A stretch of DNA of 55,310 bases from an uncultured Alphaproteobacteria bacterium (GTDB lineage Bacteria > Pseudomonadota > Alphaproteobacteria > CAAGCB01 > CAG-977), in the NCBI GenBank assembly GCA_944390195.1, contig CALXOZ010000014.1, positions 1 through 55,310 of the forward strand, read 5' to 3'. Position numbers and translations under genes: made by a program. The notes beneath the pieces were generated by a model, which did no database searches, had not been told where the DNA came from, and worked only from the letters and a program-made list of their open reading frames with translations. Below, piece after piece: positions 1 through 55,310 of this stretch. The first letter of the stretch is position 1, and every line of letters begins with the position of its first letter.

Positions 1-478
1 CTTCGACATATTCGTATTGAGCTGCTTCGCCTTCTGCAGGAGCTTCGACATATTCATATTGAGCCGCTTCGCCTTCTACAGGAGCTTCGACATATTCGTA
101 TTGAGCCGCTTCGCCTTCTACAGGAGCTTCGACATATTCATACTGAGCCGCTTCGCCTTCTGCAGGAGCTTCGACATATTCGTATTGAGCTGCTTCGCCT
201 TCTGCAGGAGCTTCGACATATTCATATTGAGCCGCTTCGCCTTCTACAGGAGCTTCGACATATTCGTATTGAGCCGCTTCGCCTTCTACAGGAGCTTCGA
301 CATATTCATACTGAGCCGCTTCGCCTTCTGCAGGAGCTTCGACATATTCGTATTGAACCGCTTCGCCTTCTGCAGGAGCTTCGACATATTCGTATTCGAC
401 ATTTTCCCCTTCGGGGGCTTCAACGTATTCGTATTCGACATTTTCCCCTTCGGGAACTTCAACATATTCATATTCGAC
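1..478. repeat. 42-bp in-frame tandem repeat with 168-bp higher-order period
   Basis: Twelve copies of a coding repeat are visible. The conserved GACATA/AACATA core recurs at about 5, 47, 89, 131, 173, 215, 257, 299, 341 and 383 (42-bp steps), then at 422 and 461 (39-bp steps). Units differ at a few synonymous or A/V positions, and the order of variants at 1-168 is repeated identically at 169-336, so four-unit blocks have been duplicated as a whole. Copies nearest the start codon are most diverged. This is not a CRISPR array: there are no spacers and every unit preserves the minus-strand reading frame. Confidence 0.92.
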
Positions 479-517
479 ATTTTCTTTATTAACCGATTGA
501 GAGGTTTGTTCTGGCAT
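1..517 (-). CDS. Tandem-repeat acidic protein, 5' part (3' end outside window)
   Basis: The minus strand is open from an ATG at 517-515 to the window edge (172 codons), preceded by a good ribosome binding site (CAGGAG, about 521-527). After a 12-residue leader beginning MPEQTSQSV the protein is built of copies of a tyrosine- and glutamate-rich unit: two 13-residue units (YEYVEVPEGENVE type), then about ten 14-residue units (YEYVEAPAEGEAAQ type, with A/V alternating after AP). No signal peptide or membrane segment is visible in the part present, so a cytosolic or unconventionally exported protein is possible. I do not recognise the family. The regular YEYV spacing and acidic composition resemble low-complexity surface or scaffold proteins, but no function can be assigned. 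The opposite strand is also open here, purely because of the repeat. Confidence 0.8.
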   Translation of the reverse strand, partial: MPEQTSQSVNKENVEYEYVEVPEGENVEYEYVEAPEGENVEYEYVEAPAEGEAVQYEYVEAPAEGEAAQYEYVEAPVEGEAAQYEYVEAPVEGEAAQYEYVEAPAEGEAAQYEYVEAPAEGEAAQYEYVEAPVEGEAAQYEYVEAPVEGEAAQYEYVEAPAEGEAAQYEYVE

Positions 518-602
518 AAATGAAAGGCTCCTGTAAAAAAAGAATACTATTTAATTATTTCTAGCATTTTCTGAAAAAAACATCAATGGAACAAGTGTAA
601 AA

Positions 603-634
603 CAAAAAAGGCGGTCAGAAAACCGCCTTTTTTT
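603..634 (-). terminator. Rho-independent terminator of pckG
   Basis: Perfect 6-bp stem GGCGGT (610-615) / ACCGCC (622-627) with a 6-nt loop, flanked by A and T runs on both sides so it could act in either direction. It lies just past the pckG stop on the minus strand. Confidence 0.85.
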
Positions 635-644
635 ATTAAGATAT

Positions 645-2483
645 TTAAGCCGGTTCCCATACTTCGTCAGAACGTTCAAAACGTAAAGAAAGCAAGCTTA
701 ATTCGGAAATAAATTCTTTAGGCAAACGCTGTTGTTCGACAAAAGGACGGAAATACTTGGCTTGATCTTCTGTATCTTTCAATCCTTCCGCTTTATCAAT
801 AGCCATTAATGCTTTGAATTTTTCTTCGGTGTAATCCAGACCTGACAGATCCAAGTCCTTATAATAGGGCATCAAACCGACAGGACCTTCTTGAGCTCCG
901 ACACGGTCATGGACACGATCAATAATCCATTTTAACACACGCAAGTTGTCACCATATCCCGGCCACATGAAATGTCCGTCTTCATCTTTGCGGAACCAGT
1001 TGACACGGAAAATTTTCGGAGCGTTCGGAGCTAAACGTTTCATTTCCAACCAATGAGACCAATAATCAGCCATATTGTAACCGCAGAATGGTAACATGGC
1101 GAACGGATCTCTACGGATGCCTCCGGCACCTTCAGCGGCGGCCGTTTTTTCGGATCCCATTGTTGCTGCCAAGTAAACACCGTGACTCCAGTTGAAAGAT
1201 TGGTAAACAAGAGGTGTGTTATGAGCCAGACGTCCACCGAAGATAAATGCCGAGATGGGGACACCTTCAGGATTTTCCCAATTCGGGTCAATTGTGGGAC
1301 ATTGACAGGCGGGAGCTGTAAAACGTGCATTCGGATGAGCCGCCGGCGTTTCACTATCCGGTGTCCAATCGTTTCCTTTCCAGTCGATCAAATGAGCCGG
1401 TTTTTCATCGGTCATGCCTTCCCACCAAACATCGCCGTCATCGGTTAAAGCGACGTTTGTGAATATGGTGTTGGCTCGACAGGATTGCATGGCATTATAG
1501 TTTGTCTTTTCCGATGTTCCCGGAGCGACACCGAAAAATCCGGCTTCGGGATTGATAGCGTAGAAGCGTCCATCTTTCCCCGGTTTGATCCAAGCGATAT
1601 CATCGCCGACAGTCCATACTTTCCACCCCTTAAAAGAAGCGGGAGGGATCAGCATTGCCAGATTTGTTTTTCCGCAAGCGCTTGGAAATGCTGCGGAAAC
1701 ATATGTTTTTTCGCCTTCAGGATTTTCAATACCGACGATGAGCATATGTTCAGCCAACCACCCTTCATCACGGGCTTGGGCGCTGGCAATACGCAATGCC
1801 AGACATTTTTTTCCTAACAAGGCGTTACCGCCGTACCCAGAACCGAATGACCAGATTTCCCGTGTTTCCGGAAAATGTGTAATATAGGTGTTTTCAGGAT
1901 TGCATGGCCATGTAACATCTTTTTCACCTTCTTCCAAAGGCATACCGACCGAATGCATACAAGGAATGAAGACACCGTCCTGACCTAAAATATCAAGAAC
2001 TTTCTGCCCTGTGCGCGCCATAATGGCCATGTTGACGACAACATAAGGCGAATCGGTGATTTCCACGCCGATTTTTGAAATATGCGAACCTAAAGGCCCC
2101 ATGGAAAAAGGAATGACATACATCGTTCTGCCATGCATGCATCCTTTGAACAATGAATTCAGTTTTTCACGCATTTCTTTCGGGTTTGCCCAGTTATTCG
2201 TGGGACCTGCATCGATTTCACGTTCGGAACAAATAAAAGTGCGGGATTCAACGCGCGCAACATCGGACGGGTTGGATCGGGCAAGGTAGCTGTTCGGACG
2301 TTTTTCTTCGTTTAATTTTGTAAAAGTGCCTTTTTTAACCAGCAATTCACATAAAGCATCATTTTCCTGCTTTGATCCGTCGCACCAGTGAACTGCGTCA
2401 GGCTGGCATAATTGCGCCATTTCTTCAACCCACGAAACCAATTTTTCGTTCCGTGTTTTTTCAGGTGTATAATTTGTCTGCAT
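645..2483 (-). CDS. pckG: Phosphoenolpyruvate carboxykinase (GTP-type)
   Basis: 612 residues, full length for the GTP-dependent family (EC 4.1.1.32), which interconverts oxaloacetate + GTP and PEP + CO2 + GDP in the cytosol. Visible signatures: the substrate/R-loop region [10 protein letters not shown] (about 218-227), the P-loop FPSACGKTN with the reactive cysteine (about 266-274), the metal and nucleotide loop [14 protein letters not shown] (about 319), and [12 protein letters not shown]. These are distinct from the ATP-type PckA more usual in Alphaproteobacteria. In anaerobes this enzyme often runs in the carboxylating direction toward oxaloacetate and fumarate; direction here is inference. 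The start is supported by a GAGG/AAGG stretch just upstream. Monocistronic by context, with its own terminator downstream. Confidence 0.96.
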
Positions 2484-2612
2484 TACCTTACCTCTATTGT
2501 TAAACTAAAGGATCTAAATTGATTCCAAAACATCAGGAGTTTAATCGAATTTCTTTAAAAGGGGTAGTCTTTTTGAAAAAAAAGACGGCAAATAAAAAAA
2601 ATGACCATATTT

Positions 2613-3944
2613 TTACACGGGTATTAAAAGAACGACCTTCAATCCTCCCAACGGGCTGTCCGCCATATAAATCTTTCCTCCATGAGCAAGGATGATGTCT
2701 CGCGTGATTGTCAATCCCAATCCGACTCCGCCTGTTTCGGTGTTTCGGGATTCATCAAGCCTGAAAAACGCTTTAAAGACATCTTCACGTTTATCTTCCG
2801 GTATACCCGGACCATTGTCCTCAACGCAAATTTCCAGAGTTTTATCACAAACATCCATTGTTACATTGATTTGTGTCCCGTATCTGGCGGCGTTCGTAAT
2901 CAAATTCCATAAACAACGTTTTAAATCGTTGCGTCGTATATTCATAACAATGGAAGATTTGCATATGAACTGAACCGATATGCCGTTTTTATTCAAACCG
3001 GACAATGTTTCCGAAATCAGTTGCGCTATGTCCGTCGGTTCAATCTTTTCTTTTCCTTCGCCCCGCGCAAAATCAAGATATCCGTTAACCATGTGTTCCA
3101 TTTCGGAAACGTCTTCAATCAGATTTTCTATGTTATCGTCTTTTTCCATCATCGCCAATTGTAAACGCATCCGTGTTAAAGGCGTTCTGAGATCGTGGGA
3201 AACACCTGCCAGCATTCTGGTCCGTTCTTCTATATGGCGCCGGATGCGATCCCGCATTTGTAAAAACGAAATGGCGGCTTGACGGACTTCTGTGGCTCCT
3301 TCGGGTTTGAAATGATCAATGTCCCGACCTAAGCCGAAATTCTTTGCCGCTTCTGAAAGTCGCAAAATAGGGCGGATCTGATTGCGTAAAAATAAAACCG
3401 CAATACCTGTGAATAATAGTGAAGAAAACAAAACCCATAAAGCGAAAACGTAGGTTGTTGAAGAAAAAAACTTTTTATAAGGCAACAGGATTTCCGCCGT
3501 ATAAGCGGGTAAATAATATGTGATCAATACGCTTTTTTCTTCCGTCAGATCGCGCAAAGTGAAAGGGTAACCTAATAAACGCAAGGCGGGAACCAGTTCA
3601 GCCGTTCTGGCATCCGACTTCACTTTGATTTTTTCGGGCAAGTCTTGAGGGGGTAAAAAGCGGATGTCCAATTCGGCGGACGATCTGAAAGCTTCAACAA
3701 TGATATCCCTGTCTTCTTCTAAAGGAAAAGCATCGTAAAGGGCAAAGGCTCCATTGATATCCGAAACAATGCCCAATGCCAAACGGCGGCTGACGCTTTG
3801 CCAGTGATTGTCGTAAAATAAAATACCGCTGACGGATTGTAATAAAATGACGGGCAAAACTAAAATCAATATGGCTCTGGACCATAAGCGGCGCGGTAAA
3901 AAACGCAACCGTAATTGTCGGACAATCTCATTAAAAGAAATCAT
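2613..3944 (-). CDS. Sensor histidine kinase, EnvZ-like
   Basis: 443 residues. Order: short cytosolic N-terminus, membrane segment about 24-43, periplasmic sensor region about 45-162, second membrane segment about 164-186, HAMP-like linker, HisKA domain with the phospho-acceptor histidine in GVSHDLRTPLTRMR (about H250), then HATPase_c with an N-box (NLITNAARYG, about 348-356), G1 DNGPG (about 376) and G2 GGVGLGL (about 405). The layout and the H-box wording are those of EnvZ-type osmosensor kinases. It follows its response regulator with a 12-bp gap and is very probably co-transcribed with it and comM. The ligand is unknown; the periplasmic region has no motif I recognise. Confidence 0.92.
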   Translation of the reverse strand: MISFNEIVRQLRLRFLPRRLWSRAILILVLPVILLQSVSGILFYDNHWQSVSRRLALGIVSDINGAFALYDAFPLEEDRDIIVEAFRSSAELDIRFLPPQDLPEKIKVKSDARTAELVPALRLLGYPFTLRDLTEEKSVLITYYLPAYTAEILLPYKKFFSSTTYVFALWVLFSSLLFTGIAVLFLRNQIRPILRLSEAAKNFGLGRDIDHFKPEGATEVRQAAISFLQMRDRIRRHIEERTRMLAGVSHDLRTPLTRMRLQLAMMEKDDNIENLIEDVSEMEHMVNGYLDFARGEGKEKIEPTDIAQLISETLSGLNKNGISVQFICKSSIVMNIRRNDLKRCLWNLITNAARYGTQINVTMDVCDKTLEICVEDNGPGIPEDKREDVFKAFFRLDESRNTETGGVGLGLTITRDIILAHGGKIYMADSPLGGLKVVLLIPV

Positions 3945-3956
3945 TAAATCTGCTCC

Positions 3957-4667
3957 TTAATCGGGAATTAAAGAATATCCTTTCCCTCTGATTGTTTGAA
4001 TGTAACGCGGTGTTCCTGGGTCGGGTTCCACTTTGCGGCGCAATCGGGTGATCTGAACGTCTATTGTTCTCAGATTTGTTTCATTTCCTGTCTTTTGTCC
4101 TAATTCTTCACGGGAAATCACTTGTCCCGCCCGTTCGGCTAAAAGCTGTAACAACGCCGCTTCTGCGACAGGAAGTTGAATTCTTTGTAAACCATCATAT
4201 AATATGTGTTCGTCCAAATCATAATGGTGTCGCCCCAATTTGATTTTTGTCTTTTGTTTTTCAGGCGGTTTACTCATAACGCGGCGCAATATGTTGTTTA
4301 TTCTTAATAAAAGTTCCCGCGGTTCAAAAGGTTTTGACAAATAATCATCCGCTCCGGATTCCAATCCCGTTATGCGGTCGTCCGTTTCACCCATGGCTGT
4401 TAAAATGAGTACGGGGATATTTTGACCGCTCCGGCGTAAACGTTTGGTAAAGTCAATACCATTTTCGTTCGGCATCATAATATCGACGACTAATAAGTCA
4501 AAAACATACCACGACATGATTTCGTCGGCTTCTGCGGTATTGGCAGCCGAAAAGACATAAAAACCGTTTTCCCGTAAAAATTTTTGCAATAATTTTCTTA
4601 AACGGGTATCGTCGTCAACAACAAGTATCATCGGAGAATTTAAAGAAAAGTCTTTTCTTTTTTCCAT
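3957..4667 (-). CDS. OmpR-family response regulator
   Basis: 236 residues from the chosen ATG at 4667. The receiver domain is intact: acidic pocket DDD (about 18-20), phospho-acceptor Asp in VVDIMMP (about D62), Thr about 90, Lys in SKPFEP (about K112). The C-terminal half is a winged-helix Trans_reg_C domain ending IQTIRGKGYSL. A longer reading frame starting further upstream exists, but it would overlap comM; the start at 4667 has a strong site AAAGGAGC about 7 bases before it and begins 11 bases after the comM stop. It should pair with the kinase immediately downstream. Whether it controls porins as OmpR does is inference from family only. Confidence 0.93.
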   Translation of the reverse strand: MEKRKDFSLNSPMILVVDDDTRLRKLLQKFLRENGFYVFSAANTAEADEIMSWYVFDLLVVDIMMPNENGIDFTKRLRRSGQNIPVLILTAMGETDDRITGLESGADDYLSKPFEPRELLLRINNILRRVMSKPPEKQKTKIKLGRHHYDLDEHILYDGLQRIQLPVAEAALLQLLAERAGQVISREELGQKTGNETNLRTIDVQITRLRRKVEPDPGTPRYIQTIRGKGYSLIPD

Positions 4668-4678
4668 AATATGCTCCT

Positions 4679-6196
4679 TTAGTCGCGAGTGATGCGTCTG
4701 TAACGGTAAGAGAGGGCTTCGGAAATATGTAAAACGGATATATTGTCTTGAGCGCAAAGATCGGCAATCGTTCTGGCGACGCGTAAAACGCGGTGATAAC
4801 CGCGTGCGGATAAGTGCATTTTTTCCGCCGCTTTATTTAGAATGTCTTCGGCTTCACAGGACAATTTTACTGTTTGAGCTAGAATACTCGGTGTCGCCTG
4901 AGCGTTTTTTGTTATGTTTACTTGAGCTTTCTTGTATCGGTGTTTTTGACGATTCAAAGCTTCGCCGATGCGAATCGCGATACTTTGAGAACTTTCCCCT
5001 TCCTGAGCTTTTGCAAGATCCCACGGGGAAACAGCCGGAACTTCGATATAGATATCCATTCTGTCGAACAAAGGACCGGATATTTTGGATTGGTATTCTT
5101 CCGCGCATCTGGGAGCCCGTGAACATTCCTGCCCGTTGATTCCCAAATATCCGCACCGGCACGGATTCATCGCCGCAATCAGTTGAAAGCGGGCAGGGTA
5201 GGTTACATGCAAATTCGCTCTTGCTATGGAAACTTCACCGGTTTCCAAAGGTTGACGTAATGAATCCAGAGCGATTCTGGAAAACTCGGGCAGCTCGTCC
5301 AAGAACAATACACCGTTGTGAGCCAAAGAAATTTCACCGGGATTTGCTTTGTGCCCGCCTCCGATTAATGCCGGCATGGAAGCCGAATGATGTGGAGCGC
5401 GAAAGGGGCGTTGTGTTATCAAATTTCCATCGCGCAACAACCCTGCGACCGAATGGATCATGCTGATTTCCAGAATTTCTTGAGTGGTTAAAGGCGGCAA
5501 CAAGTCAGGAATGCAAGAAGCCAGCATGGATTTTCCAGACCCCGGCGGGCCGACCATCAACAAATTGTGTCCGCCCGCTGCGGCAATTTCTATGGCGCGT
5601 TTTGCATTTTCCTGTCCTTTGACCTCTTTTATATCTTTGACGACCGAAGGGCGGTCGATTTTTTTTAAAACAGGGGGAGGCAATATTTTCCCCTCTTTAA
5701 AACACAGGATTAACTCATAAAGGGAATCCGGAGCGATAATGTTTTTATTGCCAGACCATGCCGCTTCACTTCCTTGTGGTTTCGGACAGACGATTCCGAA
5801 ACCTTGGGCATTCGCGGACATGGCGGCGGGCAAAACGCCTGATATTGGTGCGATTCGACCGTCAAGTCCGAGTTCTCCGATCACACAAAGCTTTTCGAAG
5901 TGTTCAACAGGAACAATACCCATTGCGCACAATAAACCTACCGCAATGGGCAAATCGAAATGAGATCCTTCCTTGACAACATCCGCCGGAGCCAGATTGA
6001 CGGTGATTCTTTTTGACGGTAAAGATAACCCTACCGATCCCAATGCGGCACGCACACGTTCTTTACTTTCCCCGACGGCTTTATCCGGCAAGCCGACGAT
6101 TGTAAAAGAAGGCAAACCGTTAGCTATGTACACTTCCGCCACAATAGGAAGGACGTCTATCCCCTTGAATGCGACGGTCGGAATGCGGGCAAGCAT
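4679..6196 (-). CDS. comM: Mg-chelatase-like AAA+ ATPase (YifB/ComM)
   Basis: 505 residues, typical for ComM, the hexameric helicase that promotes branch migration during uptake and integration of DNA. N-terminal ChlI-like/Lon-like fold (GLPDKAVGESKERVRAAL near 35-52), Walker A GPPGSGKS (about 216-223), Walker B GVLFLDE (about 295-301), a cysteine cluster CRCGYLG...C...C around 350, and the C-terminal Mg_chelatase_C domain rich in LSARGYHRVLRVARTIADL-type sequence. Cytosolic. It heads a likely three-gene unit with the response regulator and kinase (11- and 12-bp gaps). No convincing Shine-Dalgarno precedes the start; the gap to the upstream lipoprotein gene is 10 bp, so coupling is possible. 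Confidence 0.95.
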   Translation of the reverse strand: MLARIPTVAFKGIDVLPIVAEVYIANGLPSFTIVGLPDKAVGESKERVRAALGSVGLSLPSKRITVNLAPADVVKEGSHFDLPIAVGLLCAMGIVPVEHFEKLCVIGELGLDGRIAPISGVLPAAMSANAQGFGIVCPKPQGSEAAWSGNKNIIAPDSLYELILCFKEGKILPPPVLKKIDRPSVVKDIKEVKGQENAKRAIEIAAAGGHNLLMVGPPGSGKSMLASCIPDLLPPLTTQEILEISMIHSVAGLLRDGNLITQRPFRAPHHSASMPALIGGGHKANPGEISLAHNGVLFLDELPEFSRIALDSLRQPLETGEVSIARANLHVTYPARFQLIAAMNPCRCGYLGINGQECSRAPRCAEEYQSKISGPLFDRMDIYIEVPAVSPWDLAKAQEGESSQSIAIRIGEALNRQKHRYKKAQVNITKNAQATPSILAQTVKLSCEAEDILNKAAEKMHLSARGYHRVLRVARTIADLCAQDNISVLHISEALSYRYRRITRD

Positions 6197-6206
6197 TTAA
6201 AACAAG

Positions 6207-6497
6207 CTACCAACGTGGAATATTCTGGTGTTCCCTGTAACGGCGGGGCGGGTATGCCCCTTTTTGCAACAAATCGTCTTTTCCAGGGAAAACGGACTTG
6301 TCCGTCAACCGGACAAAACCCAGTTTTTCCAATTCATCGGCACAGACAACGGCTGAAACGTATTGGTCTGATTCGCAATAAAAGACTTCGCGTGTAACGG
6401 GTTGTTGCATGATAATCGTGTCGTTTGTTCCGGGAACTATGACTTGCGTACAAGAACAAAGAACGGTAATCGTCAGGAAAAATAGCGTTTTTTTCAT
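6207..6497 (-). CDS. Small putative lipoprotein
   Basis: 96 residues from the ATG at 6497. N-terminus MKKTLFFLTITVLCSC is a short signal peptide ending in a lipobox-like LCSC, so a lipid-anchored envelope protein is likely. The mature part contains two further cysteines (FYCESD and VVCADELEKLGF) that could pair, and a basic, proline-containing end. A TTG 15 bases upstream would give a longer product but spoil the signal peptide. No family recognised. It lies 10 bp upstream of comM on the same strand. Confidence 0.65.
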   Translation of the reverse strand: MKKTLFFLTITVLCSCTQVIVPGTNDTIIMQQPVTREVFYCESDQYVSAVVCADELEKLGFVRLTDKSVFPGKDDLLQKGAYPPRRYREHQNIPRW

Positions 6498-6639
6498 GTT
6501 TGTTGACCACAATAATCGGAATTCAATTTAAAAATATTCTCATAAAAATTGATTAAAAGCAAACTAACATATAAGATCTTTTTATTTAAATCAAATTTGT
6601 TTTAATTTTATGTGCTGATGTTTCAGGAGGATTGTTCCC

Positions 6640-8106
6640 ATGTCTGAAAAGCTTAAAGACGCTCATGGTCGGGAAATTTTTTATAAAGCCTCTTCTTATG
6701 ACGAAATGTTCGATCAAGACGGATCTTTTTCGCGGGCGTATGCTTTGTATGGAAAATGGTTGAATTCTCAACCCGTGGAAGTTTTGGATCAAAGAAACAG
6801 GCAGGCGGATCTGTTATTTCGCCGTATGGGTATTACTTTTGCCGTTTATGGGGAACAAACGGGGGTGGAACGTCTGATTCCTTTTGATCCCATTCCCAGA
6901 ATTATTTCTTATGAAGAGTGGGAAAAATTGAATGCCGGCATTTGTCAGCGGGTGAAAGCCTTAAACTGTTTTTTAGAAGATGTTTACACAAAACGTGACA
7001 TTTTAAAGGCGGGGATTATTCCTCGAAATCTGGTTTTGAACAATTCGGAATATTGCAGGGAAGTTGAAAATTTCATCCCTCCGAATCGAATCCACACTCA
7101 TATTTCGGGAATAGATATTGTTCGTGTCGATCAGGATAACTTTTTTGTGCTGGAAGATAATATGCGTTGTCCTTCCGGTGTGTCTTATATGCTGGAAAAC
7201 CGCGAAGTCATGATGCGTTTATTTCCGGATTTATTCAAAAAATACGACGTATTGCCGATAAACCATTATCCTCAAGAGTTAAAAAAGACTCTGTTCTCTT
7301 CAGCTCCACAGGGGATAGAATCCCCTTGTGCCGTCGTCTTTACGCCGGGGATATACAACAGCGCTTATTTCGAACACGCTTTTCTGGCGTCCGAAATGGG
7401 GGTCGAGTTGGTTACGGGACAGGATTTATTCGTGGATTCGGACGATTGTGTCTATATGCGCACGATTGACGGACCGACAAAAGTCGATGTCATCTATCGT
7501 CGTATAGACGATCAATTTCTTGATCCAGAAGTTTTCAGAAAGGATTCTTTGTTAGGTTGTGCAGGGCTGTATCGTGCCGCTATGAAGAAAAACGTGACTT
7601 TGGTCAACGCGATCGGAAACGGTGTCGGTGATGATAAATCAGTTTATCCGTATGTGCCGCAGATGATAGAGTTCTACTTAGGCGAAAAGCCGATTTTATC
7701 AAATGTGCCGACTTATACGCTGGCAAAACCAGATGATTGCAAATATGTCTTGGAACATATCGGCGAGCTTGTGATTAAAGAAACGCACGGATCGGGCGGA
7801 TATGGTATGTTGATCGGACCCAAGGCAACAAAGAGCGAAATCGATCTGTTTAAAGAAAAAATCAAAGAGCATCCCGATCATTATATCGCTCAGCCGACTT
7901 TGGCGCTGTCGTCTTGTCCGACTTTGCAGGCGGAAGGGATCGCGCCGCGTCATGTCGATTTGCGTCCGTATGCTTTGATGCAAAATCCGGACAAAGTCGT
8001 TGTCGTTCCGGGGGCGTTGACGCGTGTGGCGTTGCGGGAAGGGTCTCTGGTCGTCAATTCATCTCAGGGCGGCGGAACAAAAGACACTTGGGTTCTTGGG
8101 GCTTAA
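6640..8106 (+). CDS. Circularly permuted type 2 ATP-grasp protein
   Basis: 488 residues, matching the circularly permuted ATP-grasp family (formerly DUF404/DUF407). Recognisable stretches are the N-terminal YDEMFDQDG, the central DNMRCPSGVSYMLENR, NAIGNGVGDDKSVYPY, and the ATP-binding KETHGSGGYGML with RHVDLRPYAL near the end. Family members are predicted peptide ligases; comparative work links them to alpha-E proteins and transglutaminases in a peptide synthesis or degradation system of unknown product. A strong CAGGAGGA site sits about 10 bases before the ATG. It is followed 78 bp later by the alpha-E gene on the same strand, the standard pair. The usual third partner (transglutaminase-like protease) is absent. 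Confidence 0.9.
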   Translation: MSEKLKDAHGREIFYKASSYDEMFDQDGSFSRAYALYGKWLNSQPVEVLDQRNRQADLLFRRMGITFAVYGEQTGVERLIPFDPIPRIISYEEWEKLNAGICQRVKALNCFLEDVYTKRDILKAGIIPRNLVLNNSEYCREVENFIPPNRIHTHISGIDIVRVDQDNFFVLEDNMRCPSGVSYMLENREVMMRLFPDLFKKYDVLPINHYPQELKKTLFSSAPQGIESPCAVVFTPGIYNSAYFEHAFLASEMGVELVTGQDLFVDSDDCVYMRTIDGPTKVDVIYRRIDDQFLDPEVFRKDSLLGCAGLYRAAMKKNVTLVNAIGNGVGDDKSVYPYVPQMIEFYLGEKPILSNVPTYTLAKPDDCKYVLEHIGELVIKETHGSGGYGMLIGPKATKSEIDLFKEKIKEHPDHYIAQPTLALSSCPTLQAEGIAPRHVDLRPYALMQNPDKVVVVPGALTRVALREGSLVVNSSQGGGTKDTWVLGA

Positions 8107-8184
8107 AAAAGTTTACGGTTGAAACGTTCGTTATAAGACAATGAAAAATATCCGGATTCGCAAGGCGTAAAAGGAGAGGAAACG

Positions 8185-9105
8185 ATGTTAAGCAGAACTG
8201 CCGATAATATTTACTGGATGGCGCGTATGGTTGAACGCGCTCAGGACATTGTGCGCTTGTTGGAAGCCGCGTATCGCATGGAACAACTGCCGGGCGGCGG
8301 TGTCGGTTGGGATCCAATCTTGACGATTTCGGGACAAATCGACGGCTTTAAAGCCAAATACGATCAACTGACGTCAAAAAATGTTTTGAACTTTATGATC
8401 TTTGATCTCGAAAATCCGTCCAGCGTCTTTTCTTGTATCAAAGCGACACGGGAAAACACGCGTTCCGAACGCAGTATTCTGCCCGAAGAAATGTTTGAAA
8501 GCATCAATACGACTTGGATCGAATTGCAGGGATTGTATTATGATTCGCTGGAACGAAGGGGGTTCCGCGAGTTTTTTGAATGGGTGAAAGACAGAACGGA
8601 ATTGTTTCGCGGACAGACTGTTTCCATGATGGTTTATGATGACGCTTTCCAGTTCGCCAGAATGGGAACGTATATTGAACGTGCCGATTTCACGGCGCGG
8701 CTTTTAGATGTGAAGTATCATATTCTATTGCCCCCGAATGCGACGGACAAAGGCTTGATCGATTATTATCAATGGGGCGAAATGTTGCGTTCGGTCGGCG
8801 GGTGGCACGCTTACCGCAGCATCTATAAAGAAGCGCCTGTTCCTTCTAAAATTGCCGAAATGCTGATTTTCAGTCCGGTCTTTCCGAGGTCGATGAACAG
8901 CGCTTACGGGGAAATCGTAACAAGTTTAAGTGCTTTGCGCGCCAATACGTTGTCTTTGAAAATCGCTTCTCAGGAACACGCTTTTCTTCATACGGGAACG
9001 TTGGCGGGAATCCTCAAAGAGCGCTCTTTGCACGACTTTTTAACCGACTTTGTCGGTTTTACGGCAAACTTGTCCGATCAAATCAGATCCGATTTCATGC
9101 TGTAA
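8185..9105 (+). CDS. Alpha-E domain protein
   Basis: 306 residues of mostly helical sequence beginning MLSRTADNIYWMARMVERAQ, the hallmark of the alpha-E family (formerly DUF403). The function is unknown; the family nearly always accompanies the circularly permuted ATP-grasp protein, as here, and is thought to work with it in a peptide-bond-forming pathway. Later signatures include FARMGTYIERADFTARLLDVKY and the C-terminal LSDQIRSDF. A GGAGAGGA site lies about 6 bases before the ATG. The gene ends 12 bp from the convergent restriction nuclease gene, so transcription of the pair runs against that unit. Confidence 0.9.
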   Translation: MLSRTADNIYWMARMVERAQDIVRLLEAAYRMEQLPGGGVGWDPILTISGQIDGFKAKYDQLTSKNVLNFMIFDLENPSSVFSCIKATRENTRSERSILPEEMFESINTTWIELQGLYYDSLERRGFREFFEWVKDRTELFRGQTVSMMVYDDAFQFARMGTYIERADFTARLLDVKYHILLPPNATDKGLIDYYQWGEMLRSVGGWHAYRSIYKEAPVPSKIAEMLIFSPVFPRSMNSAYGEIVTSLSALRANTLSLKIASQEHAFLHTGTLAGILKERSLHDFLTDFVGFTANLSDQIRSDFML

Positions 9106-9117
9106 AAAAGCGAAAAA

Positions 9118-9835
9118 TCAAGAACGCAATCCTTTCTGTTTGATTACTTGCAACAAATTTTGAGGAGAAACTTCATAACGTTTGAAGTCACAAATGTTAC
9201 TTTCTTTGATCCATAACTGACCTTCGCCGGTATTTCCTCGATGCTGTCCGGTAGAAAAATACGGATTTTCTGCAACTTCAATACTGGATAAAACCCAATA
9301 CCTGATTGAATCTCTCCATACGCCGATCCAAACAAAAACGTCGCAACATTTTGGTTTGATTTGTTGGAAATTCATGTCAAAACCAAACTTGGAATCGCTT
9401 GATAAGGCTTTAAAGATCAATGGATCTCCACTTTTCCTTTTGACGGCACGAGAAGCTTTTACTTCAATTCTTAGGCCGTCCAACCAAAAATCGTATTTGC
9501 CGGAATAATTCGGATCCAAATTTTTTGTCGGCTTTTTTAATGCGGGAACTTGTTCTTTAAGATGTTTTTGCGCCCATTGTTCTCCAAATGTCCGAGGTGC
9601 CGTTATTTCGAAAACGGATAGATATTTGTTTCTTTTTTCGTAGTCTCGTCGGAGTTGCAGGTATTCGTCTAATGTTGATGATGTTTTGCGATTAAATGGA
9701 CGAAAATATATTCAAAACGGTTGAACGGATATACGGCATAGACGTTTTTTATCGTTTCTTCCGATACATCTGTTGTCGGAGAAATTTGTTTTAAAAGGGA
9801 GAGCTTTTTTTGTAAATAGTTAATGAGCTTTTCCA
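9118..9835 (-). pseudogene. Type II restriction endonuclease, frameshifted
   Basis: Two minus-strand frames make one coherent protein. The first starts at an ATG at 9835 with a good site (CAGGAG) and encodes MEKLINYLQKK... to about YPFNRFEYIF near 9705. The second runs from RPFNRKTSSTLDEY (about 9700) to the stop at 9118. Adding one base to the A4 run at 9703-9706 joins them into about 239 residues. The C-terminal half holds a plausible PD-(D/E)XK core: KYDFWLDG followed by RIEVKAS. The start overlaps the end of the methyltransferase gene by 16 bases, the coupling seen in type II systems. As read, translation would stop after about 56 residues, so the nuclease is inactive unless the base is a sequencing error or slips. 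Confidence 0.7.
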
Positions 9836-11580
9836 TTTAAAAACTCCTGAATATAAAGGCGTTCATCTGGTGTGATCTTATAAAAATCATAAATAAAGTC
9901 CTGCAATTTTTGTGAATGAATTTGTTTGTTCTTAATTAAATCATTGACTTCTGTTTCTATAAATCGGTTTGTCTTTTCTGTTATTCGAGGAAAAGGCAGT
10001 TGCATAAGATTGCCTTTCAGAATTTTAATGTCTCCGAACGATTTCATATAAATAAACTGAAAAAGTTCTGCGTTTAAAAATCCTAAAACCGTTTTAATCG
10101 ACATATCGGGAATGGCGGGGATCAGGATATTTGCGCTGTTCAAGAATAAAGCTTTTGTATCATCGTAAGCAAAAACAGGCCTGTCGGAAATAAATTTATA
10201 AACCAATTTTTCCGTAGCTCTGTAGATTTCGTCTCTGGCCGTTTGTTGTAATTGTGTGTGATCATAATGTAAAAATTTTTTTGCGGGATTTAAAAAGTAA
10301 GGTTGAATTTCTTTGCCGGTATAAATCGGTTCCGCGTTTTTCCCGCAAGTGTCGGACAGTTTGTTTTTGTTATCTCCCGTCACGATCCCCAATCCCCAGA
10401 CGCTTTGAGATAAATCAAAAGCTTTTAAAGAAAAGGCTTTTTTCAATATCTGCTCGTCGCGTTGCGTTAACAGCGCAAAGATTTTATTTTTACTTTCTTT
10501 AACGGTATGAAGGGAAGAAAAATAAATCTCTTTTCCTGTTTGAACCAGATAAGAGTCCGCCGGCTGTTCGCATGAAGCATCCAAACTGATATAAGGGGTA
10601 ACAACTCCTGTAAATTCGGCCGGATAAACGGTGATTTTTTTAATACGATAATTGTTAATTAAAAATTCTCTGATGCCTTGATGAGTTTTCACATTGAGAA
10701 AAGACGCCGGCAATAAGAAGTTTAATTGTCCGCCGGAAATCAGTAAACAAAAACTCTTTTTTAGAAAAGCGGAAAAACTGTCACTATCTTTGTTTTGATC
10801 GGCTCCCCAAGGCGGATTGGTGATAATCAGATCAAAATGGCGTGTTCTGATCTGATGTTCTTCCTGATTTGCAAAAAGCTGATTTTCGCTTAAAAAGTCA
10901 AAACAGTATACATTCGGTAAAAAGTCTTGATCCTTAAAGTTTAAAATCATGTTGAATTTTGTAATCATAACGGCCAACGGATCTATATCAACGCCGAACA
11001 GACAGCTTGGATTGTGATCGCGAAATCCTGTTAAAAAAGCTCCGCTGCCGCAGCAAGGATCCAAAATCAAAGTGTCTTTTGATCCTGAAAAGCCATGAAC
11101 CATTTCTCGGACAATTTTTTCAGGTGTATAATAAGCACCTGTCCTGTTTTTTTCTCCTTCGCTGCGCAAACATTGATAAACCAGTCCTAATAGATCGTGT
11201 TCATTTTCGGGAAAAGGAAAATCATATATTTCCGTAATCGGTTGAAAGGCATATTCATCTATAAGAGAGGCAACATTTCTTTTGAGAGGAATGAAATCAT
11301 CATCAATTAAATTTGCTTGATGAAGCTGTCTTAATCCGACAGAAAACAATATTTGAGGAAGAGCGTATTTTTTTTGTTCAACCAATTCCGTAAGTCTTTC
11401 TAAAACAGGAATGTTTTTTAGATCCGAAAAATATTCGGACGGAATGATTTTTTTTGTGGAACGGGTTTTGTTTGCTCGTTTCGTCAGCTTATCTTCAATA
11501 GAACTGACGTTTAGTTTTTTCCAATTTCTTTTCGTTGCATTTGAAACGGGTGAAGACACTATAGATCCTATAGGCGACAT
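9820..11580 (-). CDS. N6-adenine DNA methyltransferase (type II, TaqI/Eco57I-like)
   Basis: 586 residues. Motif X-like TGAYYTPEKIV (about 147-157), SAM-binding motif I LDPCCGSGAF (about 173-182), an acidic GVDIDPLA (about 196-203), and catalytic motif IV NPPW (about 255-258), which marks an amino-methyltransferase acting on adenine. The C-terminal part (about 390-560) resembles the TaqI-type specificity domain (IYTGKEIQPYF; ILIPAIPD; FLNAELFQFIY). It modifies host DNA at the system's target site, which cannot be read from the sequence. The nuclease gene overlaps its end. No clear ribosome binding site precedes the ATG at 11580, so weak or late expression is possible. With the nuclease frameshifted this may now be an orphan methyltransferase. 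Confidence 0.88.
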   Translation of the reverse strand: MSPIGSIVSSPVSNATKRNWKKLNVSSIEDKLTKRANKTRSTKKIIPSEYFSDLKNIPVLERLTELVEQKKYALPQILFSVGLRQLHQANLIDDDFIPLKRNVASLIDEYAFQPITEIYDFPFPENEHDLLGLVYQCLRSEGEKNRTGAYYTPEKIVREMVHGFSGSKDTLILDPCCGSGAFLTGFRDHNPSCLFGVDIDPLAVMITKFNMILNFKDQDFLPNVYCFDFLSENQLFANQEEHQIRTRHFDLIITNPPWGADQNKDSDSFSAFLKKSFCLLISGGQLNFLLPASFLNVKTHQGIREFLINNYRIKKITVYPAEFTGVVTPYISLDASCEQPADSYLVQTGKEIYFSSLHTVKESKNKIFALLTQRDEQILKKAFSLKAFDLSQSVWGLGIVTGDNKNKLSDTCGKNAEPIYTGKEIQPYFLNPAKKFLHYDHTQLQQTARDEIYRATEKLVYKFISDRPVFAYDDTKALFLNSANILIPAIPDMSIKTVLGFLNAELFQFIYMKSFGDIKILKGNLMQLPFPRITEKTNRFIETEVNDLIKNKQIHSQKLQDFIYDFYKITPDERLYIQEFLNGKAH

Positions 11581-11619
11581 TAAAATTGCCGCTAGTATAT
11601 AAAACGAAAATTTTTTTAT

Positions 11620-11657
11620 AAAGAAAAAAGGTCGGAAAGTGCTGCCGACCTTTTTCC
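11620..11657 (-). terminator. Rho-independent terminator
   Basis: Stem GGTCGG (11630-11635) / CCGACC (11645-11650) with A run before and T run after, so usable in both directions. It follows the 211-residue unknown gene (11684-12316) on the minus strand. Confidence 0.8.
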
Positions 11658-11683
11658 CGTCATACTTCTTGGAGGAAGTTTAA

Positions 11684-12316
11684 TTAACGTGATTTTCCTT
11701 TTTGTAAAGCAATTTGACGCATCGCCAGTTGTTGTTCGATCTTGTCCATCGTTTTTGCGGACGGCTGCCAACCGAAACGGATACCGGTTGCTTGTTTGAT
11801 CTTTTCGATTCTTTTGATGACGGAAGTATTAATGGATCCCGTTCGCATATTATGTAAGTAAGCATTAATGTCATCAACATTGTATTGTGATGTGATGCCG
11901 ATCAATGTTCTGTATGTTTCGATCAGATTGTTTTTATTGTGATTTAGCCGTTTTAATTCGGGATTGAGTTTTGTTAATTCCTCGATTTCGTGATTGATTT
12001 CTTTGAGCGCTGCGGGCAGTTGATCTTTTAACGTTTCTCCCGCCTGCTTGCAGATCGGATCTTCTGATTTTAAAAAACCGGTAGCAATAGAATATTTTAA
12101 AAAACGTTTGCGGTATCCGTATTCGGCAAAAGCGGGTTCTTGTCCGTTGATGAATTGATAACGTCCCGCAATACCTTTCAGCCCCGTTTCATCTTCCATT
12201 TTGACCGCGTGAGCCGTATATCTGGGACGACCGTCAACCAGATATTTCCCCCTGCGGTTATAAGCGTTTTCCATATATTTTACGGCGTCTTGAATCGAAG
12301 AATATTTATCAGACAT
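11684..12316 (-). CDS. Conserved protein of unknown family, full-length copy
   Basis: 210 residues from the ATG at 12316 (AAAGGG about 9 bases before it); an upstream TTG is less likely. No signal peptide or membrane segment. The N-terminal 70 residues are basic with a striking stretch YLVDGRPRYTAHAVK followed by GLKGIAGRYQFINGQ; residues about 95-150 look like a coiled coil (LKEINHEIEELTKLNPEL); the C-terminus is helical and basic. I do not recognise the family. A second copy, nearly identical over the first 138 residues but cut short, lies at 13707-14150. Both stand downstream of mutY sequence, so this gene was probably the original neighbour of mutY before the duplication. Confidence 0.6.
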   Translation of the reverse strand: MSDKYSSIQDAVKYMENAYNRRGKYLVDGRPRYTAHAVKMEDETGLKGIAGRYQFINGQEPAFAEYGYRKRFLKYSIATGFLKSEDPICKQAGETLKDQLPAALKEINHEIEELTKLNPELKRLNHNKNNLIETYRTLIGITSQYNVDDINAYLHNMRTGSINTSVIKRIEKIKQATGIRFGWQPSAKTMDKIEQQLAMRQIALQKGKSR

Positions 12317-12620
12317 AATTGTTTGCCCTTTCAAACTTTTTTCAAAACATAAATCGAAAAGATTGAGCTGTCAAACTTTTTTTTTGCGTTATGACAAAGA
12401 GCTGTTTTTTTTCTTTTCGGCGGTTATTTTTTTTATGACTTTTTGCATCAAAGTCGAGAACGGATAGTTTTTGAACTCTGCCGGAAAAACAAAAAAACCG
12501 TCAAAGCCTTCGGGTAAAGAATCGACTTGCGTTTTAACGATGGTCAAAGTCAGATCGAAATGCGTAAAGATGTGTTTTACGGTTTTATCCGTGATGAGCC
12601 ATTGCGCTTCAAAAAAAAGA
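11884..12620. repeat. Direct repeat block, copy A (mutY 3' end + start of unknown gene)
   Basis: This block matches 13711-14575 in the same orientation: first the 5' 430 bases of the unknown gene, then a diverged spacer, then the last ~60 codons of mutY. The two blocks flank exactly the polyvalent-protein fragment at 12643-13710. Copy A lacks about 145 bp of spacer present in copy B, and the mutY part carries scattered substitutions, so the event is not very recent or the copies came from different strains. Confidence 0.8.
12389..12620 (-). pseudogene. mutY 3' fragment
   Basis: Minus-strand translation gives AQWLITDKTVKHIFTHFDLT and continues through KTQVDSLPEGFDGFF and KNYPFSTLMQKVIKK to a stop near 12389. 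This parallels the last ~65 residues of the intact MutY at 14363-15376 (ADWHMTRKTVKHIFTHF...). There is no start or catalytic domain. Substitutions are mostly conservative, suggesting it was under selection as part of a full gene before being cut. Confidence 0.85.
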
Positions 12621-12642
12621 AGCAGATCAGCGTTTAATCACA

Positions 12643-13710
12643 ATGTATAAACGTCCGAAAGAAAAAAACGCCGTTTATTCAAAGAAAAGAAAAATTCTGC
12701 TGGATGCGCAACAAAAAAGAAACGTTCCGACTGAACGGCAGGATTTTAAGTCCTCGACCGAACAGTCAACGTCAGGCGATTACTATTTCGTTCCTGACGG
12801 CGAACGCTTGAATAATAATATATCAATGAAAAAGTTTCCTGTCAATCTGAACGAAGCGGCTATGCCGGAATCGGGGATAATTGAAGACGTTGCAAAACTG
12901 AGCGTCTCTGTAAAAAAAATAAAAGATAAAATCGGTGTTCCTATTCGCATGGGTAAAGTGCGTGGCGGAAAAAATGTTTTGGGGCAGTATTATCCGAATG
13001 AAAAAATGATAAGGACGCGTTTCGCTAACGATATTGAAACCGTCACGCATGAAGCCGGACACCACATTGAAAACATCGTTTTCGGAGGGATCGGAAGCAA
13101 AAAAGCCATGCCGTTTTACAACGAATTAAGTGCAATTGCTACGAAGCCGAGAAAAAACACAAAAGCACTGAAAAACGCCGAGGGCGTCGCCGAGTTTATT
13201 TCGGCCTACGTCGTCAACCCCGAATTGGCAAAAGAAAAGTGTCCGAAATTCTTTGAAAAGTTTGAAATAAAAATGAAAGAAGAGTCGCCCGAATTGTTGG
13301 AAACGTTGCGCGAAAGCCAGACAATCGTCCGGCTTTGGGTTGAACAGCCGACCGTTGCCAGAGCAATGAGCCGGATCGCTTTCGACATTCAAAAACCGAA
13401 AATAACGTTGAAAGAAAAAGCCGCAAGGGCATATGACTGGTTTGCCGAAAACATCGCGGACGATTTGTATCAGGTCGGGAAAGTCAGCGAAAAACTGTCC
13501 GTCGATCCGGAAGATGCCAAAAGCCCGTATTTCAGAGCAAGAATGTTGCGCGGTCTGCCGGAAGCGAAAACAAAATACACTTTGACCGAAAGGCAAATTG
13601 ATTTTTATGGAAACGATATCGGCGAAAACCTGAAGGAAATTCTAAAGCCCATAAAGAGAAAATGGTTCGGGCTTAAAAAATGCGCTTTGGATATGCGTGA
13701 TAAGCGTTAA
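12643..13710 (+). CDS. Polyvalent-protein fragment with zincin-like metallopeptidase domain
   Basis: 355 residues. Residues about 90-150 contain a zinc protease motif THEAGHHIE (H136, E137, H140) and then EGVAEFISAYVVNPELA (about 177-195), whose glutamate would be the third ligand; this two-helix arrangement is typical of the metallopeptidase module in large polyvalent proteins of phages and conjugative elements. The C-terminal third (YDWFAENIADDLYQV and SPYFRARMLRG) resembles the helical region that follows in those giants. The usual polyvalent protein exceeds 1000 residues, so this is a piece. The frame stays open upstream to about 12598 and no ribosome binding site is seen, so the true start may be lost. 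It fills the space between two direct repeats and its stop overlaps the stop of the convergent truncated gene. Confidence 0.6.
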   Translation: MYKRPKEKNAVYSKKRKILLDAQQKRNVPTERQDFKSSTEQSTSGDYYFVPDGERLNNNISMKKFPVNLNEAAMPESGIIEDVAKLSVSVKKIKDKIGVPIRMGKVRGGKNVLGQYYPNEKMIRTRFANDIETVTHEAGHHIENIVFGGIGSKKAMPFYNELSAIATKPRKNTKALKNAEGVAEFISAYVVNPELAKEKCPKFFEKFEIKMKEESPELLETLRESQTIVRLWVEQPTVARAMSRIAFDIQKPKITLKEKAARAYDWFAENIADDLYQVGKVSEKLSVDPEDAKSPYFRARMLRGLPEAKTKYTLTERQIDFYGNDIGENLKEILKPIKRKWFGLKKCALDMRDKR

Positions 13711-14150
13711 CTATTGTTGTGTGATGTAATGGCGATCAATGTTCTGTATGTTTCGATCAGGTTGTTTTTATTGTGGTTTAACCGTCTCAATTCCGGATTG
13801 AATTTTATTAATTCCTCGATTTCGTGATTGATTTCTTTTAACCTAACGGGGAGCTGATCTTTCAACGTTTCATCCGCTTGCTGGCAGATCGGATCTTCTG
13901 ATTTTAAAAAACCGGTAGCAATGGAATATTTTAAAAAACGTTTGCGGTATCCGTATTCGGCAAAAGCGGGTTCTTGTCCGTTGATGAATTGATAACGTCC
14001 CGCAATACCTTTCAGCCCCGTTTTATCTTCCATCTTAACCGCGTGAGTCGTATATCTGGGACGACCGTCAACCAGATATTTTCCCCTGCGGTCATAAGCG
14101 TTTTCCATATGTTGTACAGCTTTTTGAACGGAAGCATATTGAGTTGTCAT
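13707..14150 (-). CDS. Truncated second copy of the unknown 210-residue protein
   Basis: 147 residues. Residues 1-138 are about nine-tenths identical by eye to the copy at 11684-12316 (YLVDGRPRYTTHAVK; RYQFINGQEPAFAEYGYRKR), then the sequence ends ITSHNNS where the other continues ITSQYNVDDINAYL. The last ~70 residues are missing because the repeat block ends here. It may still fold as an N-terminal domain, but it is better regarded as a truncated gene. It lies behind intact mutY on the minus strand. Confidence 0.6.
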   Translation of the reverse strand: MTTQYASVQKAVQHMENAYDRRGKYLVDGRPRYTTHAVKMEDKTGLKGIAGRYQFINGQEPAFAEYGYRKRFLKYSIATGFLKSEDPICQQADETLKDQLPVRLKEINHEIEELIKFNPELRRLNHNKNNLIETYRTLIAITSHNNS

Positions 14151-14575
14151 GATTGTTTGTTATTTCGAACTTTTTTGGTGAGAATAATAAAAAAGATTGA
14201 TCTGTCAAACATATTTTGAAAAGACGGTTTCATATTTCCGAAGCAGTGTGTTTTGTCGGGATGAAAAAGTCCGATGATACAGATCAGGCAAGCTGTTTAA
14301 GTGTAGAAAGTGAAGTTTTTTGGGAAAACGGTAAGAAAACGTTTGGCAAGATGGGGCAAGAATTATTTTTTTTCGTTAATAACTTTTTTTATGACTTTTT
14401 GCATCAAAGTCGAGAACGGATAGTTTTTAAAATTTTCCGGAGCTGTAAAAAAACCGTCAAAGCCTTCGGGTAAAGAATCGACTTGCGTTTTAACGATGGT
14501 CAAAGTCAGATCGAAATGGGTGAAAATATGTTTGACTGTTTTCCTTGTCATGTGCCAGTCGGCGGGGAAGGGAAA
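13711..14575. repeat. Direct repeat block, copy B
   Basis: Partner of 11884-12620. It holds the truncated unknown gene, about 145 bp of extra spacer (about 14219-14362) that copy A lacks, and the 3' end of the intact mutY. The boundary at about 13711 coincides with the end of the polyvalent-protein frame. Confidence 0.8.
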
Positions 14576-15376
14576 AGATTCATCCGTATTCCAAGGCAGT
14601 TCTGTCAGTCCCGACAGCAAGCCTTTTTCAGTGCGTTTACGGATTAAGACTTGAGCGCAGTTATTTTCAATCCAAAAAACATACCCTTTTTTAATTTCTT
14701 TTTTGAGTTTTGAAATATTCGGAATGCTTTCCGTTTCACCGGTTTTATAAGCGATACAGTCGTAATGAAGGGGGCAAAAAGTGCATAAGGGGGAGCGCGG
14801 CGTACAGATACCGGCTCCCAGATCCATCATGGCGGAAGCATGATCGGCGGGGCAAGAGGAAGCTTGTGTCAATTCTTCGGCAAAAGCGTTGATTTGATCC
14901 ATGATCGTTGCAACGGGGGCTTCCCAACCTTTTAACCGAGTCAAAACGCGAATAACGTTTCCATCAACGACGGCTTCGGGTAGGTTAAAGCCGAAAGAGG
15001 CGATCGCCGCCGATGTATAAGAACCTATTCCCGGCAATTTCATCAGTTCTTTTCTGTCGGAGGGAAAATGACCGTTATGTTTATTCATAACGACCTGAGC
15101 GCATTCATGTAATTTTCTTGCTCTCGTATAATATCCCAAACCCTGCCAAAGCAACAAAACGTCTTCAATCGGGGCTTTTGCCAGATCCGTTATTGTCGGG
15201 AAACGTTCTAAAAACCGTTTAAAATAAGGTAAAACGGTCTTAACGGTTGTTTGCTGTAACATGATTTCGGATATCCATACTTCATAAGGGTTCGGATGAG
15301 CCTTGCCTTTAACCCTCCAAGGCAGGTTCCGAGCGTTTTTTTCATACCATTTTGATAATTTTTCGGTTACAGTCAT
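14363..15376 (-). CDS. mutY: A/G-specific adenine glycosylase
   Basis: 337 residues. MutY removes adenine mispaired with 8-oxoguanine. Visible: catalytic glutamate in SEIMLQQT (about 36-43), helix-hairpin-helix LPGIGSYTSAAIA with the catalytic aspartate in AVVDGNVIRV, the 4Fe-4S ligands C-x6-C-x2-C-x5-C (CTPRSPLCTFCPLHYDC), and a NUDIX-like C-terminal domain that recognises 8-oxoG (GLLSGLTELPW). All key residues are present. The 3' portion is duplicated at 12389-12620. The gene is divergent from the cold-shock/DUF805 gene, sharing a 67-bp intergenic promoter region. Confidence 0.96.
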   Translation of the reverse strand: MTVTEKLSKWYEKNARNLPWRVKGKAHPNPYEVWISEIMLQQTTVKTVLPYFKRFLERFPTITDLAKAPIEDVLLLWQGLGYYTRARKLHECAQVVMNKHNGHFPSDRKELMKLPGIGSYTSAAIASFGFNLPEAVVDGNVIRVLTRLKGWEAPVATIMDQINAFAEELTQASSCPADHASAMMDLGAGICTPRSPLCTFCPLHYDCIAYKTGETESIPNISKLKKEIKKGYVFWIENNCAQVLIRKRTEKGLLSGLTELPWNTDESFPFPADWHMTRKTVKHIFTHFDLTLTIVKTQVDSLPEGFDGFFTAPENFKNYPFSTLMQKVIKKVINEKK

Positions 15377-15443
15377 AACAATACAGCCTATCGGAAAGAT
15401 AAGGCGAAAACTTAAAAAAAATCAATACTTTTTTAGTGAGGAT

Positions 15444-16082
15444 ATGATGCAAGGAATTGTTTTAGAGATTGATTTAAAATCGGATACGGGAATGATCCGC
15501 GGTGATGACGGTGTTCGTTATGAATTTCAAATCCAATCTTGCAAAAACGGCGTTCCGTTGGAAGGAGCGCGTGTCGATTTCGAAATTGAGGAAAAAACGG
15601 CACGGGATCTGTATGTTCTGTCGACTTCCGTCAAAGCGAAATTAGATTGGCTCTTTTGGTTTTTATTTTCTTTTCGCGGGCGTATCTCCAAAGACCAATT
15701 GATTGTTTTTCTTGCAAGCTCTCTGTTGATTTTGCCGTTGCCCGTCGTTTGTGCGACATGGTCCGGCATTTCCGCTTTCTTTACTGCCGGCTGGTTGGTC
15801 GTTTTTTATATTTTTGCGGCTGTTATTGTTAAAAGATTTCATGATTCAAACGCTTCCGCCTTTTGGCTGTGGTTTACAGTTCTGTTCGCCGTTTTCATAA
15901 CTTTGATTATGACACGCGTCTTAAATCTGGCTTTTATCGGAACGACGGCGCTCTATATGTTATTGGCTTGTTTTTCATTGGTGGCGATTTTCTGTCTGTA
16001 CTTATGCTTCACCCATGGCACAATCGGAGAAAACCGTTACGGTAAAGAACCTTATTCCTGTCGGACAATTCGTCTGAAATAA
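15444..16082 (+). CDS. Cold-shock-like N-domain fused to DUF805 membrane protein
   Basis: 212 residues from the ATG at 15444 (a second ATG follows at once; GTGAGG lies just upstream). The longer possible reading frame would run into mutY and is rejected. Residues 1-60 (GIVLEIDLKSDTGMIRGDDG; VDFEIEE) have the spacing of a small OB-fold cold-shock-like domain; residues about 75-190 hold four hydrophobic segments with KRFHDSNASAFW between them, the diagnostic stretch of DUF805 proteins, and end GENRYGKEP. Inner-membrane protein of unknown role; the combination with a nucleic-acid-binding-like domain occurs in this family. Terminal domain function is inference. Confidence 0.75.
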   Translation: MMQGIVLEIDLKSDTGMIRGDDGVRYEFQIQSCKNGVPLEGARVDFEIEEKTARDLYVLSTSVKAKLDWLFWFLFSFRGRISKDQLIVFLASSLLILPLPVVCATWSGISAFFTAGWLVVFYIFAAVIVKRFHDSNASAFWLWFTVLFAVFITLIMTRVLNLAFIGTTALYMLLACFSLVAIFCLYLCFTHGTIGENRYGKEPYSCRTIRLK

Positions 16083-16114
16083 TATTTATTTTCCTTGATT
16101 TGGGAAAAAAAAGC

Positions 16115-16141
16115 GCTAAGTAATAAATAAAAAAACTTAGC
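16115..16141 (+). promoter_or_regulatory. Inverted repeat in the leader of the first aminopeptidase gene
   Basis: Perfect 7-bp inverted repeat GCTAAGT (16115-16121) / ACTTAGC (16135-16141) with a 13-nt AT-only loop, ending three bases before the GAGGG ribosome binding site. It could be an mRNA hairpin affecting initiation, or an operator. No T run follows directly, so it is not an obvious terminator. Confidence 0.4.
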
Positions 16142-16154
16142 AGTGAGGGTGGTT

Positions 16155-18818
16155 ATGGCTGAAATGAATGCGGTGAAAGAGCCGCAAGTGAAGTACTTGA
16201 AAGATTATAAGAAACCTGATTTTAAAATTGATTCGATCGATTTGATTTTTGATCTGGATGAAGATGATACGCAGGTTGTTTCGACATTGAAGATCTCGAG
16301 CGATTATGACCGTTCGTCAGGAGTACGGCCTTTGGTTTTGGATGGAAATCGTTTGACGTTCAAATATATCAAATTGAACGGTCGAGCCATGTCGCCCGAG
16401 GATTATGCTGTTACGGATCAATCGCTGACGGTCTTTAATCCGCCAGATGAATTTACGCTTGAAATCGGGACGCAAATTCATCCGAAAGCCAATACTCAAT
16501 TGGAAGGGTTGTATTATTCTAACGGCACTTTGTGCACGCAAAACGAACCAGAAGGATTTCGTTGCATCACATATTATTTGGATCACCCTGATGTCATGAG
16601 CAGTTTTACGACGACATTGATTGCGGATAAGAAAAAATATCCCATCTTGCTTTCAAACGGCAACCCGATCGAAACAAAAGATCTGGACAACGGCAAGCAT
16701 ATGGTCGTTTGGCGGGATCCGTTTAAAAAACCGTGTTATTTATTCGCTGTTGTCGCAGGGGATTTGGCTTCTTTGCATGACATTTTTACAACGAAATCCG
16801 GTCGAAAAGTGCAGTTGGGGATTTATGTCGAACACGGTTACGAAGATCAGGCTTCGTTTGCGTTGGAATCTTTAAAAAAAGCGATGAAATGGGATGAAGA
16901 TGTCTACGGGTTGGAATATGATCTGGATTTGTTCAACATTGTCGCTGTTTCCTACTTTAACATGGGGGCTATGGAAAACAAAGGGTTGAATATTTTTAAT
17001 ACTTCATGCGCTTTGGTTGATAAAAGGGTCGGAACGGATATTGACTTCGCTCATGTCGAAAGTGTCATTGCTCACGAATATTTTCATAATTGGTCTGGCG
17101 ATCGCGTTACGGCACGAGATTGGTTCAACTTGTCTTTAAAAGAAGGATTCACCGTATATCGGGATCAGGAATTTTCCCGTGATATGCACTCACGCGCTTT
17201 AAACCGCATCAACGATGTTTTTAATCTGCGCACATACCAATTTCCTGAAGATGCCGGTCCTCTGGCACATCCAGTTCGTCCTGAATCTTATTTAGAAATC
17301 AATAATTATTATACCGCGACGGTTTATGACAAAGGCGCGGAAGTCATTCGTATGTATGAAAAGCTTTTCGGCAAGGAAAACTTTTTAAAGGGATGTTCTT
17401 TGTATTTCGCCCGACATGACGGACAAGCCGTTACAATCGACGATTTCGCAAAATGTCAGGAAGATGCGAATCATACGGATTTAACTCAATTTAAACGTTG
17501 GTATTCTCAAGCGGGGACTCCTGTCGTCACCGCAAAAGCGGACTATGATGCTGAAGCGAAAAAGTATATCCTGACGTTGAAACAGGAAACAAAACCGACA
17601 CCGGGACAACCTGAAAAGTTGCCGTTTGTCATTCCTTTGGCTATCGGGTTGATTGGAAAAGACGGGCAAGACATACCGTTGCAATTGGAAAACGAAAGCA
17701 AAGCGGTCGGAACGACGCGTGTGTTGGTTTTAGACAAACCGGAACAGAAATTTGTTTTTGTCAATATTGCGCAAAAACCCGTTTTGTCGGCGAACCGCGA
17801 TTTCAGCGCTCCTATTCATTTTGTCATGGATTATTCCGACGAAGAACGCATCCATCAATCATGTTATGATTCCGATTTGTTCAACCGTTGGGATGCCTCG
17901 CAACAATATGCGGTCAAATTGATTCTGGAAATGATAAAAGAAGTTCAAAACGGCAAAAAAGAACCTGATGTGGATGAAAACTATATCAAATTATGGGGAG
18001 GGTATTTGACGGATAAAAATTCTGATCCGGCTTATATTGCCCGTTTGATCATGTTGCCTCAGGAAAATTATTTGGCGGACAAAATGGATGTTGTTGATGT
18101 GGACGCCATTCATAGTGTGCGTTCCCGTATGAAAAAAGTGTTGGCGGAACGCTATAAAAAAGAGTTGCTGGAAGTCTATCGTGAAAATGATATAAGCGAT
18201 AAGCCGTATCGTTTCTCGACAGAAGATGCCGGCAAGCGGTCTTTAAAAAATATGGCGCTGTCTTTTTTAGGCAGTCTTGAAATTGATGAAATCGATCAAA
18301 TAGTGCAACATCAGTATTTTAATGCGAATAACATGTCCGATCGATTGGCGGCATTGAATGTCTGTTCGAATTCAAAAGATCCGAAACGCGATGAAATTCT
18401 GGAAGATTTTTATCAAAGAAACAAACATGACACAGGTGTAGTGAACAAATGGCTGTTCTGTTGTGCTTGCGCTGACCGTCCGGATGCGGTTTCCGCCGTG
18501 CGCCGATTAATGGAACATCCGGCGTTTGAAATGACAAACCCGAATAAGTTACGTTCCGTGATGGGGGGCTTCGCTTATAATCAGCCGGAATTTCACAAGG
18601 CGGACGGATCCGGTTATGCTTTGGCAGCGGAAATGGCAATAAAAGTTGACGGGTTCAATCCTCAAATGGCTTGTCATATGATCCGTCCGATGATCAGGTG
18701 GAAACGCTTTGATCAAAAACGGCAAGAGCTTATGAAAGCCGCTTTGAAAAAAGTCATTCAAAAAGAAGGGATATCGAAAAACGTTTATGAACTGGTAACG
18801 AAGTCGTTGGCGGAATAA
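16155..18818 (+). CDS. pepN: M1-family aminopeptidase N, copy 1
   Basis: 887 residues from the ATG at 16155, which has GAGGGTGG just before it; an in-frame GTG at 16143 is less good. Cytosolic zinc aminopeptidase that removes N-terminal residues. All catalytic elements are seen: substrate-anchoring GAMENKGLN, zinc motif HEYFHNW (H307, E308, H311), the third ligand glutamate in SLKEGFTVYRDQEF, and the transition-state tyrosine in TVYDKGAEVIRMYE. C-terminal helical domain ends YELVTKSLAE. The length matches E. coli PepN. A paralogue follows directly downstream, separated by a terminator, so each is likely expressed on its own. Confidence 0.95.
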   Translation: MAEMNAVKEPQVKYLKDYKKPDFKIDSIDLIFDLDEDDTQVVSTLKISSDYDRSSGVRPLVLDGNRLTFKYIKLNGRAMSPEDYAVTDQSLTVFNPPDEFTLEIGTQIHPKANTQLEGLYYSNGTLCTQNEPEGFRCITYYLDHPDVMSSFTTTLIADKKKYPILLSNGNPIETKDLDNGKHMVVWRDPFKKPCYLFAVVAGDLASLHDIFTTKSGRKVQLGIYVEHGYEDQASFALESLKKAMKWDEDVYGLEYDLDLFNIVAVSYFNMGAMENKGLNIFNTSCALVDKRVGTDIDFAHVESVIAHEYFHNWSGDRVTARDWFNLSLKEGFTVYRDQEFSRDMHSRALNRINDVFNLRTYQFPEDAGPLAHPVRPESYLEINNYYTATVYDKGAEVIRMYEKLFGKENFLKGCSLYFARHDGQAVTIDDFAKCQEDANHTDLTQFKRWYSQAGTPVVTAKADYDAEAKKYILTLKQETKPTPGQPEKLPFVIPLAIGLIGKDGQDIPLQLENESKAVGTTRVLVLDKPEQKFVFVNIAQKPVLSANRDFSAPIHFVMDYSDEERIHQSCYDSDLFNRWDASQQYAVKLILEMIKEVQNGKKEPDVDENYIKLWGGYLTDKNSDPAYIARLIMLPQENYLADKMDVVDVDAIHSVRSRMKKVLAERYKKELLEVYRENDISDKPYRFSTEDAGKRSLKNMALSFLGSLEIDEIDQIVQHQYFNANNMSDRLAALNVCSNSKDPKRDEILEDFYQRNKHDTGVVNKWLFCCACADRPDAVSAVRRLMEHPAFEMTNPNKLRSVMGGFAYNQPEFHKADGSGYALAAEMAIKVDGFNPQMACHMIRPMIRWKRFDQKRQELMKAALKKVIQKEGISKNVYELVTKSLAE

Positions 18819-18835
18819 TTGATGTAAAAGCAAAA

Positions 18836-18877
18836 TGACGCTGTTTTCTTTTTTTCGGAAAACAGCGTTTTTTTTTC
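18836..18877 (+). terminator. Rho-independent terminator after pepN copy 1
   Basis: Long stem ACGCTGTTTTC (18838-18848) / GAAAACAGCGT (18858-18868) followed by a run of nine T. It separates the two aminopeptidase genes. Confidence 0.88.
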
Positions 18878-18952
18878 TTGTTTTAGACAAAAAATATGAG
18901 TAACATTGACAAGATTTAGACAACTTTCAGACCTTTTACAGGGGGAAAATCA

Positions 18953-21805
18953 ATGTCGGAAAATAAGCCGAACGTCAAATATTTAAAAGATTATAAAAAA
19001 CCGGATTACAAAATAGAATCCGTTCATTTGGATTTTGATTTGGATGAAGAAAATACACAAGTCGCATCAACTTTGAAAATCAAAAGCGATTATGATGCGG
19101 CAAGCGGTGAAGTACGTCCGTTGCATTTGGACGGCGACGAATTGACTTTGACATCTATAGCCATTGACGGTCGCCCCTTGAAACCGGAAGAATATGTTGT
19201 TGATGACAAGGGTTTGACGATATTAAATCCTCCGAAAGAATTTGAACTTTCCATCGGTACGGAAATACACCCGAAAGCGAATACGAAGCTGGAAGGTTTG
19301 TATGTTTCAAACGGAATGTTTTGCACCCAGTGCGAACCGGAAGGTTTTCGCCGTATCACCTATTATTTGGATCATCCGGATGTTACCAGCGTGTTTACAA
19401 CAACTTTACGGGCGGATAAGGAAAAATTGCCGTGTCTTCTTTCCAACGGCAACTTGATCAAAGAAGAAAAAATGCCCGACGGAAGAACGGCGGTAACATG
19501 GAACGACCCGTTCCCGAAACCGTCTTATTTGTTTGCTTTGGTCGGCGGGGATTTGGATTATATCCATGACAAATTTACAACCATGTCCGGTCGGGAAGTA
19601 ACATTGGGTGTGTATGCGAACAAAGGTCAGAAAGACAAGTTGGGATATACGATGGAATCCATCAAGCGTTCGATGGCTTGGGACGAAAAGGTGTTCGGTC
19701 GTGAATACGACTTGGATCTGTTCAATTTGGTCGCTGTTTCCGATTTCAACCAAGGCGCAATGGAAAACAAAGGGTTGAACATATTCAACAGCGCCTATGT
19801 CATAGCCGATGCCAATACGGCGACGGATTCGGATTATGCGGGGATCGAAGGCGTTGTCGGTCATGAATACTTTCATAACTGGTCTGGAAACCGCGTTACG
19901 GTGCGGGATTGGTTTAACTTGTCTTTAAAAGAAGGGTTGACCGTATACCGTGATCAGGAATTTTCACGCGATATGCGTTCACGTTCAGTTAATCGTATAG
20001 ATGATGTTTCAGGCTTGCGTGCCGGTCAGTTTGCAGAGGACGCCGGTCCGACCGCTCATGCCGTCCGTCCGGAATCATATGTCGAGATCAATAATTTCTA
20101 TACATCGACAATTTATGACAAAGGTGCCGAAATCGTTCGTATGTATGAAAAAATGCTCGGTAAGGAAAAATTCCGCCAAGCTAACGATCTTCATTTTTCC
20201 CGTAATGACGGGAAATCGGTAACGATTGACGATTACGCGAAATGTATGGAAGATGTCAGCGGAAAGGATTTGACGCAATTCAAACGTTGGTATTCTCAAG
20301 CCGGAACGCCGTCTGTGTTTGCAGAAGGGGTTTATGACGAAAAGAATCAGACCTACACCTTAAAATTGAAACAAGTAACAAAACCGACACCGGGACAGGA
20401 TACGAAGTTACCGTTTGTCATTCCTATGGAAATGGGTTTGTTGGGCAAGGACGGTAAAGATATGCCGTTGCAGTTGGCAGGTGAAAAAGAGGCTCAAGGA
20501 ACATCGCGTGTGATGATTTTGGACAAGGATGAAGCCGTTTTCACTTTTGTTAACGTGAAAGAAAAACCTGTCTTGTCGGCGAACCGCGATTTCACAGCGC
20601 CGATTAACTTTTATATGGATTATACGGATGCCGAACGTGCTCATTTGATGGCGCACGATTCCGATCTGTTCAACCGTTGGGATGCAGCACAGCAGTACGG
20701 TGTCCAGAAAATGATTGGTATGGTCAAGGATATCCAAGCCGGTAAAGAACCTAAAGTAGATGAAGGTTATTTGAATGCTTTAGGGTCTTATTTAAAGGAT
20801 CCGGATCTGGATAAGGCTTTTGTTGCAAAAGCTTTGGATTTACCCAGTGAAAAATATATCGCCGATCAGATGGATGTTGTCGATGTTGACGCGATTGCCA
20901 AAGCGCGGAAAATGGTTTCCGATGCTTTTGTTCAACGCTTTGAAAAAGATTTGGTTCGCGTCTATGATTCTCTGAATGTCGAAAAACCGTTTGAACCGGT
21001 TGCCAAAGATGCCGGTGAACGGGCTTTGAAAAATAAGGCGTTGGCTTATTTGGCATCGACTGAAAAACCGGAACATATGGATCGTGTGACGAATCAGTAT
21101 GAAAAAGCCAACAATATGACAGATCGTTTTGCCGCATTGAATGTTGCCGCGAATATGCCTTCCGGTAAACCTGTTGTGGACGACTTTTACAAGCGTTTCA
21201 AACACGAAGAACTGGTCGTCAACAAATGGTTGGGAGTCGTTGCTGCGGAAGGATTGGAAAGCGCGAAATCGGCTGTTGACCATGAAGCGTTTTCAATTAC
21301 GAATCCAAATAAAGTGCGTGCTGTTATGCGGCGTTTTGCTGGAAACCAGACCGCTTTTCATGCAAAAGATGGTTCCGGATATGAGTTTGTTGCCGATATG
21401 GCGCTCAAGTTGGACGGTATTAATCCTTTGGTCGCAGCCGATACGGTCAAGCCTTTGACATCGTGGCGGCGTTTTGATCCGCAACGTCAGGCGTTGATGA
21501 AAGCGGCTCTTGAAAAAGTGATGGCGAAACCGGGATTGTCGAAAAATGTTTATGAAGTCGTTTCAAAGTCTTTGGAACAAGCGGATTCGAAAAAATCAAA
21601 GATATTGGAAAATAAAGCGAAAATGCAGAAAAGAGTCAAGACAGACGCCTTTTTGAAAAAACAACCGTTGAAAGTCTTTGTTTCCGGAGCCCGTAAAACA
21701 AACGAACCTCAATATGTTTCGGCTTTGACAGGCAAAAAAACGAAAAACGTTCCGGCACAAATCAATAAAAATTTGCTTGTGCAACATAAAAGCCAAGGGC
21801 GTTAA
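18953..21805 (+). CDS. pepN: M1-family aminopeptidase N, copy 2 with C-terminal extension
   Basis: 950 residues; ATG after an AGGGGG stretch. It is colinear with copy 1 through the whole M1 fold: GAMENKGLN, HEYFHNW (H304, E305, H308), SLKEGLTVYRDQEF and TIYDKGAEIVRMYE are intact, so it should be active. It differs by an extra ~65 residues after SKSLEQ, strongly basic (many K, with VSGARKTNEPQYVSAL and GKKTKNVPAQ), which copy 1 and PepN generally lack; this could mediate localisation or nucleic-acid or envelope contact. The two genes clearly arose by tandem duplication and have since diverged; whether specificity differs cannot be told. Own terminator downstream. Confidence 0.94.
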   Translation: MSENKPNVKYLKDYKKPDYKIESVHLDFDLDEENTQVASTLKIKSDYDAASGEVRPLHLDGDELTLTSIAIDGRPLKPEEYVVDDKGLTILNPPKEFELSIGTEIHPKANTKLEGLYVSNGMFCTQCEPEGFRRITYYLDHPDVTSVFTTTLRADKEKLPCLLSNGNLIKEEKMPDGRTAVTWNDPFPKPSYLFALVGGDLDYIHDKFTTMSGREVTLGVYANKGQKDKLGYTMESIKRSMAWDEKVFGREYDLDLFNLVAVSDFNQGAMENKGLNIFNSAYVIADANTATDSDYAGIEGVVGHEYFHNWSGNRVTVRDWFNLSLKEGLTVYRDQEFSRDMRSRSVNRIDDVSGLRAGQFAEDAGPTAHAVRPESYVEINNFYTSTIYDKGAEIVRMYEKMLGKEKFRQANDLHFSRNDGKSVTIDDYAKCMEDVSGKDLTQFKRWYSQAGTPSVFAEGVYDEKNQTYTLKLKQVTKPTPGQDTKLPFVIPMEMGLLGKDGKDMPLQLAGEKEAQGTSRVMILDKDEAVFTFVNVKEKPVLSANRDFTAPINFYMDYTDAERAHLMAHDSDLFNRWDAAQQYGVQKMIGMVKDIQAGKEPKVDEGYLNALGSYLKDPDLDKAFVAKALDLPSEKYIADQMDVVDVDAIAKARKMVSDAFVQRFEKDLVRVYDSLNVEKPFEPVAKDAGERALKNKALAYLASTEKPEHMDRVTNQYEKANNMTDRFAALNVAANMPSGKPVVDDFYKRFKHEELVVNKWLGVVAAEGLESAKSAVDHEAFSITNPNKVRAVMRRFAGNQTAFHAKDGSGYEFVADMALKLDGINPLVAADTVKPLTSWRRFDPQRQALMKAALEKVMAKPGLSKNVYEVVSKSLEQADSKKSKILENKAKMQKRVKTDAFLKKQPLKVFVSGARKTNEPQYVSALTGKKTKNVPAQINKNLLVQHKSQGR

Positions 21806-21821
21806 AATTTAATACCATTTT

Positions 21822-21860
21822 TTAACCGCCGGACAGTTTTGTCCGGCGGTTTTATTATTT
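21822..21860 (+). terminator. Rho-independent terminator after pepN copy 2
   Basis: Very stable 11-bp stem AACCGCCGGAC (21824-21834) / GTCCGGCGGTT (21841-21851), 6-nt loop, then a T-rich tail. Confidence 0.92.
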
Positions 21861-21938
21861 TGTGGGAATGGATTGTTTTTCTTGGTATAAATAGAATAAA
21901 GCCTTTTCTTTTTAGAATTTTTAGAAGGGACATTTTTC

Positions 21939-23060
21939 ATGAACTTTAAAAGTGTTGTTTTCTTTTCAACTGTTTCTTTTTTTGTTTTAACCGGTGTTGC
22001 AGAGGCTCAAAGCAAATATACGACCGCTCAAGACCAACAGCCGAAGTCTATTTGGGAAGATGAAAGTGCGGCTAATCCGTATTTTAAATCTTCTCGCCCA
22101 AAAGCGTCTTCGGCGAGTGCTCAAGAAACAAAGAAAAAAGTCAGAGAACCTAAAAGATCAACTTTTAAACGCCGTGTGTATACGGGACCTTCCAAAGCGG
22201 AGATTGCTGAAGCCGCATCTAAAAAAGCTGTTGAAAACTTTAAAACCTTTATGTCAAATGAAAATTACGATGTGAAATATGGCAACATTTCTTATGATGT
22301 TGCAGGGGATTCTTTGTCCGTAACGGATGTCAGCATGGTTCCGAAAGTCAAAGAAGGGCAGGGGAAGGTTGTTCCTTATTATATGACAGCGAAAGAAATT
22401 ACATTGAGAAATTTCAATATCGGTGAAAAAAACGGGAAGCCTTTGTTAAAGAACGGGGAAATGAAAGCCAGAAAAATCGAGATCCCTGTATGGGATGAAA
22501 ATGCCGTTAAAAAGGGGAAAATAGAAATATCCCAATTGACCATGAACGGTGATGTCCCTGCATATATGAAGGCTCAAGGGGTCGGAGAGCTTGATAAAGT
22601 GGAAGCACGAGATTTTCGTTCGGAAACAATCATCAATGAAACAATATTGAACAATGTCGTCCGTTCAAAGATTTTTTCAGCCTCGACAGTTTCATTTTCC
22701 GGTGTTGAATTGCAAAAGGAATTAATCGAGTCTTTAAAATATCAAAGCTTGGACGGATTGAAATTTGAAACGGCACGGGTTAATACCCGTCCTGTTCCAA
22801 CGTTGGACGGGGTTGCCGCCGCAATGACATCTTATTCGGCAAGGATATTGAATACGGACTTGGTGGTCGGTGCCAGATTAGAAGCGCAAAAAGAAAATCC
22901 TGATCCGAATCTTGAGCAGTTGAAAAAAAATGCAGAGGAAAATAAAGCCGCTATAAAAGCTGTTGAAGAAGAAATGGGGCAAGCTTCAGACCACTCTGAA
23001 AAGACGGAAGAAAAAGCGGATACGACAAAAATAACTGATGCATCAAAGAAATCCGAATAA
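21939..23060 (+). CDS. Exported protein of unknown function (first gene of coupling-ATPase cassette)
   Basis: 373 residues; AGAAGGGA stands about 10 bases before the ATG. A Sec signal peptide is clear: short start, hydrophobic stretch, and AEA before QSKYT (cleavage about 23/24). Then a basic Pro/Ser-rich linker (about 30-85), a region of mixed strands and helices about 90-300 (NYDVKYGNISYDVAGDSLSVTDV; ITLRNFNIGEKNGKP), and an acidic, probably coiled-coil tail rich in Glu and Lys. The middle resembles periplasmic repeat-strand proteins in general style, but I recognise no family. The next gene starts 17 bp later and the VirD4-like gene follows that, so a role with a secretion apparatus is an inference from position. 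Confidence 0.7.
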   Translation: MNFKSVVFFSTVSFFVLTGVAEAQSKYTTAQDQQPKSIWEDESAANPYFKSSRPKASSASAQETKKKVREPKRSTFKRRVYTGPSKAEIAEAASKKAVENFKTFMSNENYDVKYGNISYDVAGDSLSVTDVSMVPKVKEGQGKVVPYYMTAKEITLRNFNIGEKNGKPLLKNGEMKARKIEIPVWDENAVKKGKIEISQLTMNGDVPAYMKAQGVGELDKVEARDFRSETIINETILNNVVRSKIFSASTVSFSGVELQKELIESLKYQSLDGLKFETARVNTRPVPTLDGVAAAMTSYSARILNTDLVVGARLEAQKENPDPNLEQLKKNAEENKAAIKAVEEEMGQASDHSEKTEEKADTTKITDASKKSE

Positions 23061-23077
23061 AAATAAAGACCAAAACA

Positions 23078-24403
23078 ATGACTCAAACGACACAGAATCA
23101 AACCGAACAGGAAAATCAGGGCGTTTACAGTGCTTTGACGAAACGTCCGGCTCCGAAAGTTATGGATACGTCCGATGCAAATATCAGTTATGTCGCCGGC
23201 GTTCGAATCGTAGATGAAATTAAAGAACGTAAAAACCGTTTTAACGGATGGGAAAAAGATGACAATGCCTTGCTGGTTGTCCTTTCCCTTTCCCAAGGTG
23301 AAACGGATAAGTTTATCGGTGCCGATTTGTCTCAGGTTGATTTTTCAGGGGCGAATTTATGTTCTATCAATCTGCAGAATGCCGATTTGAGAAATGCCAA
23401 TCTTGCCGGAGCCGATTTGCGTGGAGCCGATTTGCGTGGCGCTGATTTGCGCGGTGTCAATTTGGAGGAAGCTGATCTGGAAGGGGCAAATCTGGAAGGA
23501 GCTCTGTTAGATGGCGCATATTTGAAAAATGCGAAAATCACAGGCGTAAAGTTGGCAAAACAAGCCCTGAACGAGTTGGAAAAAATGCAGCAGTTGCAGC
23601 ATGACGCCGAAGAAGGGAAAGTCGATTTACGCAAGGTGAATTTGAAATATTTGGATTTGCGCCGCTTGGATTTGCGCGGTGTCGATTTGACAGGAGTTGA
23701 CTTGTCGGGGGTCAATCTTGTCGGAGTGAACCTGACGGGGGTGAAGATAGATCCCATGTATTTGGATGGTACTTATGCTTTTAAACAGATGCCGGGACGC
23801 AAAGTCGATATAAAAAAAGGCAATGTTGCAGGTTTGGATCTGACAACGGCGAATCAAATGAAATCGAAATTGGCGGAAGTCGAGGTTTTAAGAAGAAAAA
23901 GAATAAATGATCAGGAGGAAGCTCAAAAACATATTCAAGAAATCAATCGGGTAACGGAAGAGATTGCTCGGCGGGAAGAACAGGAAATAACCGAGTTTCG
24001 TAAAAAAGCTTTGGATCAACAAGTCAGTATGCAGGCGTTGTCTGAAAAAGAATTGACTCCGGAAGTGGCATTTTTACGCGAACGCCGGTTAAATCAGGCA
24101 AGTCCGGAAGAATTGAAAGCCCGTCTTCAAGACGTTGTTTTGGAAAAACGTCCTGCTTTGAAAAGCGGTGCGAGAAGTCTTGTTACGCGCAGACCGCGCC
24201 GTAAAGAAGAGTTGCCTCCCAGTAAATATGATTTTCCCATTCTTTATCCTGTCGACGAAGAAGATAAGCAAACGCCGAAAGCATCTCCGGTAAAAGATGT
24301 GGTGAAAGTCGCCGAACAGGTTTCAGGTTGTGTAAAAAAAGTGATACAGAAGGTTTTCCCCCGTTCCCGTATGCGGGTGAAACGTCAAAGACAAAGGAGC
24401 TAG
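23078..24403 (+). CDS. Pentapeptide-repeat protein
   Basis: 441 residues, no signal peptide. Two runs of pentapeptide repeats A(D/N)LxX: about 85-150 (ANLAGADLRGADLRGADL and onward) and about 187-225 (VDLRKVNLKYLDLRRLDL and VDLTGVDLSGVNL), separated by about 35 residues. Each run would form a right-handed quadrilateral beta-helix coil. Then comes a long charged coiled-coil region (about 260-320, KSKLAEVEVLRRKRIN) and a basic C-terminus ending RMRVKRQRQRS. No ribosome binding site is obvious. It ends 3 bp before the coupling-ATPase gene, which implies a shared transcript. Pentapeptide proteins act as DNA mimics, scaffolds or secreted effectors; which applies here is unknown. Confidence 0.8.
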   Translation: MTQTTQNQTEQENQGVYSALTKRPAPKVMDTSDANISYVAGVRIVDEIKERKNRFNGWEKDDNALLVVLSLSQGETDKFIGADLSQVDFSGANLCSINLQNADLRNANLAGADLRGADLRGADLRGVNLEEADLEGANLEGALLDGAYLKNAKITGVKLAKQALNELEKMQQLQHDAEEGKVDLRKVNLKYLDLRRLDLRGVDLTGVDLSGVNLVGVNLTGVKIDPMYLDGTYAFKQMPGRKVDIKKGNVAGLDLTTANQMKSKLAEVEVLRRKRINDQEEAQKHIQEINRVTEEIARREEQEITEFRKKALDQQVSMQALSEKELTPEVAFLRERRLNQASPEELKARLQDVVLEKRPALKSGARSLVTRRPRRKEELPPSKYDFPILYPVDEEDKQTPKASPVKDVVKVAEQVSGCVKKVIQKVFPRSRMRVKRQRQRS

Positions 24404-24406
24404 GAT

Positions 24407-26632
24407 ATGGATCGCTATTCCATGCTTCCATCCCGCAGGGATCCGAACTTTGCGGAACATTACAGAGCTTTGGATTGGGTACTTTTGGGGTTTTTTATTT
24501 CAGCCCTTGCCGCTTTTTTATTTTCGTTAATTGCTTATCCTTTAGGGCATATGATTTCCCATAACTTTTCAGTTCAAGCTTGGGAAAATGTGAAAAGTTA
24601 TTATGTTTATTTGAAATCCCATCCATTTTTTTATTTTAAAAGTTATTTTCGTTGGATGATCACATTTGCCCAAGATCCATTCCAAAGTTTTTCCATATGG
24701 ATTCCCGCCATGCCGATATTCATCTTTATCGGGGGAGCTATCTTAACAATTTATACGAACCCGTATTACTTTATGCAGCTGGATCAGGGGGACGGGCGTC
24801 TGGCTGATGACAATGACGTTAAAAAGATGGGGCTGTTGAACGGTATTTCTTTTGTTTTGGGATTGTGGAACGACAGGCATACTCTGAGAATGAACAATTA
24901 TATGTCTTTGTTGGTTATCGGCGCGCAAGGATGCGGAAAAACGTCGGGAGTGGTCATTCCAAGCATTTTGTCAAACGATGACAAATCCATGATCATCAAT
25001 GATAAGAAAGGGGAATTGTTTGAATTGACCGGCGGACATCGCGCTTCGTTGGGACCTGTTTTCCGCATGGATTTTTTCGGGTTGGACGACCCTGAAAAAG
25101 GCGTTTTCTGGCCGACATGGAATCCTTTAAGCGATCTGGATTTACCGCCGCCGTCTCCGGGTCGGCAGGGGTATATCGGCGGTTTGGCTTATTTTTTGTT
25201 GGGAGACGGTCCGACAGGGACGGATCCGTACTGGATTAAAGCGGGACGTGCCGCTTTGGAAGGATTTATCAATTATATCTGCGATAAATGCGAACAAGCG
25301 CGTGCCAATGATTACTTTTTGCAACGTTTGTATGAAGACGCCATGGATGAAGAGGATTTTGAGGTTCTGGAAACCTATTATGAATCCATGGAAAAAAGTG
25401 TGGCTGTGAAACAAGCTCTGAATCATTTGCGAAAACGGACGCTGACTTTTAAAAACTACGTTCCGATCGGAAAATGGAATCCCATTCCGGAAGCTTGGAT
25501 CGGACGGCAAGCGAGCTTTCCTTTGTTAATGGACTTTATTACAAAACAACAACTGGATATTTCTTCGGAATTGCGCTCTCGAAGAGACGCAGGGGATCCG
25601 GTCGCTTTTAAAACGGATATCTGGGCTCAAATCCTTTCCGATATCGTGGAAGAAACAAAGTATTTCGGTTATAACAGAAGAGCCCTGGTCGAAATCAGCC
25701 AAATAGCCGCCTTACCGAAATCTCAACGTTCTTCCGTTCTTTCAATGGCGCTGTCCGGTTTGGCTCCGTTTAAAAACGCCGCTATTCGTATGCGTATGGC
25801 TTCCAGCGATTTCGGGAGCGTCCAAATGCGCGGTATTAAAAATCCGGTTACCGGACAATGGGAACCCGTTACTTTTTACCTCAGTTGCCCGATCGACGGT
25901 ATGACAAACGCCGTTATGACCATGTTCATTAATATGTATTCGGGTACGTTGACAATCTTTGACGTTTCTGAAGGTCCTTGCGGACCATATCCCGTTTTAT
26001 ACATTTTAGACGAATATCAAAGTATGTCCGATTTTCATGTGGCGGATTCCATCGGAACCGGCTTGGCAAAACATTACGCTTTTTTATTGACGTGTCAGGA
26101 TTTATCTCAGCTGTCCGGACGTTATGGCGGAGAGCTGGATACGATCATCGGAAATACGGGAGCGAAAATATTCATGCGCTGTAACAGCCGTCAAACGGCC
26201 GAACGTATTAACGCTTTAATAGAAAAAAAGACCTTTGTCATCTTTTCGGAAAGCCGTTCGGAAGGTTTGGGGTCGGGAACGACGCCTTTATCCGATAAAC
26301 ATATCAGTTACAATACAATGGGCGGACTGATCATTTCCAATTCGTCAATTATGAATATGCCCTTTGGACGGCAATACGCTTTAATTCAAAAACATTACAA
26401 CCGTCCGATCAAACTTAAGACTCCTGTTTATTTCAAAGACAGGGAAATGACGAAAAAAACAAAAGTACCGCCGCCGCCGCCTTTGCCGGTCGCCATTTAT
26501 AATCAACGCAACGAAGAGGATAAATTGCCGCCTCCGGAAGATATGTCGGTCGAACCAGCCTATATGCAGGCGAAAAAATTAGCGGATCAAGAAAAGGAAG
26601 AGGAAGAAGAAGCCCTCAATCAACAAGAATAG
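24407..26632 (+). CDS. VirD4/TraG-type type IV coupling ATPase
   Basis: 741 residues; ATG preceded by AAGGAG and AGGA. Two N-terminal membrane segments (about 24-45 and 97-117), then the cytosolic motor: Walker A GAQGCGKTSG (about 172-181), IINDKKGELFELTGGHR (about 196-212), WNPL (about 238), Walker B VLYILDEYQSM (about 530-540), and a glutamine-bearing sensor LLTCQDLSQL. This is the receptor that brings DNA or protein substrates to a type IV secretion channel. The C-terminus is proline-rich (PPPPPLP) and acidic. No relaxase, VirB or pilus gene is in the window, so the channel is encoded elsewhere, as in the scattered chromosomal systems of Rickettsiales, or this is an orphan. Confidence 0.88.
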   Translation: MDRYSMLPSRRDPNFAEHYRALDWVLLGFFISALAAFLFSLIAYPLGHMISHNFSVQAWENVKSYYVYLKSHPFFYFKSYFRWMITFAQDPFQSFSIWIPAMPIFIFIGGAILTIYTNPYYFMQLDQGDGRLADDNDVKKMGLLNGISFVLGLWNDRHTLRMNNYMSLLVIGAQGCGKTSGVVIPSILSNDDKSMIINDKKGELFELTGGHRASLGPVFRMDFFGLDDPEKGVFWPTWNPLSDLDLPPPSPGRQGYIGGLAYFLLGDGPTGTDPYWIKAGRAALEGFINYICDKCEQARANDYFLQRLYEDAMDEEDFEVLETYYESMEKSVAVKQALNHLRKRTLTFKNYVPIGKWNPIPEAWIGRQASFPLLMDFITKQQLDISSELRSRRDAGDPVAFKTDIWAQILSDIVEETKYFGYNRRALVEISQIAALPKSQRSSVLSMALSGLAPFKNAAIRMRMASSDFGSVQMRGIKNPVTGQWEPVTFYLSCPIDGMTNAVMTMFINMYSGTLTIFDVSEGPCGPYPVLYILDEYQSMSDFHVADSIGTGLAKHYAFLLTCQDLSQLSGRYGGELDTIIGNTGAKIFMRCNSRQTAERINALIEKKTFVIFSESRSEGLGSGTTPLSDKHISYNTMGGLIISNSSIMNMPFGRQYALIQKHYNRPIKLKTPVYFKDREMTKKTKVPPPPPLPVAIYNQRNEEDKLPPPEDMSVEPAYMQAKKLADQEKEEEEEALNQQE

Positions 26633-26703
26633 AAGATCTTTTTTATATCTGTTCAAAAAAGACAAAAGATGATATAAAAAGTCAATTTTTTAGGAGGATT
26701 GTG

Positions 26704-27876
26704 ATGCAAGCTGTCGAAATAAAAAAAGGAATCTATTGGGTTGGCGTAAAAGATTGGAATTTAAGGGAATTTCATGGTTATACGACTTCTCGCGGATCAA
26801 CTTACAACGCTTATTTGATCATTGACGATAAAATTACATTGATCGACGGAGTCAAAGAACCCTTTACCGATCTGTTCTTACAACGTATCGCTTCAGTCGT
26901 CGATCCGTCAAAAATAGACGTTGTTGTCTGTAATCATGTTGAGATGGATCATTCCGGAGCTTTGCCCGCCATCATGAAAAAAGCGGTAAATGCGACGTTG
27001 TATTGCCCCGCTGCGGGACAGCGCGGTTTGCAAATGCATTATGATACGCAAAATTGGAAGATCCATGTCGTTAAAACTGGAGATACACTGAATATCGGAA
27101 AACACACATTGACATTCGTTCAAATGCCGATGGTGCATTGGCCGGATTCCATGTTGACTTATGTCGCTGACGAAAAGTTGTTGTTCCCGAATGACGGGTT
27201 CGGACAGCATTACGCTTCGGACGGGTTGTTCGATGATGAAAATTTGGACATCATTATTGATGAAGCGAAAAAATATTATGGTAATATTGTTTGGCCGTAC
27301 GGGGCTCAGGTGCAAAAGGTCTTGGAGATTGCTTCAACGTTGCAGATTGATATGATTGCTCCGAGCCATGGTGTCATTTGGCGTAAACACATTCCTGAAA
27401 TTATCGAAAAGTATAAGTTATGGTCGTCTTATGGATCTCATGACGACAAAGCGGTTGTTGTTTATGACTCCATGTGGGGGTCTACGGAAAAGATGGCTCG
27501 GGAAGTCGCTGCGGCTTGGGGTGAAAAAGGGCTGAAAGTTACCTTGTGTTCGTTAAAGTACAGTAATGTTTCCGATGCGATTAATGATATTGTTGAAGCA
27601 AAATATGTGGCTTTGGGATCTCCGACGTTGAATTCCGGAATATTACCGACAATGGGGGCTTTTTTAACCTATTTGAAAGGGCTTGCCCCTAAAAATAAAG
27701 TCGGTTTCTGTTTCGGTTCCTACGGTTGGAAAAAAGATGCTCAAAATGAGATGCAAGACATATTGACACAGCTTGGTTGGAAAATGCCTCAACCGATTGT
27801 GACGATTAACTGGCGTCCGACACCGGAAGGGATGAAGTCGTTACATGAAGCGGCGTTGAAAGTTGTTGAAGGATAA
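26704..27876 (+). CDS. fprA: Flavodiiron protein (A-type flavoprotein)
   Basis: 390 residues. The start is the ATG at 26704, six bases behind a perfect AGGAGG; the GTG just before is too close. The N-terminal metallo-beta-lactamase-like domain carries the diiron ligands H-x-E-x-D-H (HVEMDH, about 78-83), MVHWPDSM, FPNDGFGQH and PSHGVIW. The C-terminal flavodoxin domain (about 250-390) begins VVVYDSMWGSTEKMA, the FMN phosphate loop. Flavodiiron proteins reduce O2 to water or NO to N2O in anaerobes and microaerobes, with electrons from rubredoxin or a similar carrier. No rubredoxin domain or gene is adjacent, so the donor is unknown. Monocistronic, with a terminator downstream. Confidence 0.94.
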   Translation: MQAVEIKKGIYWVGVKDWNLREFHGYTTSRGSTYNAYLIIDDKITLIDGVKEPFTDLFLQRIASVVDPSKIDVVVCNHVEMDHSGALPAIMKKAVNATLYCPAAGQRGLQMHYDTQNWKIHVVKTGDTLNIGKHTLTFVQMPMVHWPDSMLTYVADEKLLFPNDGFGQHYASDGLFDDENLDIIIDEAKKYYGNIVWPYGAQVQKVLEIASTLQIDMIAPSHGVIWRKHIPEIIEKYKLWSSYGSHDDKAVVVYDSMWGSTEKMAREVAAAWGEKGLKVTLCSLKYSNVSDAINDIVEAKYVALGSPTLNSGILPTMGAFLTYLKGLAPKNKVGFCFGSYGWKKDAQNEMQDILTQLGWKMPQPIVTINWRPTPEGMKSLHEAALKVVEG

Positions 27877-27883
27877 TTTTATT

Positions 27884-27917
27884 AAAGCCTCTGTAAATCA
27901 GAGGCTTTAATTTTTTA
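27884..27917 (+). terminator. Rho-independent terminator after fprA
   Basis: 10-bp perfect stem AAAGCCTCTG (27884-27893) / CAGAGGCTTT (27899-27908), loop TAAAT, followed by AATTTTTT. Confidence 0.92.
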
Positions 27918-28332
27918 TGGCAACGGGTTTATTCTTTGACATTTTTTTGATTAAAAAAACAGTCGAGTGGAAATATTTGTCATTTTGAAAAAAAATGATA
28001 TCGCAAAAAATCTATGTATGAAGGCTCATAATAGGGCGGGTGTTTATTTATGTTTCTGAAAAATTGATTAAGAAAATTTGAAAGGGATAGCGCGGTTTTG
28101 GTTACTTGGAATTTAAAGTGGGGACGGGAGTCGGGAATGGAATGTCAACTTACTTTCCGGATCCTAATGATGTATGTTTTCAAAAAAAATGCACCCTTGA
28201 TCCGCAAAAGCATGTAGAATTTTAATGCCGATTTATGAAGAATTATCGACAAAAATACAAAGATTCCTTTATTTGAAAAAACGATAAATTGTCATGATTG
28301 CCGATAAAAATTAAAATGTCAAAGAGGTGTGA
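27918..28332. other. Gene-free spacer
   Basis: About 415 bp, AT-rich, with stops in all frames. I see no RNA gene, strong hairpin or long repeat. It runs into the decayed gene at 28333. Confidence 0.6.
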
Positions 28333-28639
28333 ATAAAGAAAATTTATAAGCTTTCAAATTTGAATGCTTTTTATGAATGATAAACGGATTTAGAAGACTT
28401 ATTATGAAGGTGAACCGTTTATACAAGATCCGGAGTTTTTTTTATTCTTTAAGCGTGTCTGAAAAAAGGAAAAGCTGTTCATAATGTTTCCGGTTTAGAA
28501 TATGATGAACCGGTGGACTGTTTTTTCGGAGAATGAAAAATAATTTTTACGGAAAAGGGTCTATTCGTCTTTGATGTATATGAAGACGACAGGATTTTCA
28601 TTTGTTTTCAATGTAAATCAAGTTTGTTACTTCATTAAG
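28333..28639 (+). pseudogene. Decayed small gene of unknown function
   Basis: A ribosome-site-like AAAGAGGTG precedes ATA AAG AAA ATT, which looks like an ATG start mutated to ATA. The frame reads KKIYKLSNLNAFYE, hits TGA TAA, resumes TDLEDL, then shifts frame to YYEGEPFIQDPEFFLFF, shifts again to LKKGKAVHNVSGLEYDEPVD and CFFGE, meets one stop, and continues KIIFTEKGLFVFDVYEDDRIF. Put together this is a coherent acidic protein of about 95 residues broken by a lost start, two or three stops and two frameshifts. I do not recognise the family. Its 3' end overlaps the end of the convergent nucleotidyltransferase gene by about 40 bases. Confidence 0.45.
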
Positions 28640-29428
28640 GAGCTCTCGTAATTGAGCGATAGAAAAGTCTGGCGAATGTTGAAAAGTATCAAAAATCATT
28701 ATGATTTTTTTTGAATACATTGCCGGACTGTGGGAAAAGGCATCTATACGGAAAACGGCTTTTTTTTCATTCAACAGCCATTGTTTGTTGAGGGCGAATA
28801 AAACTTGATTTAATGAGGAAACAGCCCGAAAAAGAAGTCCTGTCAAATAGTAATGATCATTTCCTGCCATGTTTTTTTCAATAAGAGCCGTCGAAAAATT
28901 CGCTTCAAACATGAAAAAATCTATTAAAGCCTTTTTTAAAGCAAGCGGATAAAGTTCCGCTTGTAATTTTTTACGGATGAATTTTTCTTTTTTTGCATAT
29001 AAAATTTTACATGCAGCCAGTTCGCCGCGATACATCAAATCCGTAAAAACGTGAGGATGTCCGGTTTGATAATGGCAGGAAAACAATCCTGATTGCGTTT
29101 TGCTAACGATCTTTTTCACTTTTTTCCAATCTCTGAAAATGAGGTCGACATTAATGCCGTTTATTAAAAGCCAGCCTCCGCAATTCACCCATTTTCCCCA
29201 TCCGCCTTGCGCACAAATCAGGTTTTCTTGATGCCGGTCATCCAGTTTTTTTGCAATTTTGTTCAATTCTTTGTAATCAATTTCATCTTTGTCATAATAA
29301 ATGCCGATATCAACGTCGGAATTGCTTGTTGAACTTTGAGTAGCTCTCGATCCTCCCAAGACAATCGCTTGAATGAAACGACAATTTTCATAAGCCTTTG
29401 TAACTTTTTCAAGTATGTCATCAATCAT
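28598..29428 (-). CDS. Nucleotidyltransferase-fold protein (DUF4037-like)
   Basis: 276 residues. The N-terminus has the NTP_transf_2 signature: VLGGSRATQSSTSNSDVDIGI (GGS about 25-27, catalytic pair D38 and D40), with a further aspartate in NVDLIFRD, which could complete the metal site. The C-terminal half is helical (FFMFEANFSTALIEKN), like the DUF4037 or substrate-binding domain of aminoglycoside-type nucleotidyltransferases. It probably transfers a nucleotide to a small molecule or protein; the substrate is unknown. No clear ribosome binding site precedes the ATG. It lies downstream of lonB, behind that gene's terminator. Confidence 0.75.
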   Translation of the reverse strand: MIDDILEKVTKAYENCRFIQAIVLGGSRATQSSTSNSDVDIGIYYDKDEIDYKELNKIAKKLDDRHQENLICAQGGWGKWVNCGGWLLINGINVDLIFRDWKKVKKIVSKTQSGLFSCHYQTGHPHVFTDLMYRGELAACKILYAKKEKFIRKKLQAELYPLALKKALIDFFMFEANFSTALIEKNMAGNDHYYLTGLLFRAVSSLNQVLFALNKQWLLNEKKAVFRIDAFSHSPAMYSKKIIMIFDTFQHSPDFSIAQLRELLNEVTNLIYIENK

Positions 29429-29446
29429 GTTTCAAACTGTCAATAT

Positions 29447-29490
29447 GAAAAAGAATTGCTTTTATACCTGTATATGAAAGCAATTCTTAT
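29447..29490 (-). terminator. Rho-independent terminator after lonB
   Basis: 12-bp stem AAGAATTGCTTT (29451-29462) / AAAGCAATTCTT (29478-29489); on the minus strand it is followed by TTT and lies 17 bp past the lonB stop. Confidence 0.8.
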
Positions 29491-29506
29491 AAATGTATTG
29501 TTGTTT

Positions 29507-31942
29507 TTATAATTTATGTTGCGGCGGTAAATGGGCTTGTCTGCGAAATTCCAGATTTTGCAATAAAAATTGGTGTAGACGTTTTTGTACCTTGCCGTTG
29601 ACACTGTCTTCGGGATAACGCCCGTTTTCATCGCATTGTCCGGCAGGCAGTCCGGTCAGAATTTCAATGCCTTCGTCGATTGTCGCAATAGGGTATATAT
29701 GGAACATGCCGGCTTTGCAAGCTTCGACGACATCTTGGCGCAACATTAAATTAACAACGTTTGTTGCCGGTATCAATACGCCTTGGTATCCTGTTAATCC
29801 ACGCATCCGGCAAATATCGAAGAAGCCTTCTATTTTTTCGTTGACACCTCCGACCGCTTGGATTTGACCGAATTGATTGACGGATCCTGTGACCGCCAAG
29901 CTTTGTTTGATCGGCACGTTTGATAAAGCCGACAACAAAACATATAATTCTGTCGAAGAAGCGGAATCTCCGTCGACTTCACTGTATGATTGTTCAAAAA
30001 CAAGCGTTGCTTCCATGGATAAAGGGGCATTTTGTGAAAAACGGGATGCCAGAAAGCTGGATAAAATTAAAACGCCTTTCGTATGCAACGGTCCCCCGAG
30101 GTCGACTTCGCGTTCTATGTCAATAACGTCACCGGTTCCCATACGCGCCAGACAGGTTATTCTGCTGGGTTTTCCAAACGAAAGTTGCCCGAATTCAAAG
30201 ACAGCCAAGCCATTGATTTGTCCGACAACCGCACCGTCCGTATCAATTAAAACTGTTCCCCGTTTGATTTGTTCCGTCATTCTTTCTTGAATACGGTCGG
30301 AACGTTTTATTTTTGATATAATGGCTTGATCGACATGATTGCGCGTTATGACCGGAGATTTTGCATCTGTAAAAGCGCAATAATTTGCTTCTCGGATCAA
30401 GTCGCTGATAGAAGCTATATGAGCTGTTAATTTTTGGCTGTCTTCCGCCAAGCGTGAAGCATACTCGATTAATCTTGCAACGGCTTCCTTTGTTAAGGGA
30501 CGAAGCTTGTTGCGGCGAGCTTGTGTTGCGATCAAACGCACATATTTTGATATGTTTTCCTGCGTTTTTTCCATGTAAGGGAAAAAGTTCGCCTCGACTT
30601 TGAACAATTCCATGAAATCCGGATCGTTTTCCGCCAGCATGTAATACAAGTCGGGTTCTCCCAACAAAACGACTTTCACATTTAAAGGAATGGCTTCGGG
30701 TTCCAGAATAGTCGTCATCATACCGTCGGAAGACGGCGGATCCATGGTTATTTTTTTTGATTTTAAAGCACGTTTAAGGGCTTCCCATGAATTTGGTTGA
30801 TCCAAAAGGTCTTTGGCTTTTATAATCAGAAAACCGCCGTTGGCTTCGTGCAGGGCACCGGCTTTGATCATATTGAAATCTGTGATCAAAGCGCCGTATT
30901 GTTGTTGGCGGTCGATGCGTCCGACAAGATTGGTCAGAATGGGGTGATCCAAAAAGATTAAAGGAGCTCCGCTTTTATTGGAATGGTCGACCAAAACGTT
31001 GACTTTGTAACGGCGAAAAGCCCCATCCGTCTTTTGTTTCGGCAAAACAGGCAACGGTTGTTCCTCTTCTTGTTGCTGTAAAGCGGATTGTTCTTCTTCA
31101 TCTAAGAATAAATCAACATTTTCAATGATATCGTCATAGATGTTTTGTAAAAAAGAGGATACGCTTTTATTTTTCCGGTATTTTTTCTTCAGTTCGTCAA
31201 TCAGGTGCTTTATGGCTAAAGAAGCGAATTTTTCGTTGAGTTGTTGCACTTGTTCGCGTTGTTCTTTTTCCCATTTTGGAATATCATTGACGGCATTTTC
31301 CAATTCTTCCTGAGCGGCATTCAATTCGGCAAGAACTTCTTTTTGTTCTTCTTCCGAGAGTTTTTCAAATGCCTCCGGACTAAGGACGTCTCCGTCTTTT
31401 GTCGGAGCGACAACCAAACCAACAGGCATACGCAATACGGACACATTCTTTCCGGTAGTATGTTTTTGAATGTCGTCGAAATATTTTGTTTTTTGCTCGC
31501 GAAAAGTGTCTTCAATCGCCTTTAATTGAGTTTTGTATTCTTCTCCGTCAAATACGGCAGGCAGGGCGACTCTGATTTCTTCGATCAGCTTATCGACGGC
31601 TTTGGCAAAATTTTTCGCTTTGCCCGCCGGCATGCAAATGGCAATCGGCTTGTAAGGGGTTTTAAAATTATAAACGTAACACCAATCATGAGGTGTTTTG
31701 TGTTTTTTTGCGGCTTTTCCCAATATTTGACGTACCAAAGAGGATTTTCCCGTTCCTTCGGGACCGATGCAGAATAAATTATAACCGTAAGAATCAACAT
31801 TAATCCCGAAATTTATGGCATCAATGGCTTGTTCCTGTCCCAAAGGTTGGTTAAGGTCTTCTAAATCCTGTGTTGTTTCAAAAGACAAAAAATCCAAATC
31901 ACATTCACTATACAACTGTTGATAAGGAAGGGCTGATATCAT
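29507..31942 (-). CDS. LonB-like ATP-dependent protease (AAA_32 / Lon C-terminal)
   Basis: 811 residues. N-terminal AAA_32-type domain with Walker A GPEGTGKSS (about 60-68), a long charged insert with coiled-coil character (about 170-280, with a Glu/Gln run EEEQ), then an AAA+ region (GGFLIIKAKDLLD; VVLLGEPDLYYML) and a Lon protease domain with the catalytic pair S660 in DGDSASS and K703 in GGVNEKIEG; their spacing of 43 residues equals that in Lon. No membrane segment is seen, so this is a cytosolic Lon-related protease, distinct from classical LonA. Site AAAGAGG before the ATG. It faces away from the TPR gene at 32213. Confidence 0.93.
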   Translation of the reverse strand: MISALPYQQLYSECDLDFLSFETTQDLEDLNQPLGQEQAIDAINFGINVDSYGYNLFCIGPEGTGKSSLVRQILGKAAKKHKTPHDWCYVYNFKTPYKPIAICMPAGKAKNFAKAVDKLIEEIRVALPAVFDGEEYKTQLKAIEDTFREQKTKYFDDIQKHTTGKNVSVLRMPVGLVVAPTKDGDVLSPEAFEKLSEEEQKEVLAELNAAQEELENAVNDIPKWEKEQREQVQQLNEKFASLAIKHLIDELKKKYRKNKSVSSFLQNIYDDIIENVDLFLDEEEQSALQQQEEEQPLPVLPKQKTDGAFRRYKVNVLVDHSNKSGAPLIFLDHPILTNLVGRIDRQQQYGALITDFNMIKAGALHEANGGFLIIKAKDLLDQPNSWEALKRALKSKKITMDPPSSDGMMTTILEPEAIPLNVKVVLLGEPDLYYMLAENDPDFMELFKVEANFFPYMEKTQENISKYVRLIATQARRNKLRPLTKEAVARLIEYASRLAEDSQKLTAHIASISDLIREANYCAFTDAKSPVITRNHVDQAIISKIKRSDRIQERMTEQIKRGTVLIDTDGAVVGQINGLAVFEFGQLSFGKPSRITCLARMGTGDVIDIEREVDLGGPLHTKGVLILSSFLASRFSQNAPLSMEATLVFEQSYSEVDGDSASSTELYVLLSALSNVPIKQSLAVTGSVNQFGQIQAVGGVNEKIEGFFDICRMRGLTGYQGVLIPATNVVNLMLRQDVVEACKAGMFHIYPIATIDEGIEILTGLPAGQCDENGRYPEDSVNGKVQKRLHQFLLQNLEFRRQAHLPPQHKL

Positions 31943-32212
31943 TTTGAAACCTCTTTAATTTATAATAGCACTGTTAAAATCCACCGATTGTCATTCCATA
32001 ATGTTGAATGACTTGTTTGTATGATGATAATCACGCTTATGGTAAAAAGTAAAGTTTCATAACAGGATAAAAGATAATTTCCATAAGACGGAAGCTGAAA
32101 AAAAGACGAAACATAATGAAATTTTGACATGTAAATCGAAAAACTGTTTTTTTTATGCAAATTTGTCAACGGGATCTGTTATAATTCCGATCTGTGAAAG
32201 ACGGGGCGGGAT

Positions 32213-33517
32213 ATGCAGCAAGCGCATATAAATCAGGAAATTATAAAAAATTATCGCATTATCTGTGAACGGGAATCTCAAAATATAGAAAATTGGTTGA
32301 TTTTGGGACGTTGTTTGGTGGATATGCAACAGTATGAAGAAGCGGAAAAGGCGTTAACAAAAATTTTTGAAGAGGGACGTTTTTTCTGTTTTAAAAACGG
32401 TGTGCCGCGTTTACGCATTTCGTCTTTGTTCCATTGGCGGCGCAACCGTTCTCTTTTTGCAAGAGCTTATGCCGATTTATCCATGATTTCATTGCATCAG
32501 GGAAATTTAGCCGAAGCCGAACGGTTGTTGGTTATGGCTATGATCGTTTTTGAAAAGGAAAAAAATGATTTTGAATATGCGCGGGCAGCCAACCGTTTGG
32601 GAATGGTATATCGTTTGGTTGGCGCCTTTGAAAGTGCGGAAGAGGCTCATTATCGTGCAAAAGAACTGGCGAAACAACATGGCTGGACATTTGTTTTGGC
32701 GGAAACGTTGGGAAATCTGGGAATGGTTTATGAAGGAAAAGACCGTTTCGATCTGGCTTTGGAACATCATCAAGAAGCATTTGAGCTGTTTAGCCAAAAT
32801 GAAAAATATGCTTTTGAAGCGGCTTGTCTGTTGCGTCAAATCGGTTTGTGTTTGTTGCGAAAAGGGTGTTATGAAGAATCTTTGACTGTTTTTGAACGCG
32901 CTGTAAAGGCGTTTGAAGATATGGGGGATCTTGTTTTTAAAAGTAAAATATTGAACGATATGACGCTGGTTCATAAGGCAAGCGGTGATATGGAACAAGC
33001 TTTGAATACAGCCCGCCAAGCCGTGCAATCCGCCGAAGAATCAAAAGACAGGCTTGAGATGGCGGCTAACCGTCTGTTATATGCCGGATTAAAACTGGAT
33101 CTGGACGCGTTTGATCCGGAAATTGATACATTGTTGTTTTCCTCTTTGAAATCTTTTAAAAAAAGGAATAAAAAAGCCGAAAACGCAAATGTTTCGGCTA
33201 TGATCGGTTTAATGTATTTACGGCGAAACGAGCTGGATAAAGCTGAAAGCTATTTTAAGGATTCTATTCATATAGAAGAAATGTTGCATCGTAGCTTGGG
33301 AATGGCTTCGGATTACAGTAATCTAGGGTTGATCGCCCGTAAAAAAGGACAGAATCAAAAGGCGATCGAATATTGGACGAAAGCCGCCGCTTTTTTTGAA
33401 AACAGCGGCGATTCGGATTCTGCAAATTATTTTAAACAACAGGCTTTGCTTATTTCCGGTCAGCAGGAAGTTCCTTGTGCTCCTGATCGGAAGAAATTTC
33501 TTCCTGTGGTAAAATAG
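32213..33517 (+). CDS. TPR-repeat protein
   Basis: 434 residues without signal peptide, almost entirely helical and made of about eight tetratricopeptide repeats: clear examples are WLILGRCLVDMQQYEEAEKAL, AYADLSMISLHQGNLAEAERLL, LGNLGMVYEGKDRFDLALEHH and SNLGLIARKKGQNQKAIEYW. The series resembles the regulatory TPR cores that bind peptides, but no partner is visible. The 3' end overlaps the end of the convergent EEP-fold gene by 68 bases, which would give a short antisense stretch if both are transcribed. Only a weak ribosome binding site precedes the ATG. Confidence 0.8.
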   Translation: MQQAHINQEIIKNYRIICERESQNIENWLILGRCLVDMQQYEEAEKALTKIFEEGRFFCFKNGVPRLRISSLFHWRRNRSLFARAYADLSMISLHQGNLAEAERLLVMAMIVFEKEKNDFEYARAANRLGMVYRLVGAFESAEEAHYRAKELAKQHGWTFVLAETLGNLGMVYEGKDRFDLALEHHQEAFELFSQNEKYAFEAACLLRQIGLCLLRKGCYEESLTVFERAVKAFEDMGDLVFKSKILNDMTLVHKASGDMEQALNTARQAVQSAEESKDRLEMAANRLLYAGLKLDLDAFDPEIDTLLFSSLKSFKKRNKKAENANVSAMIGLMYLRRNELDKAESYFKDSIHIEEMLHRSLGMASDYSNLGLIARKKGQNQKAIEYWTKAAAFFENSGDSDSANYFKQQALLISGQQEVPCAPDRKKFLPVVK

Positions 33518-34496
33518 GTTGTAATTCAAAAAGTTCAAACTCCGGATAAAGCGGGGCTATTTTGAACACGACCGTTATTGCGCGATGCGGTGTGGTGGTG
33601 TTTTTTTGTTCCTGAATATGATCGACTTCGATCCCGCGATGGGTATATATATGGCTTGTCGGTCGTCTGGAATAAAAAGGTTTACGCGGTTCAACGGAAG
33701 GCATTTCCTCTTGAAGCCGCAATTGTGCATGAGTGCCTAAATCTTCCAGTAGCCAGCTCCACCCCGTGGCATTGAAGTTGCCCATCAAAATGACGGGTTC
33801 ATCGCGTCCGCGGATAAAATCGGCAATAGTATAAATGTCTTTTTTTGCTTTTATATAAGCTTCTTTACTCCAAGGGTTCTGAAAATCTGCAGTGATCAAA
33901 GTTATTTTTCGTGTTCCCGCGATTCTGGAAACCCATAATCCTTTTTCTTTAAAAACCTGCCCCCGATCGGCACTGGGCGTTTTCGCTAAAATCAAATTCA
34001 GATTACCGTTATCATCTTGTTGCTGGTTTTGCAAATGATACTGACCGATCAACTCGTTTAAATGGCGATAAGTTTCTTTGGATACATGAGTTAAAACAAT
34101 CAGATCCGCTTGGGAATTTTTTATCAGTTCACGGATTTTTTCAATTTTGTTTTCTGAACCCGACAAATTTTGGTATGTCACCGTGAATTGATGAGCATCT
34201 TGTGTTTGATTTCTTTTTTGAAAAAAGTGAGAATGAGATGCGATTAACGCGCCGTTAAGTATGATCAGAACGCAAAAAAGAAAGGCTTTTATCCATTCCT
34301 GTCTGAAACAGCACCAAACGAACAAAATAAAGCTTAATCCCGCTGCTTGGATTTTAAATTCTCCCAAATAATCCAGACGCCAATCCATGTCGCGTCCGAA
34401 TGTCCCCAATAAAGTCAATACGGGAATAAGAATGAGTAGTCCTATTGTAAAATAGTGCTCTCTTTGGATAAACTTGCGTTTTGACAGATACCCCAT
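33450..34496 (-). CDS. Membrane-anchored EEP-fold protein, probably catalytically altered
   Basis: 348 residues. Three hydrophobic segments (about 15-33, 50-64 and 68-87) precede an endonuclease/exonuclease/phosphatase-like domain from about residue 105. The fold is recognised from FTVTYQNLSG, LMGNFNATGWSWLLEDL and VDHIQ. Family members use E in the LQE motif, GDFN and SDH. Here the corresponding stretches read VLTHVSKE, GNFN and TPHRAIT, so the glutamate and both aspartates appear replaced, while DHI is kept. The protein may have lost hydrolase activity or use another geometry. The C-terminus is glutamate-rich. It shares a 68-base convergent overlap with the TPR gene. Confidence 0.65.
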   Translation of the reverse strand: MGYLSKRKFIQREHYFTIGLLILIPVLTLLGTFGRDMDWRLDYLGEFKIQAAGLSFILFVWCCFRQEWIKAFLFCVLIILNGALIASHSHFFQKRNQTQDAHQFTVTYQNLSGSENKIEKIRELIKNSQADLIVLTHVSKETYRHLNELIGQYHLQNQQQDDNGNLNLILAKTPSADRGQVFKEKGLWVSRIAGTRKITLITADFQNPWSKEAYIKAKKDIYTIADFIRGRDEPVILMGNFNATGWSWLLEDLGTHAQLRLQEEMPSVEPRKPFYSRRPTSHIYTHRGIEVDHIQEQKNTTTPHRAITVVFKIAPLYPEFELFELQPILPQEEISSDQEHKELPADRK

Positions 34497-34597
34497 TTTT
34501 TTATCCTGAAAATAATTCTGGTAAGTTTTTTAAAATCAAGGTATAAGCTACTGTCAATTATCGAATAACGCAACCTTTTATCGGAAAAAGGAAAGAA

Positions 34598-35815
34598 ATG
34601 TTCTCTTTTTTAGAAAATTTTTTTGATGTCTTTCATCAGGCAAATGAAATCGTTGATCCTGTTTTATATTGGTTTTTCAATATATTAATTGTCATTTCAG
34701 TTGTTTCTGGCGTCCTATGGGGGTATTCGAAAGGCGTTTTTAAAAAATTTTCAGAAAATAAGGAGGCTTTCCGCAATCATTCCGATTCGGAGCATTCGGA
34801 ATCTTTTGGTTTCGGGAAAGTCGAATATAATCCGGCTTTTCAACAAAACGGTATGGAAAAACAAGAGTTGAATGAACGGAAAGCTCAAGAACAATTGACA
34901 GAGCTGTTTGAATTGCCTCAAGAAACAAACGGACTTCCTTCTACCCGATTGCAGATTGACCCCACAAAAGAAAACGACTGTGCCGTATGTTTTAAAAATG
35001 AAATTTCCGACACTTTGAAAGAACAGTATAAAGAGTTGATATCGGAAATTACCATGTTGACGCAAAACGGGTTGAATTCGTCCCAGATTTCAAATGTGTT
35101 ATTTGCTCAAACACAAGGACGGATTCCTGTTATGGAGTTGTTGCCTTTGATTGAATCGATGATGTTTTTTATGAAAATCAGCGGGGAAACGGAAAAAGAT
35201 ACGGGGGTTATCGGATTAGATCCTTTATTTGAAAAAAAATCTGCTTTAAGTTCTTTGAAGCGCGGAGATTATCAAGCCGTCTATGATTGTTTGCAACGTT
35301 ACGCACAGCATGCCGAATCAAAAGCGGAAGCAACTCGACGCGGAGATGTCCGTGAAGCGGCTTTGAAAAAAGCGGCGGACGCCTATCGTGCATTAGGGGT
35401 GTTGATGCGTCCATTTGATTCGGAAAAAAGTCTTGATTATTTTGAAAAATCAAGACGTTTTGATAAAAACAATCCGATCACGACAGCTTTGTTGGGGCGT
35501 GTTTGTTATGAAGACGGAAAAATAGTACAGGCTCGGGATCTGTTTACAAATATCGGGCAGGAAAATTTTCAAAACGCTTATGCCGTCCAATACGCCTACA
35601 CAATGCTTTCCAAAATCAGAATTCAACGGACAATGATCCATGCGAAACGGATCCGTCAGGAATATGAAAAGCATTCCGATGAAATAAAAACACGTCAGAA
35701 AAAAACGCGAAAATTTACGTCTTTTACGAAAAGGTATCGTAAAGCGAAACGTAATGCTTTGAAGTTTGTCGTTCAGAGCCAGCAAGAATATGCAAAAGAA
35801 TATAAAATTGTTTAG
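34598..35815 (+). CDS. Membrane-anchored helical (TPR-like) protein
   Basis: 405 residues; AAGGAAAGAA before the ATG. A single membrane segment (about 20-44, LYWFFNILIVISVVSGVLWGY) near the N-terminus is followed by a charged linker and a mainly helical domain. Residues about 215-330 look like degenerate tetratricopeptide units (DYQAVYDCLQRYAQ; AADAYRALGVLMRPF; TALLGRVCYEDGKIVQARDLF). The C-terminus is very basic (KTRQKKTRKFTSFTKRYRKAK). Probably faces the cytosol from the inner membrane. No family recognised. Confidence 0.65.
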   Translation: MFSFLENFFDVFHQANEIVDPVLYWFFNILIVISVVSGVLWGYSKGVFKKFSENKEAFRNHSDSEHSESFGFGKVEYNPAFQQNGMEKQELNERKAQEQLTELFELPQETNGLPSTRLQIDPTKENDCAVCFKNEISDTLKEQYKELISEITMLTQNGLNSSQISNVLFAQTQGRIPVMELLPLIESMMFFMKISGETEKDTGVIGLDPLFEKKSALSSLKRGDYQAVYDCLQRYAQHAESKAEATRRGDVREAALKKAADAYRALGVLMRPFDSEKSLDYFEKSRRFDKNNPITTALLGRVCYEDGKIVQARDLFTNIGQENFQNAYAVQYAYTMLSKIRIQRTMIHAKRIRQEYEKHSDEIKTRQKKTRKFTSFTKRYRKAKRNALKFVVQSQQEYAKEYKIV

Positions 35816-35890
35816 AAACCGTTTTATTTTCTGTTTCTTTTAAGTTATTCTGTTTTAGCCGTCCGTTTTTTTAGTGGTATTTTCTCTCCT

Positions 35891-35932
35891 CCGTATAGCC
35901 ACGCGAAGATGCGGGCGGTTTTCTTTTTTTAT
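35891..35932 (+). terminator. Possible terminator after the TPR-like gene
   Basis: Imperfect GC-rich hairpin GCCACGC (35898-35904) / GCGGGC (35911-35916) with one bulge, followed by a T-rich tail of about 12 bases. Weak stem, so only a suggestion. Confidence 0.35.
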
Positions 35933-35980
35933 AAGAGGAAAGTTGACTGTCGGAAGCTGGTTTGGCGGGTAAATTTTTAT

Positions 35981-36553
35981 TTATTTGAAAACAACCGGAC
36001 GCCAGTTGAAAGATTTGGCAGGATCCGGATGGGGCTTCCGTAAGATGAAATTCAACAAACGAACCCACCACGATTTTTTAGGACGCATGCTTTCTTGATA
36101 AGCGAAGATGACATCTTCCAATTGTGAAAATGAAACGACTTCATTATCGAAATTACCCGTAATACAGCCGGATGTAAAACGATGGCAATTGTTGAAAAGA
36201 ACATTATAAGGGGTTTTTTGGTTTATTTTTTTCTTTGCGCGTCGGACAATTGCAGTGGAACAAAGCGGTTCATCCGTATTCCCGTAACAAGCCGTATAAA
36301 TCCGGTTTGATTTCGGATTTGTTCCCGGTGGAAAAAAACTTGTTTCATTTTCTATTTTGATTTCGCTGTGCCGGTTTAAACTGACAATTTTCCCATGCCC
36401 GATATACACACCGGTATGTTCCAGCAATACTCCCAAGTCGCATTTTAAGATACATCCTTTAACAGCGAAAACGTCAGGTTTGGAATATGTTTTGGAACGT
36501 TTTTTTTTAAAGTTTTTTTTTAACATATGAAAAAAACGTCTGCGTTTGTTCAT
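35981..36553 (-). CDS. LRAT/NlpC-type papain-like fold protein
   Basis: 190 residues with GAGGA before the ATG. The order of histidine before cysteine matches LRAT (lecithin:retinol acyltransferase) domains rather than classical NlpC/P60: LLEHTGVYIGHGKIVSLN carries the histidine, and NNCHRFTSG carries the catalytic cysteine about 95 residues later. LRAT-like proteins are permuted papain-like acyltransferases or thioesterases acting on lipids or peptides. No signal peptide; a lysine- and arginine-rich start (FKKKRSKTY) and a tryptophan-bearing amphipathic stretch near residue 160 (KKSWWVRLLNFILRK) could bind membrane. No obvious operon partner. Substrate unknown. Confidence 0.7.
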   Translation of the reverse strand: MNKRRRFFHMLKKNFKKKRSKTYSKPDVFAVKGCILKCDLGVLLEHTGVYIGHGKIVSLNRHSEIKIENETSFFPPGTNPKSNRIYTACYGNTDEPLCSTAIVRRAKKKINQKTPYNVLFNNCHRFTSGCITGNFDNEVVSFSQLEDVIFAYQESMRPKKSWWVRLLNFILRKPHPDPAKSFNWRPVVFK

Positions 36554-36705
36554 AAAACCATCCTCTCGAAAGATTCGGGGAGCTATTTTAGCTGAAATTT
36601 TTAATTTTTAAATATGGATTAAAAAAAAACTTCTTTCTTTGAAAAATTAGTATATATATAGCTTTTAAAACAAATTTTGCTGTTTTTTCAAGCTCAGGAG
36701 TTGCC

Positions 36706-37818
36706 ATGGAAAAACCTTCCGTTCCTTTATTGGAACTAAAAAGCGTTACGAAATTTTTCGGAGCAAATAAAGTTCTCGACGATATCGATTTAAGTATTAA
36801 TGACGGCGAGTTTTTAACTCTTTTGGGGCCATCCGGATGCGGTAAAACAACATTATTACGTTTGATCGCAGGTTTTGAACGTCCCACAACAGGCAAAATT
36901 GTTATGAACGGGAAAGAAATTTCTCATTTACCGCCGAATCGACGGGCTGTCAATACGGTTTTTCAACAATACGCCTTGTTTCCGCATATGACGGTTTTTG
37001 ATAATGTGGCTTTTGGATTGAAAATGAAAGGATTCCCGAAAGAGGAAATTGAAACGGAAGTCTTTCAGGCTTTGGAAAAGGTGAAAATGAATATGTTTTA
37101 CCTTCGTTATCCGGCGGAATTGTCAAGCGGTCAACAACAACGGGTCGCCATGGCACGCGCGTTTATCAACAACCCTAAAATCCTGTTGCTGGACGAACCG
37201 TTATCGGCTTTGGATTACCGTTTGCGTCAGGATATGCAAATAGAATTGAAAGAATTGCAGCGCGATCTGGGAGTGACATTTGTGTATGTAACTCATGATC
37301 AGGAAGAAGCTTTGGCTATGTCGGATCGTGTCGCGGTCTTGAATGAAGGGATCATAGAACAGATCGGAACACCCATTCAAATATATGAAGAGCCTAGAAA
37401 TATGTTTGTCGCCAAGTTTGTCGGTGAAATAAATGTATTTGATGGCATGGTGATCAAAGTCGGGGATAATGATTTTGAAACGATAGTCGAAGGAATGTTT
37501 TATCGTTTGCGTAAACCGTCTTCGTTTGAAATTGTGCGCGGCAGCAAAATAAAAGTTTTATTGCGTCCGGAAGATATGGTTGTCAGCAAAGTCAACGATC
37601 CTGAGGCGGAAGCTCCTGATAACGCTTTGCGCGGTGTTATCAGCTTTTTGGTATATAAAGGGCGGACGATCGATTTGTGGATTCAAACGGCTGGAGGCAA
37701 CATGGTCATGGCAACCCAGTTTTTTAATGAAGACGACCCGCATATCATTTATGAAATCAATGACGTGGTAAATGTTTCGTGGATAAAAGATTGGGAGGTT
37801 ATTTTACCCGATGTTTAA
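36706..37818 (+). CDS. potA: Polyamine-type ABC transporter ATP-binding protein
   Basis: 370 residues; site GGAG before the ATG. Walker A GPSGCGKTT (about 44-52), Q-loop near FQQYALFPHM, signature LSSGQQQR, Walker B ILLLDEPLSALD, H-loop YVTHDQEEAL, and a C-terminal TOBE domain (about 240-370). The length and wording fit the spermidine/putrescine group. It energises import through PotB and PotC from the cytosolic face. The stop overlaps the start of potB by 8 bases, so translation is coupled. Confidence 0.88.
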   Translation: MEKPSVPLLELKSVTKFFGANKVLDDIDLSINDGEFLTLLGPSGCGKTTLLRLIAGFERPTTGKIVMNGKEISHLPPNRRAVNTVFQQYALFPHMTVFDNVAFGLKMKGFPKEEIETEVFQALEKVKMNMFYLRYPAELSSGQQQRVAMARAFINNPKILLLDEPLSALDYRLRQDMQIELKELQRDLGVTFVYVTHDQEEALAMSDRVAVLNEGIIEQIGTPIQIYEEPRNMFVAKFVGEINVFDGMVIKVGDNDFETIVEGMFYRLRKPSSFEIVRGSKIKVLLRPEDMVVSKVNDPEAEAPDNALRGVISFLVYKGRTIDLWIQTAGGNMVMATQFFNEDDPHIIYEINDVVNVSWIKDWEVILPDV

Positions 37819-38674
37819 ATCAGCCGATAATTTTTGCCGCCAAGCGGTTTTGTATTTTATTTTTATATGGTTCGGCGTGATGGTCTTTGCGCCGAATTTG
37901 CTGGTTTTATTAGCCAGCTTTTTATCTCGGGATCCCGTTTGGTATTTGCGTCTTCCCTTGAATTTACAAAATTATGTCGCCTTGTCGGATCCGAAGTTGT
38001 TGTCGGTGATATTGAAATCGTTGAATTTGGCTTTTTGCACGACATTGTTTTGCTTGGTTGTGGCTTACCCCTTTACCTATTTCATTGCGCGTTTTGCAAA
38101 AAAATACAGGGCTTTGTTTTTGATGTTGATCATCGTGCCGTTTTGGACAAATTCATTGATACGCAATTATGCGTTGATTTCCATTTTAAGCGAAAAGGGG
38201 ATCTTGAATACGTTTTTAATTAAATGGGGGATTATCACCGAACCTTTGAAAATCTTGTATACGAACTTAGCCGTTTTTATCGGTATGGCATATACACTAC
38301 TGCCTTTTATGATTTTGCCTTTATATGCGACGTTGGAAAAGCTGGATAACAGTTTGTTGGAAGCCGCCGAAGATTTGGGGGCAGGGGCGATAGCGGCTTT
38401 TTTCCGCATTGTTGTTCCGGTGAGTACTCCGGGAATTGTTGCCGGTTGTATTATGGTGTTTTTACCTGCTTTAACATTGTTTTATGTGTCCGATATTCTG
38501 GGCAGTGCGGATTCCACTGTTGTCGGTAGTGTTATCCGTGATCAGTTCATGATTGTTAAAGATTGGCCTGTCGGATCTGCTATTAACATTGCTTTGACAG
38601 TGTTTATGCTGATTTTATTGCATCTTTATTATAAAAGCGGAAATTCGATCGATCAGGAGCGTCCGTTATGGTAA
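37811..38674 (+). CDS. potB: Polyamine-type ABC transporter permease
   Basis: 287 residues with six hydrophobic segments and the cytoplasmic EAA loop EAAEDLGAGAIAAFFRI, which docks to the ATPase. LVVAYPFTYFIAR and FWTNSLIRNYAL are typical of the PotB side of the pair. The gene overlaps potA (8 bases) and potC (7 bases), giving a tightly coupled operon. Confidence 0.87.
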   Translation: MFKSADNFCRQAVLYFIFIWFGVMVFAPNLLVLLASFLSRDPVWYLRLPLNLQNYVALSDPKLLSVILKSLNLAFCTTLFCLVVAYPFTYFIARFAKKYRALFLMLIIVPFWTNSLIRNYALISILSEKGILNTFLIKWGIITEPLKILYTNLAVFIGMAYTLLPFMILPLYATLEKLDNSLLEAAEDLGAGAIAAFFRIVVPVSTPGIVAGCIMVFLPALTLFYVSDILGSADSTVVGSVIRDQFMIVKDWPVGSAINIALTVFMLILLHLYYKSGNSIDQERPLW

Positions 38675-39435
38675 AGTTCCTTAAATATTTTTATATTTCA
38701 TGCGTGTATTTGTTTTTGTATGTGCCGTTGTTGGTTACGATCGTTTTTTCGTTTAACGATTCCGCTTTTGCAGAAACATGGAACGGTTTCACGGTCAAGT
38801 GGTATGCTTCTTTGTTTAACGATAAAAGTCTGATACATGCGGCTTTGCGTTCATTGTTTCTAGCCGCTTGCGTGGCGACGTTTTCAACTGTTGTCGGTAC
38901 GATTATGGCAATTGCTTTGCACCGTTACCGTTTCATAGGGCAAAAAGTCGTTTATGGGTCTTTATCAGTTATCATGCTTTCTCCGGAAATCATACAAGGG
39001 ATTTCTTTGGTGATGATTTTCGTCATATTGGGAATTCCTTTAGGTTTTACAACATTATTATTATCCCATAGCGTTTTTTGTTTTCCCTTTGTAACGATGA
39101 CCGTTTTAGCAAGGTTGAAGGGGGTTAAGCGCGATTTATCCGAAGCGGCTGCGGACCTTGGAGCAAATGACGTTGACATCTTCCGTTTCATTTTAATTCC
39201 GTTGATATTGCCGGCTTTATTCGCCGGATGGCTTATGAGCTTCACCCTTTCTTTGGATGATGTCATCATCAGTTTTTTTGTCAGCGGAAGCCGTTATGAA
39301 ATTTTGCCGTTGAAAATTTATTCAATGGTCAGAACGGGGATTCAGCCAGATGTGAATGCTTTGTGCGCTGCGTTGTTCTTTTTAACGTTTTTCGTTGTCA
39401 TGTTTTCCTATCGCTTGGTGCGTTCTAAAAAATAG
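38668..39435 (+). CDS. potC: Polyamine-type ABC transporter permease
   Basis: 255 residues, six hydrophobic segments, EAA loop EAAADLGANDVDIFRF. The N-terminus LYVPLLVTIVFSFNDS and the later FTLSLDDVIISFFVSG are characteristic of PotC/PotI. It is the last gene of the unit: the next 240 bp hold no reading frame, so the substrate-binding protein (potD) that usually follows is not here and must be encoded elsewhere. Polyamine specificity is therefore unproven. Confidence 0.88.
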   Translation: MVKFLKYFYISCVYLFLYVPLLVTIVFSFNDSAFAETWNGFTVKWYASLFNDKSLIHAALRSLFLAACVATFSTVVGTIMAIALHRYRFIGQKVVYGSLSVIMLSPEIIQGISLVMIFVILGIPLGFTTLLLSHSVFCFPFVTMTVLARLKGVKRDLSEAAADLGANDVDIFRFILIPLILPALFAGWLMSFTLSLDDVIISFFVSGSRYEILPLKIYSMVRTGIQPDVNALCAALFFLTFFVVMFSYRLVRSKK

Positions 39436-39678
39436 TGTGTTACCATGCCAAAGCGATAAAGCCGTTATGATTAAATGTGTCAAAACGGTCTGGAGTTTTT
39501 AATGCCGAATAGCAACCGGATAGCAATAAGTATAGGGATTTTTTATTTTTAATATACCTCTTTTTCCGACTTTAAATGATTGAATTGTTTTAGCTTGAAG
39601 CTTTACAATATTTTTACCTGTTGTTAGGATAATCAAAAGATTGTGAATCCAACAGTATTGTTTTTTATGGGGAAAAAA

Positions 39679-40341
39679 ATGAATTTATCCAAAGGCTTTT
39701 CAATGTTTTACGGCAGCCGTGCCTTAGAAAATAAAATTGATGAATTTTTAGACCGTATTTCCGAAGCAGGGTTGATTTACAGAAAGGCTATCCATGTTTT
39801 TCTGGAACACGGTGTAACGGAAGATTTCGTTACCCACGCTGAACAAATCGGACACATTGAAAGCCGTGCGGATGAATTGCGTCGGGAAATCGAAACGGGA
39901 TTGTATGAACAAAACTTGATCCCTGATCTGCGCGCAGATGTGTTAAGCTTGGTCGAAGATTTGGATGCCATTTTGAACGCCTACGATTCTAGCGGATATC
40001 GTTTTACGATCGAACAACCTGTTTTTCCGGCGACATTGCATCCCGAAATGTTGGCTATTGTCGAATCGGTTACAAACTCGGTTGAACAAATTACAATTGC
40101 CGCCCGTACATTTTTCAGAGATTTCAATTCTTGCCGCGATTATATTCATAAAGTCCGTTTTTATGAAAGTGAAGCGGATCGTATCAGTACGAAAATAAAA
40201 CGTGCCGTATATTCTTCCGATTTGCCTTTGGCTAATAAAATGCATATATGCAGCTTTGTCGAAATGATTGATAACTTGGCGGACATGGCGGAAGATATTA
40301 CGGATAAGTTGGCAATTTATGTTATAAAACGCGATAATTGA
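39679..40341 (+). CDS. DUF47 (PhoU-like) phosphate transport accessory protein
   Basis: 220 residues from the ATG at 39679, which has TGGGGAA before it; an in-frame GTG at 39643 and ATG at 39667 are alternatives. All-helical with the PhoU-like pattern: an acidic E/D-rich helix FVTHAEQIGHIESRADEL (the metal-binding ExxxD type) and, near the end, VRFYESEADRISTKI, with a conserved RADVLSLVEDLDAIL in the middle. DUF47 proteins sit next to PiT transporters and tune phosphate uptake. It precedes two pit genes by 26 bp and is surely in one operon with them. Confidence 0.88.
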   Translation: MNLSKGFSMFYGSRALENKIDEFLDRISEAGLIYRKAIHVFLEHGVTEDFVTHAEQIGHIESRADELRREIETGLYEQNLIPDLRADVLSLVEDLDAILNAYDSSGYRFTIEQPVFPATLHPEMLAIVESVTNSVEQITIAARTFFRDFNSCRDYIHKVRFYESEADRISTKIKRAVYSSDLPLANKMHICSFVEMIDNLADMAEDITDKLAIYVIKRDN

Positions 40342-40367
40342 TCCTGTCTGTGAAAGGAAAACTGTAA

Positions 40368-41858
40368 ATGGGAATGACAGGATTATTCTTTTTATCCAGC
40401 GGGTTGTTTTTGGGATGGTCTTTGGGGGCGAATGATGCCTCGAATGTTTTCGGGACGGCCGTCGCATCGCGTATGGTGAAGTTTAAAACCGCCGCTTTGT
40501 TATGTAGCATTTTTTTGATGCTGGGGGCTTTGGTTGACGGTGTCGGTGCCGCACATACTTTGGGGGCTTTGGGGGCTGTCAACGCAATTGGCGGGGCATT
40601 TGTTACTTCGTTCGCAGCGGCTTTTACCGTTTTTTTAATGACTAAATACGGGTTGCCGGTTTCAGTCTCTCAGGCTGTTGTCGGAGCCATCATCGGGTGG
40701 AACTGGTTTACGGATTCTGTAACCGATCTTTCTTCCGTCGTTAAAATTGCCAGTACATGGGTGGCTTGTCCTGTTTTGGGGGCAATCTTCGGTGCTCTTA
40801 TTTTCGCGCTTTTCCACAAGATTTCAAAACATATCCACTTGAGTCTGTTACAGCGCGACGCTTTGACACGTCTGGCAATGATCGTTACCGGCGCATTCGG
40901 TTCTTACGCCTTGGGCGCAAATAATATGGCAAATGTGGTCGGTGTCTTCATTCCTGTTGTCCCTTTTACGGAATTTTCTTTTTTAGGGATGGATATCTCT
41001 CCGGTGCATCAACTGTTCTTTGTCGGTTCCGTAGCTGTCGCCGTCGGTGTTTATACATACTCTTATAAAGTCATGATGACTGTCGGTAAGGGATTGTTGC
41101 CTTTATCCCCCTTTGCTTCCTGGGCTGTGGTTTTATCTCAATCCGTTGTATTGTTCATTTTCGCATCGGAAGGTCTGGAATATTTTTTAGCATCTCGAAA
41201 TCTGCCGACAATTCCTCTTGTCCCCGTGTCATCAACTCAAGCGGTCGTTGGTGCCGTCATCGGCATCGGAATTTATAAGGGAGCGGCTAAAAATATTGAT
41301 TGGACTGTTTTTTTGCGTATTATGTGCGGATGGGTTATTACACCGGTTATTACAGCTTTGGTCTGTTTTGTTTCATTGTATGTAATGAAAAATTTATTCG
41401 ACCAACCTGTTCATACGCCGAAAACATATATAATATCTCACGGGGTTTTGAAAGAATTTCAAGAGCACGGTATTCAAGCGAACTCTTTGCAGTCGTTGGT
41501 CGGAAAGTCGTATGAAACCGGAAAGGCCATTGTTGCAGATGTAAAAAAACATCTTGATTTGTCGAACAAGCAAGAGCTGTTGATATTGAAATATGCCGAA
41601 GTCGTTAAATTAAAGATTGATCCCACAAAAATAAACAAACTGTCCGATCATCTGTTTTCCGCCGAAGAAAAAGAAAATCTGGCGGCGTTGTCAGGAAAAG
41701 AGTTTAATTATCGTTGGGAATTGGAAGACGCTTTGATCCTTAAAAATCCCTCATGGAAAAAACAGCCTGAAACGGTTTTGAATAAAAAAATCAATAATGA
41801 AATTGCAGAACAGTATAAAATGATAGAAGGTGTTTTCAAATGGGAACCTCAGGATTAG
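40368..41858 (+). CDS. PiT-family phosphate permease, copy 1
   Basis: 496 residues. Two internal repeats carry the signature GANDASNVFGTAV (N-terminal, about 22) and GANNMANVVGVF (about 183), and the pair of GLPVSVSQAVVGAI / PVSSTQAVVGAVIGIG segments, typical of H+ or Na+-driven inorganic phosphate transporters. About ten membrane segments lie before residue 350. After that comes a ~145-residue soluble C-terminal extension, with LSDHLFSAEEKENLAALSG; it is shared with copy 2, so it is a fixed feature of this lineage. The start of copy 2 overlaps by 19 bases. Confidence 0.93.
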   Translation: MGMTGLFFLSSGLFLGWSLGANDASNVFGTAVASRMVKFKTAALLCSIFLMLGALVDGVGAAHTLGALGAVNAIGGAFVTSFAAAFTVFLMTKYGLPVSVSQAVVGAIIGWNWFTDSVTDLSSVVKIASTWVACPVLGAIFGALIFALFHKISKHIHLSLLQRDALTRLAMIVTGAFGSYALGANNMANVVGVFIPVVPFTEFSFLGMDISPVHQLFFVGSVAVAVGVYTYSYKVMMTVGKGLLPLSPFASWAVVLSQSVVLFIFASEGLEYFLASRNLPTIPLVPVSSTQAVVGAVIGIGIYKGAAKNIDWTVFLRIMCGWVITPVITALVCFVSLYVMKNLFDQPVHTPKTYIISHGVLKEFQEHGIQANSLQSLVGKSYETGKAIVADVKKHLDLSNKQELLILKYAEVVKLKIDPTKINKLSDHLFSAEEKENLAALSGKEFNYRWELEDALILKNPSWKKQPETVLNKKINNEIAEQYKMIEGVFKWEPQD

Positions 41859-43363
41859 TTTTTTTGTCCAGCGGTTTGTTTTTAGGCTGGTCTTTGGGTG
41901 CAAACGATGCTGCAAACATTTTCGGTACGGCGGTCAGCACACGCATGGTGAAATTTAAAACCGCCGCCATCGTATGTAGCGTGTTTATCATGTTGGGGGC
42001 TGTCATCAGCGGGGTAGGGGCCGCCTACACTTTAGGATCGTTGGGGGCTATTAATGCAATTGGTGGAGCCTTTATTACGACTTTTGCCGCCGCCTTCACG
42101 GTTTATTCAATGATAAAGTGCGGTTTGCCCGTTTCAGTGTCTCAGGCTGTCGTCGGCGCCATTATTGGATGGAACTGGTTTACGGATTCTGTAACGGATG
42201 TCAATTCCATTGTAAGAATTGCTTCGACATGGGTGGCTTGTCCGTTGTTATCTGCAACATTTGCCGCTGTCCTTTATATAGTATTCAAGTATTTGTTAGG
42301 TTCTGTCAAAGTCCATTTGTTGTATCGTGATGCTTGTACACGAATGGCAATGATTTTGACAGGAGCTTTCGGTGCTTATTCTTTGGGGGCAAATAATATG
42401 GCAAACGTTGTCGGGGTCTTTGTCCCAGTCGCTCCGTTTGCAGAATTTTCTTTCGGCGGGTTGCATTTTTCCGCTGTTCAGCAGCTGTTCTTTGTCGGTT
42501 CTGTTGCAACGGCCGTCGGCGTTTTTACTTATTCCTACAGGGTCATGGGAACAGTGGGAAAAGGATTGATGCCTTTGTCTCCTTTTGCGGCTTGGGTCGT
42601 TGTTTTGGCTCAATCCATGGTGTTGTTTGTTTTTGCCTCCGAAGGGTTGGAATATTTTCTTGCTTCTCATAATCTGCCGGTCATTCCCCTTGTTCCGGTT
42701 TCTTCAACACAAGCGGTTGTCGGTGCCGTTATCGGAATAGGATTATGTAAAGGGGCTGCCAAAAGCATAAAATGGAGTGTTGTCGTTCGCATTATGTGCG
42801 GGTGGGTCATTACTCCGGTTATTGCGGCGATCATTTGTTTCTTTTCATTGTTTTTCATGCAAAACGTTTTCAATCAAAGAGTTTATGTCCCTAAAACGTA
42901 TATGATGTCGGATAAGGTGTTTAACCGTATCGTTGAAGCCGGATTTTCGGGGAGTAAATTGACAACATTGAAAGGCGAGCGTTTTTCCTCGGGGATTGAA
43001 TTTATTGATACGGTTGAAAAGCGTTTGGGGAAATTGTCGAGCTCCGAACAACAAAAGCTGTTGGATATCGCCGAGTATGTCAGAATTGTTATAGAACCCG
43101 ATAAAATTGACAATTTGGACAACCGTTTATTTTCAAGTGAAGAACTGGAACAAATTAGGAAATTAAGCGGGAAGCGTTTTTATTATCGTTGGGAATTACA
43201 AGAAGCTTTGGTTAAGATCAGTAAAAATTGGGCATATTTGCCATCGACGATTTTAAACAAGCAATATAATAAGATGTTATCTCAAAAATTAACTGTTATT
43301 GAAAATAACTTTATTGTGCGTACTGATAAAAAACGACAAAATAATTGTTGTTATTCCGATTAA
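41840..43363 (+). CDS. PiT-family phosphate permease, copy 2
   Basis: 507 residues, very similar to copy 1 through the transmembrane part: GANDAANIFGTAV, GLPVSVSQAVVGAI, GANNMANVVGVF and VPVSSTQAVVGAVIGIG are intact, so both copies look functional. The C-terminal soluble domain has diverged more (LDNRLFSSEELEQIRKLSG). It is translated from an ATG inside the end of copy 1, an arrangement consistent with tandem duplication and coupled expression. The likely reason for two copies is different affinity or regulation, which is inference. Confidence 0.93.
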   Translation: MGTSGLVFLSSGLFLGWSLGANDAANIFGTAVSTRMVKFKTAAIVCSVFIMLGAVISGVGAAYTLGSLGAINAIGGAFITTFAAAFTVYSMIKCGLPVSVSQAVVGAIIGWNWFTDSVTDVNSIVRIASTWVACPLLSATFAAVLYIVFKYLLGSVKVHLLYRDACTRMAMILTGAFGAYSLGANNMANVVGVFVPVAPFAEFSFGGLHFSAVQQLFFVGSVATAVGVFTYSYRVMGTVGKGLMPLSPFAAWVVVLAQSMVLFVFASEGLEYFLASHNLPVIPLVPVSSTQAVVGAVIGIGLCKGAAKSIKWSVVVRIMCGWVITPVIAAIICFFSLFFMQNVFNQRVYVPKTYMMSDKVFNRIVEAGFSGSKLTTLKGERFSSGIEFIDTVEKRLGKLSSSEQQKLLDIAEYVRIVIEPDKIDNLDNRLFSSEELEQIRKLSGKRFYYRWELQEALVKISKNWAYLPSTILNKQYNKMLSQKLTVIENNFIVRTDKKRQNNCCYSD

Positions 43364-43365
43364 AA

Positions 43366-43397
43366 GAAACCCCGCTGAAGACGCGGGTTTTTTTTAT
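43366..43397 (+). terminator. Rho-independent terminator of the phosphate operon
   Basis: Stem CCCGC (43371-43375) / GCGGG (43383-43387), flanked by A and T runs, followed by eight T. It directly follows the copy 2 stop. Confidence 0.82.
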
Positions 43398-43503
43398 CGT
43401 ATAAAGGAACTTTCGTGCCAATTAATGGCTTAGAAAAGTTTACATTCATATAAAACATTTTTTACACAATCGTTGTTGTCCTAACCAAAGTGATTTCGCC
43501 TTG

Positions 43504-43783
43504 TTACTGATTTTTTGATACGATGAAAGCGAAACTGGCGGGCTGATAAATATTGATATCGAAGGATTGCTCTGAAGGATCTACATAAAATATGAAATGG
43601 GAGTGTGGATTATTTTGCACTGGGGTAATGCCGTTAAGTGTTTCATGGTAAAAAATGGTATGAAACAGGTAAAATGCCATGCAAGTTATATGAGTGGAAT
43701 GGGGCGAACGTTCCAAGATCTGAAATGTTTCTGATCATATACATAGGTTGGTCGAGATGGCGCTGAAGATAAGCGTTTCCGTT
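43504..43783 (-). pseudogene. Frameshifted remnant of an unknown gene
   Basis: Minus-strand translation from about 43780 reads GNAYLQRHLDQPMYMIRNI then SDLGTFAPFHSYNLHGILPVSYH; the adjacent frame continues FYHETLNGITPVQNNPHSHF and IFYVDPSEQSFDINIYQPASFAFIV to a stop at 43504. The two parts read as one protein with a frameshift near 43640-43660. There is no start, and a stop lies just upstream, so only the C-terminal ~90 residues survive. Family not recognised. Confidence 0.4.
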
Positions 43784-44095
43784 TTACACACTTTTAAAAA
43801 TATGGAGGATCCTTTAAATCCATGAACAATGAAATGATATCAAATATGAAATCGCACAGAAGAGTCCCAAAGCAAAGGCACATTAATACAATACAGGAGG
43901 GAATACACGAAAAATCATCAAACACATAAAAAATCAGTTATCAGAAAACGACTTTTGATTAAGCGGAGTTTGATTTGTTTGCTTCGTGTATGTCATGAAA
44001 GTAACGGAAGATCCGCGCCGGAATGCCTTAATGCCGCCAGTGGAATGAGGGGGAGGGTATATCAAAAATTCTGCGTTTTACGAAAAGGAGACATT

Positions 44096-44176
44096 TTGAA
44101 AACATTGTTTTTATTGTTGATAAAAAAGTTGTTTGCAGTGTTTATTTCGTTTTTCATAAACGGGATTGAAAAATGA
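44096..44176 (+). CDS. Possible small hydrophobic peptide
   Basis: 26 codons from a TTG at 44096, five bases after a strong AAAAGGAG. The product (MKTLFLLLIKKLFAVFISF and a short polar end) would be a single membrane segment with lysines in the middle, in the style of type I toxin or regulatory membrane peptides. The frame is also open upstream to 43955, but that stretch has no ribosome binding site. The strong site is the only real support, so this stays tentative. Confidence 0.25.
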   Translation: MKTLFLLLIKKLFAVFISFFINGIEK

Positions 44177-44611
44177 ACTTGTTTAAGTATATGAGGTGCT
44201 TTTAGCACTGAAGTTTGCTCTGATGACGAAATCATTTTGTTACGAGAAGATTAAAAGTTTCAGTTTACAATAATGTTTGTTTTACAGTGATGGAAGGAAA
44301 CATGTTTTCTTTTATATCATTTAATATTCTTCAATTTTGAGTACTTACTTTTATGATTTTTATACGGGGCAATCAAAATGCTGTCTTATTTTATTAAGGG
44401 GGCTTGATATACGGATATATTTTTGTTTTTAATAGCATGCGTTTTTCAAAATTACAGATCGTGTTGGCGTGTAGGATATTTTTTGTGAAAAAAGATATAC
44501 AGATTTTTTTATTTAATCATTTTTTTATTGTGATTTTTCACTTAGGGCGTTTTTATTGTTGTCGCGGATTCTTGAATATTTTTTTGAAATTTTTGAATAC
44601 TGAGGCTGTAT

Positions 44612-44640
44612 GAAAAACCCCGTATTTTATTACGGGGTTT
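44612..44640 (-). terminator. Rho-independent terminator of the DUF2155 unit
   Basis: 9-bp perfect stem AACCCCGTA (44616-44624) / TACGGGGTT (44631-44639), loop of 6, followed on the minus strand by TTT-rich sequence. It ends the greA-mlaD-mlaD-DUF2155 transcript. Confidence 0.85.
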
Positions 44641-44665
44641 AAAATTTTATACGAGGTTTAAAAAA

Positions 44666-45685
44666 TCATTCTTCCAATTCATCCGGTGTTTGAAAAATCG
44701 CTTTTTCCATTTCTTTTTCTTCTTCCGAAAATAACTCCCGTTGTTCCGGTTGTCGTTTTGAATTGACAGGGAGGTATTCTTCAACGATAGGTTCGCCTTT
44801 TTGAGTTGTAACGTTATCTGATAAATTTTGATCGTTATTATCCGGCGTTAAGATATGTTCTTGAGGGATTGGTTCACCGACAACAGTTGTTTTTGTTTCG
44901 TTTTCAGGGATATCGACCGGTTCATATTCATAAGGTTCTGCAAAAACAGTCGTATCTTCCGTTTCAGAATGCGTTTCAACAGGTTCTCCGATTTCTGTTG
45001 TTACCGGAGATTCTTCTATCGGAATAAGTTTGAATTTATCTTCTTGTTCTTTTTTATTTTTTTTCACTTCCGAAGATTTAAGTTGAATCACAACTCTTTC
45101 AGGTTCCGGAAGTGTTGATATTTCATTTCCGGTTTCACTTGAAATACGTTCCGGATCGACAGGAAGCTCGATTTGTTCTTCTTCATCGGAGGGTTCAGAC
45201 GAATTTTCGGCAGAGAGATTTTCATCTTCTACGGATATTTTCAATTTAGGCTGAATGGGTTTCAGTTCGATGGGATTTTCCAAGATTAAAGGTTGAGGGG
45301 CGGGCGGTTCAACTGTTTCCCCTTGGCATTTCAGAACCCAGATATCATAAACGGGGTGATCCATGGCGGATAATGCCGGAGACGAAGAAAACATCCATCC
45401 CGAAAAGAGCTTTAATTGTCCTTCTTCTTTTTTTTCGACAATATCCAAGAAGGTTGAATTTTCAGGCGTTTCTTCCGGAGGCTTTCCATAACATACACGG
45501 ACATAAATATCCAATGCACCGAAAGATGTTTTTTCTCCCACGTTAACGGTCATGGTATTAAGACGCCCCGTGATTTTATCCAAACCTTGCAATACGACTT
45601 GGCGATAAGAAATGTCTTCCGCATGGGCGAAAGAGGAAAATGTTAAAAGTCCTGTCAGACCGATGAAAAAAAGGTTGGGTTTCAT
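44666..45685 (-). CDS. DUF2155 exported protein with long acidic tail
   Basis: 339 residues. Signal peptide 1-22 (AHA before EDISY). Residues about 25-125 are a DUF2155 domain: KITGRLNTMTVNVGE, VRVCYGKPPEETPENSTFLD, LFSGWMFSSSPALSAMDHPVYDIWVLKC, with two cysteines that probably pair. Family members are periplasmic alphaproteobacterial proteins of unknown function usually linked to MlaD. The remaining ~210 residues are a low-complexity acidic extension with repeated GEP(I/V) motifs and PYEYEPVDIPENE, far longer than the family norm. It starts 4 bases after the mlaD stop. Confidence 0.85.
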   Translation of the reverse strand: MKPNLFFIGLTGLLTFSSFAHAEDISYRQVVLQGLDKITGRLNTMTVNVGEKTSFGALDIYVRVCYGKPPEETPENSTFLDIVEKKEEGQLKLFSGWMFSSSPALSAMDHPVYDIWVLKCQGETVEPPAPQPLILENPIELKPIQPKLKISVEDENLSAENSSEPSDEEEQIELPVDPERISSETGNEISTLPEPERVVIQLKSSEVKKNKKEQEDKFKLIPIEESPVTTEIGEPVETHSETEDTTVFAEPYEYEPVDIPENETKTTVVGEPIPQEHILTPDNNDQNLSDNVTTQKGEPIVEEYLPVNSKRQPEQRELFSEEEKEMEKAIFQTPDELEE

Positions 45686-45689
45686 AGAA

Positions 45690-46139
45690 TTACTCTTCGT
45701 TTCCTGTCGCTAGAAAAATAACTTCGCTGATCATGTCTTCCAATGAACGGAAGTCTTTTGTTTTTGAGATTATATCGCCGTTTTTCAATAAATCGGAGGA
45801 CTTTCCAGGGATAAGCTGAATAAACGTTGATCCCATCAGTCCGTCCGTTGTAATACTGGCGACGGTGTCTACGGGTAATCGAATGCCGTCCTTTATATTT
45901 AAAGTAACTTTTGCCATATATTCAGGGGTTAAACTGAGACCGACGACGGAACCGACTTTAATTCCGCTGATACGGATATCATTGCCGCTTTCAAGACCTC
46001 CGGAACGCATGAATACGGCGGTTACTTCATATCCTTGTTGCGGTTTTGCGTCAATTTTGTTCGCGGCGAAATGGACGAAAAAAGCGGCGACAAGAATGAC
46101 AAGGATTCCCAAAACAGTTTCAATAGGGCTTTTTTTCAT
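45690..46139 (-). CDS. mlaD: MlaD-like MCE-domain protein, copy 1
   Basis: 149 residues. N-terminal membrane anchor (about 7-27), then an MCE/MlaD domain: VTAVFMRSGGLESGNDIRISGIKVGSV and DTVASITTDGLMGSTFIQL. MlaD rings in the inner membrane carry phospholipids between membranes together with MlaE, MlaF and MlaB, none of which is here. The gene is 16 bp behind a second copy of the same family and 4 bp before the DUF2155 gene. Confidence 0.88.
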   Translation of the reverse strand: MKKSPIETVLGILVILVAAFFVHFAANKIDAKPQQGYEVTAVFMRSGGLESGNDIRISGIKVGSVVGLSLTPEYMAKVTLNIKDGIRLPVDTVASITTDGLMGSTFIQLIPGKSSDLLKNGDIISKTKDFRSLEDMISEVIFLATGNEE

Positions 46140-46155
46140 TGTTAACCTCTGAAAT

Positions 46156-46623
46156 TTACGGACACTTGTGTTTTTGTTTGTTGGCTTTGGCCATGGAAAT
46201 TACTTTATCAAGCAGGTTTTGCAGATTAGGGGAATCCTGTGTAAATTCGATGAAATCCCCTTCCTGTAAGACTTCTTCTGATCCTCCGGGCTGCAATTCT
46301 ATATATTTTGAACCGATCAACCCGCTGGATTGGACGGCGGCACCGCTGTCATCAGGCAATACAATGCTTTTAGGAAGATTGAAACGCACGATGACACCGA
46401 AATAATCGTCTAATTGCAAAGATGTTATTTGTCCGACCTTTATTCCTGCCAGACGGATATCATTGCCGACGATCAATCCTTCGGTTTGGTTGAAACGCGC
46501 TGACAGGGTGTAAGTGTCAGCTTTATTTTCAGCAAGCCCGGATGTCCCGATAAGGTAAAAAACAATAAGAGCTGCAAAAAAAGTTATGGCACCCGCGATC
46601 AGTTCTTTTTTTTCAACAGTCAT
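46156..46623 (-). CDS. mlaD: MlaD-like MCE-domain protein, copy 2
   Basis: 155 residues with the same layout: anchor (about 10-28), LSARFNQTEGLIVGNDIRLAGIKVGQI and GAAVQSSGLIGSKYIELQPGG. It resembles copy 1 strongly enough to be a tandem duplicate, but the loop sequences differ. Two MCE subunits could form a mixed ring. It starts 3 bp after greA ends. Confidence 0.88.
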   Translation of the reverse strand: MTVEKKELIAGAITFFAALIVFYLIGTSGLAENKADTYTLSARFNQTEGLIVGNDIRLAGIKVGQITSLQLDDYFGVIVRFNLPKSIVLPDDSGAAVQSSGLIGSKYIELQPGGSEEVLQEGDFIEFTQDSPNLQNLLDKVISMAKANKQKHKCP

Positions 46624-46626
46624 AGT

Positions 46627-47100
46627 TTATATGTATTCCACATTAAGGATTTCATAAGATTTTCCACCTCTCGGAGATGCGACTTCGACACTGTCTCCCA
46701 AGGATTTTCCGATTAATGCCCTTGCCAGAGGTGATTGGATGGAAATCAATCCGTGTTCCAAATCGGCTTCATATTGCCCGACGATTTGATAGGTCTGTTC
46801 AACTTCGGTATCTTCATCCATCAGTACGACAGTGGCGCCGAATACGACTTTATCACCTTTTAAAGCTGCCGTATCAATAACTTCCGCACAGGAAATGGCA
46901 TATTCCAATTCTTGAATGCGACCTTCGATAAAGCTTTGCTTTTCCCGTGCGGCGTGATATTCCGCATTTTCGGACAAATCACCGTGAGCGCGTGCTTCCG
47001 CTATTGCGGCAATAATGGCAGGACGTTCAACGACTTTTAAATTCTTTAATTCTTTTTGCAGGCGTTCAGCCCCTTTTTTTGTCATAGGCACTTTTTGCAT
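46627..47100 (-). CDS. greA: Transcription elongation factor GreA
   Basis: 157 residues, normal length. N-terminal coiled-coil finger ([42 protein letters not shown] contains the acidic DLSEN tip that stimulates transcript cleavage by RNA polymerase), C-terminal FKBP-like domain ending [19 protein letters not shown] stands before the ATG. Head of a unit with the two mlaD genes and the DUF2155 gene. Confidence 0.95.
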
Positions 47101-47309
47101 TGGGTTAAATCCTTTTTTAAAGACAACAAAAAAAACAACTCTTTCAGTTGATTGACTGAAAAAGCTTTTTTATCGTAAGCGTTATCATACAGGTGTTGTT
47201 TTTTTTCTTCAAGAGTAATCAAAAACATCAGCTTGCCAAAATATGAAAAACGGTGTTTTATTGCAAAGTGTTTTAAGTATTTCGATTTAATTTATAAGGA
47301 GTATTGTTT

Positions 47310-47771
47310 ATGTTGCGAGAACAATTGAAAGCGGCGTTGAAAACGGCAATGATAGAAAAGGACACGCATAAAATTTCGACAATCCGGTTGATTTTGGCGG
47401 CTGTTAAAGATCGGGACATAGCTTCCAGAGGAACCAGTAAGGATGGTGTCATTTCCAATGAAGATATTTTGCAGCTTTTACAGTCTATGATCAAGCAACG
47501 CAAAGACAGTGTGGCTATGTATGCCAAAGGGGGGCGGCAGGATTTGGTCGACAGTGAACAAAGTGAAATCGACATCATTCAGTCGTTTTTGCCGAAACAA
47601 ATGGATGAGGCTCAGATCCGGGCGGCTGTTGAAGATATTATAAAAACGACGGGAGCCGCCGGTTTGAGGGATATGGGAAAAGTCATGGGGCTGTTGCGTG
47701 AACGTTTTGCCGGTCAAATGGATTTCGGTCAGGCTTCAGTCATGGTGAAAACCGCATTGGCGGCAAAATAG
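47310..47771 (+). CDS. yqeY: GatB/YqeY domain protein
   Basis: 153 residues from the ATG at 47310 with AAGGAG 8 bases before it; a TTG six bases upstream is less likely. The whole sequence is the YqeY domain shared with the tail of GatB (DTHKISTIRLILAAVKDRDI; DIIQSFLPKQMDE; GKVMGLLRERFAGQMDFG), possibly a tRNA-binding module. It heads the standard yqeY-dnaG-rpoD order and ends 7 bases before dnaG. Confidence 0.93.
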   Translation: MLREQLKAALKTAMIEKDTHKISTIRLILAAVKDRDIASRGTSKDGVISNEDILQLLQSMIKQRKDSVAMYAKGGRQDLVDSEQSEIDIIQSFLPKQMDEAQIRAAVEDIIKTTGAAGLRDMGKVMGLLRERFAGQMDFGQASVMVKTALAAK

Positions 47772-47778
47772 ACGGTAA

Positions 47779-49566
47779 ATGAGCATCCCTTCTTCTTTTA
47801 TTCAAGAACTTCGTTCCCGAGTGTCGATTGTTAGCGTTGTTTCTCAAAGTGTGAAACTGAAACGGCGCGGAAACGAATATTGGGGCTGTTGTCCGTTTCA
47901 CAGGGAAAAGACACCTTCATTCACGGTAAGTGATGAACGGGAGTATTTCCATTGCTTCGGGTGCGGCGTTCATGGCAGCGTTTTCGATTTCGTTCAAAGG
48001 ATGATGGGCATAAGCTTTCTTGAGGCGGTCGAGTATCTGGCACATTATGCCGGTATGGAAGTCCCGAAGCCGCAGGCAAGAGACAGCGGGATCGAACGTA
48101 AAAAAAAGGGGATATTGGAAGCTTTGGAAGCCGCTGCGTCGTTTTTTGAAGACCAGCTTAAAAAAACGTCGGGGCAATCGGGGTTGCGTTATTTGCGCAT
48201 CAGAGGATTGAGCGATGAGATTATTCGAAAATTCCGTTTGGGTTTTGCACCGTTCGGTAATATGTTGAAAGAACATATGTTACAGTCGGGATTTAATGAA
48301 GATATCTTGATGGAAGCCGGATTGCTTTTGAAATCCGGTCAGGACAATGAAACTTTTGATTATTTTAAAAAACGTGTCATGTTCCCGATATTCGACCGGC
48401 ACGGGAAAGTAATAGCTTTCGGCGGGCGTATCACCGGAGATGGAGAACCGAAATACCTTAATTCCCCCGAAACGTCTGTTTTTTCCAAAGGAGATAATTT
48501 GTATGCCTTGCATTTTTCCGCGGAACAGGCGCGCAAGACGGGGGAAATTATTGTTGTCGAAGGGTATATGGACGTCATTGCCATGGCAAGCGTCGGGATT
48601 GAACGCGCAGTCGCCCCTTTGGGTACGGCGTTGACACCGCAGCAAATTCAATTGTTGTGGCGTTATGCGCCGGAACCTTTATGTTGCTTTGACGGAGACA
48701 AGGCGGGACAGCGTGCCGCCCAACGTGCCGCAGATCGAGCTCTTCCCCTGTTAAAAGCTGGATGTTCTTTGCGCTTTGTTACTTTGCCCGATAATCAAGA
48801 TCCGGACGAATATATAAAAAAATATGGGAAAGAAGCATTTGAAAATTTTCTTCAAACACAATACAGACCCTTGTTTAAACAATTGTGGCAAACCTTGATC
48901 CAAGGACGTTCCTTGGACACTCCGGAAAGAAAAGCCGCTTTGAATAAGAGTATTCTTGAATGTTTGGACAAAATCCAAGATCCTGTCGTTAAAAATTTTT
49001 ACAGACAAGAATTTAAAACCTCTTTGTGGGAAATAACCTCATATCAAAAACGACAGTCAAACGTAAAAAATTTTTCGTATTCAAAAAACAATAAAAAGCA
49101 AGATGTTCCCATTCATCCGGTATTATCCCCGCAACAACATGAAACGCGTATGTTGCTGGCTTATGTATTGTTGTTTCCTGAAATTGTGTCCGATTTCGTC
49201 GAAGAGTGTTGCAAATGGAAAGGCTTTGACGATTACCAGAACAAGGTTTTTTCAGATGTAATCAATTTGATTGTCTCCGATCCAGATGTTTGTGCTCAAA
49301 ATGTAAAGGAATATCTGACCCGAACGGATCAATTGAAAATCTATGACTTGCTATCCGCGGAAATCGAAATGCTGAACAGAAAAAAAGCGTATCCTCAAAA
49401 CATACATGAAGATATTGCCGCTTTGCTGACGGGAATGACAAAAAGGGCTTTGCGTGCTGAAATGCAGTCGCTTGCTGAAAAAATAACGCGTGCGGACGAC
49501 AATGAAGCGCATGATTTATGGGAAAAATACCAAAATTTGTTAAAAGAAGAAACAAGTCTTGCATAA
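47779..49566 (+). CDS. dnaG: DNA primase
   Basis: 595 residues. N-terminal zinc ribbon with C38, H41, C59, C62 (CPFH...CFGC), the RNA polymerase core with the TOPRIM motifs EGYMD (IVVEGYMDVIAMAS) and CFDGDKAGQRAA, and a C-terminal DnaB-binding helical domain. It makes RNA primers for replication. The ATG has only a weak ribosome site and follows yqeY by 7 bases, so coupling is likely. Confidence 0.96.
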   Translation: MSIPSSFIQELRSRVSIVSVVSQSVKLKRRGNEYWGCCPFHREKTPSFTVSDEREYFHCFGCGVHGSVFDFVQRMMGISFLEAVEYLAHYAGMEVPKPQARDSGIERKKKGILEALEAAASFFEDQLKKTSGQSGLRYLRIRGLSDEIIRKFRLGFAPFGNMLKEHMLQSGFNEDILMEAGLLLKSGQDNETFDYFKKRVMFPIFDRHGKVIAFGGRITGDGEPKYLNSPETSVFSKGDNLYALHFSAEQARKTGEIIVVEGYMDVIAMASVGIERAVAPLGTALTPQQIQLLWRYAPEPLCCFDGDKAGQRAAQRAADRALPLLKAGCSLRFVTLPDNQDPDEYIKKYGKEAFENFLQTQYRPLFKQLWQTLIQGRSLDTPERKAALNKSILECLDKIQDPVVKNFYRQEFKTSLWEITSYQKRQSNVKNFSYSKNNKKQDVPIHPVLSPQQHETRMLLAYVLLFPEIVSDFVEECCKWKGFDDYQNKVFSDVINLIVSDPDVCAQNVKEYLTRTDQLKIYDLLSAEIEMLNRKKAYPQNIHEDIAALLTGMTKRALRAEMQSLAEKITRADDNEAHDLWEKYQNLLKEETSLA

Positions 49567-49688
49567 ACGGGCGCTCATGCTTATTTAGTTATTGACAAAA
49601 CTGCTTTAAAAACATAAAAAATGCAGAATTGACCGGATTCTTTCCGGATGTATTTCGCGTATTCCTCGCAATAAAGGTAAAGGCTATT

Positions 49689-51842
49689 ATGAATACTTCC
49701 AGTGCCGAAGAAGAACTCAATCCGACAGAAAATGCTGAAGACGCTTTGTTGGATACTTTGAGCGTTTCGCTTAAAAAGTTGTTAAATAAAGGAAAAAGTC
49801 GCGGTTATATTACCGTTGACGAATTAAATGGAGCTTTGCCGCCTGAAAAAGAATCATCTGAAAAAATTGAAGATGTCATGGCAATGATTTCCGATATGGG
49901 GATCAATCTGATCGAAAATGATGAAGCTGAAGAAGATAATGCCGATAATGATGATGATGACGGGTTTAAGCTTGATGAAATAGAAGTCAGCAGGACGGAC
50001 GACCCCGTAAGGATGTATCTGCGCGAAATGGGAGCCGTGGAGTTGTTGTCTCGGGAAGGGGAAATCGCTATTGCCAAGCGAATTGAAGCCGGACGGGACT
50101 TGATGATCGGCGGACTGTGTGAAAGCGCTTTAACGGTTAAAGCATTAAACGGTTGGTATAATGCTTTGCTTTCAGGAAAAATGTTGTTGCGTGATATCAT
50201 TGATCTTGAAGCAACGGCCGGATCCGACGACGGGACGGCTCCGTTATCGCTTGTTTCCGCTTTGCCCTCTGAAACCGTTATGACTCAAGAAACGTTGCAG
50301 CTTAAACAGGAAAGCCGCAATGAAATTGAATCCCCGATGACATATGAAAAAGAAGACTCGGTCGAAAACACTGACGAAGATGAAGGGGAAGAGGATGAGT
50401 ACGACGATTATGATACGTCGGACGAAGCTGAGGAAGAAGACGAATTCGATGATTCGGAGGAAAACGGTATAGAGGATTCTGAAGAAGACTATAAAGAGGA
50501 TGTCGACGATGATTTCGATGACCGCACAGATGAAACTGAAGAAGATGATGAAGATGTCGCCGGTGAAGAAGATTCGCTTTCCGCCTCTTTAGCTCAAAGG
50601 GAGCAACTTCTGATGCCTCAAGTGTTGGAACAGTTCGATCAAATTCTGACAATGCATCAAAAGTTGAAAAAAGTCCAAGATCAGCGTTTGTCCTATCTGA
50701 AAAGCATGAAGCCCGTTCCTGCAGTAACGGAAAAAAAGTTCGAAAAGATAAAACAAGAACTCGTTTCTTTGATGGAAGGTGTGCAATTGAACCCGACTCG
50801 CATAGAAATGCTCGTCGATCAGTTGAATGAATATAATAAGCGTTTAATGACATTGGAAGGCAAAATGTTACGTATGGCTATCAGTTGCCGTATTAAACGC
50901 GAAGATTTTCTTGAGGCCTATAAAAAATCGGAATTTGATCAAAATTGGATTGAAAAAACAACGGGAAAGGCATGGAAAACATTTACGGAAAAGTATGCTA
51001 AAGAAATCGCAGACATTCGCGCTTCGGTCGCCTCTATGTCGGAAGAAATCGGTATGCCGATTTTTGAATATCGCCGTATTTGTTCCATGGTAAGAAAAGG
51101 GGAACAGGAGGCAAGCCGCGCCAAAAAGGAAATGATTGAAGCGAATTTGCGTTTGGTTATTTCCATAGCCAAAAAATACACCAATCGCGGGTTGCAATTT
51201 TTGGATTTAATCCAAGAAGGCAATATCGGATTGATGAAAGCGGTTGATAAATTTGAATACCGGCGCGGATACAAGTTTTCAACTTATGCGACATGGTGGA
51301 TCCGTCAGGCAATAACCCGTTCGATCGCGGATCAAGCTCGCACGATCCGTATTCCTGTTCATATGATTGAAACGATTAATAAGCTTGTTCGCACCAGCCG
51401 GCAGATGTTGCACGAAATCGGAAGGGAACCGACACCCGAAGAGTTGGCTGAAAAATTGTCGATGCCTTTGGAAAAAGTGCGTAAGGTTTTAAAAATTGCC
51501 AAAGAACCGATTTCTTTGGAAACACCGGTCGGCGATGAGGAGGATAGTCATTTAGGGGACTTTATTGAAGACAGAAATGTCGTTCAACCTTTGGATGCTG
51601 CCATTCAGACAAATTTGCGTGCGACGTGTACGGCTGTTTTGTCAAGTTTGACACCGCGCGAAGAGCGGGTTTTAAGAATGCGTTTCGGGATTGGAATGAA
51701 TACCGATCATACATTGGAAGAAGTCGGACAGCAGTTTTCCGTAACACGCGAACGAATCCGTCAGATCGAAGCCAAGGCTTTGCGCAAATTGAAACATCCG
51801 AGCCGATCAAGAAAACTTCGTTCTTTCTTGGATAACGGATAA
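49689..51842 (+). CDS. rpoD: RNA polymerase primary sigma factor
   Basis: 717 residues from the ATG at 49689 (AAAGG before it); a TTG at 49629 is rejected. Region 1.1 (about 20-75), then [29 protein letters not shown] (region 1.2, about 105-133), a non-conserved insert, region 2 ([57 protein letters not shown]), region 3, and region 4 with the helix-turn-helix ([18 protein letters not shown]). All are intact. The insert at about 219-297 is almost entirely D/E (nucleotides 50343-50579), much more than in related sigma factors, and makes the protein longer than usual. It completes yqeY-dnaG-rpoD. Confidence 0.97.
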
Positions 51843-51847
51843 TCTTT

Positions 51848-51878
51848 TAAAGGAGGGAAAAGCCCCTCCTTTTTTTAT
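51848..51878 (+). terminator. Rho-independent terminator after rpoD
   Basis: Stem AAAGGAGGG (51849-51857) / CCCTCCTTT (51864-51872), loop of six, run of T. Confidence 0.88.
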
Positions 51879-52331
51879 AAAACGGTAGACAAGTGATAAA
51901 GTCATTGTTTTTTTTATCATCATGCCGGACTGATACCGAGATTAAATGGATTTTGTTTTTCTTTCCTATCCGGAAAATTGTTTTGTTTCAGCTGTACAGT
52001 TTGGGGAATGACTCTTTTGTTTTTTTATTTAAGAGTCGGGAATTTTTTTAATTTTCAAATTTGAGTACAAAATTTTGTCGTCTTCTCTGAATGGATTTTG
52101 TTTTTAAATTGACGATTCTTTTTGTATCAGTAATTGAACCGGATTTTCCAATTTTAAATGGATGGAATTTGATGGCGTTTTTTAGAAGTTCCTTTTCGCT
52201 TTGAAGTAAAAAGAAAGAATGGATATTTACGAAAATACAAATAAAAAGTTGAAAAATTAAAGGTGAATATATCTTTTTATAGATGATAGCTTTTGAAAAG
52301 TAAAAAAAATGAAAAATTTTTGTATTTTATA
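51879..52331. other. AT-rich gene-free spacer
   Basis: About 450 bp with no reading frame of note. It holds a 7-bp inverted repeat GACTCTT (52010-52016) / AAGAGTC (52031-52037) followed by GGGAATTTTTTT, and a 15-base motif ATGGATTTTGTTTTT twice (about 51945 and 52091). These may be debris of a decayed gene. Confidence 0.5.
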
Positions 52332-52359
52332 TTGAAAAATAAAAAAAGATTGATATTTT
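52332..52359 (+). promoter_or_regulatory. Possible sigma-70 promoter for the tRNA
   Basis: TTGAAA (52332-52337) and TATTTT (52354-52359) with a 16-bp spacer, 7 bases before the tRNA start. Fair match at -35, weak at -10. Confidence 0.4.
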
Positions 52360-52366
52360 AACAGAT

Positions 52367-52443
52367 GGGTCCATAGCTCAGTTGGTTAGAGCGGGGCGCT
52401 CATAACGCCTTGGTCGGGGGTTCAAGTCCCTCTGGACCTACCA
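52367..52443 (+). tRNA. tRNA with CAU anticodon, probably tRNA-Ile2
   Basis: 77 nt folding into a cloverleaf. Acceptor GGGTCCA / TGGACCT with a G-U first pair, D arm GCTC...GAGC, anticodon stem GGGCG / CGCCT with loop CTCATAA (anticodon CAT at 52401-52403), T arm GGGGG-TTCAAGT-CCCTC, discriminator A and encoded CCA. CAU occurs in initiator, elongator Met and lysidine-modified Ile tRNAs. The initiator C1:A72 mismatch is absent, and the loop CTCATAA with a GC-rich stem is what I know from tRNA-Ile2 rather than elongator Met. Confidence 0.9.
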
Positions 52444-52448
52444 TGAAG

Positions 52449-52473
52449 GGGAGGGATACTCCTCTTTTTTTTG
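52449..52473 (+). terminator. Probable terminator after the tRNA
   Basis: Short hairpin GAGG (52451-52454) / CCTC (52461-52464) with an extra A-T pair and a run of T, directly after the tRNA. Confidence 0.55.
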
Positions 52474-52829
52474 TATGTACCGGATTTAAAAAAGTTGAGT
52501 GGTTGTAAGAGAGGCTGAAGTATGTTCCGGCACCATTTTCTTGTCTAAGAAGAAAAGTCTTTTTCCGATCATTTGAACAGCAAATATTTTCTTTGAAATC
52601 TCTTTATTAAAGTAGGGCATGGTAAGATTTCATCAGTGTTAATATATGATATTCGATCCGTTGATATATGGAAAAATGGTGGAAAAACCGAATGGATTTA
52701 TTTGTTCTGATAAAAAAATGACAAACTAGGCATTATATTCGTGATTTTTTTCCCTATAATGGACGGGGGAATTTTTTCATTTTATTTTGAGGGCGGGAAG
52801 AAAAAAAATAAAAATTTTGTAGAAAAGAC
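52474..52829. other. Gene-free region upstream of adhE
   Basis: About 355 bp, AT-rich, no open frame or RNA gene seen. It may hold regulatory sites for adhE, but no clear operator (for example an FNR box) was found. Confidence 0.5.
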
Positions 52830-52858
52830 TTGCTTTTTATGTCCAAGCGTTTTATATA
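52830..52858 (+). promoter_or_regulatory. Probable sigma-70 promoter of adhE
   Basis: TTGCTT (52830-52835) and TATATA (52853-52858) with an ideal 17-bp spacer, about 92 bases before the adhE start, giving a leader of about 85 nt. Confidence 0.55.
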
Positions 52859-52949
52859 GCTAACAGTGAAATAAATCACGATTAAGTATCCGGTAAAAAG
52901 AATCGGATAAATGATGGACAACTCGCATGAAGCTTGAAAAGGTAAAGAT

Positions 52950-55310
52950 ATGGTAAGCGAAGTTAGAACAGCAGAAGATTTGGAGCAAATTATCTCTAAA
53001 GCACACGAAGCGCAGACCGTTTACGCAACATATACGCAAGAACAGGTCGATAAAATTTTTAGAGCCGTTTCTTTGGCGGCAAATAAAATGCGTATTCCTT
53101 TGGCGAAAATGGCTGTTGAAGAAACAGGTATGGGAGTCGTGGAAGATAAGGTTATTAAGAATCATTTTGCTTCCGAATATATCTATAATAAATACCGTAA
53201 CATGAAAACATGTGGCGTTATAGAAGAGGATAAAGGAAACGGAATCAAAAAAATAGCGGAACCGGTCGGTGTCATTGCCGGAATTATTCCGACGACAAAT
53301 CCGACGTCAACAGCAATTTTTAAAACATTGATAGCCTTAAAGACGCGTAACGCAATTATCTTTTCACCTCATCCGAGAGCAAAGAAATGTACAATCGAAG
53401 CTGCAAGAATCTGTTTGGAAGCTGCCGTGAAAGCGGGAGCTCCGGAAGGGATTGTCGCTTGGATTGACGAACCGTCGATTGAATTGTCGGATCAATTGAT
53501 GAAACATCCTCATGTTGATTTGATATTGGCAACAGGCGGTCCCGGCATGGTTAAAGCCGCTTATTCTTCAGGTAAGCCGGCATTGGGTGTCGGTCCCGGA
53601 AACACGCCTGCCGTAATTGATGAAACAGCGGATATAAAAATGGCGGTTTCGTCGATTTTATTAAGTAAAACGTTTGATAACGGTGTCATTTGCGCTTCGG
53701 AACAATCAATTATTGCCGTCGATGATGTTTATGATGCTGTTAAAGAAGAATTGTGCTATCGCGGCGCTTATATCTTGAACGCGGAAGAAAAAGAAAAAGT
53801 CGCTGCCATTTTGTTGACGCCACGCGGTGTCAATCCGGAAATCGTCGGACAGCCGGCTTATCGGATCGCTTCTTTGGCTGGAATACAAGTTCCTGAAAAT
53901 ACAAAAGTTCTGGTCGGTGAAGTTGAAGACGTTACAACGGCGGAACCGTTCGCCCATGAAAAACTGTCTCCGATTTTGGCATTGTACCGTGCGCAAGATT
54001 TCCAAGAAGCAACGGATAAAGCTTATACTTTGGTTGATCATGGTGGTGCGGGGCATACTTCCGTGTTGTATACGGATCCCAGAAAAGACGATCGTATCAA
54101 AGCTTTCGGCAATAAGATCCATACGGGACGCATTTTGATCAATACCCCTGCCGCTCACGGGGCTATCGGAGATCTTTATAACTTCAGGCTGGAACCGACA
54201 TTGACCATCGGTTGCGGTTCTTGGGGGGATAATGCCACCAGTGAAAACGTCGGACCGAAACATTTGTTGAATATTAAAACCGTCGCAGAAAGGAGAGAAA
54301 ATATGCTCTGGTTTAAGGTTCCGCCAAAAGTATACTTTAAACGCGGAGCGATCGATCTGGCTTTGCGTGAATTGAAAGGCAAAAAGAAGGCTTTCATCGT
54401 TACAGACCGTTTCTTGTTCGATTCCGGTATGGTCAGCAAAATTACAAATGTCTTGGAAGACATCGGTATCGACTTCCAGATATTCTTTGATGTCAAGCCA
54501 GATCCGGATCTGTCGACAATCAACACAGCCTTTACAATGGTGAAAACTTACGAACCTGACGTCTTTATTTCCATGGGCGGCGGTTCTCCTATGGATGCGG
54601 CGAAAATCTTATGGTTGATGTATGAACAGCCGGAAATCAAGTTTGAAGATGTCGCTATGCGCTTCTTGGATATCCGCAAGAGAATTTGCGATTTACCGGC
54701 TTTGGGTAAAAAAGCGGATATGGTCGCAATCCCGACAACCTCCGGAACAGGGTCTGAAGTTACACCGTTCGCTGTTATTACGGATGACAAAACGCATATC
54801 AAGTATCCGATTGCCGACTATGCATTGACACCGACAATGGCGATTGTCGATCCTGATCTGGTCGATTCAATGCCTCCCGGATTGTGTGCCGCCGGTGGAA
54901 TTGACGCTTTGGTTCATGCTATTGAAGCTTATGTGTCGGTAATGGCGACAAACTTTACAAATTCGATGGCTTTGGAAGCTGCTAAGAAAGTCTTCAAATA
55001 CCTGCCGCGTTCGTATCATGAAGGAAGAAACGATCCGTTGGCTCGGGAAAAGATGCATTATGCGGCGACAATTGCAGGGATGGCTTTTGCGAACGCTTTC
55101 TTGGGATTGTGCCACTCCATGGCTCACAAGTTGGGTGCCGCCTTTAACATTCCTCACGGAATAGCCAACGCTTTGTTGATCTGTCAGGTTATCCGTTTCA
55201 ATTCGGCTGATGCTCCGACGAAACAGGCTGCTTTCTCGCAGTACAGATATCCTAATGCCAAAGAAAAATACGGGCAGATTGCCAACCAGTTGAAAAAAAA
55301 AAAAAAAAAC
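52950..55310 (+). CDS. adhE: Bifunctional acetaldehyde-CoA / alcohol dehydrogenase (3' end outside window)
   Basis: 787 codons are present of about 870. The ATG at 52950 has AAAGG seven bases before it. N-terminal aldehyde dehydrogenase domain with PTTNPTSTAIFK, cofactor and catalytic region, and the catalytic cysteine in NGVICASEQS (about C248). A linker ending RRENMLWFKVPPKVYF leads to the iron-dependent alcohol dehydrogenase domain: NAD-binding GGGSPMDAAK, TTSGTGSEVTPF, and iron ligands in GGIDALVHAIEAY, GLCHSMAHKLG and IPHGIANALL. It reduces acetyl-CoA to ethanol via acetaldehyde, regenerating NAD+, and forms spirosomes. The last codons read lysine from a run of sixteen A at the window edge, probably an assembly-edge effect. 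Confidence 0.96.
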   Translation, partial: MVSEVRTAEDLEQIISKAHEAQTVYATYTQEQVDKIFRAVSLAANKMRIPLAKMAVEETGMGVVEDKVIKNHFASEYIYNKYRNMKTCGVIEEDKGNGIKKIAEPVGVIAGIIPTTNPTSTAIFKTLIALKTRNAIIFSPHPRAKKCTIEAARICLEAAVKAGAPEGIVAWIDEPSIELSDQLMKHPHVDLILATGGPGMVKAAYSSGKPALGVGPGNTPAVIDETADIKMAVSSILLSKTFDNGVICASEQSIIAVDDVYDAVKEELCYRGAYILNAEEKEKVAAILLTPRGVNPEIVGQPAYRIASLAGIQVPENTKVLVGEVEDVTTAEPFAHEKLSPILALYRAQDFQEATDKAYTLVDHGGAGHTSVLYTDPRKDDRIKAFGNKIHTGRILINTPAAHGAIGDLYNFRLEPTLTIGCGSWGDNATSENVGPKHLLNIKTVAERRENMLWFKVPPKVYFKRGAIDLALRELKGKKKAFIVTDRFLFDSGMVSKITNVLEDIGIDFQIFFDVKPDPDLSTINTAFTMVKTYEPDVFISMGGGSPMDAAKILWLMYEQPEIKFEDVAMRFLDIRKRICDLPALGKKADMVAIPTTSGTGSEVTPFAVITDDKTHIKYPIADYALTPTMAIVDPDLVDSMPPGLCAAGGIDALVHAIEAYVSVMATNFTNSMALEAAKKVFKYLPRSYHEGRNDPLAREKMHYAATIAGMAFANAFLGLCHSMAHKLGAAFNIPHGIANALLICQVIRFNSADAPTKQAAFSQYRYPNAKEKYGQIANQLKKKKKN

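Follow-up and report, generated by a model that had tools for sequence, protein, structure and literature searches.

Background

Homology-facilitated illegitimate recombination is known from Streptococcus pneumoniae, Acinetobacter baylyi, Pseudomonas stutzeri and Escherichia coli (PMC3240628), and its joints feature microhomology of 3-10 bp. The locus analyzed here resembles it in holding about 1 kb of foreign DNA with homology at one end and an illegitimate joint at the other, but its homologous end has left a duplicated block. Campbell-type single-crossover integration places foreign DNA between direct repeats of the target, with native outer flanks. The locus resembles it in the direct repeats of the homologous target that flank the insert and in the completeness of one copy of each flanking gene; it differs in that the inferred circle would be only ~1.9 kb long, with no replicon or element gene. 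The third comparison is with the polyvalent proteins, in which a zincin-like metallopeptidase is the commonest domain and LPD38 occurs only in the phage type (PMC5512222). What the insert shares with an LPD38-bearing member is the HExxH region, to which it aligns; it comprises ~370 of ~1600 residues, with LPD38 and the gene ends absent.

Here we analyzed a locus of an uncultured gut alphaproteobacterium in which two copies of a mutY-X stretch lie around a piece of a phage gene. The structure is probably a recombination scar, left when a related lineage recently contributed a chimeric fragment through homologous together with illegitimate recombination, and not a mobile element.

Organization of the locus

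The window, that is the whole stretch of 55,310 nucleotides that was analyzed, is one entire contig of a 2.1-Mb assembly of 38 contigs with 1% contamination. Its relevant features are as follows; G002, G003, G004 and G005 are four congeners, and X denotes a gene of unknown function.

14363-15376, minus strand: mutY, complete, 337 aa, with the Pfam domains HhH-GPD and NUDIX_4; 76-84% amino-acid identity to the orthologues of G002, G003, G004 and G005
13711-14570, minus strand: inner repeat block B, holding the mutY 3' end, a long intergenic part and the first 147 codons of X
13707-14150, minus strand: X', a cut copy of X of 147 codons, ended by the phage fragment; open frame, 85% amino-acid identity to X
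12608-13710, plus strand: fragment of a phage polyvalent protein gene (ORF 12643-13710) with a HEAGHH zincin-like region; both gene ends absent
12389-12607, minus strand: mutY 3'-end fragment, 71 codons and stop, in frame, of a G004-like allele; its homology ends at 12607
11879-12607, minus strand: outer repeat block A
11684-12334, minus strand: X, complete, 210-216 aa, likely ATG at 12316
12051-12188, minus strand: near-identical A/B tract with 1 mismatch in 138 nt, paired with 13885-14022
12491-12562, minus strand: identical tract of the two mutY ends, 72 nt
9118-11580, minus strand: type II restriction-modification genes (methylase 9820-11580, endonuclease part 9118-9519), variable cargo

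Read along the minus strand, the order is thus mutY, X', the phage fragment (itself on the plus strand), the mutY tail and the intact X. Despite the insert, mutY and X are each retained as one complete copy, and the phage fragment is probably without function.

An earlier note on this DNA had described two direct repeats, each holding the 3' end of mutY and the start of an unknown gene. Two families of direct repeats do lie there, 11879-12178 with 13713-14012 (91%) and 12407-12601 with 14363-14557 (85%), and the details were revised. The outer block was said to run to 12620; the repeat is real, and mutY homology stops at 12607, a single G004 match covering 11620-12607. The start of the unknown gene describes the inner copy, where X is cut to 147 codons, and not the outer one, where X is intact; conversely, the mutY 3' end alone describes the outer block with its 71-codon tail and not the inner copy, where mutY is complete. 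Each block also consists of two homologous parts and is not one continuous repeat, the intergenic parts being unalignable and the inner one more than 100 nt longer.

The locus in related genomes

One genome per species was sampled. The plain order GT - cargo - X - mutY, with a single X and no insert, was found in all four congeners. The cargo varies: a type II methylase in G002, a methylase with the endonuclease part in the window genome, an acetyltransferase-like gene in G003 and G005, and nothing between GT and X in G004, where no methylase was found in the stretches read. In G001 other genes form the cargo and X is located elsewhere. The endonuclease gene of the window (9118-9820, minus strand), read from its listed start, aligns with its family over the C-terminal half alone (profile positions 112-239 of 244); its frame continues upstream without an ATG, which may reflect a truncation or a rare start codon. 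At 16143-21805 lie two aminopeptidase N-like genes in tandem, which the congeners retain as well.

X is present in 10 of the 12 genomes of the family and in 0 of 49 others of the class. Its structural model is confident and helical (pLDDT 90.5), with no match in PDB. A Tus-like terminus-binding protein was considered and rejected, since the Pfam hit (E=0.008) misses the cut-off and no PDB fold matches.

Compared with G004, 6640-9105, X and mutY have a synonymous divergence (dS) of 0.39-0.92, and most other genes of the window one from 1.0 to saturated. This unusually low dS suggests that the GT-X-mutY interval has been exchanged with a G004-like lineage, and such an exchange would fit the import of homologous DNA.

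Divergence and mosaicism of the repeat blocks

Over 684 reliably aligned sites the blocks A and B show 89 differences (87% identity), and the similarity is distributed unevenly. The values of dS between them are 0.25 at the X start, 0.07 in the near-identical tract, 0.48 at the X end and 0.37 at the mutY end. None of 20,000 shuffles produced identical runs of 100 and 72 nt, and with the test confined to polymorphic sites the longest run of A=B has p=0.00025; these tests on runs of identity were devised after looking at the data. With G004 as reference, the mutY ends show 2 private changes in the non-functional tail against 23 in the functional copy (p=2e-5). The tail has thus changed less than the working mutY, which is the opposite of decay after duplication. 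The C-termini differ in kind as well, the outer tail sharing the extension of G004 and the complete inner mutY ending like G002.

The main alternative to import is a tandem duplication within one genome, with the phage scrap as filler at the new joint (through break repair or template switching), followed by divergence and patchy gene conversion. It has the merit that a single event gives the geometry. It also agrees with the segment trees, in which A and B group together over the X mid and X end parts, and with the tree tests, in which A and B as sisters are not rejected in the left half (p-AU 0.35) and are favoured in the right half (0.94); the segment quartet trees for the native copy have segments too short to discriminate. 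X' has a raised dN relative to X, a relaxed constraint that a duplication would explain, and this excess of non-synonymous change indicates that some time has elapsed since the event. A simple tandem duplication should, however, give uniform similarity and faster change in the non-functional copy, where mosaic identity and reversed rates at the mutY end were found. The hardly changed tail beside a functional copy that differs at 23 sites speaks against it, and the long intergenic difference and the unlike mutY C-termini would have to be added as further events. The phage frame and X' are moreover both still open; in a neutral simulation 7.5% substitutions left both open in 1.4% of runs, which makes them improbable after neutral drift of such size. 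The earlier note had proposed the alignment of the blocks as a way of dating the event, and that alignment proves too divergent and too uneven for plain duplication followed by drift. An old simple duplication with drift would therefore fit badly, and the fuller version with gene conversion is regarded as unlikely. From their sequences, A and B look like two alleles from related but different lineages, with crossover or conversion tracts.

Nature of the phage-gene insert

The ORF of the insert encodes 355 aa (12643-13710), or 370 aa when read from the junction, and the frame is open from 12598. No match was obtained in Pfam, PHROG or PADLOC. Of 61 genomes, G010, from another genus of the same family, is the only one with a relative (46-47% identity). 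There a stretch of 280 aa of the insert aligns at 46% identity with residues ~526-802 of a protein of 1587 aa that carries LPD3 and LPD38 domains. That protein is encoded by a prophage of podovirus type, which also has a head-tail connector and a reverse transcriptase. The latter (RVT_1) adjoins a 931-aa tail-fibre-like gene (L023, 13428-17695), as in diversity-generating retroelements.

A search of genome contigs returned one match to the insert, in a horse-faeces alphaproteobacterium MAG which is the G010 genome itself. A single-protein scan of IMG/VR gave no match; alignment-based scans found 3 and then 12 distant relatives, three contigs of which reach 34-35% identity. In the phage collection the matches are ~26% at best, mostly Vibrio podophages and also podophages of Thalassomonas and Shewanella. 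No phage source closer than the G010 prophage was thus found in the 61 genomes, IMG/VR or the phage collection.

The conserved part is a zincin-like region, with HEAGHH at residues 136-141 of the insert and HEVGHH in the G010 protein; HEAGH is common to the IMG/VR relatives, and the Glu of a downstream EGxAEF is invariant. The insert therefore has the zincin-like HExxH metallopeptidase region of polyvalent proteins. The fusion of LPD or other domains in one large protein is not seen in it, as it is the metallopeptidase part only and LPD38 sits elsewhere in the G010 protein, outside the matching region. Judged from these alignments, the ~1.1 kb of the insert come from the interior of a single phage gene, with both ends inside that gene. 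That a single fragment of a phage-type polyvalent protein lies between the repeats, as the earlier note had recognized, is borne out by its homology to an LPD38-bearing phage protein.

The earlier note had gone further and taken the pattern as the trace of a circular element that integrated by homology at mutY and then lost most of its DNA. Spelled out, this model has a circular phage, plasmid or ICE with mutY-X homology enter by one crossover, with a later deletion of all but 1.1 kb. Direct repeats around foreign DNA, with a piece of a phage-type protein between them, are indeed the Campbell pattern, and recombination with foreign DNA by homology is upheld in so far as the flanking repeats look like its product. 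A mobile element or prophage remnant would be marked by an integrase or recombinase, by att sites or by at least two element genes. Here 12608-13710 is taken up entirely by one partial phage gene, and the blocks enclose neither an integrase nor an att site, nor any replication, transfer or second phage gene. The deletion would also have to end exactly at both repeat borders, which is an extra event. The four congeners are without the insert, and the G010 prophage stretch read (L023) is without mutY homology. The fragment has no second copy in the rest of the genome, and integration of a larger circular element followed by loss of most of it is accordingly considered improbable, more so than duplication.

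The resident prophage (contig C8) was examined as source of the fragment and rejected, as nothing elsewhere in the genome matches the fragment. A second podovirus-type prophage occurs in G000 (L049, C8:72001-92000) and in G002 (L055, C60); its LPD38 protein of ~1930-2000 aa is unrelated in sequence to the insert.

A probable import and its proposed course

For the import of a chimeric fragment, which we prefer, the following course is proposed. DNA in which a mutY-X stretch of a related lineage was joined to a ~1.1-kb phage-gene piece would have entered the cell, the imported stretch differing from the resident one by a dS of ~0.25-0.5 outside the identical tracts. The chimera would have recombined with the chromosome through mutY-X homology by a RecA-type exchange, and the phage piece would have been joined illegitimately within the other mutY copy. 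This would leave mutY and X each with one complete copy, next to a truncated X and a mutY tail, and the near-identical tracts may mark the crossover site or later gene conversion between the copies. In one version, a circle of ~1.9 kb (block and phage piece) would have integrated by one crossover within the block, in the Campbell manner; in the other, a linear fragment would have had homology at one end and been joined illegitimately at the other. The two versions account for the geometry equally well, and every import model would require one homologous exchange and two illegitimate joints. A donor genome with the chimeric junction was looked for and none was found.

An assembly chimera, in which the alleles of two strains and a phage contig were joined by the assembler, might be suspected from the fragmented assembly (38 contigs, 1% contamination) and from shared near-identical tracts of 72-138 nt, which might lead an assembler astray, but it is very unlikely, as the phage joints to mutY and X' fall outside the repeat tracts, no such phage contig exists elsewhere in the assembly and the GC content hardly differs between the insert (43%) and the window (41%).

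The event is of an ordinary kind, and by itself the locus is of small importance. It is a well-resolved case in which a phage-gene scrap separates two divergent alleles set next to each other, within a part of the chromosome where cargo is exchanged among congeners. It also warns against taking repeats around a phage fragment as proof of an integrated element.

A conserved podovirus-type structural cluster

A structural cluster of podovirus (T7) type was observed at 6038-14637, minus strand, of L047 (G000:C8:22001-42000), with homologous stretches in L050-L054, L056 and L057. It contains a lysozyme, a gp14-like protein, two tail proteins, a major capsid protein (PF19821), a 239-aa protein, a portal protein (PF12236) and a DUF6782 metallopeptidase. 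Eight genomes of the family (G000, G001, G002, G004, G005, G006, G007 and G011) have it at one and the same chromosomal position, adjoining tgt and the ATP synthase genes. The capsid and tail genes that were scored show dN of 0.08-0.23 and dS from 1.5 to saturated, like the neighbouring tgt and atpB. Terminase_6N has no match in any of the 12 family genomes.

On these gene comparisons the cluster is a candidate domesticated particle or podovirus-type gene transfer agent. FpGTA of Faecalibacterium has been described as the first GTA-like element with podovirus morphology (PMC12946183). It is conceivable, with a very low probability that we place slightly below that of an assembly chimera, that particles of the tgt-adjacent cluster package cell DNA, repeatedly exchange the GT-X-mutY interval among species, now and then with a scrap of a phage gene attached, and so delivered the chimeric donor DNA. 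If confirmed, a conserved podovirus-type cluster in gut Alphaproteobacteria would matter more than the scar. Homologues of its capsid protein (29-50% identity), which may belong to prophages or reflect a wider conservation, occur in 27 sampled genomes of the class outside the family, for example L062-L067, and several species of one genus (g40) are positive.
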